From an uncultured Bacteroidota bacterium (GTDB lineage Bacteria > Bacteroidota > Bacteroidia > B-17B0 > Aurantibacillaceae), in contig CALMMX010000079.1 in NCBI GenBank assembly GCA_937868545.1, positions 1-64,000 on the forward strand: a stretch of 64,000 bases of DNA. The letters are read 5' to 3'. Below are positions 1-64,000 of this stretch, in pieces (the stretch's first letter is position 1; each line of letters begins with the position of its first letter). Below the pieces are notes generated by a model. The model ran no database searches, was not told the DNA's origin, and saw only the letters and a list, made by a program, of their open reading frames with translations. Both the position numbers and the translations under genes were made by a program.

Positions 1-694
1 TAATTGTAATTAAACCATCAAATACTTCTGGAACTTCCATTTCGAATAAACGCTCTAAGAAAGTTGGCGCAGTACGAGACATGATTACAGAAGGTGTACC
101 ATTTTTTAATTCAACTTTAAAAACAACTGCTTTAACGCTATCTCCTTTTTTGAAAAAATCTGAAGGAATTTGCTCAGTTTTTGGAAGTAACAGTTCATTA
201 CCTTCATCATCTAACAACATAATTTCTTTTTTCCAAACTTGGTAAACCTCAGCATTAATAATATCACCAATACGCTCTTTGTATTTATTATAAATTCCTG
301 TTTTTTCTAACTCAAGAATCTTTTGAACTAAATTTTGACGAACTGATAACACGTTACGACGACCTATTTCATCTAATTTTACTAATTCAGTAACTTCTTC
401 ACCAATTTCAAAATCTGGCTCAATTTTATGAGCATCAGTTAAACTAATGTGTTTGTTTTCATCATAATCAAAACTATCTTCAGCAAACTCATCATCAACA
501 ATAGTTCTATTTTTATATATTTCAATATCTCCTTTATCAGGATTTACGATAATATCAAAGTTTTTATCCGTTCCGTATTTTTTAATTAACATGGTACGAA
601 ATACATCCTCAATTATACTCATTAATGTAGCACGATCGATGTTTTTGTCTTCTTTAAATAATGAGAACGATTCAATTAAATTTACACTTTCCAT
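1..694 (-). CDS. nusA: Transcription termination/antitermination protein NusA (3' part outside window)
   Basis: Partial gene: the start codon is at 694 and the reading frame runs off the left edge, leaving 231 residues. NusA binds RNA polymerase and nascent RNA and modulates pausing, termination and antitermination. The visible protein holds the NusA N-terminal polymerase-binding domain (about residues 1-125) and the S1 domain (about 130-200), ending in the characteristic SRT motif followed by FLERLFEMEVPEV, where the first KH domain begins. It lies 12 bases after rimP on the same strand, the widespread rimP-nusA order, so both should be read from the promoter upstream of rimP. Identification is firm; only the KH domains are missing because of the window edge. 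Confidence 0.96.
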   Translation of the reverse strand, partial: MESVNLIESFSLFKEDKNIDRATLMSIIEDVFRTMLIKKYGTDKNFDIIVNPDKGDIEIYKNRTIVDDEFAEDSFDYDENKHISLTDAHKIEPDFEIGEEVTELVKLDEIGRRNVLSVRQNLVQKILELEKTGIYNKYKERIGDIINAEVYQVWKKEIMLLDDEGNELLLPKTEQIPSDFFKKGDSVKAVVFKVELKNGTPSVIMSRTAPTFLERLFEMEVPEVFDGLITI

Positions 695-706
695 TGTTTT
701 GTTTTT

Positions 707-1171
707 TTAAAATGGTAATACTGATTTTGTTTCTTTTGTTTGATTATATGTTAGCGTTATATTTTCTACTACGGTATGATTTCCTTTTCCTACTGGTTTT
801 TTCTCTCTTCTAGTTTCTTCAATTACAAATTCATTATCATTAGCACTCATCAAAATTCCTTCGTGCTTTGCGCCTTCTTTAGTTACTACTTTTACTTTTG
901 TGCCTACGTACTTTTTATATTGAGCTACTACCTTAAAAGCTTCTGTTGCTCCTGGCGAAGATACCTGCAACTCAAAATCTTCTTTTTCTCTATCCAAGTT
1001 ACCTTCTACAAATCTGCTTAATTCAACGCAGTCGGCAATTAAAATATGGTTTGGCGCATCAATATAAATTTCAATCACACTTCCTTTCAAAATTTTTACA
1101 TCCACCAAAAACTTATCGGTGCCTGCAAAATGCTCATTGATTAGGTTAACTATTGTTTCTTTTTTTATCAT
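707..1171 (-). CDS. rimP: Ribosome maturation factor RimP
   Basis: RimP assists maturation of the 30S ribosomal subunit in the cytoplasm. The 154-residue product has the family's usual length and two-part build: an N-terminal alpha/beta domain, with the conserved stretch LQVSSPGATEAF near residues 67-78 matching the family's VSSPG signature, then an SH3-like C-terminal domain (about 85-150). It is the first gene of the leftward rimP-nusA unit. Its leader carries a Bacteroidetes-type promoter (1235-1266) and a terminator-like hairpin (1178-1205) ending only a few bases before the start codon, suggesting that the unit is controlled by attenuation. Confidence 0.93.
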   Translation of the reverse strand: MIKKETIVNLINEHFAGTDKFLVDVKILKGSVIEIYIDAPNHILIADCVELSRFVEGNLDREKEDFELQVSSPGATEAFKVVAQYKKYVGTKVKVVTKEGAKHEGILMSANDNEFVIEETRREKKPVGKGNHTVVENITLTYNQTKETKSVLPF

Positions 1172-1177
1172 TTTGGT

Positions 1178-1205
1178 AAAATAAAAAAGGGACTTATCGG
1201 TCCCT
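1178..1205 (-). terminator. Terminator-like hairpin (possible attenuator) in the rimP-nusA leader
   Basis: Read leftward, the leader contains AGGGAC, a 6-base loop CGATAA, GTCCCT, then a U tract (six U, A, four U). That is the layout of an intrinsic terminator, yet it sits between the rimP promoter and the rimP start codon at 1171. The opposite strand lacks a T run after the stem, so the signal is oriented for the rimP-nusA transcript. It could act as an attenuator or hide the start region; which is not decided by sequence alone. Confidence 0.55.
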
Positions 1206-1234
1206 CATCTTTTCTATCATCTAATTTTCGGGTA

Positions 1235-1266
1235 CAAATATAATCACTTCTTTCTTAAAAACCAAA
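1235..1266 (-). promoter_or_regulatory. Bacteroidetes-type promoter of rimP-nusA
   Basis: On the minus strand TTTG (1263-1266) is followed after 20 bases by TATATTTG (1235-1242), matching the Bacteroidetes primary sigma consensus TTTG/TAnnTTTG. Transcription would start near 1228, about 57 bases before the rimP start codon, so the hairpin at 1178-1205 is inside the transcript. Confidence 0.6.
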
Positions 1267-1337
1267 TAATATTAACGAAACTAAAGATGACTTTAATCGT
1301 AAAATCTATCAAAGACCCCCGAAATTAACGTTTAATC

Positions 1338-1380
1338 GTTTTTCAATTCATAAATTGTCCACTACTTTAAATTGAAAAAC
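1338..1380. repeat. Perfect 11-bp inverted repeat before the small membrane protein gene
   Basis: GTTTTTCAATT (1338-1348) and AATTGAAAAAC (1370-1380) are exact reverse complements separated by 21 bases, ending 16 bases before the start codon at 1397. It may be an operator or an RNA hairpin in the leader. No exact TAnnTTTG element was found beside it. Confidence 0.5.
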
Positions 1381-1396
1381 ATAATTTTTAAAAATT

Positions 1397-1705
1397 ATGG
1401 CAACAACAATTAAAGATTCAGGAAAAAAGGGCATTTTACTCACATCTGTGTTATTATCGCTCTCAATTTGTGCAAAGGCACAAGGCTCATCAAATTTTTT
1501 CACTAAAATTTATGATAACCTTATTAAGGACAGTCAGGCAAGTTTTTTTATCATTGCAGGGGTAATTGGCATTGGCGTATTGGCTTTTTTTATTTTAAAA
1601 ATTGCTAAGAAGTACGAAAAAGAAGATGAAAAAAATGGCAAAAACAACGTGCGACCAATTTCTCATCGCCATCATCATCATCGTGTGATTAAAAAATCGG
1701 CTTAG
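1397..1705 (+). CDS. Small membrane protein with histidine-rich tail, function unknown
   Basis: I do not recognise this 102-residue protein. It begins with a signal-like or membrane segment (about residues 12-29, ending in AKA), followed by a short stretch with conserved-looking FFTKIYDNLIKD, a strong second hydrophobic segment (about 49-68) and a charged tail rich in Lys, Glu and Asn. The tail ends with HRHHHH before a basic end, a natural histidine cluster that could bind metal. It sits alone between the divergent rimP unit and acpP, with an 11-bp inverted repeat just upstream and hairpins downstream. A membrane location is well supported; any role is unknown. Confidence 0.7.
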   Translation: MATTIKDSGKKGILLTSVLLSLSICAKAQGSSNFFTKIYDNLIKDSQASFFIIAGVIGIGVLAFFILKIAKKYEKEDEKNGKNNVRPISHRHHHHRVIKKSA

Positions 1706-1720
1706 GCTTAATTAAACAAA

Positions 1721-1756
1721 ATGGTAAAAAGCCGCATTTTATGCGTGAATTACCAT
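1721..1756. other. Two-part hairpin downstream of the small membrane protein gene
   Basis: ATGGTAA (1721-1727) pairs with TTACCAT (1750-1756); inside, after a small internal loop, CGCAT (1733-1737) pairs with ATGCG (1741-1745) across a TTT loop. No T run follows directly, so it is not a classical terminator on its own. Confidence 0.45.
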
Positions 1757-1767
1757 TATCAGTTAGT

Positions 1768-1832
1768 AAAAAAAAGATGTTTTTTGATTAATTGTTTGAT
1801 AAACAGTTAATTACTAAATGTCTTTTTTTTTT
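1768..1832 (+). terminator. Possible terminator between the membrane protein gene and acpP
   Basis: An inner stem of 11 pairs with one G-T pair (1787-1797 with 1801-1811, loop GAT) lies inside an outer A-run/T-run pairing (1768-1777 with 1821-1830), and a run of ten T ends it. It would stop transcription arriving from 1397-1705. The T run overlaps the upstream element of the acpP promoter. Confidence 0.45.
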
Positions 1833-1859
1833 GTTTTTTAATTCATACAACTATCTTTG
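1830..1859 (+). promoter_or_regulatory. Promoter of acpP-fabF-rnc
   Basis: TTTG at 1830-1833, an 18-base spacer and TATCTTTG at 1852-1859 match the Bacteroidetes primary promoter consensus, 25 bases before the acpP start codon. Confidence 0.7.
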
Positions 1860-1884
1860 TCCCGAATTTAAAAACTAAAACACA

Positions 1885-2124
1885 ATGTCAGACATTTCAT
1901 CAAAAGTAAAATCTATCATCGTAGATAAATTAGGTGTAGAAGAAAAAGAAGTAACTCCAACAGCAAGTTTCACTAATGATTTAGGTGCTGATTCTTTGGA
2001 TACAGTAGAATTAATTATGGAATTTGAAAAAGAATTCAATATTGCTATTCCAGATGATCAAGCTGAGAAAATTGCTACAGTAGGTGATGCAATTTCTTAT
2101 ATTGAAGCAAACGCTAAAAACTAA
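1885..2124 (+). CDS. acpP: Acyl carrier protein of primary fatty acid synthesis
   Basis: This 79-residue acidic protein carries growing acyl chains on a 4'-phosphopantetheine arm during type II fatty acid synthesis. The attachment serine is Ser37 in the motif [10 protein letters not shown], and length and helix pattern are typical of AcpP. It is directly followed by fabF (22-base gap) and rnc, an order common in Bacteroidota, and has a clear promoter at 1830-1859. A second, more divergent ACP lies at 54615 in the polyene-like cluster; this one is the housekeeping copy judging by neighbours. Confidence 0.96.
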
Positions 2125-2146
2125 GATCTAACTTAAACATTTTTTT

Positions 2147-3400
2147 ATGCAATTTAAGCGCGTAGTAGTTACGGGACTTGGTGCTGTTACCCCTTTGGGA
2201 AGCACTGTTGACGATTATTGGAATAATTTAATAAACGGCGTAAGTGGTGCTGCAACTATTAAGCGCTTTGATGCATCAAAATTTAAAACAAAATTTGCCT
2301 GTGAGGTAAAAGGCTTTAAGCTTGAGGACTATTTTGATAGAAAAGAAGCTCAACGTTTAGACGCGTTTTCTCATTACGGTATTGCAGCTTCTGTGCAAGC
2401 TGTAAAAGATTCGGGTATTGATGCTGAAGGAATTGATAAAAATGAAATTGGTGTTATTTGGGGTTCTGGTATTGGAGGTTTAGATACTTTTCAAACAGAA
2501 ACTTTTAACTTTGCCAAAGGTGATGGTACTCCTCGATTTAATCCTTTCTTTATCCCTAAAATGATTGCCGATATATGTTCAGGACATATTTCTATTCGTT
2601 TTGGATTTAGAGGGCCTAATTTCACAACTGTTTCTGCCTGCGCTTCTTCAACTACAGCTTTAATTGATGCTTTTACCTACATACGTTTAGGTAGAGCAAA
2701 TGCAATTATTACTGGTGGTTCTGAAGCAGCAATTAATGAAAGTGGAATTGGCGGGTTTAACGCATGCCAAGCAATGAGTTTAAATAATGATAGTCCTGAA
2801 ACAGCATCTCGCCCATATGACAAAACCCGTGATGGTTTTGTATTAGGTGAAGGTGGTGCTGCATTAGTGCTTGAAGAATTAGACCATGCCCTAGCACGTG
2901 GCGCAAAAATTTATGCCGAAATTATTGGTGGTGGAATGAGTGGTGATGCATATCATATTACTGCTCCACACCCAGAAGGATTAGGCGCAACATTAGTAAT
3001 GAATAGAGCATTAAAAGATGCAAATATTTCTCCTAATGAAATTGATTACATTAATACACATGGCACAAGTACTCCACTTGGTGATGGCGCTGAATTGAAA
3101 GCTATTACAAATGTATTTGGCGAACAAGCTTATAAAATGAACATTAGTTCAACAAAATCTATGACAGGTCACTTATTAGGTGCTGCAGGTGCTGTTGAAG
3201 CTATTGCAACTGTTTTAGCTGTTAAAAATGATATTGTACCTCCTACAATTAATCATGTGTATGCTGACCCAGAAATTGATCCAAAATTAAATCTAACGTT
3301 TAATAAAGCGCAACAAAGAACTATTAATGTTGCTATTAGTAATACGTTTGGTTTTGGTGGACACAATGCTGCGGTTGTGGTAAAAAAATACAAAGCTTAA
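2147..3400 (+). CDS. fabF: 3-oxoacyl-ACP synthase II
   Basis: FabF condenses malonyl-ACP with acyl-ACP in chain elongation. The 417-residue protein has the complete thiolase-fold ketosynthase active site: Cys165 in TVSACASST, His305 in NTHGTSTPLGD, Lys337 in SSTKSMTGH and His342, and the C-terminal SNTFGFGGHNA loop. Full length, no anomalies. It lies between acpP and rnc and is presumably co-transcribed with both; rnc starts 7 bases after its stop. Confidence 0.96.
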   Translation: MQFKRVVVTGLGAVTPLGSTVDDYWNNLINGVSGAATIKRFDASKFKTKFACEVKGFKLEDYFDRKEAQRLDAFSHYGIAASVQAVKDSGIDAEGIDKNEIGVIWGSGIGGLDTFQTETFNFAKGDGTPRFNPFFIPKMIADICSGHISIRFGFRGPNFTTVSACASSTTALIDAFTYIRLGRANAIITGGSEAAINESGIGGFNACQAMSLNNDSPETASRPYDKTRDGFVLGEGGAALVLEELDHALARGAKIYAEIIGGGMSGDAYHITAPHPEGLGATLVMNRALKDANISPNEIDYINTHGTSTPLGDGAELKAITNVFGEQAYKMNISSTKSMTGHLLGAAGAVEAIATVLAVKNDIVPPTINHVYADPEIDPKLNLTFNKAQQRTINVAISNTFGFGGHNAAVVVKKYKA

Positions 3401-3407
3401 ATTTACT

Positions 3408-4130
3408 TTGAATCGTTTATTTTCTGTTTTAACACCATTATCAAAAGAAGATAAAGAGTTTAAACAAAAACTAAAAAACATTCTTGGATTTAATCCAACT
3501 AACTTGGCATTGTATAAACAAGCCTTTAGACATAGCAGTTCTACTCATGAAATAAATGAACATTTACAAAGCAATGAACGTTTAGAGTTCTTAGGAGATG
3601 CCATACTTGGTGCTATAATTGGCGAATATTTATTTAAGCTATTTCCAAAAAAAGACGAAGGATTTTTAACTCAAATGAGAAGCAGAATTGTAAATGGAAA
3701 AAACCTATTTACTTTATCTCGCAAATTTGGATTAGATGCCCTGCTACAATCGCGTCTCACAAAAAAAGAGCAACTCAATTCATCGGCATATGGCGATGTA
3801 TTTGAAGCATTTATTGGTGCTATTTATCTAGATAAAGGATTCGAAAAAACAAAATCTTTCATTTTAAATTCTATTGTAAAATTCCATTTGGATATTAATG
3901 AATTACAAGAAAACGATACCGATTACAAATCGCAGTTTCAAATAATAATGCAAAGACAAAAGAAACAATTTGAATACGTTGTTTTGAGTAATGAGTTTAA
4001 TGGAAAAGAAAAAACCTATGTTGTTCAACTAAATGCAGATGGTATTGAGCTTAGTAAGTTTGAACACAAATCGAAAAAAGTGGCTGAACAAAAAGCAGCA
4101 CAGCTAGCTTTAGAAGGGCTAGAAGCATAA
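3408..4130 (+). CDS. rnc: Ribonuclease III
   Basis: RNase III cleaves double-stranded RNA, including rRNA precursors. The 240-residue protein shows the signature ERLEFLGDAILG (residues 57-68) and the second acidic patch YGDVFEAFIGAIYLDKG, followed by a C-terminal dsRNA-binding domain (about 165-238) ending in KKVAEQKAAQLALEGL. The start is read as TTG at 3408, 7 bases after the fabF stop, since no ATG occurs before the catalytic domain; this suggests translational coupling to fabF. Confidence 0.94.
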   Translation: MNRLFSVLTPLSKEDKEFKQKLKNILGFNPTNLALYKQAFRHSSSTHEINEHLQSNERLEFLGDAILGAIIGEYLFKLFPKKDEGFLTQMRSRIVNGKNLFTLSRKFGLDALLQSRLTKKEQLNSSAYGDVFEAFIGAIYLDKGFEKTKSFILNSIVKFHLDINELQENDTDYKSQFQIIMQRQKKQFEYVVLSNEFNGKEKTYVVQLNADGIELSKFEHKSKKVAEQKAAQLALEGLEA

Positions 4131-4170
4131 CATGTAAACTATTAAATGTTATACGACTTTAGTTGAACCT

Positions 4171-5073
4171 TTAGTCAACAGAAATATAATCTTTACTGTA
4201 ATATACTCCTTTTGCCTCTTTTTCTAATTGCAATATAAGGTCGTTTGCTAAACTACTAGCTCCAAATCTAAACCATTTATTATCGAGCCAAGCGTTTCCT
4301 AAAGTTTCATGAACCATTACTAAATACTGAATTGCACTTTTTGCTGTGCTAATTCCTCCAGCAGGCTTCATACCCACCATAGTTCCTGTTTTGTAAAAAT
4401 AATCTTTAATGGCATCTAGCATAACCAGCGTTACTGGCATTGTAGCCGCAACTCCAATTTTTCCGGTTGATGTTTTTATAAAATCGGCCCCTGCATAAAT
4501 TGCAATATCACTTGCTTTACGAACATTATCTAAAGTAGAGATTTCGCCAGTTTCAAAAATTACTTTTAAACGTGCATTATGTTTTTTACAAGCATCTTTA
4601 ATTGTAGCTATTTCATCAAAAACAAAATTATAATTTCCTTTTAAAAATTCTCCACGGCTTATAACCATATCAATTTCATCAGCACCATTATCTAGAGCTA
4701 ACTGAGTATCTAATAGTTTAATTTGTAGAGTTGAATTACCACTAGGAAAAGCTGTAGAAACAGATGCAACTTTTACATTACTTCCTTTTAGAGCATCTTT
4801 AGCAGTTTTTACAAAAGTAGGATATACACATACTGCCGCTGTACTTGGTAAATCAGGTAAAGCATCATGTGGATGCATAGCTTTATAACACATTTGTTTT
4901 ACCTTTCCATCAGTATCTTTACCTTCAAGAGTAGTTAAATCAATCATATTTAAGGCTAGTTTCAGAGCTTGAACCTTACTGCCTTTTTTAATACTTCTAG
5001 TGTTAAAACGTGCAATTCGTTCCTCAATTCCTACCTGATCTATAGTTGGGCTATTATGTGTATTATAACTCAT
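4171..5073 (-). CDS. deoC: Deoxyribose-phosphate aldolase
   Basis: DeoC converts 2-deoxyribose 5-phosphate to glyceraldehyde 3-phosphate and acetaldehyde in nucleoside salvage. The 300-residue protein is of the longer DeoC type. Visible active-site elements are the Schiff-base lysine Lys200 in ADFIKTSTGK, the second lysine Lys236 in GMKPAGGI, and the early AVCVYPTFV strand. It converges on rnc across 40 bases and diverges from cysC. A TATATTTG element lies 27 bases before the start. No other deo genes adjoin it. Confidence 0.95.
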   Translation of the reverse strand: MSYNTHNSPTIDQVGIEERIARFNTRSIKKGSKVQALKLALNMIDLTTLEGKDTDGKVKQMCYKAMHPHDALPDLPSTAAVCVYPTFVKTAKDALKGSNVKVASVSTAFPSGNSTLQIKLLDTQLALDNGADEIDMVISRGEFLKGNYNFVFDEIATIKDACKKHNARLKVIFETGEISTLDNVRKASDIAIYAGADFIKTSTGKIGVAATMPVTLVMLDAIKDYFYKTGTMVGMKPAGGISTAKSAIQYLVMVHETLGNAWLDNKWFRFGASSLANDLILQLEKEAKGVYYSKDYISVD

Positions 5074-5099
5074 ATTTTATTCCTAGTGTTTTATTAAAT

Positions 5100-5107
5100 C
5101 AAATATA
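5100..5107 (-). promoter_or_regulatory. -7 element upstream of deoC
   Basis: On the minus strand the octamer is TATATTTG, an exact TAnnTTTG match, 27 bases before the deoC start at 5073. No TTTG is seen at the expected distance upstream, so only the -7 element is supported. Confidence 0.45.
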
Positions 5108-5146
5108 AAATAAATTATTGTATTTTTAAGTTCTAAAATCAGAATT

Positions 5147-5749
5147 TTGAAAATTAATAGTAACGTTTTTTCTGGTCAAACCGAATTGGTTAGTAGTGCT
5201 GATAAAGAAAATAAATTATCGCATAAAGGAATTGTTATATGGATGACTGGTTACTCAGGATCTGGAAAAACAACTCTTGCCTATAATTTAGAAAAAAGAT
5301 TATTTGATGAAGGTATCTTAACTAAGGTATTAGATGGAGACGTATTACGATTAGGTTTAAATAAAGACCTTGGTTTTAGCATGGAAGATCGTACTGAAAA
5401 TATAAGAAGAACAGCCGAACTTGCCAAGCAGCTTGCGAGTTGTGGCATTGTGGTTATATGTAGTTTAATTACCCCAACAGAAAATTTAAGAGCACTTGCT
5501 GAAAACATAATTGGTGAACAACATTTTATTTTATACCATATTGCAACTCCTATGTTAGTGTGCGAAAAACGTGATGTTAAAGGCCATTATGCAAAGGCAA
5601 GAACAGGAGAAATGAAAAATTTTACTGGAGTATCTAACCCATTTGAAGAGCCAAAAAACGCTCTATATAGCTTAGATACAAGTACAATTAATATTGATGA
5701 TAGTGTAGAGATTTTGTTTAACGATGTATTTCCTTTAATAACAATTTAA
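5147..5749 (+). CDS. cysC: Adenylylsulfate (APS) kinase
   Basis: APS kinase phosphorylates adenylylsulfate to PAPS, the donor for sulfate reduction or sulfation. The 200-residue protein has the P-loop GYSGSGKTT (residues 35-43), the DGDVLRLGLNKDLGFS and DRTENIRR motifs and the late KARTGEMKNFTGV motif that closes over the substrate, so it looks intact. The start is read as TTG at 5147; a later ATG at residue 33 would remove the strand before the P-loop. No cysD, cysN or cysH is nearby. It overlaps the following FemAB/GNAT-like gene by one base (TAATG), so the two are very likely co-expressed. Confidence 0.9.
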   Translation: MKINSNVFSGQTELVSSADKENKLSHKGIVIWMTGYSGSGKTTLAYNLEKRLFDEGILTKVLDGDVLRLGLNKDLGFSMEDRTENIRRTAELAKQLASCGIVVICSLITPTENLRALAENIIGEQHFILYHIATPMLVCEKRDVKGHYAKARTGEMKNFTGVSNPFEEPKNALYSLDTSTINIDDSVEILFNDVFPLITI

Positions 5750-6990
5750 TGTTTTTATTTTGCGATAACCGAATTAAGCGAGATGCTTTTAAAACAAACA
5801 AAAAACTGTTTGGCAATTTTAATACGTCATGTTTTGACAGTATAACATCTATACCTGCAAATGATTGGAATGAGGCCGTTAAAAACAATAATGCGTTTTT
5901 AACTTTATCTTATTTAAACATTCTTCACAAACAAGAATCAGATAGTTTTAGATTTAGATATGTAATTGTTTATAATCGTAAAAAACCTATAGGTGTAGTT
6001 TACTTTCAAATAAATGATTTTTCTGCTTCCATATTTGGAGAAATGATTTCGGATAAATTTAATGAAGTAAAAAGCAAACGCACTTCTCTCTTTCAAAAAT
6101 ACATAAAGCATAATAGCAATGAAACAGTTATGCGCTTGCTTACTTGCGGAAATAACTATATAAGCGGAGAGCATGGATTTTATTTAAACATTAATAGCAA
6201 AAAAACAATATTTAAAATAATTGAAGCAGTAATTGATAATGTTGCAAAAGCAGAAAAATTAAGAGGTAAAATATCGGCAGTATTAGTAAAAGATTTTTAT
6301 GAAGATGGTTTTGCAAATAAGAGTCGCTGGTTTTGTACAAATTTTATTCGTTTTAAAGTTGAACCAAATATGTTGGTTACAATTCCTAACACTATTTCAA
6401 CCATTGATGAATACATTGCAAGTTATTCTAAAAAATACCGAAACAGAGCTAAAGGCATTTTAAAAGCAAGTAGTGTTTTACAAAAAAAACGTTTGGCAAT
6501 TAATGAGCTTCATTTGTATTGCGAAGAAATGTGTTCACTTTATTTACAAGTTTATAATAATGCCAAATTTAAACTTGCTTGCGTTACTAAAGATTATTTT
6601 CTTGAAGCATTTGGCTCCCAAAAAGATTTATTTTATGTAGATGCTTGGTTTTTAAATGGGAAAATGGTTTCGTTTGCAAGTGGATTTTATTTAGCACATG
6701 AATTAGAGGCACACTATATTGGATTTGATTATTCAATAAATAAAGAATATGAATTATATCAAACAATTTTGTACAGTTATATTGAGGAAGCAATTAAAGT
6801 AAATAAAAAACAAATTAATTTAGGAAGAACTGCCTCAGAAATAAAGTCAACTGTTGGTGCAAAAGCACATGATTTATTTTGCTACATAAAACCACAAAAT
6901 ACTGTATCGCGCTTAATTTTAAAACCATTTATGCAGTTTTTACAACCAACCGAATGGGTTCCAAGAAATCCGTTTAAGGAGGTTGAATAA
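5749..6990 (+). CDS. FemAB/CelD-like GNAT-fold protein coupled to cysC
   Basis: The 413-residue protein resembles the GNAT-fold acyltransferase/aminoacyltransferase group annotated as FemAB-like, BioF2-like or CelD-like; these act on cell-wall or exopolysaccharide precursors, but the substrate here is unknown. Supporting segments: an N-terminal half with NNAFLTLSYLNILHKQ and a C-terminal half with YSKKYRNRAKGIL, a long helix, then VDAWFLNGKMVSFASGFYL and LNLGRTASEIKSTVGAKAHD-like residues (actual: INLGRTASEIKSTVGAKA), typical of the acetyl-CoA-binding GNAT lobe in this group. The start codon overlaps the cysC stop. Family assignment is by pattern only; a role with PAPS or a sulfated product is inference. 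Confidence 0.65.
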   Translation: MFLFCDNRIKRDAFKTNKKLFGNFNTSCFDSITSIPANDWNEAVKNNNAFLTLSYLNILHKQESDSFRFRYVIVYNRKKPIGVVYFQINDFSASIFGEMISDKFNEVKSKRTSLFQKYIKHNSNETVMRLLTCGNNYISGEHGFYLNINSKKTIFKIIEAVIDNVAKAEKLRGKISAVLVKDFYEDGFANKSRWFCTNFIRFKVEPNMLVTIPNTISTIDEYIASYSKKYRNRAKGILKASSVLQKKRLAINELHLYCEEMCSLYLQVYNNAKFKLACVTKDYFLEAFGSQKDLFYVDAWFLNGKMVSFASGFYLAHELEAHYIGFDYSINKEYELYQTILYSYIEEAIKVNKKQINLGRTASEIKSTVGAKAHDLFCYIKPQNTVSRLILKPFMQFLQPTEWVPRNPFKEVE

Positions 6991-7102
6991 AATCTTAATC
7001 ATTTAGGCAATATTTCATCAAACATTCAAAGTATTATTAGATGACAAAGTCCCTTTAAAATTCATCCTTTTTAGTATCTTTAACATCTTAAATTTTAACT
7101 TA

Positions 7103-8686
7103 ATGAGTTTTTTAGAAGAATTACATAGGCGTAAGACATTTGCTATTATTGCCCATCCAGATGCTGGTAAAACGACCCTTACCGAAAAACTATTATTATT
7201 TGGTGGTGCAATACAAACAGCAGGTGCAGTAAAATCGAACAAAATAAAAAAAGCAACTACTTCCGATTTCATGGAAATTGAGAAACAACGTGGTATCTCA
7301 GTTTCAACATCGGTTATGGCATTTGATTACCGTAATTTTAAAGTAAATATTTTAGATACACCTGGTCACGAAGACTTTGCTGAAGACACTTACAGAACTT
7401 TATCAGCAGTAGATAGTGTAATAATGGTTATTGATTGTGTAAAAGGAGTTGAGCCACAAACACGTAAATTATTGGAAGTATGTCGTATGCGCAATACACC
7501 TGTAATTGTATTTGTAAATAAAATGGACCGCGAAGGGCAAAATGCCTTTGATTTATTGGATGAAATTGAAAAGGAATTAAAAATAAGAGTTCGTCCATTA
7601 ACTTGGCCTATTGGTATTGGTAAATCGTTTAAAGGTGTTTATAATTTATACGAAAAAAAATTATCCCTATTTCAAGGAGATAGCAAAACAACAGTAGAAG
7701 AAAGCATCACCATTGATGATATTAACGATACTCAAATTGAAAAATATATTAATGAAGATTTTGCAAATCAATTAAGAACTGATATTGAATTAATTGACGG
7801 TGTATACGATAATTTTAATAAAGAAGAATATTTAAAAGCAAATGTTAGCCCTGTATTTTTTGGTAGTGCTGTAAATAATTTTGGTATTAAAGAATTATTA
7901 GATTGTTTTGTTGAAATTGCTCCAACACCGCAAGGTAGAGATACTGATAATGCTGGAGAAATACACCCTGATTCATCAAAATTTAGTGGATTTATTTTTA
8001 AAATACATGCCAATTTAGACCCAAAACACAGAGATAGGATTGCTTTTTTAAGAATTGTATCGGGCAAGTTTGAACGAAACAAATATTATTACAATGTACG
8101 CGAACAAAAAGACATGCGCTTTAGTAACCCTACAGCATTTATGGCTCAACAAAAATCTGTAATCGACGAATCGTTTCCTGGAGATGTAATTGGTTTATAT
8201 GATGCAGGAAATTTTAAAATTGGTGACACATTAACGGAAGGTGCTAAATTTAATTTTAGAGGTATTCCAAGTTTTTCTCCTGAGTTATTTAAATACGTTA
8301 CAAACTTAGACCCAATGAAAACTAAGCAACTACAAAAAGGCTTAGAGCAATTAACAGATGAAGGGGTTGCACAATTATTTACTAAAAAAGCAGATGGCCG
8401 AAAAGTTGTAGGAACCGTTGGAGCATTACAATTTGAAGTTATTCAGCATCGTTTAAAAAGTGAATACAATGCCTCTTGCGGTTATGATTCAATAAATTTA
8501 TACAAAGCATTGTGGATAGAATGTAACGATAAGAAAAAACTAGATGAATTTTTAATTGACAAAGCAAATCATATTGCCTACGATAAAGAAAATCGTTTAG
8601 TGTTTTTGGCAGAATCTGCTTGGCTTTTAGAAATGGCACAAACCAAATTCCCTGAAATTAAATTTCATTTAAAGAGTGAGTTTTAA
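7103..8686 (+). CDS. prfC: Peptide chain release factor 3
   Basis: RF3 is the GTPase that recycles RF1/RF2 from the ribosome after termination. The 527-residue protein has the G1 motif [12 protein letters not shown] (with RF3's Ala-Gly-Lys), switch region [12 protein letters not shown]3 DTPGHEDF, G4 NKMD, and the RF3-type later domains (about 290-527), which separate it from EF-G. It is a single gene with 112 bases upstream and a weak -7-like element (TATCTTTA) near 7074. Confidence 0.95.
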
Positions 8687-8696
8687 TTTTATTGGA

Positions 8697-8714
8697 ACGC
8701 AGATGACGCAGATT
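8697..8714. repeat. Tandem 9-base intergenic repeat (ACGCAGATG/ACGCAGATT)
   Basis: ACGCAGATG (8697-8705) is followed immediately by ACGCAGATT (8706-8714) between prfC and the PaaY-like gene. The composition is G+C-richer than the surrounding spacer and resembles a dispersed intergenic repeat, but this window has only one copy. Confidence 0.4.
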
Positions 8715-8796
8715 ATTATGATAAAATATGATTGCTCTATTTGCATTTAACTTCTAAATAAATTAATCAGCTCTCTAACTACTAACAACACGTATA

Positions 8797-9402
8797 ATGG
8801 CAAACATTTTTGAATTCAATGGTTATAAACCAGTTATAGATAAATCATCTTTTATTCATCCAAATGCAACAGTAACAGGAAATGTTATAATTGGTAAAGA
8901 TGTATATATTGGTCCTGGTGCTGCATTACGCGGAGATTGGGGACAAATAATAATTGAAGATGGTTGTAATGTTCAGGAAAACTGCACTATACATATGTTT
9001 CCGGGTACTACTGTTTTATTAAAAAAGGGAGCACACATTGGACATGGTGCAATAATACATGGCGGAACTATTGGAGAAAACTGCTTAATAGGAATGAACT
9101 CAGTTGTAATGGATAATGTTGTTATTGGGAATAATTGCATTATTGGGGCGCTTTGTTTTGTGCCAGCTGATACTATTATTGAGGATAGAAAAGTTGTTGT
9201 TGGAAACCCTGCTAAAGTAGTAAAAGAGGTGAGCGACAAAATGTTGGAATGGAAAACAAAAGGAACTGAATTATATCAAAAATTACCTGCGGAGTGTTAT
9301 GCTACATTAAAACCATGTGAGCCTTTAAGAAGAGTACCAGCTTATAAACCCAATCAGCAAGCTGAATATAAAACATGGAGAAAAACACAAGATAATAAGT
9401 AA
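8797..9402 (+). CDS. PaaY/CaiE-like hexapeptide-repeat protein
   Basis: The 201-residue protein is a left-handed beta-helix of hexapeptide repeats, of the PaaY/CaiE branch of gamma-carbonic-anhydrase-like proteins. Repeats run from about residue 20 to 140 (for example IGKDVYIGPGAALRGDWGQI), with histidines in QENCTIHMFPGT and GHGAIIHGG at the positions that bind metal in that family, and a helical tail ending in RRVPAYKPNQQAEYKTW. PaaY is linked to phenylacetyl-CoA degradation as a thioesterase, but no paa genes are here, so the substrate is open. It converges on the alpha/beta hydrolase gene with 2 bases between stops. Confidence 0.85.
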   Translation: MANIFEFNGYKPVIDKSSFIHPNATVTGNVIIGKDVYIGPGAALRGDWGQIIIEDGCNVQENCTIHMFPGTTVLLKKGAHIGHGAIIHGGTIGENCLIGMNSVVMDNVVIGNNCIIGALCFVPADTIIEDRKVVVGNPAKVVKEVSDKMLEWKTKGTELYQKLPAECYATLKPCEPLRRVPAYKPNQQAEYKTWRKTQDNK

Positions 9403-9404
9403 CC

Positions 9405-10295
9405 TTATTTTAGCTTCGAAATCATTTCTTCAATCTCATTAATCACCAAATGTGGTTGTTCTTTTTGAATGAAGTAACTACTCTTATCTGTTGTAATAAT
9501 TTTTAATTGAGGATTATACGTTTTCCATTTTTCAAAAAAATCAATTTTGTATTTTGTTTCTTTTTCAATATAATCGTTCTCCACATCAGCAACTGTAGAA
9601 AGTATAATGGTTATTGGTAATTGCGAAGGAAACATTAAATCCTTTACAATGCGTTGATTGGTAGAGTATCCATTAGAATCAAAATCAAAACAATATTTAG
9701 ATTCGGCACGTTGCCCTTTTGTTGCACCTTTTAAATTTAAAAATGATTTGTATTGATTTTTAAATACAACTTTATCTGAATCATTTCTAATTGATAAACC
9801 ATAAATATATTCCTGTTCGTGGGCCGGTTCAATAAAAATCATTCCAGCTGCTTTTTGAGGATACCTATTTACAAAGCAACGCATAATATAACTCCCTAAT
9901 GAATGACCAACTAAAATATAGGGTGGTTTTATGTTTTCTTTAACTAATAATTCATTTAATTCAAAAGCCATTGTATCAACAGAACGTTGATTTTTTAGTG
10001 ATTCCGAAAGACCTAAACCCGCTCTATCATAGGCAAATATTTGGGTAAAATTTTTAACTTTAGAATAAACCTTTTTATAATCGGTATACAAACAACCTTT
10101 AGCAGTAATAAAAACAATTGTTGGTTCACCTTTACCTTCTAATAAAACATGTTGCTTTTTGCCTCTTAAAAAAATAAAAAAATCATTTTCACCTTCAATT
10201 AAAATAGCAGAAGTAAAAATCAATATTAATGAAAAAGCAACCCCTATTCTTAATGCATTAGATTTATAAAGTTTACTAAAAAACATTTTAACCAA
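9405..10295 (-). CDS. Membrane-anchored alpha/beta hydrolase
   Basis: The 296-residue protein starts with a membrane anchor (about residues 15-33) and continues as an alpha/beta hydrolase: the nucleophile elbow is GHSLGS with Ser132, preceded by FAYDRAGLGLS (residues 87-97), and the late histidine is in EQPHLVINEI. Reaction unknown; esterase, lipase or acyltransferase activity are all possible. It is the last gene of a leftward trio, overlapping the BtrH-like gene by 8 bases, which suggests a shared acyl substrate. Fold assignment is firm, substrate is not. Confidence 0.8.
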   Translation of the reverse strand: MVKMFFSKLYKSNALRIGVAFSLILIFTSAILIEGENDFFIFLRGKKQHVLLEGKGEPTIVFITAKGCLYTDYKKVYSKVKNFTQIFAYDRAGLGLSESLKNQRSVDTMAFELNELLVKENIKPPYILVGHSLGSYIMRCFVNRYPQKAAGMIFIEPAHEQEYIYGLSIRNDSDKVVFKNQYKSFLNLKGATKGQRAESKYCFDFDSNGYSTNQRIVKDLMFPSQLPITIILSTVADVENDYIEKETKYKIDFFEKWKTYNPQLKIITTDKSSYFIQKEQPHLVINEIEEMISKLK

Positions 10296-11310
10296 GTTTA
10301 ATTTTTTTCAATTTTTGAAACGCCCTTTTTTCTAAATCAGAGATTTCTTCAAGCATTGATGCGCATAAATCGTAGTCTTTTTGATCATTTAGTCTCCCTT
10401 TATAAATACGGCCCATATTAATTGCACTTGCCCTCCATAAATCACCAATTTTTGTAAACTCATCAGATAAAGTAAGTAACTCATCATTTGGAATATAACT
10501 ATGTGCTTGTTCTAAAAAGGCAGCATATAAAAATCTAAATCCACCTCCACCAGTTCCAATTTCTTCTTGCATACGCACAATTTGCCCAAGGTATAATCCA
10601 GCTTTTTTAGGCCCTAATTTATCCCTCCATTTTCTAATTTGCTTGGCAGTATATTTTATACCATCCACGCCACATATAGAACCTGGAATGTTTAACATAT
10701 CAAATGCAGAGCTTTTAGTTGCAATTTTAATTGCTCGCTGTATTTGTTCTTTACTTACTTCTTTAACATTTTGTGGGTAATAAATATGTCCCTTTGGAGC
10801 TAATGGTCCTTTTGCAAAGCGCACTTTTAACATATCTGCCTCAGATAGTAAAGTTGTGGTTTCCATAACAGGATCACTTACTAAATAATTCCCATCCTCT
10901 TTGCCAAACACTACCAAATTATGAGCATTAAAATGAAACCTGTATTCGGTTGGGAAATACGGCAAATTAAAAACACCTACTTGGCATCCAACAGGGTTTC
11001 CAAGTTTTAATTGATTATTTAAAAAATCAACAGCTTCTTTCTCACTATTAAATTTTGTACGCTTTACTTTAATATCCAATAATTTACTTGCTCTACTAAA
11101 TATCCAGCCAGGCATACTTCTGTAAGAAATAGCGGGTCCATTATTTACTTTTAAAAATGGTATATGTATATAAAAAATTCCGGAACCTAAGCCAAACATA
11201 AGCGGTTCTGTCATAAATTTCAATCCATGATGTTGCAATAATCCAGACGCAACACCATTTTCGCAATGTGCTGTTTGAATGTGGTTATAGGGTATTATTA
11301 TATTATCCAT
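10288..11310 (-). CDS. BtrH-like protein (BtrH N-terminal domain plus DUF4872-like region)
   Basis: The 340-residue protein resembles the BtrH family. BtrH in butirosin synthesis moves an acyl group from an acyl carrier protein to an amine of the aminoglycoside. The N-terminal part (about 10-150) has a papain-like arrangement: Cys16 in AHCENGVASG, His130 in FNAHNLVVFG and Asp146 in LVSDP. The rest (about 180-340) looks like the C-terminal domain that accompanies BtrH_N in Bacteroidota. It overlaps both neighbours by 8 bases. From memory, such proteins occur in flexirubin gene clusters, which fits the polyene-like cluster at 49733-55851; that link is inference. Confidence 0.78.
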   Translation of the reverse strand: MDNIIIPYNHIQTAHCENGVASGLLQHHGLKFMTEPLMFGLGSGIFYIHIPFLKVNNGPAISYRSMPGWIFSRASKLLDIKVKRTKFNSEKEAVDFLNNQLKLGNPVGCQVGVFNLPYFPTEYRFHFNAHNLVVFGKEDGNYLVSDPVMETTTLLSEADMLKVRFAKGPLAPKGHIYYPQNVKEVSKEQIQRAIKIATKSSAFDMLNIPGSICGVDGIKYTAKQIRKWRDKLGPKKAGLYLGQIVRMQEEIGTGGGGFRFLYAAFLEQAHSYIPNDELLTLSDEFTKIGDLWRASAINMGRIYKGRLNDQKDYDLCASMLEEISDLEKRAFQKLKKIKLG

Positions 11311-11701
11311 TAAATTCTTTTAGTTCATCAACTGTTATATCAAAAGCCTTTGCATAAGATAACAATTGTTTTTCATTTAAGTTTTTAAAAACAGAAGGCT
11401 TAAAATGTCTTTTTATTGTGAATTGCCAAAAACCAGTATAACCGGCCAATACTGGTAAATCCATTAATTTTAATTCCATAAAATAATAAATAGGGCTTTT
11501 TTCTCCCTTTTTAACCAATAATGCAGCTTCTGTTACCCTTTCATTAATATCTTCCCAAGCGTTATCTAGCGCTTGTTTCTTTACATCCCACCCAATACTT
11601 AAATCTGTGGTGTATTTCCCATTAGCATCTTTTACATAACAAACATCCCGAGTAACTCCAACAAGTGCAGAAGGATCTTGAGGAACTTCGTCTTTTTTCA
11701 T
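11303..11701 (-). CDS. Conserved-looking small cytoplasmic protein, first gene of the BtrH-like operon
   Basis: I do not recognise the family. The 132-residue protein has no signal peptide or membrane segment. Features visible are an N-terminal stretch with VTRDVCYVKDANGKY, a helix with WDVKKQALDNAWEDINERV, and a compact C-terminal end containing YTGFWQFTIKRHFKP and a final helix LLSYAKAFDITVDELKEF, which looks like a helix-turn-helix-type three-helix tail. Its stop overlaps the start of the BtrH-like gene by 8 bases, so it should be translated together with it. It could be a partner or accessory subunit of the acyl-transfer protein. Confidence 0.7.
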   Translation of the reverse strand: MKKDEVPQDPSALVGVTRDVCYVKDANGKYTTDLSIGWDVKKQALDNAWEDINERVTEAALLVKKGEKSPIYYFMELKLMDLPVLAGYTGFWQFTIKRHFKPSVFKNLNEKQLLSYAKAFDITVDELKEFNG

Positions 11702-11861
11702 TTAATTTCTATCTAATTTTAATTTATAAATCTACAACTTTTAAAGAACTAAATAATTCAAAATCTAAAAACAAAATATACTTTTAGAATTTAGTTTCAT
11801 TCACCAATATATCATAAATATATTATTCTAATATCAAAAAAATCTATTTAATCGTTGATTA

Positions 11862-11892
11862 TTTGTGGTTTATCTATTTTTTGGTAAATTTG
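11862..11892 (+). promoter_or_regulatory. Promoter of the universal stress protein gene
   Basis: TTTG (11862-11865), 19 bases, then TAAATTTG (11885-11892): a full Bacteroidetes consensus promoter, 17 bases before the start codon at 11910. Confidence 0.65.
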
Positions 11893-11909
11893 GTGAAAAA
11901 TAAAAACGT

Positions 11910-12734
11910 ATGCTAATTAAAGAAAATCAATCGATTTTAATTCCAATAGATTTTTCAAAACAATCTTTAGTATCAATTCAACAAACTTATAACCTAGCAA
12001 AATTCACAAACTCAAAAATCATTTTATTACATGCTTTTTCGGGTAATGAAGTTGATAGAAAAGAAGAATTAGAGCAATTAGCAGCTCAAACTAGCAAAGA
12101 ATCTGGATTAGTAGTAGAAGCCCTAAGTGTAAAGGGTGATATTTATGAGCAAACAGATGCTAAAGCAAAAGAATTATTTTGTGGTTTAATAATAGTTGGT
12201 TTAGATACTCAAGTGCGCTTTAGAAGTTTTTTTGGAGGCAATAACGTTTCTAAATTCTTAAAAAACGCTCCATGTCCTGTTATTACAATGCGCTCAACAG
12301 ATAATAGAAATAGTTGTAAAAATATTGTAATGCCTTTTGACTTAACTCCAGAAAGTAGAGAAAAAGTGCCAATTGTAGTTCAACTAGCGCATTATTACGG
12401 TGCTGACATAAGAATTGTTTCTGTTTTTAGTCCGAATGATGAAAAATATGAGAATTTAATTTTACCATATTTAAATCAAGTTAAAAAATACATAAAAGAA
12501 AAAGGGATTAATTGTACAAATAAATCTATACCAAGTAATAATGTTGCAGAATCAGTAGTTGAATATGCAAATAAAGTTGATGGCGATTTAATTATTCAAA
12601 TGAACAAACGCGATTTAAGTTTTGGTGAAATGTTTGGTGGTGCTACATCACATAAAATTGTTGAAATAAGTAATATTCCTGTTTTATCAATTAACCCTAT
12701 GATTCGCGAGAGTATTAGTAGTGGAATACATTAA
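11910..12734 (+). CDS. Tandem universal stress protein (UspA family)
   Basis: The 274-residue protein is two UspA domains in one chain (about residues 8-130 and 140-265). Each begins with a beta strand ending in P-(I/F)-D (ILIPIDFSKQS and NIVMPFDLTPES) and ends with the family's late strand motif (APCPVITMRS and SNIPVLSINP). Such proteins bind nucleotides or sense stress; the specific role is unknown. It is a single gene with a strong consensus promoter and converges on ruvC with 7 bases between. Confidence 0.9.
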   Translation: MLIKENQSILIPIDFSKQSLVSIQQTYNLAKFTNSKIILLHAFSGNEVDRKEELEQLAAQTSKESGLVVEALSVKGDIYEQTDAKAKELFCGLIIVGLDTQVRFRSFFGGNNVSKFLKNAPCPVITMRSTDNRNSCKNIVMPFDLTPESREKVPIVVQLAHYYGADIRIVSVFSPNDEKYENLILPYLNQVKKYIKEKGINCTNKSIPSNNVAESVVEYANKVDGDLIIQMNKRDLSFGEMFGGATSHKIVEISNIPVLSINPMIRESISSGIH

Positions 12735-12741
12735 TACAAAA

Positions 12742-13302
12742 CTACCCTTTCCTATTGGGATTATCTTTTAAAAAAGTATCCCAACCCGAATAACTTTTTT
12801 TTACTCCACTTTGAGTTTTGCTGTTTTGAAAATAATGACATACAGCTGCTCCTAATGCATCCGTTGCATCTAAATACCCTTCGGTGTTTTCAAATTTTAG
12901 TAAATTATGGAGCATGGCCGAAACTTGCTCTTTACTTGCATTTCCATTGCCCGTAATACTCATTTTTATTTTTTTTGGAGAGTATTCTGTCATAGGAATA
13001 TTTTTTGATAAAGCTGCTGCAATTGCAACACCTTGTGCTCTTCCTAACTTTAACATTGATTGAACGTTCTTTCCAAAAAACGGTGCCTCAATAGCTAATT
13101 CATCAGGCTTATACTCTTCTATTAAACCAACTACTCTTTCAAATATTTTTTTTAATCTATCAGCATGTTCATCATACTTTTCGAGTTTTATAACACCTAA
13201 TGCTACTAACGAAAGTTTACTGTTTTGCACATGAATAATTCCATATCCCATCACTATAGTTCCGGGGTCAATACCTAGTATTATTCTATCATTAATTGCC
13301 AT
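12742..13302 (-). CDS. ruvC: Holliday junction resolvase RuvC
   Basis: RuvC cuts Holliday junctions in recombination repair. The 186-residue protein has the RNase H-like fold with the acidic catalytic residues visible: Asp12 in LGIDPGT, Glu72 in LAIEAPFFGKN, and Asp145/Asp148 in YLDATDALGAA. The C-terminal tail (SKTQSGVKKSYSGWDTF) is a Bacteroidota-style extension. Its start codon at 13302 lies only 2 bases from the start codon of the divergent gene at 13305, leaving no room for separate promoters outside coding sequence. Confidence 0.95.
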   Translation of the reverse strand: MAINDRIILGIDPGTIVMGYGIIHVQNSKLSLVALGVIKLEKYDEHADRLKKIFERVVGLIEEYKPDELAIEAPFFGKNVQSMLKLGRAQGVAIAAALSKNIPMTEYSPKKIKMSITGNGNASKEQVSAMLHNLLKFENTEGYLDATDALGAAVCHYFQNSKTQSGVKKSYSGWDTFLKDNPNRKG

Positions 13303-13304
13303 TA

Positions 13305-14300
13305 ATGTGTAAATTTAATTTTTTTATTAATCACATTACTATTAAAACTAAAAACATATTAATTACTCTAGTAAAAATTCTAATTGGCTTAATTAGTTTT
13401 TATGTAATATACAATAGGCTTGCTCAAATACCGCATTTAAAAGAGCAGTCGTTACTTTGGTTGCATAATACCAAAATTATTAGTGCTATAATCATTACGC
13501 TATTGCTAATGCCACTTAATTGGGGAATAGAATGCTTTAAATGGAAAATAATAACTACCCAAGTTGAACCAATATCCTTTAAAACTGCCATAAAATCAGT
13601 TTTTACAGGCATTTGTTTAGGCAATATTGCTCCTGGCAGAGCAATGGAGTTTGTTGCTAAAATATATTTTTTTAAATCAGAAAACAAACCAAGCATAACC
13701 ATTCTACATTTTATTAATGGCATGTTTCAAATGTTAATTACTGTTACAGCGGGTATTTGTGCAATTGCATATACATTCAATTCAAACACTAACAATCAAT
13801 CTTCCCTTTTATTTTACATAATTATTTTTGGGGGAGTAATACTTATATCCATTTTTTGTTTAGCTATTTTTAATATTGGATATATTCAAAATAAACTAAA
13901 GTTTATTAAGTGGTTTAAATTAAAAGAGGATGCTAAATCATTATCCTTTAATAAAACAATTATCATTAGCTTGTTATCACTATCAATAGTGCGCTATACA
14001 ATTTTCACAATGCAATTTTATTTACTTTACAGTTCATTTTCTGCAAGCATTCCATTTTTTACTTCTGTAGCAGGCATTGCGGGATATTTTATGCTTACTA
14101 GTATTATTCCAATGATTAGTGTTATAGAGCCAGCCATTAGAGCTGCCATTGCATTGTTTGTGTTTAATAGTACGCCCGAAAATTCATTTTCCATAATAAT
14201 ATCATCTACATTACTTTGGATTATTAATGTTGTTTTGCCTAGCGGGATTGGTTATTTAATTATCTTAAAAGAAAAAATTAATTTCAAAACATCCAAATGA
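13305..14300 (+). CDS. Flippase-like integral membrane protein (LPG synthase TM-domain/AglD type)
   Basis: The 331-residue protein consists almost wholly of hydrophobic segments (about eight, from residue 15 to 325) and fits the family annotated as lysylphosphatidylglycerol synthase transmembrane domain or flippase-like. Typical sequence is GNIAPGRAMEFVAKIYFF (residues about 107-124), comparable to the family's early GR..E..R region. The ATG at 13305 is chosen over a TTG 9 bases upstream inside ruvC. It is followed with an ATGA overlap by a family 2 glycosyltransferase, so it may move or help synthesise a lipid-linked sugar. Exact function unknown. Confidence 0.72.
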   Translation: MCKFNFFINHITIKTKNILITLVKILIGLISFYVIYNRLAQIPHLKEQSLLWLHNTKIISAIIITLLLMPLNWGIECFKWKIITTQVEPISFKTAIKSVFTGICLGNIAPGRAMEFVAKIYFFKSENKPSITILHFINGMFQMLITVTAGICAIAYTFNSNTNNQSSLLFYIIIFGGVILISIFCLAIFNIGYIQNKLKFIKWFKLKEDAKSLSFNKTIIISLLSLSIVRYTIFTMQFYLLYSSFSASIPFFTSVAGIAGYFMLTSIIPMISVIEPAIRAAIALFVFNSTPENSFSIIISSTLLWIINVVLPSGIGYLIILKEKINFKTSK

Positions 14301-15433
14301 TGCAGCTTGAACTTATCTTATTTTCAATTATCATTATTGCCTATGGCATTATAATTACTTTAGCAATTGTTGGCATAAATTATTTAAATATTTCTCGAAC
14401 TAACAATTCAAAATTACTTGAGCCACCGTTTATCTCAATTATTTTATCTTTTAGAAATGAATCTAATAATGCCCATGCATTTATTAATGAAATTATTAAA
14501 CAATCCTATAATAAAGATTTTTTTGAATTAATCTTAGTTGATGATTTTTCTGATGATAATTCCTACGAAATATTTGAATCTACTTTAAAACAAACAGATT
14601 TAAAATTCACGTTAATAAAGCAAACGCAACATAGAGGAAAAAAACACAATTTAGCTCAAGCTATTGAAATTGCTAATGGAACCATTATAGTTACAACTGA
14701 TGCTGATGTCAATTTCCGACACAAAAATTGGCTTAGTACAATTGCAACATATTTTGAAAACAATAAACCAAATGCATTGGTAATGCCAATAGATTTTGAA
14801 GAGCCAAAGAACATTATCTCTTTATTTCAGGTAACAGAAAACTTAGCCTTAACTGGAATAACTGCTGGTTTTTGTGGGATTAATAAGCCTTTTTTATGTA
14901 ATGGCGCCAATTTTGCGTTTTTAAAAGAAGCGTACCAAAAGGTGGGTGGTTATTTAAGTCATATTTCCATTTCATCGGGTGAGGATGTGTTTTTGTTAGA
15001 GGATTTAAAAAAAATAGATGCTTCTAAAATTCATTATGGGTTTAACAATGAACTAATTGTAAATACAAAAGCAATCGAAACTATCCCTGAATTTCTTAAC
15101 CAGCGCTTAAGATGGGCTGGAAAATCAAAATACAATTCCAATCTTTTTAGTCAAACATTTGGCTTTATAATTATAGTTGCCAACTTACTATTTTTAACCA
15201 TTGGCGTTTCATATATCAAAAACTTACCAATTACACCATATTTATCAATTTTTGCTTTAACTAAGCTGATTTTTGATTTTTTGTTGTTATTTTTAGCTTC
15301 TAAATTTTTAGGTAAGACAAAATATCTTTGGTTTATTATTCCTTTTGAATGTGTATATTGGCTGTACGCAATTATTGTTGGAATAGGATCAATGTTTATA
15401 AAGCCTACCTGGAAAGGTATTAAAGTTAAGTAG
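14297..15433 (+). CDS. Membrane glycosyltransferase, family 2
   Basis: The 378-residue protein has an N-terminal membrane segment (about 7-28), a GT-A glycosyltransferase domain (about 45-270) and two or three C-terminal membrane segments (about 285-375). Catalytic motifs are present: ILVDDFSDDN at the nucleotide site, TDADVNF as the DxD motif, GEDVFLLEDLKK and the processive-type QRLRW (in FLNQRLRWAGKSKYN). The start overlaps the previous stop by 4 bases (ATGA). It likely transfers a sugar to a lipid or polymer at the inner membrane; sugar and acceptor are unknown. Confidence 0.88.
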   Translation: MMQLELILFSIIIIAYGIIITLAIVGINYLNISRTNNSKLLEPPFISIILSFRNESNNAHAFINEIIKQSYNKDFFELILVDDFSDDNSYEIFESTLKQTDLKFTLIKQTQHRGKKHNLAQAIEIANGTIIVTTDADVNFRHKNWLSTIATYFENNKPNALVMPIDFEEPKNIISLFQVTENLALTGITAGFCGINKPFLCNGANFAFLKEAYQKVGGYLSHISISSGEDVFLLEDLKKIDASKIHYGFNNELIVNTKAIETIPEFLNQRLRWAGKSKYNSNLFSQTFGFIIIVANLLFLTIGVSYIKNLPITPYLSIFALTKLIFDFLLLFLASKFLGKTKYLWFIIPFECVYWLYAIIVGIGSMFIKPTWKGIKVK

Positions 15434-16693
15434 TTGAAATTAAAAAAAACACATACAGATTTTAAATCAGAATCGTTATCTAAACAAACTTGGATTCGAT
15501 TTAAAAAAAATAAACTAGGCATGTTTGGTTTATTTTTAGTTGTATTTGCTTCCATTATTAGTCTTTTAGGTTATTTAATTACTCCCGATTCATCGCCATT
15601 TGCAAACGACCAAAAACCAGAATTACACATAAAAAAACCAGGTTTTTCAGCACAAGTTTTATTAATAAAAAAAAATGAACTTACTCATCATGGGAATATC
15701 TTTACAAAAATGTTTGTTGGTGAAGTAAGTGATTATAGTTCTATTCCTTATTATTCATATAGTTTTAAAGGATTTGATATTGTAATAGAAGAATACACGG
15801 GCAACACTCCTAACAATGGCACAAAAACAAAATACAATTTAGCAGATGTTGTTTATGATGTAAATAACAACTCCCCCATTGTGAATGATAGTGTTGCAAA
15901 TACTATTGAATTTTATCAATTAAGCACTGGTTCAAAAACAAAAGTTACGGTTGCAGAATTAAAAAAAATAATTGAGGGTAATCTTTTAACTTCTAAAACA
16001 TTTTTATTAGGTACAGATTTAGCTGGCAGAGATTTATTAAGCAGATTAATGATAGGCACACGAATATCCTTATCAGTTGGATTTATATCCGTAATTATTT
16101 CGATAGTGATTGGAATTTTATTAGGAGCAATGGCTGGATATTTTAGAGGTTGGTTAGATGATGCTATTATGTGGCTTATAAATGTAGTTTGGTCTATCCC
16201 TACTCTCTTATTAGTAATTGCAATTACATTAGTTTTAGGAAAGGGGATTTTACAAGTTTTTATTGCAGTTGGATTAACCATGTGGGTAGATGTTGCGCGT
16301 CTTATACGTGGGCAAATTTTAAGTATTAGAGAAAAAGAATTTGTTGAAGCCGGAAGAGCCTTAGGATATAAAAATATGCGAATTATTATGAAACATATTT
16401 TGCCTAATGTAATGGGTCCTGTTATTGTTATAGCAGCATCAAACTTTGCATCAGCAATATTAACTGAAGCTGGCTTAAGCTTTTTAGGAATTGGCGCACA
16501 ACCACCTACTCCATCATGGGGAGAAATGATAAATGCCCATAGAGGATATGTGTTAGTAGATTCTGCTTACTTAGCTTTTGTGCCAGGTATTGCCATTATG
16601 ATTTTAGTACTAGCCTTTATGTTAGTTGGTAATGGTTTAAGAGATGCCTTAGATTCTAAATCATTAGACTCTAAACCCATTTTAGGCAATTAG
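15434..16693 (+). CDS. OppC/DppC-type ABC transporter permease
   Basis: The 419-residue protein has an N-terminal OppC cytoplasmic helix and membrane segment (about 30-55), a large periplasmic insertion (about 60-185) and the binding-protein-dependent permease domain with five membrane segments (about 205-410). The coupling motif is EAGRALGYKNMRIIMKHILPN. Such permeases import peptides or nickel with a second permease and two ATPases, none of which are nearby. The start is TTG at 15434, directly abutting the stop of the glycosyltransferase gene, so translation is probably coupled. It converges on aminopeptidase P with one base between the stops. Confidence 0.88.
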   Translation: MKLKKTHTDFKSESLSKQTWIRFKKNKLGMFGLFLVVFASIISLLGYLITPDSSPFANDQKPELHIKKPGFSAQVLLIKKNELTHHGNIFTKMFVGEVSDYSSIPYYSYSFKGFDIVIEEYTGNTPNNGTKTKYNLADVVYDVNNNSPIVNDSVANTIEFYQLSTGSKTKVTVAELKKIIEGNLLTSKTFLLGTDLAGRDLLSRLMIGTRISLSVGFISVIISIVIGILLGAMAGYFRGWLDDAIMWLINVVWSIPTLLLVIAITLVLGKGILQVFIAVGLTMWVDVARLIRGQILSIREKEFVEAGRALGYKNMRIIMKHILPNVMGPVIVIAASNFASAILTEAGLSFLGIGAQPPTPSWGEMINAHRGYVLVDSAYLAFVPGIAIMILVLAFMLVGNGLRDALDSKSLDSKPILGN

Positions 16694-16694
16694 A

Positions 16695-17984
16695 CTATCC
16701 ATTCATTAAAGATTCTATTTCATCAGCCTCTAATGGAATGTTTTTCATTAAATCATCATTACCATTTTCGGTAATTACAATATTATTTTCTAAACGAATA
16801 CCTAATCCTTCTTCCGGAATATAAATTCCAGGTTCTACAGTAAACGCATTACCAACTTGCATTGGTTCATAAAACAAACCAACATCATGCACATCTAAGC
16901 CAATGAAATGAGAAGTGCCATGCATAAAATATTTTTTATAGGCTGGCCAATTTGGATTCTGATTTTTTACATCATCTGTTTTAATTAATCCAAGTTGCAA
17001 TAATTCCTCAGTCATTAATTCTCCTACAGCAAGATTATATTTTTCAAACGTATTTCCTGCTTTAAGCATTGCTGTTGCAGATTTCATAACTCTTAATACG
17101 GCATTATATACTTCTTTCTGACGTTTAGTGTATTTTCCATTAACTGGCAAACAACGTGTTAAATCACTAGCATAATTTGCATATTCGGCAGCAACATCTA
17201 ATAAAATAACATCACCATCTTTACATACTTTATTATTTTCTACATAATGCAAAACGCAAGCATTAGCGCCACTAGCTATAATTGGGCCGTAAGCAAAACC
17301 TCTACTTCTGTTTCTAACAAATTCATGAATTAATTCCGCTTCAATTTCGTACTCTGTAACACCAGTTTTTATGAAGTTTAACAAACGTCTAACACCTTTT
17401 TCTGTAATGTCACATGCTTGTTGCATAAGTTCAATTTCAATTGGATGCTTAACAGAACGTATCTTATGCATTATTGGGCCTGAACGTTGAATTGTATGTA
17501 ATGGCAACTGCTGTTTAATTTTATTATTAAATCGCATTTCGGCTGTTTCCATATCAATGTATCTGCGAGTATGCTCATTACTATTTAAATAAATGTTTTC
17601 TGCTTGAAAAGCCAAAGATTTAAACACTTTATCAAATTCTGAAATCCAATATACATGTTCTATTCCACTAACTTGGGTTGCTTGATCTTTTGTAAGTTTA
17701 GCACCTTCCCAAATTGCAATTAATTCGCTAGTTTCTTTTAAAAACAATACTTCTTTATGTTTTCCATCTTTTACATCCGGAAAAATTAATAAAATCGAAT
17801 CTTCTTGGTCTATACCTGATAGGTAAAACAAATCGCTGTTTTGAACAAATCCAAATGAACCATCTGCATTAGTGGGTAACATATCATTACTAACAAATAA
17901 AGCCATCGAATTTGGTTTTAAGTGTTTCACGAATTTTTTTCTATTATCGATGAATAAGCTATTTTTTATGGCAGAATATTTCAT
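16695..17984 (-). CDS. pepP: Xaa-Pro aminopeptidase (aminopeptidase P)
   Basis: This M24-family metallopeptidase removes N-terminal residues before proline. The 429-residue protein has the AMP N-terminal domain (about 1-135) and the pita-bread catalytic domain (about 175-425). Metal ligands are visible in ILLDVAAEYANYASDLTR (two aspartates), MHGTSHFIGLDVHD (His), FTVEPGIYIPEEG (Glu) and IRLENNIVIT (Glu). No signal peptide, so cytoplasmic. It stands alone between convergent and divergent neighbours. Confidence 0.93.
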   Translation of the reverse strand: MKYSAIKNSLFIDNRKKFVKHLKPNSMALFVSNDMLPTNADGSFGFVQNSDLFYLSGIDQEDSILLIFPDVKDGKHKEVLFLKETSELIAIWEGAKLTKDQATQVSGIEHVYWISEFDKVFKSLAFQAENIYLNSNEHTRRYIDMETAEMRFNNKIKQQLPLHTIQRSGPIMHKIRSVKHPIEIELMQQACDITEKGVRRLLNFIKTGVTEYEIEAELIHEFVRNRSRGFAYGPIIASGANACVLHYVENNKVCKDGDVILLDVAAEYANYASDLTRCLPVNGKYTKRQKEVYNAVLRVMKSATAMLKAGNTFEKYNLAVGELMTEELLQLGLIKTDDVKNQNPNWPAYKKYFMHGTSHFIGLDVHDVGLFYEPMQVGNAFTVEPGIYIPEEGLGIRLENNIVITENGNDDLMKNIPLEADEIESLMNG

Positions 17985-18035
17985 TTCTTCGTTTAAAGTA
18001 TTAAGTTTGTTTTTACTAAATTAAAAAATATTTTA

Positions 18036-18440
18036 ATGGTAAACTATACAATTATAAAAAAAGCATCAACCTCAGCTGTTGATATCTTAATGTGTAGTGA
18101 TGGCATTATTAGAGTAATGTTCAAAAAAAATACTGAGGTAACACCAACTGTATTTAAGGAAATGTTTGAAAAATTTAATGAATTGATAGAAGGAAAAAAA
18201 TATCCATTTATTTATTATGTAGAAGATAGTTCAGTTGATTTTACAGCTGAAAGTAGAGAATATTCAAAACAAAATGAACTCTCATTCCCAAAAATATGCA
18301 ATGCCTTTGTAGTAAAATCTATTGCACATAAGTTAATTGCAAATTTTTATATTAAGTTCAATAAACCAACTTTTCCATCAAAACTTTTTACTGATTTTAG
18401 AGAAGCTGAACGCTGGTGTAAGGAGCAAGCAAAAATTTAA
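18036..18440 (+). CDS. Small STAS/SpoIIAA-like protein of unknown function
   Basis: A 134-residue soluble protein without recognised catalytic residues. The alternating pattern (GIIRVMFKKNTEVTP, KYPFIYYVEDSSVDFT, helices with REYSKQNE and NAFVVKSIAHKLIANFYIKFN, then FTDFREAERWCKEQ) resembles SpoIIAA/STAS-like domains seen in Bacteroidota, in which the last helix follows a short strand. That assignment rests on pattern only. Its last bases overlap the stop of the convergent nuclease-family gene by 4 bases. Confidence 0.6.
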   Translation: MVNYTIIKKASTSAVDILMCSDGIIRVMFKKNTEVTPTVFKEMFEKFNELIEGKKYPFIYYVEDSSVDFTAESREYSKQNELSFPKICNAFVVKSIAHKLIANFYIKFNKPTFPSKLFTDFREAERWCKEQAKI

Positions 18441-19456
18441 TCTAAGGTTATGTAAATTGATAAATGGTCGCTATAACCATTGTAATACTTATTTTCTGCA
18501 CCATAAGTTCTATTAGGTTTTTCTTCTCCAGTCTTCTTATTTTTAAACAACACAAAGTCCTTTCTTAAAATAAAAGCATTTTTAGGATTGAATTTATATC
18601 CTTTCTTAGCAGTAATAAATCCTTGAGAAACAATAATTTGATCTAAACATCTCCAAATATTATTAAAATAGTGTGTTCCTTGTTTGTTTTTGTCTAAAGT
18701 ATAATAGGCGTTATACAAATCAGTTTTAGCTTTAGGTTTATCACTTGCTTTTAATGTGTTTAATATGCTATTATTATCTGGATGATCGTTAAAATCTCCC
18801 ATTACAATAACTTTAGCTTTACTGTCTTTTTTTTGTAATTCGGTAATTTTATTTTTTAAAACTTGTGCGGCATATAAGCGTTTAGGTTCCGATTCTAATT
18901 CGCCATCTCTTCTGCTAGGCCAGTGATTTACAAATACATAAATTACATCGCCATTAGTTGCTTTTAAAGTAACAAATAAAATGTTACGAGTTTTGTAATC
19001 TCCCAACTTAGAATTTGTAACATTTAATTCTTCTGATTTTACTAAAGTAAAAATTGCTTGGTCATAAATTAAGCCAACATCTATACTTCTATCATCCATG
19101 CCTGTGGTGCAAAGCACGCCATATTTACCGTTTTTAAACTGAGTTTTAGACACTAAATCTTCTAACACTTCTTTGTTCTCTATTTCAACTAAACCAGCAA
19201 TTGCTGGCAAGCCAGAACCTGCAACGGAAGAATCTAAAACTTGAGCAACCTTTTCCATTTTGTTTTTGTATCGAGTTTCATCCCATTTCATAGGTGCATT
19301 GGGCAAAAACTCATTATCATCTTTTTCTGGATCATCTTTAGTATCAAAAAAGTTCTCGCAATTATAAAATGCTACAGTAATGGAATTTTTATCTTGAGAA
19401 AAAACTGTTGTTGAACAGAAAAAAACTAAACCTACAGACAATATTGATTTTAACAT
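18437..19456 (-). CDS. Secreted endonuclease/exonuclease/phosphatase family protein
   Basis: The 339-residue protein begins with a signal peptide (about 1-20, ending in VFSQ) and then follows the DNase I-like fold: VAFYNCENFFD at the N-terminal metal-site strand, a LVEIENKEVLEDL glutamate, the catalytic VMGDFNDHPDN, and the final YSDHLSIYI histidine. Exported members of this family act as nucleases or phosphodiesterases; substrate unknown. A TATATTTG element ends 4 bases before the start codon, so the mRNA may be leaderless. The 3' end overlaps the convergent gene. Confidence 0.87.
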   Translation of the reverse strand: MLKSILSVGLVFFCSTTVFSQDKNSITVAFYNCENFFDTKDDPEKDDNEFLPNAPMKWDETRYKNKMEKVAQVLDSSVAGSGLPAIAGLVEIENKEVLEDLVSKTQFKNGKYGVLCTTGMDDRSIDVGLIYDQAIFTLVKSEELNVTNSKLGDYKTRNILFVTLKATNGDVIYVFVNHWPSRRDGELESEPKRLYAAQVLKNKITELQKKDSKAKVIVMGDFNDHPDNNSILNTLKASDKPKAKTDLYNAYYTLDKNKQGTHYFNNIWRCLDQIIVSQGFITAKKGYKFNPKNAFILRKDFVLFKNKKTGEEKPNRTYGAENKYYNGYSDHLSIYITLD

Positions 19457-19460
19457 GAAA

Positions 19461-19468
19461 CAAATATA
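19461..19468 (-). promoter_or_regulatory. -7 element directly before the secreted nuclease-family gene
   Basis: TATATTTG on the minus strand is an exact -7 match with only 4 bases between it and the start codon at 19456. If used, transcription would begin at or next to the A of ATG. Confidence 0.45.
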
Positions 19469-19530
19469 AATAAAAAACGCTTTTAGGGATTAATTAATCA
19501 TTAACTTAGCATATCAATTAAGTTAAATAA

Positions 19531-20007
19531 ATGAAAAAAATTATTACTAAAAAAAATATACTTATTGGATTTATTGCACTATTTATACTAATTCAATTTT
19601 TTAGAATAGACAAATCAACCTTGCCCGTAAACCCAAAAACCGATTTTATTTCAACATTACAATGTAGCGATGATGTATCAGGAGTATTAAAAAAAGCCTG
19701 TTATGATTGCCACTCAAACCAAGCTCAATATCCTTGGTACACCAATATTGCTCCTGTTTCATGGTGGATAAAACACCACATAAATGAAGGCAGTGATCAT
19801 CTTAACTTTTCTATTTGGGAGACCTATACCCCAAAACGCAAAGATCATAAATTAGAAGAGTGTATTGAAATGATTGAGGAAGGCGAAATGCCAATGAAAT
19901 CATACACTTGGATGCATAAAGAAGCTAAACTTACTTTAGATGAAAAACAACTTTTAATTAATTGGTTTAAAGCAGAAAAACTCAAACTTAATTACATAAA
20001 AGAATAA
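19531..20007 (+). CDS. Haem-binding domain protein, membrane-anchored
   Basis: The 158-residue protein has an N-terminal membrane anchor or signal (about 8-25) and the domain known in Bacteroidota as haem-binding (cytochrome-like). The haem attachment motif is CYDCH (Cys57, Cys60, His61), followed by the typical QAQYPWYTNIAPVSWWIKHH and ending with GEMPMKSY and LIDW-like LLINWF. It would face the periplasm and may take part in electron transfer or redox sensing. The YiiX-like gene follows after 8 bases. Confidence 0.87.
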   Translation: MKKIITKKNILIGFIALFILIQFFRIDKSTLPVNPKTDFISTLQCSDDVSGVLKKACYDCHSNQAQYPWYTNIAPVSWWIKHHINEGSDHLNFSIWETYTPKRKDHKLEECIEMIEEGEMPMKSYTWMHKEAKLTLDEKQLLINWFKAEKLKLNYIKE

Positions 20008-20015
20008 ATTACAGT

Positions 20016-20606
20016 ATGGCAAAAGAACTTACCGTTAAGGAACTTAAGCAAATAAATACTATTAATTATAACACTATACGAAGTGAATTAAAAACAGGTG
20101 ATGTTGTTTTTTGCAGTGGTAATTATTTGTTTTCAAAAATAATTCAAAAATTTACTAAAAGCACTTGGAGCCATGTTGGCATCATATACAGAGATGAACA
20201 ACTTGATAGAATTTTAATCTTAGAAAGTGAAAAATTAATTGGAGTTAGGTTTGCTCCATTAAGCAAATACATAAAAGATTATCACGGAAAAAACAAACCT
20301 TACAAAGGGCAAATTGCCATTGCTCGATTAAACACTGTATTAGACCAAGAACTACTAAAAAAAGGTATTAGGTTTGGTATGGATGAATTAACAAAGCCTT
20401 ACGATAATTATGAAATTATACGAATTGCTTTAAGAATATTATTTAATAAAGGGAAACGTGAAAAAGATAGAAAATATATTTGTTCTGAATTAGTATACGA
20501 ATGCTACAAAAAAGCTGGCTTAGAGTTTCAATACCATAATACTTTAATAAGCCCAGATGATATTTGGAAGGACAATAACTTAGAATTTAAATTTAGAGTA
20601 TTATAA
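20016..20606 (+). CDS. YiiX/YebB-like cysteine hydrolase (NlpC/P60 superfamily)
   Basis: The 196-residue protein matches YiiX-like members of the permuted NlpC/P60 superfamily: KTGDVVFCSGNYLFSKIIQKF near residues 28-48, the conserved WSHVGIIY (about 53-60) with the likely catalytic His, and the YICSELVYECYKKAG cysteine block (about 150-164). Enzymes of this type cleave peptides or amide-linked lipids, but the substrate is unknown. No signal peptide is clear. It follows the haem-binding gene by 8 bases. Confidence 0.82.
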   Translation: MAKELTVKELKQINTINYNTIRSELKTGDVVFCSGNYLFSKIIQKFTKSTWSHVGIIYRDEQLDRILILESEKLIGVRFAPLSKYIKDYHGKNKPYKGQIAIARLNTVLDQELLKKGIRFGMDELTKPYDNYEIIRIALRILFNKGKREKDRKYICSELVYECYKKAGLEFQYHNTLISPDDIWKDNNLEFKFRVL

Positions 20607-20679
20607 ATTGAAAATATAATAACGTTACACTTTTCGGGTTTAACCTATATTAGTTATATTTACTCCTTAATTTTATACA

Positions 20680-22035
20680 ATGGAACTTACTCATTTAACA
20701 GCCATATCACCTATAGATGGTAGATACAGAAAAGCTACTCAAGATTTAGCACCTTACTTTTCGGAGTATGGATTAATAAAATACAGAGTTAAAGTTGAAA
20801 TTGACTATTTTATTTTTTTATCACAACAAGGTTTACCTCAACTTCCAACGCTTACTGCTAGCCAAATAGAACAATTAAAAGATGTGTACAAAAACTTTTC
20901 TTTTAAAGATGCTGAAATAATTAAGGAAACTGAAAAAACAACCAATCATGATGTGAAGGCTGTTGAATATTTTATTAAAGACAAATTAACTCTATTAGGC
21001 TTAGAAAATTATTTAGAGTTTGTTCATTTTGGATTAACTTCTCAAGATATCAATAACACCTCTATTCCACTATCTTTAAAAGATGCAACAGAGGAAGTTT
21101 TATTACCAACATTAAGTACTGTTCATTCTAAATTAATTGCATTTTCTAAAGAATGGGCTGATGTTTCATTATTAGCAAGAACTCACGGACAACCCGCTTC
21201 GCCTACACGTTTAGGAAAAGAAATTTATGTGTTTGCAGAAAGATTGCAAAAACAAATTGATCAATTACTTGCCATTCCATTTTCAGCTAAGTTTGGTGGT
21301 GCAACAGGTAATTTTAATGCGCATTATGTTGCTTACCCAAATACAAATTGGATTTTATTTGGAAACAATTTTGTAAATAATGTTTTAGGATTAAGTAGAA
21401 GTCAGTTTACTACGCAAATAGAACACTACGATAATATTGCAGCATACTGTGATGCAATGAAACGTATAAATACTATTTTATTGGATTTATGTAGAGATAT
21501 TTGGACATACGTTAGTATGGATTATTTTAAACAAAAATTAAAAGCTGGAGAAATTGGATCATCAGCAATGCCACACAAAGTTAACCCAATTGATTTTGAA
21601 AATGCAGAAGGTAACTTGGGGATTGCAAATGCTTTACTAGAGCATTTATCTGCAAAGCTTCCAATTAGTAGATTACAAAGAGATTTAACAGACAGTACTG
21701 TTCTTAGAAATATAGGCGTTCCTTTATCGCATATACTTATTTCATATAAAAGTATTTTAAAAGGCTTAGACAAATTAATTTTAAATGAAGATTCTTTAAC
21801 AAAAGATTTAGAAAATAACTGGGCCGTTGTTGCAGAAGCTGTACAAACTATTTTAAGAAGAGAAGGATATCCTAAACCTTATGAAGCGTTAAAAGATTTA
21901 ACGCGCACTAATACACACATTACTAAAGATTCTATGCACACATTTATTAATGGATTAACTATTTCGGAAAGTGTGAAAAAAGAATTACTACAAATTACTC
22001 CTCAAAATTATGTAGGTAGAAATCCTGAGTTTTAA
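20680..22035 (+). CDS. purB: Adenylosuccinate lyase
   Basis: PurB catalyses two fumarate-releasing steps of purine synthesis. The 451-residue protein shows the family signature GSSAMPHKVNPIDFENAEGN in the fumarase superfamily flexible loop, the early SPIDGRYR motif, the TTNHDVKAVEYF block and the ARTHGQPASPTRLGKE block, all characteristic of the PurB type found in gamma-proteobacteria and many Bacteroidota. A single gene; a perfect hairpin follows at 22081-22105. Confidence 0.96.
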   Translation: MELTHLTAISPIDGRYRKATQDLAPYFSEYGLIKYRVKVEIDYFIFLSQQGLPQLPTLTASQIEQLKDVYKNFSFKDAEIIKETEKTTNHDVKAVEYFIKDKLTLLGLENYLEFVHFGLTSQDINNTSIPLSLKDATEEVLLPTLSTVHSKLIAFSKEWADVSLLARTHGQPASPTRLGKEIYVFAERLQKQIDQLLAIPFSAKFGGATGNFNAHYVAYPNTNWILFGNNFVNNVLGLSRSQFTTQIEHYDNIAAYCDAMKRINTILLDLCRDIWTYVSMDYFKQKLKAGEIGSSAMPHKVNPIDFENAEGNLGIANALLEHLSAKLPISRLQRDLTDSTVLRNIGVPLSHILISYKSILKGLDKLILNEDSLTKDLENNWAVVAEAVQTILRREGYPKPYEALKDLTRTNTHITKDSMHTFINGLTISESVKKELLQITPQNYVGRNPEF

Positions 22036-22397
22036 TGAATAACTAGTCGTCCCTCAAAAAGTCGTATTATATTTTATTATCATACTTTTGATAGTCAAAA
22101 GTATGCAAAACCATTTTATTTTTCGTTAGGATATTTTTGTTTTCTACGCTTATGCCTTCGCAAAACAAAACCACTGCTGAAAAAACCCCACAAAGCGCTC
22201 ATGCCATCCCTTCGGTTTTTTCACAGCTATATCTGCGAAAAACAAAAACCCCACGCGCCTGTGTATGATAAAATGTAAAAAAACAACTATATTTTTTACA
22301 AATAAACAATTCTTCGATAGTTTTTTTTCACTTCAATTCTCATTAAATCCTTTTAAAATCAATACTCAGAAATTATTTTAGAAGCAACTAACTATTA
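22036..22397. other. 362-base non-coding island with G+C-rich core and hairpins
   Basis: No credible gene was found. The core 22141-22260 has 55 G or C in 120 bases (counted), well above the flanks. It contains imperfect direct repeats (TTCGCAAAACAAAACC and TGCGAAAAACAAAAACC; AAAAACCCCAC twice), an inverted repeat GAAAAAACC/GGTTTTTTC (22179-22187 with 22214-22222), and possible ends in inverted orientation (TATCATAC at 22078-22085, GTATGATA at 22263-22270). It may be a dispersed repeat, MITE-like remnant or structured RNA. Confidence 0.5.
22081..22105 (+). terminator. Perfect 11-bp hairpin after purB
   Basis: CATACTTTTGA (22081-22091), loop TAG, TCAAAAGTATG (22095-22105): an exact stem 46 bases after the purB stop. 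The following sequence is T-rich but interrupted, so it is a plausible rather than classical terminator, and it also marks the edge of the G+C-rich island. Confidence 0.5.
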
Positions 22398-23498
22398 TTA
22401 TTGTTCAATAACAGCTAGTTTAGGCAATTTTAGTTTATCGGTTTTTTTAAGTCCTTCTAAAACCTCAATGTTTATTCCATCAGATAACCCTGTTTTAATA
22501 AAACGTTTCTCAAATTTTTGAGGACTTGTTTCAACTTCAACAAACGATTTTTCTTTTTCGAATTGCAACACGCTTTCAGGAATAGCTAAAACATTTTCTT
22601 TTTTAGATAAAATAATATCTGCATTAGCACTATAACCAGCTCTTAAGAAAGAACTATTATCTTTATTAATAGTAGCTTTTATTTGAAATTGAATTGCTCC
22701 ATTTTCTACTACACCTTTAGGTGCAATGTATTCTAATTTTGCCTGAAATTTTTCTTCATCAATGGCGCCAATAGTAAGCACTATGTCCATTCCTGTTTGC
22801 ACTTTCCCTACTTCACTTTCATCTAACTTTCCATCAAAAATCATTTCGCCCATATTAGCAACACTGCAAATGGTTGTGCCTTCATTAAATGTATTACTTT
22901 CAATTACTTGCCCTCCTTCTTTTACAGGTACGTCTAAAATCATTCCTGTAATAGTTGATTTTACAAGTGTATTAGAGGCAGTACCAGAAGATTTTGAAAC
23001 TCCTTCTTGTATAATTTGCAATTGATTTTTTGCAGCACTTAATTCTTCTTGTGTTGTTTTAAATTTTAATTCGTATGCCTGAAATTCTGATTTAGAAATA
23101 ATACTTTGATCAAACAATTGCTTATTTCTATCATACTCTAATTTAGTATTATCAACATTAATTTGAGCAGCGTTTACTCGGTTTTCGGCACTTGCCAAAT
23201 TGAGCATGTTTGGTATAATTTTAATCTTCGCAATTACATCTCCTTGTTTTACTTGTTGACCAGCAACTATATAAAGTTTTTCAATAATGCCGCTCACTTG
23301 CGATTTCATATTTACTTCTTTACGTGGACTAACAGAGCCAGTAGCAACCGTCTTTTTTACAATTGTGGTATCAAAGGGCTGAGTAGTTTCAAACGTTTCT
23401 GGCGGTTTTTGAGATTTATTATACAAAAAGTAAAAGGTCCAAAATACTAGTCCTACAAAGGCTACAAGCAATGTGATTTTTATTATTTTTTTTATCAT
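22398..23498 (-). CDS. MacA/HlyD-type periplasmic adaptor of an ABC exporter
   Basis: The 366-residue membrane fusion protein links an inner membrane ABC exporter to an outer membrane channel. Visible: a single N-terminal membrane segment (about 7-26), a biotinyl-lipoyl half motif (VSGIIEKLYIVAGQQVKQGDVIAKI, split in my reading at about 67-92), a coiled-coil hairpin rich in Gln, Lys and Asn (about 100-170), then a second lipoyl half and beta-barrel with GMDIVLTIGAI and the late LAIPESVLQFEKEKSFVEV. It is the last gene of a leftward set with two MacB-like permeases and the ATPase. No outer membrane TolC gene is adjacent. Confidence 0.9.
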   Translation of the reverse strand: MIKKIIKITLLVAFVGLVFWTFYFLYNKSQKPPETFETTQPFDTTIVKKTVATGSVSPRKEVNMKSQVSGIIEKLYIVAGQQVKQGDVIAKIKIIPNMLNLASAENRVNAAQINVDNTKLEYDRNKQLFDQSIISKSEFQAYELKFKTTQEELSAAKNQLQIIQEGVSKSSGTASNTLVKSTITGMILDVPVKEGGQVIESNTFNEGTTICSVANMGEMIFDGKLDESEVGKVQTGMDIVLTIGAIDEEKFQAKLEYIAPKGVVENGAIQFQIKATINKDNSSFLRAGYSANADIILSKKENVLAIPESVLQFEKEKSFVEVETSPQKFEKRFIKTGLSDGINIEVLEGLKKTDKLKLPKLAVIEQ

Positions 23499-23543
23499 AG
23501 TTTTATTTTTTCAATTATTTTATTTATCTCTTTTATATATATT

Positions 23544-24797
23544 TTACTCCGTTCTTAAAGCTTCAACAGGTTTTATGGCAATAGCCTTACTTGCAGGAAT
23601 TAAACCTGCTAAAGCACCACTCACAATTAAAACTGTTAATGCAACAAGAGCTACATTTAAATCAACCGTTGGATTTGTAAACATTTCGCCCGAATTACCA
23701 ATTGCAGCATCTAATGCTTCTAATATAAATACTCCACACACTAAACCAAAATAACCAGCAATTGAAGTTAAGAAAACTGATTCAATTACAATTTGTCCAA
23801 TAATTTGTGAAGGCACAGCTCCTAGTGCTCTTTTTACACCAATTTCTTTTGTACGCTCTTTAACAACAATTAGCATGATATTACTTATACCAATAACTCC
23901 AGCTAGAAGTGTACCAATACCAACGATCCAAATTAAAAAACTAATACCAATAAATAAACCTTGTAATTTATTGTATTCAGCTTCTAAGTTAAAATGGCCT
24001 ATTGCTTTTAAATCATCAGGGGCAATTTTATGACGTTCTTTTAAAATAGCCATTACTTTTTTTTCTGAAACCTCCGCCGAAACATTATCTTTAGATTTAA
24101 TAGCAAACCAACCTACCACATCTCCAAAATTAAATGCTTTTTGAAATGAGCTAAATGGAACACTAATTCGTTGAGCTTGCTGTCTACCTTCATCACCAGC
24201 AGCACCAATAGCTGTAAGACCTACAACTTTAAAATAAACACCATTTATTCTTATGTAAGACCCAATAACTTTTTCGTCTTTTTTGTATAAGGTTTCTGCT
24301 ATACGCGGACCAATAACACAAATTTTACGACTTTCTTTAATATCATTGTCATTTAAAAATCTTCCTTCAGAAATTTTTACTTGTGCAATTTGAGTTGTGT
24401 TTGGATAATTTGCTTGTATTTGTGCAGCAACAGATTTTAAACCATGAACCACATTACTTTCTCCTTCGTAACCACCGCTTTGGTTCATTGGAGAAACAAC
24501 GTCCAACTCGGGGATTTGTAATAATGCCTTATAATCATCCAAATTGTAATTAAAATTTCTGCCTGGCTTCATGCCTTTATAAGATTTTGTGGTAGTTTGC
24601 GTCCAGATATAAAAACTGTTTGTAGCAGTTCCTCCAAAATCTTTCATGATGCCATTACGCAAGCCATTCCCAGCCCCAAGCATAATTACCAACATAAAAA
24701 TACCCCAAAACACACCTAGCATAGTTAGGAATGTTCGTAATTTATTTTTACGAATGGTTGCAAAAATTTCCTGCCAATTATCTCGTTCAAATATCAT
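23544..24797 (-). CDS. MacB-like ABC permease, second copy
   Basis: The 417-residue protein has one N-terminal membrane segment (about 20-42), a large periplasmic MacB_PCD domain (about 45-285) and three C-terminal membrane segments (about 290-410) with the FtsX-type motif NIMLIVVKERTKEIGVKRALGA. There is no ATPase domain, so it works with the separate ATPase at 26105. It is directly followed upstream by its paralogue: the start at 24797 abuts the stop of the gene at 24798. The two probably form a heterodimer. Export of a peptide, lipoprotein or drug is possible; the substrate is unknown. Confidence 0.9.
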   Translation of the reverse strand: MIFERDNWQEIFATIRKNKLRTFLTMLGVFWGIFMLVIMLGAGNGLRNGIMKDFGGTATNSFYIWTQTTTKSYKGMKPGRNFNYNLDDYKALLQIPELDVVSPMNQSGGYEGESNVVHGLKSVAAQIQANYPNTTQIAQVKISEGRFLNDNDIKESRKICVIGPRIAETLYKKDEKVIGSYIRINGVYFKVVGLTAIGAAGDEGRQQAQRISVPFSSFQKAFNFGDVVGWFAIKSKDNVSAEVSEKKVMAILKERHKIAPDDLKAIGHFNLEAEYNKLQGLFIGISFLIWIVGIGTLLAGVIGISNIMLIVVKERTKEIGVKRALGAVPSQIIGQIVIESVFLTSIAGYFGLVCGVFILEALDAAIGNSGEMFTNPTVDLNVALVALTVLIVSGALAGLIPASKAIAIKPVEALRTE

Positions 24798-26027
24798 TTA
24801 ATTTTCTCTTAAAGCAGTAATTGGTTCAACTTTAGCGGCTTTTATTGCTGGAATAAATCCTGCTAAAGCACCAGCAATAATAATAGCCACAACCGACCAA
24901 ATAGCAATACTCAAATCCACTTCTGGTCTTTTAAAAAAATCGCCTTCAATGCCTGCCCATTTTATTAATTCAATTACTCCAATGCCAAGCATTAATCCTA
25001 CATAACCCGCAATTGCAGTAATAAAAATAGATTCTTGAATTATTAAAGATACAATAGACCAAGGCGAAGCTCCCAATGCCTTACGGACACCAATTTCCTT
25101 TGTACGTTCTTTTACTACAATGAGCATAATGTTACTTATACCAACTACACCAGCTATTAAGGTGAGAATTCCGATAACATATATAAACCATTTTATACCA
25201 TCTAACATTCCCATTATACGCTTATATTCTACATTGTAATTTTGTATGCCTATTGCATTTTTATCATCTTTATTTACATGGTATTTTTTTGCTAAAGATG
25301 TTCTAATACGCTCTGCAATTTCTTCGCTTTGCTCAGGGCTTGCATTCCCTGTTGATACCCATAATCCATTGACTTTATTTTTTGCATTATACACTCTTTG
25401 CGCTGTTAATAAAGGAATATAAATCCTTTCTCTATCAAACTTACCAGGGTCGGTAAATACACCTACCACCATATACTTAGTTCCAGATATATCTATAAAT
25501 TTTCCAATAGGATCTTCTTCTTTAAATAACATGTCTTTTACAGGCACGCCTATCACTGCTACTTTTCTAAATTCATTAAAATCAATTTCATTTATAAAAC
25601 GACCCGACATCATTTGAGCTTGCTCTAAATAAGAATGATCGGGAGCACACGCTCTTACAAAAAAACCTGCATGTTCATTTCCATAAGTAATTATTCTACT
25701 ATCCCAATTGGCAAAATGTGCTGTAGCTTTTTCAACACCTTGCGTATTATTTTTTAACTCATAATAATCGTCATTATTAAATTGAATCACTCGTCCTGTT
25801 TTGTAGCCCTCATAGGGCATGGTAGTTAAACCGCCCCACACTTCAATACTATTTACGGCATCTCTGGCAAATTGATCTTGAGCACCATTACGCAAACCTT
25901 GCCCTGCTCCTAATAAAATAATTAAAATAAAAATACCCCATGCCACGCTAAAAGCAGTAAGAATAGTACGAAGCTTATTCTTTTTAATTGTACCAAATAT
26001 TTCTTGCCATTTATCTATGTCAAACAT
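24798..26027 (-). CDS. MacB-like ABC permease, first copy
   Basis: The 409-residue paralogue of the next gene has the same plan: N-terminal membrane segment (about 20-42), MacB_PCD periplasmic domain (about 45-275) and three C-terminal segments with NIMLIVVKERTKEIGVRKALGA. The shared motif is nearly identical between the two copies while the periplasmic domains differ, which points to an old duplication and a heterodimeric exporter. It is preceded by the ATPase gene across a spacer containing a long imperfect hairpin (26053-26107). Confidence 0.9.
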   Translation of the reverse strand: MFDIDKWQEIFGTIKKNKLRTILTAFSVAWGIFILIILLGAGQGLRNGAQDQFARDAVNSIEVWGGLTTMPYEGYKTGRVIQFNNDDYYELKNNTQGVEKATAHFANWDSRIITYGNEHAGFFVRACAPDHSYLEQAQMMSGRFINEIDFNEFRKVAVIGVPVKDMLFKEEDPIGKFIDISGTKYMVVGVFTDPGKFDRERIYIPLLTAQRVYNAKNKVNGLWVSTGNASPEQSEEIAERIRTSLAKKYHVNKDDKNAIGIQNYNVEYKRIMGMLDGIKWFIYVIGILTLIAGVVGISNIMLIVVKERTKEIGVRKALGASPWSIVSLIIQESIFITAIAGYVGLMLGIGVIELIKWAGIEGDFFKRPEVDLSIAIWSVVAIIIAGALAGFIPAIKAAKVEPITALREN

Positions 26028-26031
26028 TTAT

Positions 26032-26107
26032 CAGTTTTTAGTTGCTAGTTCTTAGTTTTTAGCTGTTTGTTTTAATTTAAAAACCAAACACTAATTACTA
26101 AAAACTA
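26032..26107. repeat. Intercistronic imperfect hairpin and AGTTTTTAG repeats
   Basis: TAGTTTTTAG (26053-26062) pairs with CTAAAAACTA (26098-26107); inside, TGTTTG (26064-26069) pairs with CAAACA (26085-26090). A further copy of AGTTTTTAG precedes it at 26033-26041. The structure lies between the exporter ATPase and its first permease and overlaps the ATPase stop codon. Confidence 0.5.
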
Positions 26108-26764
26108 TATTATAAGTCCATCTTTTAAACGTATTGTTCTATCCGTCATTTCGGCAATATCATTTTCGTGAGTAACAATTACAATGGTTTTACCTTGTTT
26201 ATTAATGTCTTTAAAAATATCCATCACTTCAATAGATGTTTGTGAATCTAAAGCGCCAGTAGGTTCATCGGCAAAAATTACTTTTGGATTTGCTATTAAA
26301 GAACGTGCAATTGCCACACGTTGTTTTTGACCTCCACTTAATTCACTAGGTAAATGATTTGCCCATTCAAGTAATCCGACTTTATCAAGGTACTCTAAAG
26401 CCTTTTTGTTACGCTCTTTACGTGACACCTTTTGATAATACAATGGAAGCGCTACATTTTCCATGGTATTTTTAAATGATAATAAATTAAAAGATTGAAA
26501 TACAAAACCCAAAAACTGATTTCTTAAAATTGCAGCCTTTGTTTGCGATAAATCTTTAATTAGAGTATCATTTAAGGTGTAAGTTCCAGAATCGTAATTA
26601 TCTAAGATTCCTAAAATATTTAATAAAGTAGATTTACCAGAACCCGATGACCCCATAATGGAAACAAACTCACCTTCTTTTATATGTATGTCAATACCTT
26701 TTAATACTTCAAATGAAGTATTATTTAATTTATAGGCTTTTTTAATTTGTTGAAGTTTTATCAC
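26105..26764 (-). CDS. ABC exporter ATPase (LolD/MacB type)
   Basis: The 219-residue nucleotide-binding subunit shows Walker [10 protein letters not shown] (about residues 38-46), Q-loop [10 protein letters not shown], the signature [15 protein letters not shown], Walker [16 protein letters not shown] and the switch VTHEND. The GALD/D-loop and short C-terminus place it with LolD/MacB/FtsE-like ATPases. It energises the two permeases downstream on the same strand. It follows gmk by 70 bases, so it may be read with lysS-gmk or from its own promoter. Confidence 0.94.
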
Positions 26765-26834
26765 AACTTAAAAATAGCAATATTAAATTGAAATAACAGA
26801 ACCGCTTATCTTGAATTAATTGCGTTTATGGAGT

Positions 26835-27410
26835 TTACTTAACCAAAAACTCACTTACTACTTTTTCGGCTTTTACAAATGCTTCTTCTAGCACTTCATT
26901 TAAAATAAAAGTGTCAAATAAATCGGCAGTTTTTAGTTCTTTTTCGGCTTTTGCAACTCTACGGGCTATGCTTTCCGGAGTATCGGTACTACGGGAGTTT
27001 AATCGCTCTTCTAAAATTTTAATGCTTGGTGGCATAACAAAAACAGATAAGGCAGTATCGCCAAATTGTTTTTTTAAATTTAATCCGCCTTCAACATCTA
27101 TATCAAAAATTACATGTTTGCCTTTTGCCCAAATACGATCCACTTCACTTCTTAGTGTGCCATAATGAGTTCCTGCATACACTTCTTCCCATTCCAAAAA
27201 CTCGTTATTATCTATTTTTTGTTTAAACTCTTCAACGCTTAAGTAATGGTAATCTTTCCCATTCTCCTCAACTCCACGTTTTGCACGACTTGTAGCTGAA
27301 ATTGAAAATTCTAATTGATTAGGAAATGTTTTTAATAAATGCCTAACTATGGTTGTTTTTCCTGAGCCTGATGGCGCTGAAAATATGATGAGCTTTCCTT
27401 TACTAGACAT
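26835..27410 (-). CDS. gmk: Guanylate kinase
   Basis: Gmk phosphorylates GMP to GDP. The 191-residue protein has the P-loop [10 protein letters not shown] (about 10-19), the GMP-binding [22 protein letters not shown]-type region (in shorter pieces: [16 protein letters not shown]), [15 protein letters not shown], and the lid [20 protein letters not shown]. Length and order are standard. It follows the lipoprotein gene by 13 bases in the leftward lysS-lipoprotein-gmk unit. Confidence 0.96.
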
Positions 27411-27423
27411 AAACTAATGCGAA

Positions 27424-27957
27424 TTACTTGTCTCTATATATTACTAAATTAATTATTCCAGTTGTTGGAGTACTATTATCTGTTAACGAAACAACAAAAG
27501 GTTTACGTTGACCCTCAAAACAATTATACACTACATAACCTTTATCTTCTGTTGGGTTAGGTAATTTTTTTTCGTAATACGTTTTTAAATCATTATAAAG
27601 TTTTGATGTTAAATCGCAATCTGTACAATTAATTTGGACTTCAACTTCATCTAAACTATCGCTTTTTAAATTATAGGTAACCGAATAATTTGTTGTACTA
27701 TCAATTTCATATTCAAAATATAAAAAATCTGGTGCAACTTCCGATGGTGGTTTTGTTTCTGCCTTTGTAATTATATTAGCTTGAGAATTTAAATCAACCC
27801 CTCTAATTACTCCGTCTTTAGAACGAATTAACTCATCCAAAACAACATTGTATTCAGGAAAAATACGAGGTTTTTGTTCTACTGCTTTTGGTTCTGTTTT
27901 ACAAGAAACAAAAAACAATACTATTAAACCAAATGATAGATATAACGTTTTACGCAT
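27424..27957 (-). CDS. Predicted lipoprotein, function unknown
   Basis: The 177-residue protein starts with a lipoprotein signal peptide: a hydrophobic stretch ending in the lipobox FVSC (Cys19), followed by KTEPKAVEQKP. The mature part is a mixed alpha/beta domain with a CTDCD-type cysteine pair (residues about 113-116) and a C-terminal region ending in GIINLVIYRDK. I do not recognise a family. It lies 5 bases after lysS and 13 before gmk, so it is co-transcribed with housekeeping genes, but nothing indicates a direct connection. Confidence 0.78.
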   Translation of the reverse strand: MRKTLYLSFGLIVLFFVSCKTEPKAVEQKPRIFPEYNVVLDELIRSKDGVIRGVDLNSQANIITKAETKPPSEVAPDFLYFEYEIDSTTNYSVTYNLKSDSLDEVEVQINCTDCDLTSKLYNDLKTYYEKKLPNPTEDKGYVVYNCFEGQRKPFVVSLTDNSTPTTGIINLVIYRDK

Positions 27958-27962
27958 TAGTA

Positions 27963-29504
27963 TTAATTTTCTTGTGGTGTTAATTCTGCTTTTGCTTCAG
28001 GGCGCATAGTTGGGAATAACAATACATCTTGTATAGATGGTTGATTAGTCATTAACATACACAATCTATCAATACCAATACCAATACCAGCTGTAGGTGG
28101 CATGCCATATTCTAAAGCACGTAAGAAATCATAATCAATAAACATTGCTTCATCATCACCACGTTCCATTAATTCAACTTGTTCTTCGAAACGTGCACGT
28201 TGATCAATAGGGTCGTTTAATTCTGAATAAGCATTTGCTATTTCCTTACCATTAATCATTAACTCAAAACGTTCAACTAAACCTTCTTCTGTTCTATGTT
28301 TTTTAGTAAGTGGGCTCATTTCTACTGGATAATCAGTAATAAACGTTGGTTGAATATAATTACCTTCACATTTCTCACCAAAAATAGTATCAATTAATTT
28401 GGCTTTACCCATGGTGTCATCAATTTCTAAATGCAATTGTTTACACACTCCACGCAACTCTGCTTCATTCATTTTACTAACATCAACACCTGTGTGCTCT
28501 TTAATAGCATCAAAAATGGTTACACGTTTAAAAGGTGCGGCAAAATTAATAGTTTTATCACCTACGGTTAATTCTGTTTTACCATGTAAATCAACAGCAA
28601 TTTTTTCAAGCAATTTTTCGGTAGTATTCATCATCCAAAAATAATCGCGGTAAGCCACGTAAAATTCTAAGATTGTGAATTCTGGATTGTGTGTTCTATC
28701 CATACCTTCATTTCTGAAATTACGGCTAAATTCATAAACCCAATCAAAACCACCAACTATTAATCGCTTTAAATACAACTCATTTGCAATACGCAAATAC
28801 AACGGAATATCTAAAGCATTATGGTGTGTTAAAAACGGACGAGCAGTTGCGCCACCTGGTATAGATTGTAAAACAGGAGTATCTACTTCTAAAGCACCGC
28901 CTTCATTTAAAAATGTACGAATAGTGTTTATAATGGTTGTACGTTGTTCAAACGTTTTTTTAACTTTTGGATTTATTAATAAATCTACATAACGTTGGCG
29001 GTAACGAAACTCAGGATCAGTTACTTCATCAAACGAATTTCCTTCAGCATCTGTTTTTACAATTGGCAAAGGTTTTAATGATTTACATAATAATTTAAAA
29101 TTTGTAACATGTATTGAAATTTCACCCATTTTTGTTGTGAATACATATCCTTCAATTCCAATAATATCACCTATATCCAATAATTTTTTCCAAACAACAT
29201 CGTATAATTGCTTGTCATCTTCAGCAGGACAAATATCATCTCTACGAACATAAATTTGCATACGGTCTGTACTGTCTTGCAATACAGCAAATGCAGCTTT
29301 ACCCATATCGCGCACACTCATAATACGCCCTGCAAAACTTACATTTTTGTAATTATCTTCATTACCAACATAATTTTCTTTTATATCTTGAGCAGTAACA
29401 TTAACCTTAAATTCTTCGGCAGGATAAGGATTAATGCCCAATTTTTTTAATTCAGCAAGTTTTGTTCTTCTAATTTCTTCTTGTTCACTAAGTTCTTGTA
29501 ACAT
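27963..29504 (-). CDS. lysS: Lysyl-tRNA synthetase, class II
   Basis: LysS charges tRNA-Lys. The 513-residue protein has the N-terminal OB-fold anticodon-binding domain (about 55-145, with VSFAGRIMSVRDMGKAAF) and the class II catalytic core: motif 2 RNFRNEGMDRTHNPEFT and motif 3 GIGIGIDRLCMLM near the C-terminus, as well as GGATARPF characteristic of LysS. Full length. It begins the leftward unit with the lipoprotein and gmk. Confidence 0.97.
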   Translation of the reverse strand: MLQELSEQEEIRRTKLAELKKLGINPYPAEEFKVNVTAQDIKENYVGNEDNYKNVSFAGRIMSVRDMGKAAFAVLQDSTDRMQIYVRRDDICPAEDDKQLYDVVWKKLLDIGDIIGIEGYVFTTKMGEISIHVTNFKLLCKSLKPLPIVKTDAEGNSFDEVTDPEFRYRQRYVDLLINPKVKKTFEQRTTIINTIRTFLNEGGALEVDTPVLQSIPGGATARPFLTHHNALDIPLYLRIANELYLKRLIVGGFDWVYEFSRNFRNEGMDRTHNPEFTILEFYVAYRDYFWMMNTTEKLLEKIAVDLHGKTELTVGDKTINFAAPFKRVTIFDAIKEHTGVDVSKMNEAELRGVCKQLHLEIDDTMGKAKLIDTIFGEKCEGNYIQPTFITDYPVEMSPLTKKHRTEEGLVERFELMINGKEIANAYSELNDPIDQRARFEEQVELMERGDDEAMFIDYDFLRALEYGMPPTAGIGIGIDRLCMLMTNQPSIQDVLLFPTMRPEAKAELTPQEN

Positions 29505-29675
29505 ATTTGTTAATTTTTTCCGAAGTTAATGAAAATGCCCGTGTGTAAAGAATTGACTTACAAATTACTATTCACAATTTATGAAGATTAAACAAAAAGT
29601 GGAAATACCAAAAACCAATAAACAAACCCTAAAATTAAATAATTGATAATCAATACTTTAAATAAATTAACAATT

Positions 29676-29751
29676 ATTTTGTTTAAGATTATTCGTAATT
29701 CATTAAACAAAACGTAATTTTGTTTAACGTTTTATTAAAAACATTAAACAA
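29676..29751. promoter_or_regulatory. Two identically spaced dyads upstream of the ECF sigma gene
   Basis: TTGTTTAA (29679-29686), 16 bases, TTAAACAA (29703-29710); then again TTGTTTAA (29720-29727), 16 bases, TTAAACAA (29744-29751). The two units are exactly 41 bases apart. The shared flanks extend to ATTTTGTTTAA and CATTAAACAA, while the 14-base centres differ at most positions. The second unit overlaps the -7 element and ends one base before the start codon, so it is well placed as an operator or a transcript hairpin. Confidence 0.6.
29715..29722 (+). promoter_or_regulatory. -7 element of the ECF sigma gene
   Basis: TAATTTTG is an exact TAnnTTTG match 30 bases before the start codon at 29753. 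It overlaps the left arm of the second dyad. No TTTG lies at the usual distance upstream. Confidence 0.5.
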
Positions 29752-29752
29752 T

Positions 29753-30259
29753 ATGACAGCAATAGAATTTAATACTCGACTTACAAACGAAAAACAATCT
29801 TTAAAAAACTTTGCATTAAGTTTAACACATAATACCGATGACGCCTTGGATTTACTGCAAGACACATTTGTTAAGGCCATTACTTACAGAGATAAATTTG
29901 AAGACAGCACAAACTTTAGAGCATGGTTATTTACCATCATGAAAAACACTTTTATTAACTCTTATCGCAGAGCTGTAAAAACAAAACAAATAATGCAAAC
30001 AAATGCAGATATTGCAATGGCTCGAGCTTGGAAAAACAATTACCAAGATGTTACAGAATCGAGATTAGCTGCTAAAGACATTTACAATAAAATTGAAAAG
30101 CTAGAAGACCAATACAAAATTCCATTTACAAGATATTACAATGGTTATAAATATGAGGAAATAGCACATGAAATGCAATTACCTTTAGGTACAATAAAAA
30201 GTCGTATTTTTTTAGCAAGAAAAATTTTAATGAATAGCATTCAAAAAAGTAAAAACTAA
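29753..30259 (+). CDS. ECF-type RNA polymerase sigma factor
   Basis: The 168-residue protein has sigma region 2 (about 14-85, with ALDLLQDTFVKAI and FRAWLFTIMKNTFINSYRR) and region 4 (about 110-163, with FTRYYNGYKYEEIAHEM and LPLGTIKSRIFLARKIL), and no region 3, so it is an extracytoplasmic-function sigma factor. The start at 29753 is preferred over an in-frame upstream codon at 29720 because the upstream one lies in the -7 element. No anti-sigma gene adjoins it; an outer membrane protein gene follows. The duplicated dyads upstream suggest strict regulation, perhaps autoregulation. Confidence 0.9.
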   Translation: MTAIEFNTRLTNEKQSLKNFALSLTHNTDDALDLLQDTFVKAITYRDKFEDSTNFRAWLFTIMKNTFINSYRRAVKTKQIMQTNADIAMARAWKNNYQDVTESRLAAKDIYNKIEKLEDQYKIPFTRYYNGYKYEEIAHEMQLPLGTIKSRIFLARKILMNSIQKSKN

Positions 30260-30286
30260 TAATTACAAGCATTTAATTAAAATAAC

Positions 30287-30294
30287 TATTTTTG
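30287..30294 (+). promoter_or_regulatory. -7 element directly before the outer membrane protein gene
   Basis: TATTTTTG is an exact -7 match with 3 bases between it and the start codon at 30298, so its transcript would be leaderless or nearly so. Confidence 0.4.
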
Positions 30295-30297
30295 TGA

Positions 30298-31242
30298 ATG
30301 CGGATTTTTAAACACCTTTTTTTTAGTTTACTTATTTTGGGCTTTGCTTACAGTGGTTTTTCTCAAGATAATAATAACGAAGAAGACACTTTAAAACCAA
30401 TAGTAAATTACAACAATCATAAAGGTTTTAATTTAGGTTTTTACATTGGCTCCTTTTGGGCAAATAAACAAACTGCTAGTTTATATGATGGTTATGGCTT
30501 TGATCAAAATGGCCAACAAAATAATTTTGCAAATAGTTTGCTTTTATACCAAATAAATTATGTTGGTGGACGATTTGGAGGAAACGATTTAATTGCACAG
30601 TTACTTAATGTTGATACAAAAGATTGGGACTTTACCGAAAAAGATATGCCAATTAATATGAGGTATATAACCACTTATTTAGTTGGCTTAAATACTCAAT
30701 ATAAAATAAATAAAAAGTCGAGTTTCTCATTAAACATTAATGGAACAAAATTAAAAGCAACCGGCAAATTTACCATCACTACTAAAATACCAACTGGCTC
30801 TGGGTTATTACAGGCACCTAATACAGCTTTTACCATTAATGGCGAAGAGCAACGTTTAATGTTTCAATTTGGATATAAGCGCTATTTTGGAAAAAACGAA
30901 AAAATAAATTTTTTACTAGAAGGAGGCATAAATATTATTTTATCTAAAGCGCAAAAAAACCAAGTAATAATGCACAGCGATTTAAATAATGGGCAAAACG
31001 ATATTTATATAGATTTAATGAATCTTTACCAGCAACCACCTTACAATTTTTATTCGGCAAGGTATTTAGTAGGAGCTGGAATAGGCTTTTTTGCTGGAGC
31101 TGGTATAAATTTCAATATCAATCCAAAATACTCCTTACAATTTTTATATAATCCATCTTATGATAGAATTGCCTTAGGCTATTTCCCTAAATTTAAAATG
31201 CAACATGGCTGCGGTTTGCGAGTTTATTACAACATGAACTAA
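30298..31242 (+). CDS. Outer membrane beta-barrel protein, function unknown
   Basis: The 314-residue protein has a signal peptide (about 1-22, ending in GFSQ) and then alternating amphipathic strands with aromatic residues, such as GFNLGFYIGSFWAN, YLVGLNTQYKINKKSSFSLN-like and GAGIGFFAGAGINFNIN, ending in GLRVYYNMN, as expected of an outer membrane barrel. No family name can be given. It starts 38 bases after the ECF sigma gene and overlaps the stop of convergent corA by 4 bases; its own -7 element abuts the start codon. Confidence 0.75.
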   Translation: MRIFKHLFFSLLILGFAYSGFSQDNNNEEDTLKPIVNYNNHKGFNLGFYIGSFWANKQTASLYDGYGFDQNGQQNNFANSLLLYQINYVGGRFGGNDLIAQLLNVDTKDWDFTEKDMPINMRYITTYLVGLNTQYKINKKSSFSLNINGTKLKATGKFTITTKIPTGSGLLQAPNTAFTINGEEQRLMFQFGYKRYFGKNEKINFLLEGGINIILSKAQKNQVIMHSDLNNGQNDIYIDLMNLYQQPPYNFYSARYLVGAGIGFFAGAGINFNINPKYSLQFLYNPSYDRIALGYFPKFKMQHGCGLRVYYNMN

Positions 31243-32285
31243 ACCCATTTTTTTCTTTTGAAGTAAATTAATAATCCTACAATAATTGTAATCATTATTC
31301 CCCATAAAATAAAATAACCATTTTGCGTTCTTAACTCTGGCATGTTATCGAAGTTCATACCATAAACTCCTGCAATAAATGTTATTGGAATAAATATTGA
31401 AGACATAATTGTAAGCACCTTCATTACTTCATTCATTTTATTGGCATTTGTGCTTAAATAAATATCCATAATACCAGATAATAAATCACGGTAAGTTTCT
31501 ACAGAATCTATAATTCTAGTAACATGATCACTTAAATCGCGCAAATAAATATCGCTTGTTGGATTTATTAATTGGGTTTCAGAACGAACCATGTTATTTA
31601 ATAAATCTCTCAATGGCCAAACTTGTTTACGTAAATAAATCATTTCACGTTTTAAATGATACAACTGTAACAACGATTTTTTATCCGTATCATTAATTAT
31701 TTCTTCTTCAATCTCCTCAATTTTATCCCCAATTTTTTCAATACATGTAAAATAATAATCTACCACAGCATCCATTAATGCGTAGGCTAAATAATCTGCC
31801 CCAAGTTTTCTTACCCTTCCTTTACTTGCTCTTAGTCTATTTCTAATGACATCAAAAGCATCACCGCCTTGTGGCTCCTGAAAAGAAATAACAGTGTTTT
31901 CTAATAAAATAATTGATAATTGCTCAGATTTTACTTCAGTAGTGTAACTAATCATTTTCATAATTGCTACCACATAATGCTCATAATCTTCAAATTTAGG
32001 ACGTTGGTCAATATGAACAATATCTTCTAAAGTAAGTGGATGTATATCATAAATTTTTCCAATTGCCTCAACCAATTCTGGCTTATGAATTCCTTCTACA
32101 TTAATCCATTTTACCATGTTTGGTTTTACATGTTCAATGCAATCAGATAAATCGTAATACACATCTTCAAAAAACTCTGTTTCATTAAATTCAATCAACG
32201 TAATTTTTATACGTTCATTTCTTTCTTCTCCATTGTAAAACAAAGTTCCAGGAGGAGCGCCAATATTTTGAGATTTTGCAGCCAT
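31239..32285 (-). CDS. corA: Magnesium/cobalt transporter CorA
   Basis: CorA is a homopentameric inner membrane channel for Mg2+. The 348-residue protein has a large cytoplasmic N-terminal domain (about 25-285) with the long stalk helix (IDSVETYRDLLSGIMDIYLSTNANKMNEVMK, given here only in part: YRDLLSGIMDIYL), and two C-terminal membrane segments flanking the YGMNFDNMPEL signature. The ATG at 32285 is preferred over one 18 bases further upstream because it begins directly with MAAKSQ after a -7-like TATATTTA. The stop overlaps the convergent gene. Confidence 0.93.
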   Translation of the reverse strand: MAAKSQNIGAPPGTLFYNGEERNERIKITLIEFNETEFFEDVYYDLSDCIEHVKPNMVKWINVEGIHKPELVEAIGKIYDIHPLTLEDIVHIDQRPKFEDYEHYVVAIMKMISYTTEVKSEQLSIILLENTVISFQEPQGGDAFDVIRNRLRASKGRVRKLGADYLAYALMDAVVDYYFTCIEKIGDKIEEIEEEIINDTDKKSLLQLYHLKREMIYLRKQVWPLRDLLNNMVRSETQLINPTSDIYLRDLSDHVTRIIDSVETYRDLLSGIMDIYLSTNANKMNEVMKVLTIMSSIFIPITFIAGVYGMNFDNMPELRTQNGYFILWGIMITIIVGLLIYFKRKKWV

Positions 32286-32310
32286 GCGGTATAAATATAG
32301 CAAATTCTAA

Positions 32311-32350
32311 ATAAATAAAAAAAGGAAAGTATTTTAAAACACCTTCCTTT
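32311..32350 (-). terminator. Terminator of the CUB-repeat gene
   Basis: On the minus strand AAAGGAAGGT pairs with ACTTTCCTTT (32341-32350 with 32321-32330, one mismatch) and is followed by seven T. It stands 54 bases after the stop of the gene at 32404 and before corA. Confidence 0.6.
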
Positions 32351-32403
32351 AAAATATTGATTTACAGTTAAAAAAATTAGAATTCGCGATTTAATTTTTA
32401 CAA

Positions 32404-34989
32404 TTACTCTTTTAAAACTTTAATTACTTTATAGGAATTTAAGTTTTCTAATTTTATAAAATACAAACCAGCTGAAAAGTCTTTTAAATTTATTTCTAAT
32501 TCATTCAATTTTTCAAGCTTTACATTATAAATAATTTTTCCAATTAAATTTATGACACTAACTTCAGTAATATCTGTGATATTATAAAAGTAAATTTTAT
32601 CTTTAAAAGGATTTGGATAAACTTTATTGTTTTCAAAACTTTCCACTTCAATATTAGTACAAACAGAAACTGATTGTGTGAAAACTGCATTATTTGTACA
32701 ACCTGTTGCCGCTAAAGTACCAGTTAACGAATAAGTGCTTGTAGATGTAGGATTAACTGGAATTACAGAACTATTTGACCCAGTACTCCACGTATAAGTA
32801 GTGGAACTTCCTGATGCAGTTAGTGAAGCTGTTTGACCAACACAAATAATACTATTTGAACTAGTAATTGAAATACTAGGTATTGCTCTTACTGTAATCG
32901 TTTTTGTTATAGAAGAAGAGCCTATTGCATTAGAAGCATTTAATGATAACGTATAAATACCTGCTGTATTATAACAAACATTTGTTGGGTTTTGTATGGT
33001 GGAGGTTGTTACTGATGCTCCTTGAAAATTCCATAACCAAGCGTTTGGACTAGATGAAGATAAATCACTAAAATTTAAACAGCCATTTGCACAAACTGTA
33101 AAACTTGTAGTTGTAAAGTTAGCAATAGGTGCACCAATTAATGGTATACAAGAAATATTAGCTACCCAACCTGGATACCTTACTATACTCGAAGACGATG
33201 GGCCAGTAAAAACAAATGTTAATGCAGTACCAGTTGATACAACCAAAACCGTTGATGTTCCATAAGTACCAATTAAGGGGTAAGTATCATTTGGGCCATC
33301 ATAAACCCTTAAACTTGCACTATTTTGTACATTTAAAGTTGTAAAATCAAATTGTAAGCGTGTACCAGAACTTGATACAAATGTTTCCTTGATTGTTGAA
33401 CCCCAGCCATAATTTGTTGATGGCCCTCCATCATCATAAAAAGTACCTGAGCAAACGGTTCTTATACCATTTTGCATGTTAAATGATGTAGCTAAAATTG
33501 GAGTTGAAGAGCAAGAAATAAGTGCTTTCCAACCAAAAGAAACAGAACTTACATTACTTTTAAATTTAAAAGTTACACTACTACCTGTTAATGAAGAAAT
33601 TATTTCTGGAAGATCAAATCCTGTATACGCACCAATTAAAGGAGACGATGTTGTATTACCATCATAAGCAAATAAAGTATCTCCAATTTGCACATCAAAG
33701 TTTGTAAAATTAAAATTAATAAAGGATGATGAACCTGAGCTAAAGGTTTGAGTAAAATTACTATTGTTTGCATAATCTGTTGCTGGACCAGCAGGATCAA
33801 AAAACACTCCAGAACAAGCTGTTGTTGTTCCACTAATCATAGCGTAAGGAGTTAATGTGGGTGTTATACAACTTATGTTAGCTACCCAACCAGGATATCT
33901 TACAATACTCGAAGACGATGGGCCAGTAAAAACAAATGTTAAGGAGCTACCTGTTGATACTATTGAAACCGTTGATGTTCCATAAATACCAATTAAAGGA
34001 TATGTATCATTTGGGCCATCATAAACCCTTAAACTTGCACTATTTTGTACATCTAAAGATGTAAAATCAAATTGTAGACGTGTACCAGAACTTGATACAA
34101 ATGTTTGCTTGATTGTTGAACCCCAGCCATAATTTATTGATGGCCCTCCATCATCGTAAAATGTGCCAGAGCAAACATACCTTATACCGTTTTGCATTTC
34201 AAACAAAGTTCCAGGATTTGGCGTGGTTGAACATGAAATCATTGCTTTCCATCCAAATGATACTAAACTAGTATTACTCTTAAATCTAAATGTTACACTA
34301 TTTCCTGTTATAGATGATATGTTTTCAGGCAAACTAAAACTAGTATAAGCTCCTATTAATGGTGATGTTGTAGTTAAACCATCATAAGCAAATAACGTAT
34401 CTCCTAATTGAATGCCAAAATTTGTAAAATTAAAATGAATAAAGGATGAAGTTCCTGAAACATAGGTTTGGGTATAATTACTATTGTTTGCATAATCGGC
34501 AGAAGCTCCTGAAGGGTCATAAAAAACACCTGAACAAGCTGTAATTGTTCCACTACTCATAGCGTAAGGAGTTAATGTGGGTGTTGTACAACTTATGTTA
34601 GCTTCCCAACCCGGATACCTTACTATACTCGAAGACGATGGACCAATAAAAACAAATGTTAATGAGTTGCCAGTAGATACAACAGAAACCGTTGATGTTC
34701 CATAAGTACCAATTAAGGGGTAAGTATCATCTGGACCATCATAAATTTTTAAACTTGCACTATTTTGTACATTTAAAGATGTAAAATCAAATTGTAGACG
34801 AGTGCCTGAACTTGATACAAATGTTTCCTTGATTGTTGAACCCCAGCCATAATTTGTTGATGGCCCGCCATCATCGTAAAATGTGCCGGAGCAAGTTGTA
34901 ATAGTACCTGTAGTCATATTGTAAGTTTGAGCTACATTAATATTTAAAATGCACAGCAAAAGAATTGACAATAAAATGGAAATTTTCAT
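32404..34989 (-). CDS. Secreted protein with five alternating CUB-like repeats, PKD domain and type IX sorting domain
   Basis: The 861-residue protein has a signal peptide (about 1-20), five CUB-like domains in the order A-B-A-B-A (about 24-134, 142-253, 265-374, 382-493, 504-614), a PKD domain (about 620-701), an Ig-like region (704-777) and a C-terminal type IX secretion sorting domain (785-861, with KVYPNPFKDKIYFYN and AGLYFIKLEN). Each CUB-like unit has two to three cysteines and an IYDGP- or AYDG-type loop. A copies are near identical to one another. It should be exported by the T9SS and attached to or released from the surface, possibly as an adhesin. No catalytic domain was seen. Confidence 0.88.
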   Translation of the reverse strand: MKISILLSILLLCILNINVAQTYNMTTGTITTCSGTFYDDGGPSTNYGWGSTIKETFVSSSGTRLQFDFTSLNVQNSASLKIYDGPDDTYPLIGTYGTSTVSVVSTGNSLTFVFIGPSSSSIVRYPGWEANISCTTPTLTPYAMSSGTITACSGVFYDPSGASADYANNSNYTQTYVSGTSSFIHFNFTNFGIQLGDTLFAYDGLTTTSPLIGAYTSFSLPENISSITGNSVTFRFKSNTSLVSFGWKAMISCSTTPNPGTLFEMQNGIRYVCSGTFYDDGGPSINYGWGSTIKQTFVSSSGTRLQFDFTSLDVQNSASLRVYDGPNDTYPLIGIYGTSTVSIVSTGSSLTFVFTGPSSSSIVRYPGWVANISCITPTLTPYAMISGTTTACSGVFFDPAGPATDYANNSNFTQTFSSGSSSFINFNFTNFDVQIGDTLFAYDGNTTSSPLIGAYTGFDLPEIISSLTGSSVTFKFKSNVSSVSFGWKALISCSSTPILATSFNMQNGIRTVCSGTFYDDGGPSTNYGWGSTIKETFVSSSGTRLQFDFTTLNVQNSASLRVYDGPNDTYPLIGTYGTSTVLVVSTGTALTFVFTGPSSSSIVRYPGWVANISCIPLIGAPIANFTTTSFTVCANGCLNFSDLSSSSPNAWLWNFQGASVTTSTIQNPTNVCYNTAGIYTLSLNASNAIGSSSITKTITVRAIPSISITSSNSIICVGQTASLTASGSSTTYTWSTGSNSSVIPVNPTSTSTYSLTGTLAATGCTNNAVFTQSVSVCTNIEVESFENNKVYPNPFKDKIYFYNITDITEVSVINLIGKIIYNVKLEKLNELEINLKDFSAGLYFIKLENLNSYKVIKVLKE
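33148..34920 (-). repeat. Near-identical 720-bp internal repeats
   Basis: The type A units occur at 34588-34920, 33868-34197 and 33148-33480, and the type B units at 34231-34566 and 33511-33846. Corresponding DNA is offset by exactly 720 bases; for instance the segments starting 33361, 34081 and 34801 differ at only a few positions. This indicates duplication of an A-B pair. Confidence 0.9.
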
Positions 34990-35044
34990 GATAATTTATT
35001 TATAAAATAGTTACGTTTTAACAAAAATAACTAATGTATCTTAA

Positions 35045-35074
35045 ATAGAAATACCTACAACTAGGTATTTCTAT
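35045..35074 (-). terminator. Hairpin at the end of the two-component operon
   Basis: A 12-bp perfect stem (35045-35056 with 35063-35074, loop of 6) overlaps the stop codon of the response regulator. The sequence after it is only weakly T-rich in the minus direction, so termination is likely but not certain. Confidence 0.5.
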
Positions 35075-35727
35075 AGCTCGTTTACAATTCCATTTTGAAC
35101 TGCAAACCTTACTAAACCAACTATATTTTTTACTCCCGATTTTTGAATAATATTTTTACGATGCACATCTACAGTTGCTTTACTTATAAATAATTTATCA
35201 GCAATTTCATTACTAGAAAACTCCAAACAAATTAATTTAATGATCTCAATTTCTCTTTTAGATAAGATTATAGGCAAGCTTAAACCTAAATGTCTTACCG
35301 TTGAGTTTGATTTTAAAATATCAACAATTTCTTGAGAGTAAAATGTACCATCATTTATAACATGATTAATAGCAAATATAATTTCATCTTTATCTGCATT
35401 CTTTAAAAGATAACCTTCTGCCTCTGAATCAATAATTGAACTTACGTATTCTCTATCTTTAAATAAACTTAGAACAAGAACTTTAGTATTAGGGTAATTT
35501 GACTTTACATACTTTGTTAATTCTATTCCGTTCATTAAAGGCATCTTCACATCAGTTAAAACTAAATCAATAGTTGTATTTTGCAAAATAGAGATAGCTT
35601 CTAATCCATTTTTAGCCTCAGCTAAAACTTCGAGATTAAGTTCGTTTTCAATTATTGATTTTATACCTTTTAAAACCAATTCATGATCATCTACTAATAA
35701 TATCCTTGTTTTAATTACTCCCTTCAT
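35071..35727 (-). CDS. NarL/FixJ-family response regulator
   Basis: The 218-residue protein has a receiver domain (about 7-125) with the acidic pair in LVDDHE, phosphoacceptor Asp59 in LVLTDVKMPLMNG and the conserved Lys near VLVLSLFKD-YLLKNADKD, followed by a LuxR-type helix-turn-helix (about 148-212: LSKREIEIIKLICLEFSSNE, then KLFISKATVDVHRKNI). It is 6 bases downstream of the histidine kinase gene on the same strand, so the two form a two-component system. Target genes are unknown; the CUB-repeat gene downstream is a candidate by position only. Confidence 0.93.
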   Translation of the reverse strand: MKGVIKTRILLVDDHELVLKGIKSIIENELNLEVLAEAKNGLEAISILQNTTIDLVLTDVKMPLMNGIELTKYVKSNYPNTKVLVLSLFKDREYVSSIIDSEAEGYLLKNADKDEIIFAINHVINDGTFYSQEIVDILKSNSTVRHLGLSLPIILSKREIEIIKLICLEFSSNEIADKLFISKATVDVHRKNIIQKSGVKNIVGLVRFAVQNGIVNEL

Positions 35728-35733
35728 AAATAT

Positions 35734-37707
35734 TTAGCTTAGTGGAAGTTTTACAATTATAGTTGTTCCAATACTTACTTCGCTTTTAATCAAATACTCA
35801 CCGTTTAAACTATTAACTCTTGAGTAAATATTCTTTAAACCAATACCTTCCTTAATTGAATTAACTATAAAACCACAACCATTATCAGAGAATGTTAGTG
35901 TGATTTCTGATTTATTATTCGATAAAACAATTTCGCAATTTGAAGCCTTTGAATGCTTTATCACATTTTGAATAAGTTCTTGTACAATTCTATACAATTG
36001 TATTTCAGTATTATTAGTTAAAGCAATATTAAAGTTTGCAACATTTAAAGTTACTTGTAAACCAACAACGTTAGTGTTTATGTCATTAATTAAACTTTTC
36101 AAAGCTTTAACTAATCCTAAATCAATTAATACATCAGGCATCATATTATGAGAAATCATTCTTGTTTCATTAATCATACTATTTACTTGATTGGAATACT
36201 TAATTAGTATATCATTAAAAGTTGAGTCTGTAGTTTTAAAATTCGAAAAGCTAAGTTTTAGTGTTGTTAAGTTTTGCGCTAAGCCATCATGTAAATCAGA
36301 GGCAATTCGTTTTCTTTCTTCTTCCTGACCATTTATATATGCATTAAAATATTCTTTTTGTTGCTTAATCATTTGGGCATTCATTATCAACTTTTCTTCT
36401 GCTTTTCTTCTGCTCCTGTAAAACGATAAACTTATAAATGCACTTATAACTAAAATCAATAAAAGTAGTATTAGAATATTTTTTTGTGAATTCAATTTAA
36501 TACTTTGAGTAATCAAGATATTTTTACTTACTAATTCAGCATCTTTTTGTTCAAGGTTATACTTTTGTTTTATTTCTTCTATATAATTCTCATTTTGTCC
36601 TTTAATAACACTGTCTTTAAACATACTATATTCATTTTGAAACTCATATGCGCTTTTGTAATCTTTTTTGCTTTTAAAGCAATCAATAATATTTTCATAA
36701 ATAGGATCAATTATTGAATAAACACCTTCTGCTTTTGCACTTATAAGTAAAGATTGAGAAGTAATTAGTGATTGATTATAATTACTTCTTTTTCTTTGTA
36801 GCAATGCAATAATTAACTCTGAATACAATTTTTGCTTAATAAAATTATATTCTTTAGATATCTTTAATGCAGATTCAGCATACTCTAAAGATAGATTTAA
36901 ATCACCTATACGTTCATAACAATTTGAAATGTTTATTAATGCGTTAACTTCTGAATATTTATCTAACTTAATTTTTGAGAGTTCAAGAAATTTTTTTAAA
37001 TAAATTAAACCACTATTATAGTCCTGCTTACTTATTAAAACACCACCTATATTATTCAATGAAGTCATTAACAACTGAGTATCCTTTTTTAGTATATAAT
37101 ATTGGTATGCTTTATTGTAAAAATGAAATGCAGAATCATATTTACCTTGACTTTGATAGATTACTCCAAATCCATTATAAACATGGGAAATAATAGCACT
37201 GTCATTTGTTTTATTTGCAAAAGCATAGGAATTCATAAAAAACCTTAATGCTTCATTGTTATTTCCAATGGCGTGATTTAATGAACCCAAATAAAAATTT
37301 ATTTTCATCAAATACTTTAAATCATTTCTTTTCTTTGCTAATTCTAATGCTTTAATTCCAAATTTAACGCCTTCTTGTGAATAACCATTATTTAAAAAAA
37401 ACTTAGTAATAACAGCATAACATTGCAACTTTGTTTTTTCATCAGAAATTTTATTAAGATTATCCAATGCTTTATTTTGAAAATCAATTGACTTAATATT
37501 ATTACTACTTTTATAGTATTGTGATAAATCCAAATACAATTGGCACTTTTTAAGAAGACTATCTTTATGAATTATTTCTACTAATTTTTCTAAAGAATCA
37601 GTTTTTATAATTTGAGCATTTAAAAATTCAAAGGAAAAAAAGGCAATTACAAAAAAAAATACTATGATGCATTTATTACAGAAACAAAACACCTTATCTT
37701 TACTCAT
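35734..37707 (-). CDS. TPR-containing sensor histidine kinase (HisKA_3 type)
   Basis: The 657-residue protein has a signal/membrane segment (about 13-32), six or so tetratricopeptide-like repeats in the periplasm (about 50-370), one membrane segment (about 410-430), a coiled linker, the dimerisation/phosphoacceptor motif with His473 in ERKRIASDLHDGLAQNL, and a C-terminal ATPase domain (ELIQNVIKHSKASN, DNGCGF, GIGLKNIYSRV). It pairs with the response regulator directly downstream. Its start overlaps the stop of aspartate kinase by 8 bases, so it may be translated with it. The TPR input is typical of Bacteroidota two-component sensors; the signal is unknown. Confidence 0.92.
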   Translation of the reverse strand: MSKDKVFCFCNKCIIVFFFVIAFFSFEFLNAQIIKTDSLEKLVEIIHKDSLLKKCQLYLDLSQYYKSSNNIKSIDFQNKALDNLNKISDEKTKLQCYAVITKFFLNNGYSQEGVKFGIKALELAKKRNDLKYLMKINFYLGSLNHAIGNNNEALRFFMNSYAFANKTNDSAIISHVYNGFGVIYQSQGKYDSAFHFYNKAYQYYILKKDTQLLMTSLNNIGGVLISKQDYNSGLIYLKKFLELSKIKLDKYSEVNALINISNCYERIGDLNLSLEYAESALKISKEYNFIKQKLYSELIIALLQRKRSNYNQSLITSQSLLISAKAEGVYSIIDPIYENIIDCFKSKKDYKSAYEFQNEYSMFKDSVIKGQNENYIEEIKQKYNLEQKDAELVSKNILITQSIKLNSQKNILILLLLILVISAFISLSFYRSRRKAEEKLIMNAQMIKQQKEYFNAYINGQEEERKRIASDLHDGLAQNLTTLKLSFSNFKTTDSTFNDILIKYSNQVNSMINETRMISHNMMPDVLIDLGLVKALKSLINDINTNVVGLQVTLNVANFNIALTNNTEIQLYRIVQELIQNVIKHSKASNCEIVLSNNKSEITLTFSDNGCGFIVNSIKEGIGLKNIYSRVNSLNGEYLIKSEVSIGTTIIVKLPLS

Positions 37708-38965
37708 CTCTCATAACCATTTGTACAGTAAATCTACTACGTTGCTCTAATAAAACCACTTTGTTTTTTGTAAGTGCCTCTATAGTTTCTGGCGTATAAT
37801 AACGCACCGTCATAAGCTCAACACCATCGTTATACAAAACTTTAAACGTATGTTGTAGCTCAGTAACTAGATTTTTAATTTTTTGTAAATCATTGTCACA
37901 GCTAACTGAAAAGCTAATTGCGGACAACTGCATTAAATTTATCTTAACTCCATTTTTTGAAAACAACTCAAAAATATCACTCAAATTATCTTCTGCAATA
38001 AAAGAAAAATCTTTTGGTTGAATTGAAATTAGAACTTGATTTGTTTTAAATATATATGAAGGAATATTTAATCTTGCATCACTTTCCTTTATTACTGTTC
38101 CATCCTCTTTTGGATTTAAAAACGATTTTACAAATAAAGGAATGTTTTTGTTTTGAAGTGGTTTTATAGTTTTTGGATGTATGACACTGGCACCATAATA
38201 AGTTAATTCAATAGCATCTTGGTAGGTGAGTTCACCAATTTTTTTTGTGTTCTTAAAAAATTTAGGATCTGCGTTTAGCACACCTGGCACATCTTTCCAA
38301 ATGGTTACATTTTCTGCATTTAAACAATATGCAATAATTGATGCTGTATAATCAGACCCTTCGCGACCAAGAGTGGTAGTGAAATTTTCCGAAGTTCCAC
38401 CAATAAAACCTTGAGTAATAACAATATCAATAGTTTTAAAAGCAAGCTCAACCTGAGTTTTAACCATTGCTTCAGTTAATTCAAAATCTACTTTCCCTTC
38501 TCTATAAGTATTATCGGTTTGTATTAAACCTCTGGCATCAATCCATTTGTTTGCTATTCCAATTTCATTTAAATAGGCTGATACAATTTTTGTAGAAAGC
38601 ACTTCTCCAACACTTACAATTTGATCATATTCAAAATCAAAACCATGGGTTGGCTCGTCTTCTATTGCCCAATGCAATTCTACAAAGGTGTTTTCAAGAT
38701 CATTGTAAATAGAATGATGTACATCGGTAAATAATTCATTACAAATTGTATAATGGAAATTTTTCACTTCTTCTAATAAAACCTCAGCATCATCTGTTTT
38801 GTAAAAAAAAGCATTTGCTAGTTTCTCTAAAGCATTTGTTGTTTTGCCCATTGCCGAAATTACTATGCACAATTTTTTATTAGAAAATTGCTTTAAAACT
38901 TCAGCCACATTTTTTACTGCCTCTGCATCTTTTACCGATGCACCACCAAATTTAAATACTTGCAT
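37700..38965 (-). CDS. lysC: Aspartate kinase
   Basis: Aspartokinase starts synthesis of lysine, threonine and methionine. The 421-residue protein has the kinase domain (about 1-285) with FKFGGASVKDA at the N-terminus, TQGFIGGTSEN, GREGSDYTASI and KDVPGVLNADPKF, and a pair of ACT-like regulatory regions at the end (about 300-415). It is a monofunctional enzyme; no homoserine dehydrogenase is fused. A TATATTTG element lies 15 bases upstream. Unusually, its stop overlaps the start of a histidine kinase gene. Confidence 0.93.
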   Translation of the reverse strand: MQVFKFGGASVKDAEAVKNVAEVLKQFSNKKLCIVISAMGKTTNALEKLANAFFYKTDDAEVLLEEVKNFHYTICNELFTDVHHSIYNDLENTFVELHWAIEDEPTHGFDFEYDQIVSVGEVLSTKIVSAYLNEIGIANKWIDARGLIQTDNTYREGKVDFELTEAMVKTQVELAFKTIDIVITQGFIGGTSENFTTTLGREGSDYTASIIAYCLNAENVTIWKDVPGVLNADPKFFKNTKKIGELTYQDAIELTYYGASVIHPKTIKPLQNKNIPLFVKSFLNPKEDGTVIKESDARLNIPSYIFKTNQVLISIQPKDFSFIAEDNLSDIFELFSKNGVKINLMQLSAISFSVSCDNDLQKIKNLVTELQHTFKVLYNDGVELMTVRYYTPETIEALTKNKVVLLEQRSRFTVQMVMRDE

Positions 38966-38979
38966 ACTCTGATTTTAAG

Positions 38980-38987
38980 CAAATATA
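38980..38987 (-). promoter_or_regulatory. -7 element of aspartate kinase
   Basis: TATATTTG on the minus strand, an exact -7 match 14 bases before the start at 38965. The expected upstream TTTG is not seen. Confidence 0.45.
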
Positions 38988-39107
38988 CTGAGCTCATAAA
39001 ATAAAACGACATTTTTTAAATTATTTTTTTAACCAATGTCACTTTAACAAAAATTACCATTATAACTTGTAACTAAACTAAATAACTTATCACTAAACTC
39101 TACTACA

Positions 39108-40778
39108 ATGGCTTCAGGAAAAGAAACACCCCGACAAAAAATGATTGGCATGATGTATCTTGTACTTACTGCATTATTGGCCTTAAACGTATCAAAACAA
39201 ATATTACAAGGTTTTGTAATGGTTGACGAAAGCGTTGAAAAATCAAAATTAATATTAGATGAAAATAATCAAAAAGTAAAAAAAGCTTTTGAAGATTACG
39301 TGGCAGCAGGTAATTACGAGGCTAAACCCTATTTATTAAGAGCAATAGATGCACAAAAAAGCATTAGAATTGTTGATGCATACATTGACAGTATGAAATT
39401 AATAATTGTACAACAAACCGAAAACATCAATAAAAAAGACACTTCACAACTTCGCTTCATGGAGCGCTTAGATGACTTTGATACCCCTACACGATTAATG
39501 ATAGGCAGTGATGAAACCAAACCTATCAATACAAAATACTCAGCTAAAGATTTAAAAAATCAACTAAATAAATTGCATGATGATTTAACATTAATGCTTG
39601 ATAACATGCAAAAAGACAGCAAAACAAAACTTGAAACTGATGATATTAATGCTATTAAACAAAAACTAAGTTCCATAAAACCAATTGATAAAAACACCAT
39701 AGATGAAGGTGTAAAACTTAACTGGGAGTTGCAAAACTTTTACAATATGCCAATGGCCGCAGTTATTACCAATTTAAATAAAATACAAGCTGATATGAAA
39801 AATTTAGAATCTGAATTTTTACATGTGTTTGGTGCTGCTTCAAATAAATTTGTTTTTAAAGTTAATAAACTACAAGCAAAAGTTGTTGCACCATCTGCTT
39901 ATGTTTTAAGCGGACAACCATTTAATGCGGATATAGTGTTGAGTGCTTCAAGCACAGAATTAACTTCAGATAGAATGAAAGTATTGGTTGGTGCAAGTTA
40001 CGATACGCTTACAAGAAAATTAACAGTGCCTGGCAATTCAGTTACAATTACTGATGGAATAGGCAAATACGAAACAATATCTTCATCAACAGGACAAAAA
40101 GATTTAAAAGGTGTGGTAGTTTATAAAAACCCAAAAGGAGTAGATGAATATTACCCATTTGATTATACCTATACCGTTGCACCTCCATTTACAGCAGTTG
40201 CAGCTGATAATATGAATGTTTTTTATGTTGGGGTTGAAAATCCAATAAGTATTTCATCAGCAGGATTTTCTCCTTCAGATTTAAAAGTAAGCGTATCGGG
40301 CTGTGGTGCAAGTTTGCAAACTAACAGTGCTGGTAAATATACATTGAAAGCTACTGCTACAGGCACTTGCATGGTTTCAGTATCTGCTAAAGTTAATGGC
40401 GTTTTAAAACCCCAAGGAACGCCAAAAGTGTTTAGAGTAAAAGCTGTTCCGCCTCCTGTATTAAAAATTGGTGGTAAATTAGCCCTTGGCAATTTAGATT
40501 TTACTCGTTCCAGTCTCCCAGCTATTGCAGGAATTGGTATTGAATTACCAGGTTTTGATTTCCCTATCTCAATGAAAGTAATATCTTTTGATTTTACATA
40601 TTATAAAAGTGGAGAAATAAATTCTTTACCATGTACAGGAAATAACTTAAGCGTAGCGGCAAAAAAAGCATTGTCGGAGTTAAAAGTTGGGCAAAGAGCT
40701 TATTTTGAAAATGTAAAAGTGCAAACTCCAAGTGGTATTATAAGTGTGCCAATGGCTCAAATAAAAGTAAGATCGTAA
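39108..40778 (+). CDS. gldM: GldM/PorM-family type IX secretion and gliding protein (stand-alone copy)
   Basis: GldM is the inner membrane protein that, with GldL, forms the T9SS motor and spans the periplasm. The 556-residue protein has the family's short N-terminal cytoplasmic part and membrane helix MMYLVLTALLALNVSK (about 14-29), a long helical domain (to about 250), and beta domains (about 265-556) with LSGQPFNADIVLSAS, VGVENPISISSAGFSPSDL and the C-terminal part ending in SVPMAQIKVRS. Length is in the usual range. gldK, gldL and gldN are normally adjacent, but none is present on either side. A strong bidirectional terminator follows. Confidence 0.87.
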   Translation: MASGKETPRQKMIGMMYLVLTALLALNVSKQILQGFVMVDESVEKSKLILDENNQKVKKAFEDYVAAGNYEAKPYLLRAIDAQKSIRIVDAYIDSMKLIIVQQTENINKKDTSQLRFMERLDDFDTPTRLMIGSDETKPINTKYSAKDLKNQLNKLHDDLTLMLDNMQKDSKTKLETDDINAIKQKLSSIKPIDKNTIDEGVKLNWELQNFYNMPMAAVITNLNKIQADMKNLESEFLHVFGAASNKFVFKVNKLQAKVVAPSAYVLSGQPFNADIVLSASSTELTSDRMKVLVGASYDTLTRKLTVPGNSVTITDGIGKYETISSSTGQKDLKGVVVYKNPKGVDEYYPFDYTYTVAPPFTAVAADNMNVFYVGVENPISISSAGFSPSDLKVSVSGCGASLQTNSAGKYTLKATATGTCMVSVSAKVNGVLKPQGTPKVFRVKAVPPPVLKIGGKLALGNLDFTRSSLPAIAGIGIELPGFDFPISMKVISFDFTYYKSGEINSLPCTGNNLSVAAKKALSELKVGQRAYFENVKVQTPSGIISVPMAQIKVRS

Positions 40779-40781
40779 ATT

Positions 40782-40820
40782 AAAAAAGGAGGCTGTAATT
40801 ATTAGGCAGCCTCCTTTTTA
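40782..40820. terminator. Bidirectional terminator between gldM and the convergent gene
   Basis: AAAAAGGAGGCTG (40783-40795), loop of 11, CAGCCTCCTTTTT (40807-40819): a perfect 13-bp stem with A and T runs on both sides, between the stop at 40778 and the stop of the minus-strand gene at 40818. Confidence 0.9.
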
Positions 40821-41375
40821 TTTCATTTTACCATTAACAAGTCTAAAGTAATTAACATCTCTTGCAGTAATCTTTGCAAAATATGAATTAGCATCATCTG
40901 TAAATTCTTGCTTGGGTTTAGCTTTTTGGTAACTCTCTAGTAAATTATACTTTACTAAATAGCTCTTTAATAGTTTTGACTTGTATTTTTTTAAATCGCC
41001 AGCAATTGTATTAGAATAAAACTGCTTTTGATTTAGATTATATAAAGAATAAAAACACAAATTACCATACACTAATACTATGTAACAATGTCCATTATAA
41101 TTTCTTAAAAGCACATCATCATAAGTAAAAAAAGAAGAAGGCAAGTTTTCCAATTTCTTTCGAGTCACATCTCCTAACGAAATAATTTTAAATGATTCTA
41201 CACCTAAATTCATTTCCCAAGTACCTGCTTGAATTTCAAAATCTTCTATTGCTTTATCATTTTGATAATCCTCAATTGTAGTATAAAACTTATTATTTGT
41301 TTGAGAAACTCCAACAAACACAAATAACACTAAAATTAATAGCAACAACTTCTTTTTGAAAATTCGCAATCCCAT
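40818..41375 (-). CDS. Secreted protein of unknown function
   Basis: The 185-residue protein has a signal peptide (about 1-24, ending in GVSQ). The mature part shows alternating strands (FYTTIEDYQND near the start, SFKIISLGDV, CYIVLVYGNLCFYSLYNLN) and a helical end with LKKYKSKLLKSYLVKYNLL and DANSYFAKITARDVNYF. I do not recognise the family. It is a single gene and shares the bidirectional terminator with gldM. Confidence 0.7.
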   Translation of the reverse strand: MGLRIFKKKLLLLILVLFVFVGVSQTNNKFYTTIEDYQNDKAIEDFEIQAGTWEMNLGVESFKIISLGDVTRKKLENLPSSFFTYDDVLLRNYNGHCYIVLVYGNLCFYSLYNLNQKQFYSNTIAGDLKKYKSKLLKSYLVKYNLLESYQKAKPKQEFTDDANSYFAKITARDVNYFRLVNGKMK

Positions 41376-41419
41376 TTTTATACTTTTCTATTTATTTCAA
41401 ATATAAGTATATTAAGAAA

Positions 41420-42325
41420 TTAGTTCATCAAATTTTTTAAAGCAGCTTCTAAATCAGGAAATTTGAAAACAAATCCCGAATCCGTTAATTTTTTATCACT
41501 AACTCTTGACCCCTGTAAAACTACCTTAGCCATTTCTCCATACATAAGTTTTAATAAAAATGAAGGAACATGAGGCATTATAAAAGGCTTGTTTAAACTT
41601 AAAGCTAACTGTTTCGAGAAATATAAGTTTGTTATATGCTGAGGAGTCACCGCGTTATAGGTGCCTGAAATTTTAGAATTAAATAATCCTTCACAAAACA
41701 CCAATGCTAAATCTTCTATATGAATCCAAGGCATGTATTGTTTTCCATTGCCAATAGCAGAGCCTAAACCTAATTTAAAAATTGGCAACATTTTTTTAAG
41801 AGCACCGCCTTCTTTACTTAGCACCACACCTACTCTAATAATAGCCATTTTACTTGAAAATTGTTCTATTTGTTTATATGAAGCCTCCCAAGCTATACAA
41901 GTTGTGGTTAAAAAATCATCTTTTCCAATTTGAGATTCCATATATATAGTTTCAGAAGTTTCCATGCCATAAATGCCAACAGCACTAGCACCAACAAATG
42001 ATTTTAACTTTATATTATTCTTTTTAATAACTGAACAAATTAAGTTTATACTATTAACCCTCGAATTTAATATATCATTTTTCCGTTCATCTGTCCAACG
42101 TTTATCAGCAATTCCACTTCCTGCTAAATGTATGATGTGCTCCACTCCAACAAATGCAGCTTCATCAATTTCTTGTTTTTCAACATTCCAAAAAAAAGCT
42201 TTAACACCACCACTACTCTGTGGGTTTCGCGATAAAACTCTTACCTCATGTCCTAAAAAAAGTAAATGCTTTGTAATAGCCTTACCTATTAATCCTGTTC
42301 CTCCTGATATTAATATTATTGCCAT
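41420..42325 (-). CDS. TIGR01777-type NAD-dependent epimerase/dehydratase-like protein
   Basis: The 301-residue protein has the Rossmann start ISGGTGLIGKAI, the EIDEAAFVGVEHIIHLAGSG region, and the C-terminal DUF1731-type region (AKVVLQGSRVSDKKLTDSGF), which together place it in the YfcH/TIGR01777 family of short-chain dehydrogenase-like proteins. Its reaction is not established. It has no TxxYxxxK motif at the usual position that I can confirm, in keeping with that family. It diverges from the ferredoxin-like gene across 51 bases. Confidence 0.86.
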   Translation of the reverse strand: MAIILISGGTGLIGKAITKHLLFLGHEVRVLSRNPQSSGGVKAFFWNVEKQEIDEAAFVGVEHIIHLAGSGIADKRWTDERKNDILNSRVNSINLICSVIKKNNIKLKSFVGASAVGIYGMETSETIYMESQIGKDDFLTTTCIAWEASYKQIEQFSSKMAIIRVGVVLSKEGGALKKMLPIFKLGLGSAIGNGKQYMPWIHIEDLALVFCEGLFNSKISGTYNAVTPQHITNLYFSKQLALSLNKPFIMPHVPSFLLKLMYGEMAKVVLQGSRVSDKKLTDSGFVFKFPDLEAALKNLMN

Positions 42326-42349
42326 ATTACTTTAATTACAAATTAGGTG

Positions 42350-42357
42350 TAACTTTG
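42350..42357 (+). promoter_or_regulatory. -7 element of the ferredoxin-like gene
   Basis: TAACTTTG is an exact TAnnTTTG match 19 bases before the start at 42377. No matching TTTG lies at the usual distance upstream. Confidence 0.4.
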
Positions 42358-42376
42358 TTTAAAGATACTTACAATT

Positions 42377-42694
42377 ATGACAAACTTAATTTATGATATA
42401 CACGTTTTAGTGTGCAATAACCAAAGAACAGGAACAGATAAGTTGAGCTGTGGCGAAACACATGGTTTAGAGCTTGTAGGTGAATTTAAAAAACAATTAA
42501 AAGACCTAAATATTGAACTTAAAACTCGTGCCAACAAAAGTGGCTGTTTAGGTATTTGTGATTTTGGTCCAACTATAGCTATTTATCCTGAAGGCATTTT
42601 TTATGTTGGAGTAAAAAAAGAAGACGTTAAAGAAATTATTGAATCACATATAATCAATAAAATACCAGTAAAACGATTAATGCTAAACAAATGA
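42377..42694 (+). CDS. Thioredoxin-like [2Fe-2S] ferredoxin
   Basis: The 105-residue protein has the four cysteines of the thioredoxin-like (Shethna-type) ferredoxin: Cys13 and Cys25 (in LVCNNQRTGTDKLSCGE) and Cys57 and Cys61 (in KSGCLGICDFGP). It would act as a small cytoplasmic electron carrier; partners are unknown. The start of the next gene overlaps its stop (ATGA). Confidence 0.88.
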   Translation: MTNLIYDIHVLVCNNQRTGTDKLSCGETHGLELVGEFKKQLKDLNIELKTRANKSGCLGICDFGPTIAIYPEGIFYVGVKKEDVKEIIESHIINKIPVKRLMLNK

Positions 42695-43032
42695 ATTTAG
42701 AGGTAATAAATAGCTTACAAAAACCTGATTTGTTTGAGAAATTTAAAATTCAAACCAATAGAGATTTTGAGTTATCGGGTGTACAAGAATTTTTACCTAA
42801 CATGGATTCTAATAATTTAGATTATTTAAATCAAGAGTTTTATAATAGTATTCTAAAATTAGAAATGTCTAATGCACTAAAAAACCTATTATATAGAATA
42901 GACATTACCGAATTACAAATAAAAAGTGCGGCCAATAAAAACCCACAAACCTCTATGCAACATTTATTAGCAGAACTAATGATAAAACGCATTTTACAAA
43001 AAGTAGTATTAAAAGAAATGTATTCTAAATAA
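42691..43032 (+). CDS. Small helical protein of unknown function
   Basis: A 113-residue protein with no signal or membrane segment, predominantly helical by composition; conserved-looking segments are FELSGVQEFLPNMDSNNL and LLYRIDITELQIKSAA. Its end (MQHLLAELMIKRILQKVVLKEMY) looks like a long amphipathic helix. No family is recognised. It is translationally coupled to the ferredoxin-like gene by ATGA and followed by the SSAT-like gene one base after its stop, so it belongs to a three-gene unit. Confidence 0.65.
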   Translation: MNLEVINSLQKPDLFEKFKIQTNRDFELSGVQEFLPNMDSNNLDYLNQEFYNSILKLEMSNALKNLLYRIDITELQIKSAANKNPQTSMQHLLAELMIKRILQKVVLKEMYSK

Positions 43033-43033
43033 T

Positions 43034-43501
43034 ATGAGCGTTAAAATAAGGCAAGGACAAATACAAGACATTGAGCAAACTTTACAACTTGTTAAAGAAT
43101 TAGCAACCTACGAAAAAGCACCATTAGAAGTAGAAGTTACTGTTTCGGAAATGTCAAATTGGGCATTTGGACCAGATAAGCAATTTGACTTTTTTATAGC
43201 AGAAGAAAACAATACTATAATTGGCATAGCAATATATTATTACAAATACAGCACTTGGAAAGGCAAATGCTTGTTTTTAGAAGACATTATTGTTACTGAA
43301 CAACAAAGGGGCAGAGGAATTGGCAAATTGCTTTTTAATGAAGTAATACAAGTTGCTAAACAAGCCAAAGTACGTCGCATGGAATGGCAAGTTTTAGAAT
43401 GGAACAAACCTTCTATCGAATTTTATAAAACCTACAAATCCAATTTTGATAATGAGTGGGTTAATTGTAAGTTAACTAATTATGATTTAGAAAAACTTTA
43501 G
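43034..43501 (+). CDS. Diamine/spermidine N-acetyltransferase-like GNAT protein
   Basis: The 155-residue GNAT protein shows acetyl-CoA-binding motif A, EDIIVTEQQRGRGIGKLLFN (residues about 87-106), and motif B RMEWQVLEWNKPSIEFYK with the later NEWVNCKL, a combination typical of the SSAT-like group that acetylates polyamines or related amines. Substrate is not proven. It closes a short unit with the ferredoxin-like and unknown genes. A structured intergenic stretch follows (43542-43597). Confidence 0.82.
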   Translation: MSVKIRQGQIQDIEQTLQLVKELATYEKAPLEVEVTVSEMSNWAFGPDKQFDFFIAEENNTIIGIAIYYYKYSTWKGKCLFLEDIIVTEQQRGRGIGKLLFNEVIQVAKQAKVRRMEWQVLEWNKPSIEFYKTYKSNFDNEWVNCKLTNYDLEKL

Positions 43502-43541
43502 GCTCGCCCAAAAATTTGGAATTTCACAAAATATAAATTTT

Positions 43542-43597
43542 AGTCGTTCATCGTCATAAAGATGACTTTTAGCTAAAAATCCAATTTTAGAACGACT
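43542..43597. other. Branched hairpin region between the SSAT-like gene and recQ
   Basis: AGTCGTTC (43542-43549) pairs exactly with GAACGACT (43590-43597). Inside are a 5-bp hairpin GTCAT/ATGAC (43553-43557 with 43562-43566) and the palindrome TTTTAGCTAAAA (43567-43578). The region could fold into a multi-branched structure and is followed by a T-rich stretch, so it may be a terminator, leader or small RNA. Confidence 0.45.
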
Positions 43598-43690
43598 TTG
43601 TTTTGCTTTTATTGAAAAATTTATTATATCTTTATAATAGAATCACAAATCAGTTTACTCAGTCAAACACATATTTTAATCATTATAAGC

Positions 43691-45895
43691 ATGCTTACAG
43701 AAGTTGAAACGTATAATTTACACGAACCTTTAAAGGCTTTTTTTGGGTTTAACAAGTTTAAAGGTACCCAAGAGGCTATAATCAACAATATTTTAAATAA
43801 ACAAGATACTTTTGTTATTATGCCAACTGGTGGTGGTAAATCATTATGCTACCAATTGCCAGCAATTATGAGCGAGGGAACTGCAATTATTGTTTCACCC
43901 TTAATTGCCTTAATGAAAAACCAAGTTGATGCCATAAGAGGTTTTAGTAACGAAACAAGTATTGCTCATTTTTTAAACTCATCATTAAATAAAGCTGAAA
44001 TTACTACCGTAAAAAACGATGTAATTGCAGGTAAAACCAAGTTATTATATGTTGCTCCTGAGACATTAAATAAAGAAGACAACGTAGCATTTTTCTCAGA
44101 ATTTAAAATTTCTTTTTTTGCAATTGATGAAGCTCACTGTATTTCTGAATGGGGACATGATTTTAGGCCTGAATACCGCCGTTTAAGACCAATTATTGAA
44201 AAACTGGGCTCTGTTCCAGTAATGGCACTTACAGCAACTGCAACTCCTAAAGTTCAACAAGATATTCAAAAAAACTTGGGTATGCAGGACGCTAAATTAT
44301 TTAAGTCATCATTTAATCGTGATAATTTATACTATGAAGTTAGAGCTAAACAAAATGTAATTAAAGAAATCATTAAGTATGCAAAGCAAAATTCTGGAAA
44401 ATCTGGAATTATTTATTGCTTAAGTCGTAAAAAGGTTGAAGAAGTTGCTCAAGCCCTTATTGTAAACGGTGTAAAAGCGGCTCCATATCATGCTGGATTA
44501 GATGCTAAAGAAAGAGCTAAAACTCAAGATGGCTTTTTGATGGAAGATATTGATGTAATTGTAGCTACAATTGCATTTGGAATGGGAATTGACAAGCCAG
44601 ATGTTCGTTATGTTATACATCATGATATTCCAAAATCATTAGAAGGTTATTACCAAGAAACTGGTAGAGCTGGGCGTGATGGTGGAGAAGGAAATTGCAT
44701 TACTTTTTATAGTTATGATGATATCATGAAACTTGAAAAGTTTATGAAAGATAAGCCTGTTAATGAACAAGAAATAGGTAAACAAATGCTTTCAGAAACT
44801 GCTTCATTTGCTGAAACATCATCTTGTAGACGTAAGTTTATTTTACATTACTTTGGAGAAGAATTTAATGAGGCAAAATGTAATGAAATGTGCGATAATT
44901 GCCGTCATCCTAAACAAAAATTTGAAGCTCAAGACGATTTATTATTAGCTATTAAGGCTGTAAAAGAAAGTAAAGAAAAACACAAAGTAAAAGACATTAT
45001 TAATATTTTAATTGGCAACTTAACCGCTACTGGTAAATCATACAAACATGATGCTCTTAAAACTTGGGGAGAAGGTGTTGACCATGATAAAGATGATAAA
45101 TTTTGGAATGCTGTATTACGTCAAGCTTTAGTTTATGGCTATTTCTCAAAAGACATAGAAAACTATGGTATTGTAAAAATTACAGATAAAGGAAAAGATT
45201 TCCTAAAAAATCCTGAAAGCATCAAATTTACACGCGATAACGATTTTAGTAATGCCGAAAGCGATAATGATGATGATATTGCAACTGGTAAAGGCGGAGG
45301 GGCAGATGAAGTATTATTTTCTATGTTAAAAGATTTAACTAAGAAAATTGCTAAGCAAAATAATTTACCTCCTTATGTTATTTTCCAAGAAACATCATTG
45401 GAGGAAATGGCTATTCAATATCCATTAACAATGGAAGAAATGACTAAAATTACAGGTGTTGGTGCGGGCAAAGCAACTAAATACGGTAAGTCGTTTTTAG
45501 AGGTAATTAAAAAACATGTTGAAGAAAACGAAATTGAACGTCCTGTTGATTTAGTAATTAAATCAGTTGTAAATAAATCAGGATTAAAAGTGTTTATTAT
45601 TCAAAATATAGATAGAAAAATTAGCTTAGAAGATATGGCTAAAAATAAAAATCTAAAAATGAATGATTTATTAACTGAAATTGAAACAATTGTTACATCT
45701 GGCACTAAAGTAAACATCAATTATTATATTGATCAAGTAATTGATGAAGATAAAAAAGACGAGATTTACGAATGTTTAAGAGAATCTGAAACAGATGATA
45801 TACAAGCTATTTTAAAAGAACTTGGTGAGGATGAATATACCGAAGAAGAAGTTCGTTTAATGCGCATTAAGTTTATTAGTGAATTTGGAAATTAA
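43691..45895 (+). CDS. recQ: ATP-dependent DNA helicase RecQ
   Basis: The 734-residue protein has the RecQ helicase core (about 10-350) with Walker A MPTGGGKSLCYQLPA, DEAHCISEWGHDFRPEY and QETGRAGRDGGEG, a zinc-binding region with CRR...C..MCDNC (about 378-403), winged-helix RQC, and an HRDC-like and helix-turn-helix C-terminal extension (about 535-734) typical of Bacteroidota RecQ. It unwinds recombination intermediates. It is a single gene with a strong terminator behind it. Confidence 0.96.
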   Translation: MLTEVETYNLHEPLKAFFGFNKFKGTQEAIINNILNKQDTFVIMPTGGGKSLCYQLPAIMSEGTAIIVSPLIALMKNQVDAIRGFSNETSIAHFLNSSLNKAEITTVKNDVIAGKTKLLYVAPETLNKEDNVAFFSEFKISFFAIDEAHCISEWGHDFRPEYRRLRPIIEKLGSVPVMALTATATPKVQQDIQKNLGMQDAKLFKSSFNRDNLYYEVRAKQNVIKEIIKYAKQNSGKSGIIYCLSRKKVEEVAQALIVNGVKAAPYHAGLDAKERAKTQDGFLMEDIDVIVATIAFGMGIDKPDVRYVIHHDIPKSLEGYYQETGRAGRDGGEGNCITFYSYDDIMKLEKFMKDKPVNEQEIGKQMLSETASFAETSSCRRKFILHYFGEEFNEAKCNEMCDNCRHPKQKFEAQDDLLLAIKAVKESKEKHKVKDIINILIGNLTATGKSYKHDALKTWGEGVDHDKDDKFWNAVLRQALVYGYFSKDIENYGIVKITDKGKDFLKNPESIKFTRDNDFSNAESDNDDDIATGKGGGADEVLFSMLKDLTKKIAKQNNLPPYVIFQETSLEEMAIQYPLTMEEMTKITGVGAGKATKYGKSFLEVIKKHVEENEIERPVDLVIKSVVNKSGLKVFIIQNIDRKISLEDMAKNKNLKMNDLLTEIETIVTSGTKVNINYYIDQVIDEDKKDEIYECLRESETDDIQAILKELGEDEYTEEEVRLMRIKFISEFGN

Positions 45896-45912
45896 TTTTT
45901 TCACTTATTTTT

Positions 45913-45952
45913 AAAACTAATTCTCATGAGAAATCTTGAGAATTAGTTTTTT
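45913..45952 (+). terminator. Terminator after recQ
   Basis: A perfect 14-bp stem (AAAACTAATTCTCA at 45913-45926 with 45937-45950, loop of 10) followed by a run of T, 17 bases after the recQ stop. Confidence 0.85.
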
Positions 45953-46070
45953 ATAGCCTGAAACAAATCTCTTTTCTGCCAATTAATAGTACAATTGCTA
46001 GTAAATTTTAGCATCAAATCTTCTTACTTGTTTATTAGCAAAAAAAAGTTAATAAAACTCCTCATAATCA

Positions 46071-46100
46071 TTGCTGAACGTCTTTATTTTGCTAAATTCG
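46071..46100 (+). promoter_or_regulatory. Probable promoter of the leucyl aminopeptidase gene
   Basis: TTG at 46071-46073, a 19-base spacer and TAAATTCG at 46093-46100 (one mismatch to TAnnTTTG) lie 9 bases before the ATG at 46110. This argues that the true start is 46110 and not the in-frame codon at 46071. Confidence 0.35.
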
Positions 46101-46109
46101 CAGGTAGTT

Positions 46110-47546
46110 ATGACAACAGCTATATCAAAAAAAACAACTACAACTTCAAAGGAAAGTTTAGTAGTAATTTGCAAAACATTTAAAAACAATGCTTCATTTA
46201 ATTTAACCAAAGACCAGGTTGATTATATATTAAATGACATTAAAAAAAATGACAAAAAAGTTATTACAATAAATACTCTTTCTAGAATTTTTTCTATTAT
46301 TTTAATTGATGAACAAAAAGAACATTATAAAAATTTAGAAACAATTCGCAAACATGGAGCATCTATTACAGATGTTGTAAATAGCGAAAAACATACAACT
46401 GTTTCCATTATTAATGAATTACAAAATGCAGATTATTCACTTGCATTAGCAGAAGGATTAGCTTTAGCAAACTACCAATTTATAAAGCATAAACCAAGTG
46501 ATGCAAAAAAAGTAAACACGTTAAAAACTATTAATGTAATTGATTCTAAAGTTACATCGCAACATATTTCAAATTTATCAATTGCTATTGATGCAACGCT
46601 TAAAGCAAGAGATTTAGTAAATGAACCTGTTAATCATTTAAATGCAACACAATTATCGCAAGCATTTAAAAACATGGGTAAACAAGCAGGGTTTACAGTA
46701 GAAGTATACAATAAGGCAAAAATTAAACAATTAAAAATGGGTGGTTTATTAGCAGTAAACCAAGGAAGTGTTGATGAACCAACCTTTTCCATTATGGAAT
46801 ACAAACCCAAAAATGAAAAAAACAAAAAACCTTATGTTTTAGTTGGAAAAGGAGTTGTTTATGATACTGGTGGATTAAGTCTAAAGCCAACGCCTAATAG
46901 CATGGATTTAATGAAATGTGATATGGCTGGCGCTGCTGCTGTGGGTTGTACAATGTATGCCATTGCAAAAGCAAAATTAAATGTACATGTTATTGCATTA
47001 GTTCCTGCAACTGACAATAGACCTGGCTTTAACGCTTTTGCACCAGGAGATATTATAACAATGATGGATGGCAGCACAGTAGAAATGCTTAATTCTGATG
47101 CAGAAGGAAGAATGATTTTAGCTGACGCTTTACATTTTGCAAAAAAATATAACCCAGAAATGGCAATTGAACTATCAACCTTAACTGGTGCAGCTGCAGC
47201 TGCAATTGGTCAATACGGCATTGTTAGTATGGGTACAAGCACTGATGAACAAAAAACGAAACTTACAGTGAGTGGTTTGCGCATGCATGAGCGTTTAGTT
47301 GAATTTCCGTTTTGGGATGAATATGCTGAGTTAGTTAAATCTGATATTGCTGATCAAAAAAACCTAGGCGGTCCATATGGCGGCGCTATTACCGCTGGTA
47401 AATTTTTAGAAAAGTTTACTAATTACCCTTATATGCACTTTGATATAGCTGGCCCAGCATTTGTTACAGCAAAAGATAGTTATAGGGGTAAAGGAGGAAC
47501 TGGTTATGGTGTACGTTTATTGTTTGATTTTTTCTCTAATTTATAA
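46110..47546 (+). CDS. pepA: Leucyl aminopeptidase (M17 family)
   Basis: This di-zinc exopeptidase removes N-terminal residues. The 478-residue protein has an N-terminal domain (about 1-160) and the M17 catalytic domain (about 170-475) with VGKGVVYDTGGLSLKP (Lys and Asp ligands), NSDAEGRMILADAL (the family signature) and LTGAAAAAIG. The start at 46110 (MTTAIS) is preferred to an in-frame codon 39 bases earlier, which would overlap a promoter-like element. A gene with a signal peptide follows one base after the stop. It is also a known DNA-binding protein in some bacteria; that is not implied here. Confidence 0.93.
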   Translation: MTTAISKKTTTTSKESLVVICKTFKNNASFNLTKDQVDYILNDIKKNDKKVITINTLSRIFSIILIDEQKEHYKNLETIRKHGASITDVVNSEKHTTVSIINELQNADYSLALAEGLALANYQFIKHKPSDAKKVNTLKTINVIDSKVTSQHISNLSIAIDATLKARDLVNEPVNHLNATQLSQAFKNMGKQAGFTVEVYNKAKIKQLKMGGLLAVNQGSVDEPTFSIMEYKPKNEKNKKPYVLVGKGVVYDTGGLSLKPTPNSMDLMKCDMAGAAAVGCTMYAIAKAKLNVHVIALVPATDNRPGFNAFAPGDIITMMDGSTVEMLNSDAEGRMILADALHFAKKYNPEMAIELSTLTGAAAAAIGQYGIVSMGTSTDEQKTKLTVSGLRMHERLVEFPFWDEYAELVKSDIADQKNLGGPYGGAITAGKFLEKFTNYPYMHFDIAGPAFVTAKDSYRGKGGTGYGVRLLFDFFSNL

Positions 47547-47547
47547 A

Positions 47548-48654
47548 TTGAAATTTTTTAAATACATATTTGTTTTATTAGTGTTTTCAGGCTATGCGCA
47601 AAATAGTTCGGAAAGCCTTATTGCTATTCATTACGACACTGATTCTAAAGCTGATTTAAAGCAAAACATTTACAAATACACGTTTACAAATAATGTGTTT
47701 GCTGGTAGAGAAAAACTTTTGACCGTTGTAGGTAGAAAAAATGATAAAGATTATGTTCGTTTTGACCAAGGAACAAATACCATTTACCAAGACCGTTATT
47801 TAATTTCTAGTATCGGAAATATTGTTGATTTAAAAGAAAAAAAAGTACTACATGATGGTACAGGAAAATTAGTAAAATGCAGTAACGATAGTATTGTTTT
47901 TTATACTAATGACATCTTTAAAGGTAAATACTATTCATATTACGATTTAAAAACCAATAAATACTCTGAAATCAAATCACTTACTTTTAAGGCTATAGTT
48001 GGTCAAGACGTTGAATTAGACAGAACAAAAAGTCCTTATAAATTAAACTACTATCCTGCAAATAAGCCAAAAGTTGTTTTAATGGAAGATGCAGGACATG
48101 GTGGAATAAGTTCAAATTACAAACTTGGCGGCATTCCTATTTATTGGGTAGATGAAAACAACTTTATCTTTCCAAATGTAAAAATTACCAATTTAGAAGG
48201 TGCAATAGTTAAGTATAATCTTCAAACAAAAACACTGAAAGAAATAGGTACATTTAATTCAACTTCTAATCTTGCTCCTAATTATAAAATAGAAAAATCT
48301 GCAAATAGCAGTTTGTTGGAATTTTATTTTAAAGATAAATTGTATCTCATTAATCCTATTAAAGAAACCATGTTAATTAGTAATTACAGAGATTTAGAAA
48401 ACAATTATTCAATAGAAGTTGTAGAAAAACCCTCTGGCCGATTAGTGTTTTTAAAAGGTAAAGAAATTGGAAAAATTCACTTTGCTTTAAATAATTTTAA
48501 ATCAAGTGCTCATTATGCAGCAATAGTTAAAGAAATTGTTATGGGTGATGAATCCTATCAACAAGGACTAGCTGTTTATAATACATACAGTTCTAAGTGG
48601 GAAAATATAGATGCAGAAGAAGTTGCATCGCTAGTAGGTTGGGTAAAATTTTAA
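47548..48654 (+). CDS. Secreted protein of unknown function, coupled to pepA
   Basis: The 368-residue protein starts at a TTG one base after the pepA stop and has a signal peptide (about 1-18, KFFKYIFVLLVFSGYAQ). The mature part is mainly beta structure with repeated short strands and polar turns (for example YYSYYDLKTNKYSEIKSL, YNLQTKTLKEIGTF, YLINPIKETMLISNYRDL), suggesting a propeller or similar fold, but no family is recognised. An in-frame codon at 47461 would place 29 residues inside pepA and before the signal peptide, so it is less likely. pdxA follows after 9 bases. Confidence 0.75.
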   Translation: MKFFKYIFVLLVFSGYAQNSSESLIAIHYDTDSKADLKQNIYKYTFTNNVFAGREKLLTVVGRKNDKDYVRFDQGTNTIYQDRYLISSIGNIVDLKEKKVLHDGTGKLVKCSNDSIVFYTNDIFKGKYYSYYDLKTNKYSEIKSLTFKAIVGQDVELDRTKSPYKLNYYPANKPKVVLMEDAGHGGISSNYKLGGIPIYWVDENNFIFPNVKITNLEGAIVKYNLQTKTLKEIGTFNSTSNLAPNYKIEKSANSSLLEFYFKDKLYLINPIKETMLISNYRDLENNYSIEVVEKPSGRLVFLKGKEIGKIHFALNNFKSSAHYAAIVKEIVMGDESYQQGLAVYNTYSSKWENIDAEEVASLVGWVKF

Positions 48655-48663
48655 TAAGTAATC

Positions 48664-49716
48664 ATGGTAGATAACAAAATAATTGTTGGCATTTCGCAAG
48701 GTGATGTAAATGGAATTGGCTTAGAGATAATTTTAAAAACCTTATCAGAACCTGCATTATCTGAAATTTGTGTTCCTGTTTTATTCAGTTCTCAAAAAAC
48801 TGTTTCCTATTTTAGAAAAGCCTTAAATCTAGAGGAATTTAATTTTAATCCGCTGAGGGATTTTAACCAAATAAATTCAAAAAAACCAAATGTTTTTATT
48901 TGTTACGAAGAAGAAGTAACCATTGAATTAGGCAAAGCAACTTCTGTTAGCGGAAAATATGCTATTTCATCGCTCGACCTAGCTACCCAAGCTTTAATAG
49001 ATAATAAAATAGATGTATTAGTTACTGCTCCAATTAACAAACATGCTATGAAAGAAGCAGGATTTAAACATCCTGGCCATACTGAATATTTAGGAGAAAA
49101 ACTAGGTGGCAAACCTTTAATGCTTTTGTGTTCAGATAAATTAAGAGTAGCTGTTGTTACAGGGCATGTTGCTATTAAAAATGTTTCAAATCAAATTACT
49201 AAAGAAAATGTGCTTGCAAAAATAGAGCAATTAAATACTAGTTTGGTTAAAGATTTTGGAATTCGTAAACCAAAAATTGCGGTATTAGGTTTAAATCCAC
49301 ACGCAGGCGAAAACGGTGCTATAGGTGATGAAGAAATAACTGCTATAATTCCTGCAATACAAAAAGCAAAAGAAAAAATGATAGTTGAAGGCCCTTATTC
49401 TGCTGATGGCTTTTTTGGAAATAATATTCAAACACAATTTGATGGTGTTTTAGCAATGTATCACGACCAAGGTTTAATTCCATTTAAAACCCTAGCATTT
49501 AACAATGGCGTAAATTTTACTGCAGGTTTAAATTTTATACGTACTTCGCCCGACCATGGCACAGCCTATGAAATTGCAGGAAAACAAATTGCTGATGAAA
49601 CATCGTTTAGAGAAGCAATATACCTTGCAATAGACGTTTACAAAAATAGAATGCTAGATTCTGAAATTTCGGCAAATCCATTAGCATTTTCACCCATGAA
49701 AAAAGAGAGAGGATAA
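48664..49716 (+). CDS. pdxA: 4-hydroxythreonine-4-phosphate dehydrogenase
   Basis: PdxA oxidises 4-phosphohydroxy-L-threonine in vitamin B6 (pyridoxal phosphate) synthesis. The 350-residue protein shows the metal-site and substrate motifs: GISQGDVNGIG at the N-terminus, TAPINKHAM, HPGHTEYLGE, LGLNPHAGENGAIGDEE and MYHDQGLIPFKTLAF, RTSPDHGTAYEIAG. Standard length. It forms a rightward unit with pepA and the secreted protein and converges on the methyltransferase gene. Confidence 0.95.
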   Translation: MVDNKIIVGISQGDVNGIGLEIILKTLSEPALSEICVPVLFSSQKTVSYFRKALNLEEFNFNPLRDFNQINSKKPNVFICYEEEVTIELGKATSVSGKYAISSLDLATQALIDNKIDVLVTAPINKHAMKEAGFKHPGHTEYLGEKLGGKPLMLLCSDKLRVAVVTGHVAIKNVSNQITKENVLAKIEQLNTSLVKDFGIRKPKIAVLGLNPHAGENGAIGDEEITAIIPAIQKAKEKMIVEGPYSADGFFGNNIQTQFDGVLAMYHDQGLIPFKTLAFNNGVNFTAGLNFIRTSPDHGTAYEIAGKQIADETSFREAIYLAIDVYKNRMLDSEISANPLAFSPMKKERG

Positions 49717-49732
49717 TTCTCTAGAATTTAAT

Positions 49733-50806
49733 CTAAACACTTTTCTTCTTACAAATTTGAACTGTGTGGCTAATGCCTATATTGTCAATTTGCTCAATAA
49801 CCTTAAAACCAGCTGCATCAATTAACTTATTGAATACTTTGCTGTCATACATTTGACTGTTTCCATTAGCAATATTTGTAAAGTAAAGCGAGGTCATTTG
49901 TAAACTAAAAGCGCCAATTTCAAATTTTTGTCTATCCCAAAAAGTTTCCATAATGTATACGCAGCCATCATCATCAAGTGCTTCGTAACATCTTTTTAAA
50001 ATTCCAACAATTTCAGTTTCACTAAAACAATCCAAAAACTGGCTCATCCAAATTGCATCTGCCCCTTTAGGAAAACGGTTGTTTTCATCCAAAATATTAA
50101 TGGGATGATAACTAACTCTATCAGCAAAACTAGTTTTTGAAATATTTTCCTTTGCCATGCCCAACTGTTGTGGTAAATCTAGCATTGTAATTTTAACATC
50201 AGGATCATAAGACAAACATTTCATTGTAAATTTCCCTGTATTACCGCCAATATCTAAAATATGTTTTGGCTTACGTTTAAATAATTGTTTTAAAGCTGAA
50301 TCAAATGAACCATCAGAATAGTAGTGATCAAAAGCAAACCAGCTATTTTGCGCAGGTTGTTTCATTGTAGATAAACCTTCATATACAGTTGGCCAATCGC
50401 CCAATGCCTTTAATCCTGTTGGCTTTCCTTTAACTATACTATCAGTTAAAGTAAACATCCCTTCATAGCAAACGTCATTTGTAAAATCAAAATTTACACG
50501 TGTCATCTTATCGTTTAAAATAAATACACCTGTTTTTGTTAGACTATACTTTTCGTCATTTTTAGTTAACAAGCCAATACCTAAGCCAGCTTCAACAAGG
50601 ACTCTAACACCATATTCACTTAACTTTAGTTTTGTGTAAATTTCTTCTAATTCAATTCCATTAACACCAGAATCTTCGATTAAATTTAAAATTCCTAAAT
50701 CGCGTAAAGCTTTTGTTGCCTGAAATAATATTGGGGCAAATGCAATAAATTGTGCGTGACTAATTGCTTCAAAAGCAGTTTTGTTATCTTTTGTAAAAAA
50801 ACTCAT
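49733..50806 (-). CDS. SAM-dependent O-methyltransferase-like protein of the polyene-like cluster
   Basis: The 357-residue protein has an N-terminal winged-helix dimerisation region (about 12-100, with LGILNLIEDSGVNGIELEEIY), and a C-terminal Rossmann SAM-binding domain with motif I LDIGGNTGKFTMKCL (about 181-195), VTMLDLPQQL and DAIWMSQFLDCFSE, as in O-methyltransferases of the hydroxyneurosporene/acetylserotonin type. Such genes occur in flexirubin clusters. It diverges from the ammonia-lyase gene across about 130 bases, so both may share regulation. The likely target is a phenolic hydroxyl of the aryl head group; this is inference. Confidence 0.82.
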   Translation of the reverse strand: MSFFTKDNKTAFEAISHAQFIAFAPILFQATKALRDLGILNLIEDSGVNGIELEEIYTKLKLSEYGVRVLVEAGLGIGLLTKNDEKYSLTKTGVFILNDKMTRVNFDFTNDVCYEGMFTLTDSIVKGKPTGLKALGDWPTVYEGLSTMKQPAQNSWFAFDHYYSDGSFDSALKQLFKRKPKHILDIGGNTGKFTMKCLSYDPDVKITMLDLPQQLGMAKENISKTSFADRVSYHPINILDENNRFPKGADAIWMSQFLDCFSETEIVGILKRCYEALDDDGCVYIMETFWDRQKFEIGAFSLQMTSLYFTNIANGNSQMYDSKVFNKLIDAAGFKVIEQIDNIGISHTVQICKKKSV

Positions 50807-50938
50807 TATTAATTTTTATTTAGCAAAGTAAATAAAAGATTGGTAAAAATTTACATTTTTCAATTTTTCTTAACAAATAATTTCCACTAACACTGTAATT
50901 GCAAAATTTTTGTAATATTGTATATTGCACAAAAAATT

Positions 50939-52477
50939 ATGGTTAGTATAGGTGATAAACAAATATCGGGAAACGATTTTTACAAAGTTTTAATAAATAA
51001 TTTAGAACTTTCATTAGATGAGGAGGCATTACGCAAAGTATATCGTAGTCATTATTTTTTAAAGGAATTTACTCGCGAAAAACTCATCTACGGCATCAAT
51101 ACTGGGTTTGGGCCTATGGCACAATACAGAATAAACCATGATGACCAAATGAAGTTACAATATAATTTAATTCGTAGTCATTGTTCTGGTAGTGGTAATC
51201 CAATTCCAGAAATTGATTGTAAAGCAGTTATGCTTGCTCGATTAAATACTTTAATGCAAGGTTTTGCTGGCATTCACCCAGATGCGCTTATACTTATTAA
51301 AGACTTAATAAATAAAAACATTTCACCAGTAATTTATGAACATGGCGGCTTAGGCGCTAGTGGAGATTTGGTTCAATTAGCACACTTAGCTTTAACTTTA
51401 ATAGGCGAAGGTGAAGTTTATTACAATGGCGTAATTACAAGCACTGCAGAGGTATTTAAAAAAGAAAATATTACCCCAATGGAAATTCACATTAGGGAAG
51501 GATTAGCCTTGATGAATGGAACATCAGCCATGAGTGGTATTGGCATGCTAAATGTAATATACGCGCAAAACTTAATGAATTGGAGCTTACTTGCTTCAGC
51601 TACCATTATGGAATTGGTGCAAAGTTTTGATGACCATTATTCTACACCTTTAAATGAAGTTAAACACCACAAAGGACAAAATGCAGTTGCCAAAGCTTTA
51701 CAAGAAACTTTAAAAGATAGTAAATTAGTTAAAAGCAGAGAAGAACATCATTACAAACAAAAAGTAGAAGTAGATGTGTTAGTTGAAAAAATGCAGGAAT
51801 ATTATTCTATTAGATGTGTTCCTCAAATTGTTGGGCCTATTGTAGATACTGTTAACTATGCACAAGATGTTTTAATAAATGAAATTAATTCTGCCAACGA
51901 TAATCCTATTGTAGATTGGGAACGTAAAAATGTATACCATGGAGGTAATTTTCATGGCGATTATGTAGCTTTAGAAATGGACAAACTAAAAATTGCCATT
52001 ACTAAACTTTCTATGTTAGCCGAAAGACAATTAAACTTTTTACTTAATAATAAACTAAATAATATTTTACCGCCATTTGTAAATCACGGTACTTTGGGAT
52101 TAAATCTTGGAATGCAAGGTGTTCAATTTACTGCAACTTCAACTACTGCCGAAAATCAAATGCTATCAAATCCTATGTATGTGCATAGTATCCCGAGTAA
52201 TAATGATAATCAGGATATTGTGAGTATGGGTGCCAATGCTGCATTAATTTGTCAAAAGGTGATTATGAATAGTTATGAGGTTTTAGCAATAGAATGGATG
52301 ACAATTTTACAAGCAATTGATTATTTAAAAATGCAAGACAAGCTATCTTCAAAATCAAAAGAAGCATACGAAAAATTAAGGTTAATTTTTCCTTGTTTTG
52401 TTGAAGATAGTATAAAATATAAGGACGTAAAAAATGTAAAGGAATACATATTTAACAATCATTTAAATGTATTATAA
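50939..52477 (+). CDS. Tyrosine (or histidine/phenylalanine) ammonia-lyase-like enzyme
   Basis: The 512-residue protein is a MIO-type aromatic amino acid lyase: the cofactor triad is Ala140-Ser141-Gly142 in GGLGASGDLVQL, with Tyr51 in YGINTGFGPM and the late STTAENQMLSNPMYVHSIPS. It resembles, from memory, the Flavobacterium johnsoniae flexirubin-cluster enzyme known to act as a tyrosine ammonia-lyase, sharing NLIRSHCSGSG-type and YHGGNFHGDY motifs, so 4-coumarate is the expected product. Selectivity pair is Ser80-His81, as in HutH, so substrate must be tested. The ATG at 50939 is preferred to a TTG 21 bases upstream. No hut genes are nearby. Confidence 0.88.
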   Translation: MVSIGDKQISGNDFYKVLINNLELSLDEEALRKVYRSHYFLKEFTREKLIYGINTGFGPMAQYRINHDDQMKLQYNLIRSHCSGSGNPIPEIDCKAVMLARLNTLMQGFAGIHPDALILIKDLINKNISPVIYEHGGLGASGDLVQLAHLALTLIGEGEVYYNGVITSTAEVFKKENITPMEIHIREGLALMNGTSAMSGIGMLNVIYAQNLMNWSLLASATIMELVQSFDDHYSTPLNEVKHHKGQNAVAKALQETLKDSKLVKSREEHHYKQKVEVDVLVEKMQEYYSIRCVPQIVGPIVDTVNYAQDVLINEINSANDNPIVDWERKNVYHGGNFHGDYVALEMDKLKIAITKLSMLAERQLNFLLNNKLNNILPPFVNHGTLGLNLGMQGVQFTATSTTAENQMLSNPMYVHSIPSNNDNQDIVSMGANAALICQKVIMNSYEVLAIEWMTILQAIDYLKMQDKLSSKSKEAYEKLRLIFPCFVEDSIKYKDVKNVKEYIFNNHLNVL

Positions 52478-52566
52478 ATTACATTCTATAATTGTCAATC
52501 ATAGAAATTTACATTTTACAAATTGAAGAATAATCTTAGCACACAACAAGAATAAATTACTACATT

Positions 52567-53295
52567 ATGGAATACGCATTAGTTACAGGAGGAAGCAGAG
52601 GTATTGGAAAAGCCATTTGCTTAAGATTAGCCGATATGGGTTACAATATTATTGTAAACTATACTTCAAATGACGAAGAGGCTCTTAAAACACAACAACT
52701 CATTAAAGAAAAAGGTGTTGATGCCATTTTAATGAAATTTGATGTGAGCAAAATTGCTGAAGTAGATGAACATATAGAAAAATGGATTGCAACTAATACA
52801 GATAAAACAATTTCAGTGCTAGTTAATAATGCTGGTATACGTAAGGATAATCTTTTGGTATTTATTAGTCCAGATGATTGGAATAGAGTACTTGATATTA
52901 CTGTTGATGGTTTTTATAATGTAACACGCCATGTTGTAAAAAGCATGTTGAGCAAGCGAAAAGGGCGTATTGTAAATATTGTATCATTATCAGGTTTAAA
53001 AGGCATGCCAGGACAAACCAATTATTCTGCTTCAAAAGGAGCTATAATTGCTGCTACCAAATCATTAGCTCAAGAAATTGGAAAACGTGGTATTACAGTT
53101 AATGCAGTAGCTCCAGGATTTATTAAAACAGATATGACACAAGATATTAATGAGGCAGATTACAAAGCTATGGTCCCTATGAATAGATTTGGAGAACCTG
53201 AAGAAGTTGCAGGAGTTGTAGCCTTTTTAGTTGGAAAAGATTCTAGTTATGTTACAGGTCAAGTAATTTCTGTAAATGGTGGACTATATAGCTAA
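52567..53295 (+). CDS. 3-oxoacyl-ACP reductase (FabG-like)
   Basis: The 242-residue short-chain dehydrogenase has the cofactor motif TGGSRGIGKAICLRLA, NNAGIRKDN and the catalytic set Ser140, Tyr153 and Lys157 (in IVSLSGLKG and NYSASKGA). It would reduce the beta-keto group of ACP-bound intermediates. Position between the ammonia-lyase and ketosynthase makes it the reductase of the polyene-like pathway rather than of primary fatty acid synthesis. The name fabG is not assigned because a housekeeping copy is expected elsewhere. Confidence 0.9.
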   Translation: MEYALVTGGSRGIGKAICLRLADMGYNIIVNYTSNDEEALKTQQLIKEKGVDAILMKFDVSKIAEVDEHIEKWIATNTDKTISVLVNNAGIRKDNLLVFISPDDWNRVLDITVDGFYNVTRHVVKSMLSKRKGRIVNIVSLSGLKGMPGQTNYSASKGAIIAATKSLAQEIGKRGITVNAVAPGFIKTDMTQDINEADYKAMVPMNRFGEPEEVAGVVAFLVGKDSSYVTGQVISVNGGLYS

Positions 53296-53351
53296 TCCAA
53301 TATTTAAAAAATTAATTAACTCAGAAAATATAGAAATATCAAATTAAACAA

Positions 53352-54569
53352 ATGAATAGAGTAGTTATTACAGGTATTGGAGCTTGGTCGTGTTTAGGAA
53401 AAAACGTTGATGAAGTTAAAGATTCTTTATTTAACGGTAAATCAGGGATTGGTTTTAGTCAAGAAAGAAAAGACTTAGGTTACCGATCTGCACTTACAGG
53501 AATTGTTGAAAGACCAGTACTAAAAGCATTATTAGATAGAAGACAACGTATTAGTTTAGGAGAACCAGCTGAGTATGCATACATGGCCACCATTGAAGCT
53601 CTTAAAATGGCAAATATGGAAATGGATTGGATTGAAAAAAATGAAGTTGGAATTATATATGGCAATGATAGTGTGGCAGAATCTACCATTGTTGCTAATG
53701 ATATCATGCGTGCTAAAAAAGACACAACGCTAATTGGCTCAGGTGCTACCTTTCAATGCATGAACTCAACAGTTACAATGAATTTATCTACCATTTTCAA
53801 ATTAAAAGGAATAAATTTTACTTTAGCAGCAGCGTGTGCAAGTGGCTCACATTCAATTGGTATGGGCTATTTACTAATAAAAATGGGGCTTCAAAAACAA
53901 GTAATTTGCGGTGGAGCACAAGAAGTAAACGTTCATACTTTTGGAAGTTTTGATGGTTTAAGTGCATTTTCTGTACGCGAAAACGAACCAACAAAAGCCT
54001 CTCGTCCATTTGATAAAGATAGAGATGGTTTAGTGCCAAGTGGAGGCGCTGCAACAGTTATTTTAGAAAGTTTAGAATCTGCACAAAAAAGAGGTGCAAC
54101 TATCTTAGCTGAAGTTATGGGGTATGGTTTTTCTAGTAATGGCGAACATATAAGTAATTCTAGCGTTGATGGGCAAATGCGTTCATTAAATATGGCTTTA
54201 CAGCAATCAAATGTTAATGCTAATGAAATTGATTATATTAATGCTCATGCTACGTCTACACCAGGTGGTGATGGTGTAGAAGCGCAAGCTATATTCAATG
54301 TGTTTGGTGGTAACACCCCAGTTAGCTCAACAAAATCCTTAACTGGTCACGAATGTTGGATGGCAGGAGCAAGTGAAATAGTTTATTCTACCATTATGAT
54401 GCAAAATGGATTTATTGCCCCGAACTTAAACTTCGAAAATCCAGATGAACATTCAAAAAACATAAATATAATTGCAGAAACTAAGCAAACGCCTTTAACA
54501 ACGGTTTTATCTAATTCTTTTGGCTTTGGTGGAACTAATTCTACTTTGATAATTAAAAAATTTATGTAA
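53352..54569 (+). CDS. Beta-ketoacyl-ACP synthase, KAS I-like
   Basis: The 405-residue ketosynthase has a complete active site: Cys162 in LAAACASGSHS, His299 in NAHATSTPGGD, Lys328 in SSTKSLTGHECW and His333. The C-terminal part (NGFIAPNLNF, LTTVLSNSFGFGGTNSTL) resembles FabB more than FabF, and GHECWMAGASE replaces the usual GHLLGAAG. It lies in the cluster after the reductase and before its ACP, and would extend the coumaroyl or other starter with malonyl units. No partner chain-length factor is visible. Confidence 0.9.
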   Translation: MNRVVITGIGAWSCLGKNVDEVKDSLFNGKSGIGFSQERKDLGYRSALTGIVERPVLKALLDRRQRISLGEPAEYAYMATIEALKMANMEMDWIEKNEVGIIYGNDSVAESTIVANDIMRAKKDTTLIGSGATFQCMNSTVTMNLSTIFKLKGINFTLAAACASGSHSIGMGYLLIKMGLQKQVICGGAQEVNVHTFGSFDGLSAFSVRENEPTKASRPFDKDRDGLVPSGGAATVILESLESAQKRGATILAEVMGYGFSSNGEHISNSSVDGQMRSLNMALQQSNVNANEIDYINAHATSTPGGDGVEAQAIFNVFGGNTPVSSTKSLTGHECWMAGASEIVYSTIMMQNGFIAPNLNFENPDEHSKNINIIAETKQTPLTTVLSNSFGFGGTNSTLIIKKFM

Positions 54570-54614
54570 TTTTGTTAATTATTAAAAGACAAAAATTGTA
54601 AAAAAACCATTATT

Positions 54615-54872
54615 ATGACAGAAAGCGAAATTATAAAGACAGTAAATGGCTTTTTAGTTAGTGAATTTGAAGTTGACGAATCTAAAATAACACCAGAAGC
54701 AAATTTAAGAGAAACTCTTGATTTAGATAGTTTAGATTATGTAGATTTAGTAGTGGTAATTGAAAGCAACTTTGGCTTTAAAGTGAAAGGCGAAGACTTT
54801 GTGAATATTCATACTTTCCAAGATTTTTACAATTATTGCGATACTAAAGTTCAAGAAAAAGCTACAGCTTAA
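54615..54872 (+). CDS. Acyl carrier protein of the polyene-like cluster
   Basis: The 85-residue protein has the phosphopantetheine serine Ser39 in TLDLDSLDYVDLVV, close to but distinct from the primary AcpP (1885). Position after the ketosynthase and before the LPLAT gene suggests it carries the polyene intermediates. A terminator-like hairpin follows its stop. Confidence 0.92.
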   Translation: MTESEIIKTVNGFLVSEFEVDESKITPEANLRETLDLDSLDYVDLVVVIESNFGFKVKGEDFVNIHTFQDFYNYCDTKVQEKATA

Positions 54873-54898
54873 TGCTTTAATTATAAATGCATTTTATT

Positions 54899-54928
54899 AA
54901 AACAAAACACAGGGTGTTTTGTTTTTTT
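54899..54928 (+). terminator. Terminator-like hairpin between ACP and acyltransferase genes
   Basis: AAAACAAAACAC (54899-54910), loop AGG, GTGTTTTGTTTT (54914-54925): a perfect 12-bp stem continuing into a T run, 14 bases before the next start codon at 54943. Confidence 0.75.
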
Positions 54929-54942
54929 ATTTAAACTAATAT

Positions 54943-55851
54943 ATGGTAAATAAAACTGATACTAAATGGGACGGCCAATCAAAAGGGAAGGTTTTAGGAT
55001 TTAAGATATTTGTTTTCATATTGAACAAATTTGGATTAAACCCAGCTTATTTTTTATTACGATTTGTTTCCTTTTACTACTTCCTATTTTCCAAACCTAA
55101 TGTTCATATTAGAAATTATTTTAAAAAAGCCCTTGGTTATTCTAGCTTTAAAGCTTGGTATTCTGTTTATAAAAATAATTTTATTTTAGGTCAAACTATT
55201 ATTGATAAAGTTGCTGTAATGGCAGGTGCAAAAAATCCATTTCATGTTATACATAAAAATGGTAAAATGCTCGAAGAAATTTCTAAAATTGGAAAAGGTG
55301 GTATTTTAGTTAGTGCGCACATAGGAAATTGGGAAGTGGCAGGCCAAGGACTAAACAGACTTAACACAGCCTTTAATATTCTTATGTATTCAAATGAAAA
55401 AGAAAACATTAAAGAATACATGGATGGTGTAATGAAAGAAAAAAAAATAAACATCATTGCTATAGACGAAGAAACAAAAAGCCACATTATTGAATTGCAT
55501 AAAGCATTTACAAATAATGAACTTGTTGTGATGCATGGCGATAGATTTAGAGAAGGTGCAAAAACTATTACAGTTCCATTTTTCGGCTACCCGGCTAAAT
55601 TCCCAGCAGGGCCATTTATTATGGCTGCTAAATTTGGCGTTCCATTATGCATTGCATTTGCAGTAAAAACAGATAAACACACTTACGAATTTTCGATAGA
55701 AGAGCCAATAACTGTTGATAGAGTAAGAGGTGAAGCGCAATTAGAAAAAGTGTGTACAGATTTAGCACATAAATACGTAAGTGCTGTAGAAAAAATGGTT
55801 ACAAAGCACCCACATCAATGGTTTAATTACTACGATTTTTGGCAAGAATAA
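54943..55851 (+). CDS. LpxL/HtrB-like lysophospholipid acyltransferase (LPLAT) family protein
   Basis: The 302-residue protein has the LPLAT catalytic motif SAHIGNWEVAG (His and Glu in HxxxxE form, residues about 124-134), HGDRFREGAKTITVPFFGYP and an N-terminal membrane-associated segment (about 20-45), and ends in VTKHPHQWFNYYDFW. Members acylate lipid A or, in polyene clusters, transfer the aryl-polyene acyl chain to a lipid. As it is separated from the ACP gene by a terminator-like hairpin, its level may be lower than that of upstream genes. It converges on the gene at 55855 with 3 bases between. Confidence 0.87.
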   Translation: MVNKTDTKWDGQSKGKVLGFKIFVFILNKFGLNPAYFLLRFVSFYYFLFSKPNVHIRNYFKKALGYSSFKAWYSVYKNNFILGQTIIDKVAVMAGAKNPFHVIHKNGKMLEEISKIGKGGILVSAHIGNWEVAGQGLNRLNTAFNILMYSNEKENIKEYMDGVMKEKKINIIAIDEETKSHIIELHKAFTNNELVVMHGDRFREGAKTITVPFFGYPAKFPAGPFIMAAKFGVPLCIAFAVKTDKHTYEFSIEEPITVDRVRGEAQLEKVCTDLAHKYVSAVEKMVTKHPHQWFNYYDFWQE

Positions 55852-55854
55852 ATA

Positions 55855-56700
55855 CTAATAAACAAACTCTTTAATTTCTGGCCCAACATGCTCTTTGCTG
55901 TGCTCATTGTAAAAAGATACTAAACTCTTATTAAAAGCAGCCACTACCCCACGCATATTTTTCATTTGCTTAAAATCATCAGAGTTACGGGCAATTTTTC
56001 TGTATTGAGTTAATTCATTTGCAATATCATCATATAAACCATCTTTATTCAATTTACTATTTACAGCAACGCCTGCTTTAATTTGAAAATAAGGAAATGG
56101 ATTATGTAACTGAATAAAGTATTTATTCTTTACAATTATCGATGCTTCACGTGCAGCGCTTCCTTGCTCAGATAGTGATTTAGCGTAAGATTCGGGAACA
56201 ATGCCTATGGATGAATTATACAACACACCCGACTCTGCAATTAAATAAAACGAAGCATTACAAACAATAGCTTCATTTACATTTAATGTTGAGTCTACAA
56301 AAACACCAGACAACACGCTTTTTTTTACCGAATCAGACACATCAGAATAGAAAAAATAGACAGGACAAAAATTAAACTCATTTTTATAAGCACTCATTAT
56401 AATTTTATTTTCTAATTGTGTTTCGCGCTCCATTTTTGTTGCTAAATCAATGTTTCCTTTTGCTTTTAAAGTTTTTATAGCTTTTGAATTTGTTTTTAAT
56501 CGAACTAATAAGGCGCCGTTTTTTAATGCATTTATTTGAGCATATGCAACCATCCCTTTGATTTTACTAAAATTTTTAAAAGTAGAATCAGTTCTATAAT
56601 TTTTATAATCTGGTCTGGTTACACCCTCATCTTGAGCATAAGTTACAAAAGACAAGCACAAAAAAAGTATGGCTAAATAACTATTTAATTTCTGAACCAT
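55855..56700 (-). CDS. Secreted protein of unknown function overlapping metG
   Basis: The 281-residue protein starts inside the end of metG (20-base overlap). It has a signal peptide (about 1-22, ending in FVTYAQ) and a mature part with a helix-rich region ([19 protein letters not shown]), strands with [12 protein letters not shown] and [14 protein letters not shown], and a terminal helical part ([13 protein letters not shown]). No family is recognised. A tie to metG is positional only. Confidence 0.72.
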
Positions 56701-58720
56701 TATTAAAATCGGGTTTTGAAGCGTTTATAAAACTCAATTCACCTTTGCTGTTAGATGCCATCAATATCATGCCTTGACTCTCTATGCCTTTTATTTTGCG
56801 AGGCGCTAAATTTACTAGTATACTTACTTGTTGCCCAATGATTTCTTCAGGCTTGTAATACTCAGCAATTCCACTTACTACAGTTCTTTGATCGATACCA
56901 GTATCTATTTTTAATTTTAAAAGCTTATCCGTTTTTGGAACTCGTTCTGCCTCCAAAATGGTACCTGTTCTGATATCCATTTTACTAAATTCATCAAACG
57001 TAGTTTCAGGCTTTGCTGGCGCAATAACAGTAACTGCATTTGCCTTTTTGCTTTCTTGCAATTTATTAATTTGAGCTTCAATCTCAATATCCTCAATTTT
57101 AGCAAACAACAATTCATCTTTATTGATTGTATGTCCAGAGGCTAAATTACTAGTTTGTTTAGCGGCATGCCATTTTAACGCTGGCATATTTAACATTGCA
57201 AACAACTTAGTTGATGTAAAAGGAATAAACGGTTCACAAACTATTGCCAAATTACAAGTAATTTGTAATGCAATATTCATAATTGTTTTTACTCGATTTT
57301 CATCCGTCTTTATTAATTTCCAAGGCTCTGTATCTGCTAAATACTTATTTCCTAAACGAGCTAAATTCATCATTTCAGCCAATGCTTCCCTAAACTTAAA
57401 TCCTTCTATTGCACTTGCAATTTTATCAGGGAAAGACGATAATTGCTCAAGAACAAGTAAATCTTCTTTAGTATACGTATCTGCACTAGGCACTACACCG
57501 TTATAAAACTTATGTGTTAACACAAGAGTTCTATTTACAAAATTCCCTAAAATAGCAACTAACTCACTATTGTTTTTAGTTTGAAAATCCTTCCAAGTAA
57601 AGTCATTATCTTTTGTTTCGGGTGCGTTAGAACAAAGAGTATAACGCAATACATCCTGCTTATCTTCAAATTCAAGCAAATACTCATGTAACCAAACTGC
57701 CCAATTACGAGAAGTTGAAATCTTATCTCCTTCTAAATTTAAAAACTCATTTGCAGGAACATTATCTGCCAAAATAAAATCGCCATGTTCCATTAACATG
57801 GCAGGGAAAATAATACAGTGAAACACAATGTTATCTTTTCCAATAAAATGAATTAAACGAGTTTCTTTATCTTTCCAATATAATTCCCAATCATTAGGGC
57901 GTAATTCTTTAGTAGCAGAAATATATCCAATAGGTGCATCAAACCAAACATAAAGCACTTTACCTTCTGCATCTTTAACAGGAACAGGAACGCCCCAATC
58001 TAAATCACGTGTCATAGCACGAGGTTGTAATCCATCACCGCTATCTAACCAGCTTTTACATTGCCCATATACATTTGATTTCCAATCTTTATGCTCATCT
58101 AAATAGGCTTGAATCTTTGGTTGTAATTTATCTAATGGCAAAAACCAGTTTTTAGTTTCCTTTAAAATTGGCTTACTACCACTTAATGTTGATTTTGCAT
58201 CAATTAACTCAGTTGCATTTAAGGTAGACCCACATTTTTCGCATTGATCTCCATATGCATTTGGGTTAGCACATTTAGGACAAGTACCTGTAATATATCG
58301 ATCGGCTAAAAACTGTTTTACTTCATCATCATAATATTGTTCTGTTACCTGCTCCGTAAAAACACCTTTATCGTATAATGTTCTAAAAAAATCAGAGGCA
58401 GTTTGATGATGAATTTTATTTGAAGTACGAGAATAAATGTCAAATGAAATCCCAAACTCTTTAAAAGAATCACCCATCATTTTATGGTATTTATTTACCA
58501 CATCTTGCGGAGTAATACCCTCTTTTTTAGCTTTAATAGTAATAGGAACACCATGTTCATCGCTTCCACAAACAAACAAAATATCTTCACCTTTGCTTCG
58601 TTTATATCTCACAAATATATCAGATGGCAAATAACAACCAGCTAAATGGCCAATGTGAACTGGTCCGTTTGCATAAGGTAAGGCAGAAGTAACAAGAGTG
58701 CGTTTATAAGTAGGTGACAT
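56681..58720 (-). CDS. metG: Methionyl-tRNA synthetase
   Basis: MetG charges tRNA-Met. The 679-residue protein has the HIGH-like motif in [12 protein letters not shown], a zinc-binding knuckle with paired cysteines [18 protein letters not shown], the KMSKS-equivalent KISTSRN, and a C-terminal EMAP-like tRNA-binding domain (about 575-675, with [17 protein letters not shown] and MDIRTG). It is the long MetG1-type enzyme. The start lies 64 bases from the divergent NUMOD4-HNH gene, which shares a short spacer with a tandem 10-bp repeat. Confidence 0.97.
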
Positions 58721-58741
58721 AATAAATTCAGATAATCAAAT

Positions 58742-58761
58742 ATTGTGTAAAATTGTGTAAA
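58742..58761. repeat. Tandem 10-bp repeat in the metG/NUMOD4 divergent spacer
   Basis: ATTGTGTAAA occurs twice in immediate succession (58742-58751 and 58752-58761), one DNA helical turn apart, between the divergent starts at 58720 and 58785. Confidence 0.5.
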
Positions 58762-58784
58762 GATAACACTAAAGTAACTAAAAT

Positions 58785-59543
58785 ATGGCATTACTAGACA
58801 AAGAAATTTGGAAACCAATACGTTCGTTAAAAGGAAAAACAACTAAAAACTATGGGGTTTCTAACTTGGGTAGAATTTGTACCTATACAAAATCTTTAGC
58901 CGATAAAACCATCCTTAAATTGCACGATAATGGAGGCTTTCCAACAGTTTCAATAAGAGTAAATTCTAAATCTAAAGCTATTTTTCCGCACAGGGAAGTT
59001 GCAAATGAATTTATAAAAAAGCCAAATTCAAAGTATACTTACGTTTTACACCTTAATCATAATAAAAAGAACAATCAGGTAAATAACCTTAAATGGGCTA
59101 CAAAAGAGCAACAATCAGAACATAATAAAAACAATCCTGTTGTTAAAAAAGCAATTTCTCAAAGAATTTACGCTGGAGCTACTGCTAAAAAACTTACAGA
59201 TGCAAAAGTTTTAAAACTGAAAACTGAAATATACAATCCAAAAAGAAAACTTACATTAAAGCAATTAGCAGAAAAATATGGTATTGCCGAAATGAATTTA
59301 TACAGAATTAAATCTGGCCTATTTTGGTATCATATTCATGTTGAAGGTGAGCCAATTCACGAAAAATACAAGTTACATCTTAAAAATGTTGAACTATCAA
59401 CTAAAAAAGAAACTATTTCAACAGAAAAACCTGCCAAAAAAGAAAAACCTAAAAAAGAAGCTAAAGATTCAAAGAAAAACTTAGTTTCAATTGAAGTAAA
59501 AAAGAAAAAAGAAAATAGTAAAAAGAAGAAAAAGAAAAAATGA
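58785..59543 (+). CDS. NUMOD4-HNH domain protein with lysine-rich tail
   Basis: The 252-residue protein has a NUMOD4 domain (about 7-35: EIWKPIRSLKGK, NYGVSNLGRICTYTKS) and an HNH-like nuclease region (about 60-115) with VLHLNHNKKNNQVNNLKWAT. These pair in homing endonucleases, but this gene is single-copy in a normal operon rather than in an intron. A helix-turn-helix-like region follows (KLTLKQLAEKYGIAEMNLYRI), then a tail of many lysines (about 205-252). A chromosomal DNA-binding role is plausible; nuclease activity is unproven. It is coupled by ATGA to the LD-carboxypeptidase gene. Confidence 0.8.
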   Translation: MALLDKEIWKPIRSLKGKTTKNYGVSNLGRICTYTKSLADKTILKLHDNGGFPTVSIRVNSKSKAIFPHREVANEFIKKPNSKYTYVLHLNHNKKNNQVNNLKWATKEQQSEHNKNNPVVKKAISQRIYAGATAKKLTDAKVLKLKTEIYNPKRKLTLKQLAEKYGIAEMNLYRIKSGLFWYHIHVEGEPIHEKYKLHLKNVELSTKKETISTEKPAKKEKPKKEAKDSKKNLVSIEVKKKKENSKKKKKKK

Positions 59544-60433
59544 TAATTCCTCCCTATTTAAAAGCTGGTGATGAAGTAATTATTATTGCAAGTGCCAGAA
59601 AAATAAGTTCAGAAGAACTAGCACCGGCAATTGAAAAACTCAATAATGCTGGTTTAACAGTAATATTGGGCAAGCACATTTTTGAAATAGAAAATCAATT
59701 TGCTGGTACAGACCAACAAAGAACACATGATTTACAATGGGCCTTAGATCATCCTACAGCAAAAGCTATTGTATTTGCCAGAGGTGGTTATGGTACAGTA
59801 AGATTAATAAATAGCATTGATTTTAGTCAATTTAAAAAAAATCCAAAATGGATTGTTGGCTATAGCGACATTACAGTTTTACATAATGCCATACTTAACA
59901 TTGGCATATCAACAATGCATGCAACAATGGCTTTTAGCTTCTCTAAAAACGAAGAGTCAACCACCAGTTTAATAAATACTCTACTTGGTATTCATAAATG
60001 TATTTCTTGTGAAGCTAGTATATACAACAAAAACGGTATAGCTAACGCGGAAATTGTAGGTGGTAATTTATCTATACTATACTCCATTGCTGGCACACCG
60101 TATGACATAGATACAACCAATAAAATTTTATTTATTGAAGATTTAGATGAATACCTGTATCATATTGATAGAATGATGATGCAACTAAAATTGTCAGGAA
60201 AACTAAGTAATTTAAAAGGCATAATAATTGGCGGCATGTCGGATATGAGAGACAATACCATACCATTTGGAAAAACAGCTGAAGAAATCATTAGTGAAGC
60301 GGTTAAAGAATACAACTACCCAGTTTGTTTCAATTTTCCAGCCGGACATATAGAAAAAAACCTTGCAATAGTATTTGGAAAAACTGCATTACTAAATGTA
60401 GAGGCTAACCAAAGCACACTTTCCTATTTGTAA
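59540..60433 (+). CDS. LD-carboxypeptidase (S66 family)
   Basis: LdcA removes the terminal D-alanine from tetrapeptides during peptidoglycan recycling. The 297-residue protein has FARGGYGTVRLI, the nucleophile Ser109 in VGYSDITVLHNA, GGNLSIL with IEDLDEYLYHIDRM as the acidic block, and AGHIEKN as the histidine block. The start overlaps the previous stop (ATGA). No signal peptide, consistent with a cytoplasmic recycling enzyme. Confidence 0.92.
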   Translation: MIIPPYLKAGDEVIIIASARKISSEELAPAIEKLNNAGLTVILGKHIFEIENQFAGTDQQRTHDLQWALDHPTAKAIVFARGGYGTVRLINSIDFSQFKKNPKWIVGYSDITVLHNAILNIGISTMHATMAFSFSKNEESTTSLINTLLGIHKCISCEASIYNKNGIANAEIVGGNLSILYSIAGTPYDIDTTNKILFIEDLDEYLYHIDRMMMQLKLSGKLSNLKGIIIGGMSDMRDNTIPFGKTAEEIISEAVKEYNYPVCFNFPAGHIEKNLAIVFGKTALLNVEANQSTLSYL

Positions 60434-60536
60434 ATTTACTAGTACAGGTAAGCAACCCTGTGCTAAAACCGTTTATATAATAATTTTTAATAATTAGCAT
60501 TTTTTTAGCATTTTTACTACATAAATCAAAACACAC

Positions 60537-63224
60537 ATGAACTTTAAATCTTTACTTTTCTCTTGCTTAACAGTAGGCTTTATTATTGCTTGTACCAATT
60601 CTAAAAAAACAACTAAAACTCAAACTGCTGTAATTGAAGAGCCTTCGGTAATGCTTGACACTATTAATATTGTTGCTGAAGAACCAGTAAAAAAAACAAT
60701 ATACCAAGCAACTAACACAAAACTAAGTGATATTATTCATACCAAACTTTGGGTGAGTTTTGATTGGCAAAAATCTCAATTAATAGGAAAGGCAGAATTA
60801 ACTGTAAAACCTTACTTCTACCCAACAAGTACGTTATACTTAAACGCTCGTGGTATGGAAATAAAATCTGTAAAGCTCTTCGAAAAATCATTAGACTCTA
60901 AAGCACCAACTGGTGGAAGAAATTATGAGCAAAAATTAGACTTGTCGGAAAAACCAAATATGTATACTTATAAAAATGATTCATTAATCATTAACCTTGG
61001 AAGTGAACATACAAATAAAGAAACTTACTATGTTGTTATTGAATACATAGCAAAACCAAACGAAGTAAAAGAGGCTGGTAGTAAGGCAATTACGAGTGAC
61101 AAAGGTTTATATTTTATTAATCCTAACAATTTAGAGGAAAACAAAATGCCTCAAATTTGGACTCAAGGAGAAACGCAAAGTAACTCTTGCTGGTTTCCAA
61201 CCATTGATAATCCAACAGAAAAAATGACAAATGAAATTTACATGACTGTAGATGACAAATACACAACCTTATCAAATGGTTTACTAACTGACTCCAAAAA
61301 AAATGCAGATGGCACAAGAACAGATCATTGGGTTATGAACTTGCCACACGCTCCTTACTTAGTAATGATGGGGGTTGGAGAGTTTAAGAAAGTTACTGAT
61401 GAACCTTGGAATGGAAAAGAAATTAGTTACTACGTTGAAAAAGAATATGAACCACATGCTAAAGCCATTTTTGGTAAAACAAAAAAAATGATAGAATTTT
61501 ACTCTAAAACATTAGGAGTAGATTACCCTTGGCAAAAATATTCTCAAATTGTAGCTCGCGATTACGTAAGTGGTGCAATGGAAAACACAACAGCTACACT
61601 GCATGGCGATTTTATGGTTTACCAAACAACTCGCGAAATTATTGACGGTGCTAAAGGAGAATCTGTTATAGCGCATGAATTATTTCACCAATGGTTTGGC
61701 GATTATGCAAGCTGCGAAAGCTGGAGTAACTTAACCTTAAACGAATCGTTTGCTACATATGGCGAATACTTATGGGAAGAATATGAAAATGGAAAAGACG
61801 CAGCAGAAGACCATTCGGCAGATTCACGTTTTGGATATTACGCACAAGCTGGTCAAAAACATGTTGACTTAGTTAGATTTGATTATGAAAATAGAGAAGA
61901 TATGTTTGACGGTATTAGCTACAACAAAGGTGGCCAAATACTTCACATGCTAAGAAAATACATTGGTGATGAAGCATTTTTTGCTTCTTTAAAATTGTAT
62001 TTAGAAAAAAACAAATTCAAAACTGCAGAAGCACATGACTTACGTTTAGCTGTAGAAGAAATAACTGGTCAAGATTTAAACTGGTTTTTTAACCAGTGGT
62101 ATTATGCTGCCGGCCACCCCGAATTAGAAATCAACAAAACATACGATGCAGCTAGCAAAAAATTAACGCTTAATGTTAAACAAAATCAAGATTTAAAAAC
62201 AACACCTTTATACAAATTACCTGTTTATGTTGATATTTACGAAGGTGGTAAAAAAGAGCGAAAACTAATTTGGGTTGAAAATATTAAAAACACTTACACT
62301 TTTACAGTTAATTCAAATCCTGATTTAGTAAATTTTGATGCAGAAAGACAGTTATTAGCTAAAATAGAATACCCTAAATCAAAACAAGAATTAATTTTTC
62401 AATATAAAAACGCTGCACAATGGGGTGACAGAAACGAAGCGCTTACTTACTTTAATGATAATGTAAATGATACAGAAGTATATGAACTTTTAAAATCCAT
62501 TGCTGCTAATGACCCTTGGAAAAAATTTAGAACTAAAGCAATTAGTTCTTTAAACTTAGTAGCTAAAGAAAAAGAGTCAGATTTAAAACCTTTATTAATT
62601 TCAATTTATAATAAGGATTCTAACACAAAAGTAAGAGCAAGTGCATTAAAAACTTTAGCTTCAAACTATAAAGGTGAAGAATTAAATGCTTTATATGAAT
62701 CTGCTTTAAAAGAACAATCATACGCAATTATGTCTGAAGGATTTGATGCTATTGCAAGTGCTAATACTGAATTGGCAATGAAAAAAGCAGTTGCATTAGA
62801 AAACGAACCATCAAAAGAAATTATGTACTCTATTATGGATTTATACGCCAAAAATGGAACTGACGAAAACAACACCTACTTTAAATCTATTAAAAAGCAA
62901 TTTAGCGGATTTGAATTAATGAGCTATGGTAATATGTATGGTAAGTTTTTAAAACGTTGTGTAAAACCTGAAACTGCAATTGATGGTGCACAATCTCTTA
63001 CTAAAATGGCAGCTGGTGATAATAAATACGTGAAATACGCTGCCCAAAAAGTAATGAAGGATAATTTAATTAATGTTTGGCAAAGCAAAGAAGACAAACT
63101 AAATGGACAAATTGAAAAAGCTAAAAAAGAAAATCAAGATGTTACTGCATTAACAAATGAATTAAAAACTGTTACTGATACTAAAAAACAAATTGTGGAT
63201 TTATATAATACTATTAAGAAGTAA
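60537..63224 (+). CDS. M1-family aminopeptidase, lipoprotein
   Basis: The 895-residue protein has a lipoprotein signal with lipobox FIIAC (Cys19), an N-terminal beta domain (about 55-265), and the M1 zinc-peptidase catalytic domain: GAMEN at 346-350, HELFHQWFGDYA with His380, Glu381, His384, and the third zinc ligand Glu403 in LNESFATYGE. C-terminal helical HEAT-like repeats (about 615-890) follow. It is probably anchored to a membrane and removes N-terminal amino acids from peptides. A DPP IV-like gene lies 39 bases downstream, so the two may act together in peptide use. Confidence 0.94.
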   Translation: MNFKSLLFSCLTVGFIIACTNSKKTTKTQTAVIEEPSVMLDTINIVAEEPVKKTIYQATNTKLSDIIHTKLWVSFDWQKSQLIGKAELTVKPYFYPTSTLYLNARGMEIKSVKLFEKSLDSKAPTGGRNYEQKLDLSEKPNMYTYKNDSLIINLGSEHTNKETYYVVIEYIAKPNEVKEAGSKAITSDKGLYFINPNNLEENKMPQIWTQGETQSNSCWFPTIDNPTEKMTNEIYMTVDDKYTTLSNGLLTDSKKNADGTRTDHWVMNLPHAPYLVMMGVGEFKKVTDEPWNGKEISYYVEKEYEPHAKAIFGKTKKMIEFYSKTLGVDYPWQKYSQIVARDYVSGAMENTTATLHGDFMVYQTTREIIDGAKGESVIAHELFHQWFGDYASCESWSNLTLNESFATYGEYLWEEYENGKDAAEDHSADSRFGYYAQAGQKHVDLVRFDYENREDMFDGISYNKGGQILHMLRKYIGDEAFFASLKLYLEKNKFKTAEAHDLRLAVEEITGQDLNWFFNQWYYAAGHPELEINKTYDAASKKLTLNVKQNQDLKTTPLYKLPVYVDIYEGGKKERKLIWVENIKNTYTFTVNSNPDLVNFDAERQLLAKIEYPKSKQELIFQYKNAAQWGDRNEALTYFNDNVNDTEVYELLKSIAANDPWKKFRTKAISSLNLVAKEKESDLKPLLISIYNKDSNTKVRASALKTLASNYKGEELNALYESALKEQSYAIMSEGFDAIASANTELAMKKAVALENEPSKEIMYSIMDLYAKNGTDENNTYFKSIKKQFSGFELMSYGNMYGKFLKRCVKPETAIDGAQSLTKMAAGDNKYVKYAAQKVMKDNLINVWQSKEDKLNGQIEKAKKENQDVTALTNELKTVTDTKKQIVDLYNTIKK

Positions 63225-63263
63225 ATTTCAAATTTTTATCCTAATTAAATAAAAACAAAAACC

Positions 63264-64000
63264 ATGTGTTTAAAAAACAAAATTAAAACATCAGTTATTT
63301 TTGCTAGCGTATTTTACTCATCATTTATAATTGCTCAAAATAAATTACTTACCATACAAGAAGCTGTATTAAAAGGACGTACAAGTCTTGCGCCTAAAAG
63401 GCTGCAAAGTCTTGCACTTATTGATGGTGCCGCAAAATTTTCTTACATAGAAAACAATACGGTTAAACTTGGTGATAATATTACTGGAAAAACAACAGAT
63501 TTATTAACTATCAAAGATTTAAACGCAAGTTTAAAAAGTGCAAAAAAAGACACATTAGTTTCTTTGTCAACTATTTCATGGAAAAACGCCAATCAATTTT
63601 ATTTTAATACTAAAAAAGAAGAAGTTCTTTACTCCATAGATAAAAAAACTATTTCCGAAACTGATAAAAAATCAGAACCAACTGATTTAGAATCCTACGA
63701 AAAAGAACCCGTAACAGGAGCTTACACGTTTTGCAAGGACTATAATTTATTTGTTTCTAAAAATGGAAAAGAAACTCAAGTTACAACGGATGGTTCATAC
63801 ACAATTGTATATACAGGTAAAAATGTACACCAAAACGAATTTGGAATTAGCAAAGGAACATTTTGGAGTCCTAACGGTAACTACCTAGCATTTTACAGAA
63901 TGGATCAATCAGACGTTACAGATTATCCAATCATTGATTGGACAACTCATCCTGCACAAAACAAAAACATTAAGTACCCAATGGCTGGTAATAAAAGCCA
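63264..64000 (+). CDS. Dipeptidyl-peptidase IV-like S9 peptidase (5' part)
   Basis: Partial gene cut by the right edge; the visible 245 residues begin with a signal peptide (about 1-25, ending in IAQ) and enter the DPP IV N-terminal beta-propeller, with TIQEAVLKGRTSLAPKRLQS, the propeller-type FWSPNGNYLAFYRMDQSDVTDYPI and TTHPAQNKNIKYPMAGN, typical of Bacteroidota DPP IV. The catalytic alpha/beta hydrolase domain lies outside the window. It follows the M1 aminopeptidase gene by 39 bases and is likely co-transcribed. Confidence 0.9.
   Translation, partial: MCLKNKIKTSVIFASVFYSSFIIAQNKLLTIQEAVLKGRTSLAPKRLQSLALIDGAAKFSYIENNTVKLGDNITGKTTDLLTIKDLNASLKSAKKDTLVSLSTISWKNANQFYFNTKKEEVLYSIDKKTISETDKKSEPTDLESYEKEPVTGAYTFCKDYNLFVSKNGKETQVTTDGSYTIVYTGKNVHQNEFGISKGTFWSPNGNYLAFYRMDQSDVTDYPIIDWTTHPAQNKNIKYPMAGNKS

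Follow-up and report, generated by a model that had tools for sequence, protein, structure and literature searches.

The operators of CarH proteins, whose homologs are defined by two signature motifs, are composed of three to four tandem 11-bp direct repeats, nAnnTnnACAn (PMC8156234), and in Thermus thermophilus and Bacillus megaterium such an operator lies across the promoter of carotenoid genes that are induced by light. In Streptomyces coelicolor, the B12-based MerR photoreceptor LitR controls an ECF sigma factor, LitS, that transcribes crt genes (PMC5401885, PMC12705666). The CarA/CarH operator at PB of Myxococcus xanthus is a large, promoter-overlapping site to which two dimers bind cooperatively (PMC8156234), and the ECF sigma factor CarQ of this organism is under the anti-sigma factor CarR. 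A looser parallel is class II LitR of Pseudomonas (PmlR2/PplR), with paired inverted TGTACA-N12-TGTACA sites and a regulon including phrB, folE and cryB (PMC9758184). Within Bacteroidota, light-induced carotenoids and pigmentation have been described in Chryseobacterium lacus, where the mechanism was called unknown by the authors (PMC7064467).

The locus studied here lies in a 64,000-nucleotide stretch of an uncultured Bacteroidota bacterium (assembly GCA_937868545.1, contig CALMMX010000079.1, positions 1 to 64,000; hereafter the window). It resembles LitR-LitS in combining a CarH/LitR-type MerR, an ECF sigma factor presumably under its control and carotenoid genes downstream, whereas the phylum, the Bacteroidota-type promoter and the operator of paired, wide inverted repeats are different, and the sigma factor is likened to LitS at the level of the ECF family only. 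In contrast to CarH operators, the arms TTGTTTAA and TTAAACAA are inverted, 24 bp apart and duplicated at 41–44 or 63–65 bp; the TnnACA core of CarH operators is present in the TTAAACAA arm, but tandem 11-bp nAnnTnnACAn repeats were not found, and none of the 64 dyads that we aligned as inverted arms 24 bp apart had ACA repeated at 11 bp. The PB operator of M. xanthus differs in being about 55 bp long at the −35 region of a crt operon, and, unlike for CarQ, no anti-sigma gene adjoins the sigma gene here. The paired inverted sites and the folE/phrB regulon of Pseudomonas class II LitR recall the folE/photolyase dyads described below, whereas that protein is without a complete B12 domain, acts together with a short LOV protein and uses another half-site and spacing. 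The features on which the analysis is based are as follows.

29679–29710, no strand: dyad 1, TTGTTTAA-N16-TTAAACAA, exact match with 0 mismatches, upstream half of the operator
29692–29695, plus strand: weak −33-like element TTCG, from the sequence and from relatives compared with shuffles
29715–29722, plus strand: −7 element TAATTTTG (consensus TAnnTTTG), from the sequence, with a register shared by 28 of 38 related promoters
29720–29751, no strand: dyad 2, TTGTTTAA-N16-TTAAACAA, exact match with 0 mismatches, register conserved in orthologs
29753–30259, plus strand: ECF sigma factor gene, 168 aa, regions 2 and 4 (Pfam Sigma70_r2 and Sigma70_r4_2; NCBIfam sigma70-ECF over the cut-off)
Contig C141 of the window genome (G000), 1778–2656, minus strand: merR, single copy in this genome, with MerR_1 and B12-binding domains and the Wx9EH and ExH motifs

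An earlier note, made from the window alone, had described two operator-like dyads 41 bases apart, the second on the −7 element and ending one base from the start codon. Both exact copies were found, 41 bp apart from start to start, and the last base of the right arm of dyad 2 is 29751, so that only T29752 separates it from the ATG at 29753. That note had also given conserved arms and variable centres of 14 bases; the arms and centres behave as it said, but the gap is 16 bases. From the base composition, 0.0005 exact dyads would be expected per 64 kb and 0.03 per 3.85-Mb assembly. The genome-wide motif search that it had proposed returned, from the whole 3.85 Mb of this draft genome (83% complete, 384 contigs), two exact dyads, namely those at the sigma gene. 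A degenerate genome-wide scan (up to 3 mismatches) gave only noise (410 matches versus 447 in the reversed control), with no excess over shuffled or reversed controls in either the window or the assembly, so we limited evidential weight to exact and phylogenetically conserved dyads. Two dyads with one mismatch, on contigs C38 and C99, were rejected as lying inside coding sequence.

The sigma gene itself encodes an ECF sigma factor with regions 2 and 4 only (PF04542, PF08281 and TIGR02937, all above cut-off). It had been noted to lack an anti-sigma partner, and its neighbours are indeed lysS (upstream, on the other strand) and, downstream, a gene for a 314-aa protein (30298–31242) that has a signal-peptide-like start and no Pfam hit; no anti-sigma gene is adjacent to it, and relatives have merR and crt genes there instead. 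A gene similar to that for the 314-aa protein also follows sigma in relatives of the same genus (L086, L087, L088). The suggestion of the earlier note that regulation acts at the promoter and replaces an anti-sigma partner would hold across the class.

The Bacteroidota −7 consensus is TAnnTTTG. Since the −7 element spans 29715–29722, its last three bases are those with which dyad 2 begins, i.e. TTG is common to the end of the −7 element and the start of the left arm, which bears out the overlap claimed before and sets it at three bases. The TTCG lies 19 bp before the −7 element, within the centre of dyad 1. The arrangement thus matches a primary-sigma promoter of Bacteroidota (−33 TTG and −7 TAnnTTTG, about 19 bp apart), except that the −33 of the window is one base off; the −33 TTG is also missing in several genus relatives of the window genome. 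Of the 38 promoters with two dyads (the ortholog loci and named genomes added to them), 28 have TAnnTTTG at a fixed register with the left arm of the start-proximal dyad, and TTG was found 18–21 bp upstream of TAnnTTTG in 17 of the 29 promoters that have this element (about 60%; 300 shuffles: mean 1.8, largest 6). Start-to-start spacing of the dyads in the 38 promoters was 41–44 bp at 24 loci and 63–65 bp at 11, with three exceptions, corresponding to about four or six helical turns. At 41–44 bp the −33 element is inside the centre of dyad 1, and at 63–65 bp the core promoter is located between the dyads. Because the dyads overlap or flank the core promoter in this manner, a dyad-bound protein and polymerase would compete for the same bases.

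Of 60 relatives, 33 have a detected ortholog of the sigma protein, and 24 of the 30 ortholog loci taken had at least two dyads (up to 2 mismatches) upstream of sigma; two of the loci without a dyad pair are cut by contig ends. Exact dyads occurred in 32 of the 60 relatives versus one reversed-control site in the same genomes, and paired dyads at sigma orthologs extend over many families of Bacteroidia. Alignment of the dyads showed that the arms are near invariant and the centres variable yet A/T-rich at symmetric positions. Absence of the motif from the sigma promoters of relatives had been named as what would speak against protein-binding sites; the motif is present there, and the operator-like character proposed for it fits arms that are kept and centres that vary across the class. 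Judged by this conservation, the dyads are a real and widely conserved operator. In Solitalea longa (L163:3900–4000), three dyads precede sigma at −97, −54 and −33 with spacings of 43 and 21 bp, which suggests a grid of about 21 bp. At eight Pedobacter loci (L168, L170, L173, L174, L178, L179, L187, L188), sigma homologs are found near a crtI-like gene with neither a dyad nor merR at the locus, and carotenoid control seems to be wired differently there.

As a candidate binding protein, we considered the MerR. In 296 genomes drawn evenly across the phylum, MerR was present in 63 and the dyad in 37, all 37 dyad genomes having MerR and none of the 233 MerR-less genomes having the dyad (Fisher P = 1.9e-30, a value that ignores relatedness among genomes). 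The pattern recurs in many families and includes the sole dyad genome outside the class (G283), which has MerR, while G258, in a genus where most members have both, has neither. The exact dyad is missing from 26 of the 63 MerR-positive genomes, so the site is degenerate or of another kind in these. Among the relatives, MerR was found in 33 of 33 sigma-bearing and 31 of 32 dyad-bearing genomes; the dyad of the MerR-less relative (G029) was discounted, being inside a coding ORF. Three MerR-positive genomes in which the sigma ortholog was not found (G028, G030, G033) have dyads at merR and crtI, and since these dyads are kept without a detected sigma ortholog, the dyad appears to follow MerR and not sigma. 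The genes are also adjacent: merR is directly upstream of sigma, with dyads between and crtI-crtB after, in G040 and G050, the order is merR-dyads-sigma-crtB in G026 and merR-dyad-sigma-crtI-crtB in G048, and the arrangement of G040 and G050 recurs at loci of Crocinitomicaceae, Algoriphagus and Marivirga. In at least 15 of the phylum genomes, a dyad lies less than 200 bp from merR. In the window genome, merR and sigma are on different contigs, and no dyad accompanies merR.

The MerR proteins of dyad loci consist of MerR_1 and B12-binding domains, and their best PDB match by sequence is CarH of Thermus. In the copy of the window genome, the N-terminal MerR DNA-binding domain is clear (PF13411 MerR_1, 2.1e-14), and of the C-terminal cobalamin-binding domain (four-helix bundle and Rossmann fold) PF02607 was above and PF02310 below cut-off. 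W140, E150 and H151 of the Wx9EH motif (adenosyl cap) and E187 and H189 of the B12-binding E/DxHxxG motif (lower axial His) are invariant in 16 homologs including that of the window genome, which reads ELHELG at the latter motif; the final G is not invariant across homologs. An AlphaFold model of a MerR homolog other than the window genome's own copy (mean pLDDT 88.6) gave full-length TtCarH chains as all of its twelve best PDB matches (5c8d/5c8e, E to 5.7e-16), with an rmsd of about 2.9 between the cobalamin-binding domains. The proteins are therefore alike to CarH of T. thermophilus and B. megaterium in domain layout, Wx9EH and ExH motifs and predicted fold, whereas the His next to the Trp of TtCarH is not conserved in these homologs. 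By domains, motifs and predicted fold, this MerR is a CarH/LitR-type B12 photoreceptor. Divergent Bacteroidales homologs at L166:752–1651 and L192:933–1829, beside sigma homologs without dyads, lack the His of Wx9EH; these are possibly B12-independent, CarA-like versions with another operator.

Other genes with dyads point to a light regulon that would include carotenoid, photolyase and rhodopsin genes. In relatives, exact dyads were found before the MerR gene (L063, L069, L071), before crtI-crtB (L068, L069, L071), before folE divergent from photolyase or SRPBCC genes (L064, L070, L078), before a fasciclin gene (L082) and before genes for DUF4397 proteins with a secretion tail (L061, L065, L076, L083). 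In the window genome, a divergent crtI-crtI' region on contig C152, where crtB is downstream of crtI, has a dyad with one arm mismatch and an N17 gap; the DUF4397 targets of relatives are absent from this genome, and its photolyase gene, near a contig start, has no dyad in view. This photolyase-like gene (G000:C223:482–1765; L140) carries one in-frame TGA relative to a homolog, owing to decay or an assembly error. A single exact dyad upstream of DUF4397 proteins with a Por secretion tail recurs across genera (L061, L065, L072, L076, L077, L083), and in some of them the dyad is followed by a common GTGTTT...TATAAC stretch that may be an ECF promoter. At L075:2438–5396 of relative G008, an exact dyad is followed by a bacteriorhodopsin-like gene and then a fused lycopene cyclase/carotene dioxygenase gene, which suggests that the regulon of the dyad genes extends to rhodopsin and to the synthesis of retinal.

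The observed sites, their conservation and overlap with the promoter, the co-occurrence and adjacency of dyad and merR, the photoreceptor motifs and the predicted fold are the basis on which we infer binding, direction of regulation, light response and the targets of the sigma factor. Very probably, a CarH/LitR-type MerR in its dark state sits on both dyads and blocks the sigma promoter, and light releases the repressor. In the dark, an oligomer loaded with adenosyl-B12 would occupy the four half-sites of the two dyads on the same helix face and block the primary-sigma promoter, which has its −33 within the central part of dyad 1 and its −7 partly on dyad 2. Light would split the cobalt-carbon bond, upon which the oligomer would fall apart and leave the DNA; the ECF sigma factor would then be made and switch on light-protection genes, while those bearing dyads of their own (in relatives, crtI-crtB, folE/photolyase and rhodopsin) would be released directly. 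Against this reading stand the direct-repeat layout of known CarH operators, the separate, dyad-less merR of the window genome, the MerR-positive phylum genomes without an exact dyad and the draft state of the window genome. The operator reading of the earlier note is thus supported and extended by a probable binder, a B12 photoreceptor of the CarH/LitR type.

The main rival, because Streptomyces LitR is reported to promote litS transcription in light (PMC12705666), is light activation by the same MerR, which on the dyads would mainly aid polymerase at a promoter with a weak −33. The window's TTCG in place of TTTG and the genus relatives without TTG there are in keeping with it. We nevertheless consider it unlikely: dyad 2 shares bases of the −7 element and spans the presumed start site, which is the position of a repressor, the majority of related TAnnTTTG promoters do have TTG at −33 spacing, and photolysed CarH proteins lose DNA binding (PMC8156234). 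Streptomyces LitR is described both as a dark repressor and as an activator of litS in light (PMC12705666), so control in Bacteroidota could have the opposite sign.

It is improbable that a regulator other than this MerR binds the dyads or that they reflect autoregulation by sigma. The MerR-positive phylum genomes without an exact dyad speak for such a reading; however, the dyad is confined to MerR-bearing genomes, it is kept in MerR-positive genomes without a sigma ortholog, and its layout is unlike −35/−10 recognition by a sigma factor. Least probable of all, with hardly any weight in our judgement, is that the inverted repeats are mRNA hairpins for translational control or attenuation. The last arm is at the start codon, and folding of the 101-nt stretch is a little more favourable than that of its shuffles (z = −2.8), a modest signal; this reading was rejected on anatomy, as dyad 1, being upstream of the −7 element, is not expected to be transcribed, one dyad can serve two divergent promoters (folE and photolyase/SRPBCC), arms nearly invariant in sequence with varying centres are those of a protein site, and no Rfam family matched.

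A literature text search, with subscription journals largely outside its coverage, found no paper on the half-site sequence or on a CarH operator of Bacteroidota, and the novelty of the operator is provisional. On balance, we lean towards the view that much of Bacteroidia uses a B12 photoreceptor with an operator unlike those described for CarH, in which inverted half-sites 24 bp apart form pairs that flank or overlap the core promoter with a phasing of four or six helical turns, and that it controls a dedicated ECF sigma factor without an anti-sigma factor and, directly, carotenoid, photolyase/folE, rhodopsin-retinal and adhesin-like genes. If this view is true, the photoreceptor oligomer would have to place its DNA-binding domains in another arrangement than the Thermus tetramer does. 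A structural question is also how inverted repeats so far apart are bound by a protein of the CarH type; the sharply defined dyad is a ready gel-shift probe. The locus would show how light, acting at the promoter, can take the place of an anti-sigma factor in governing an ECF sigma factor, and, with the site confined to genomes that have one photoreceptor family, the light regulon of a large environmental group would be readable from sequence.
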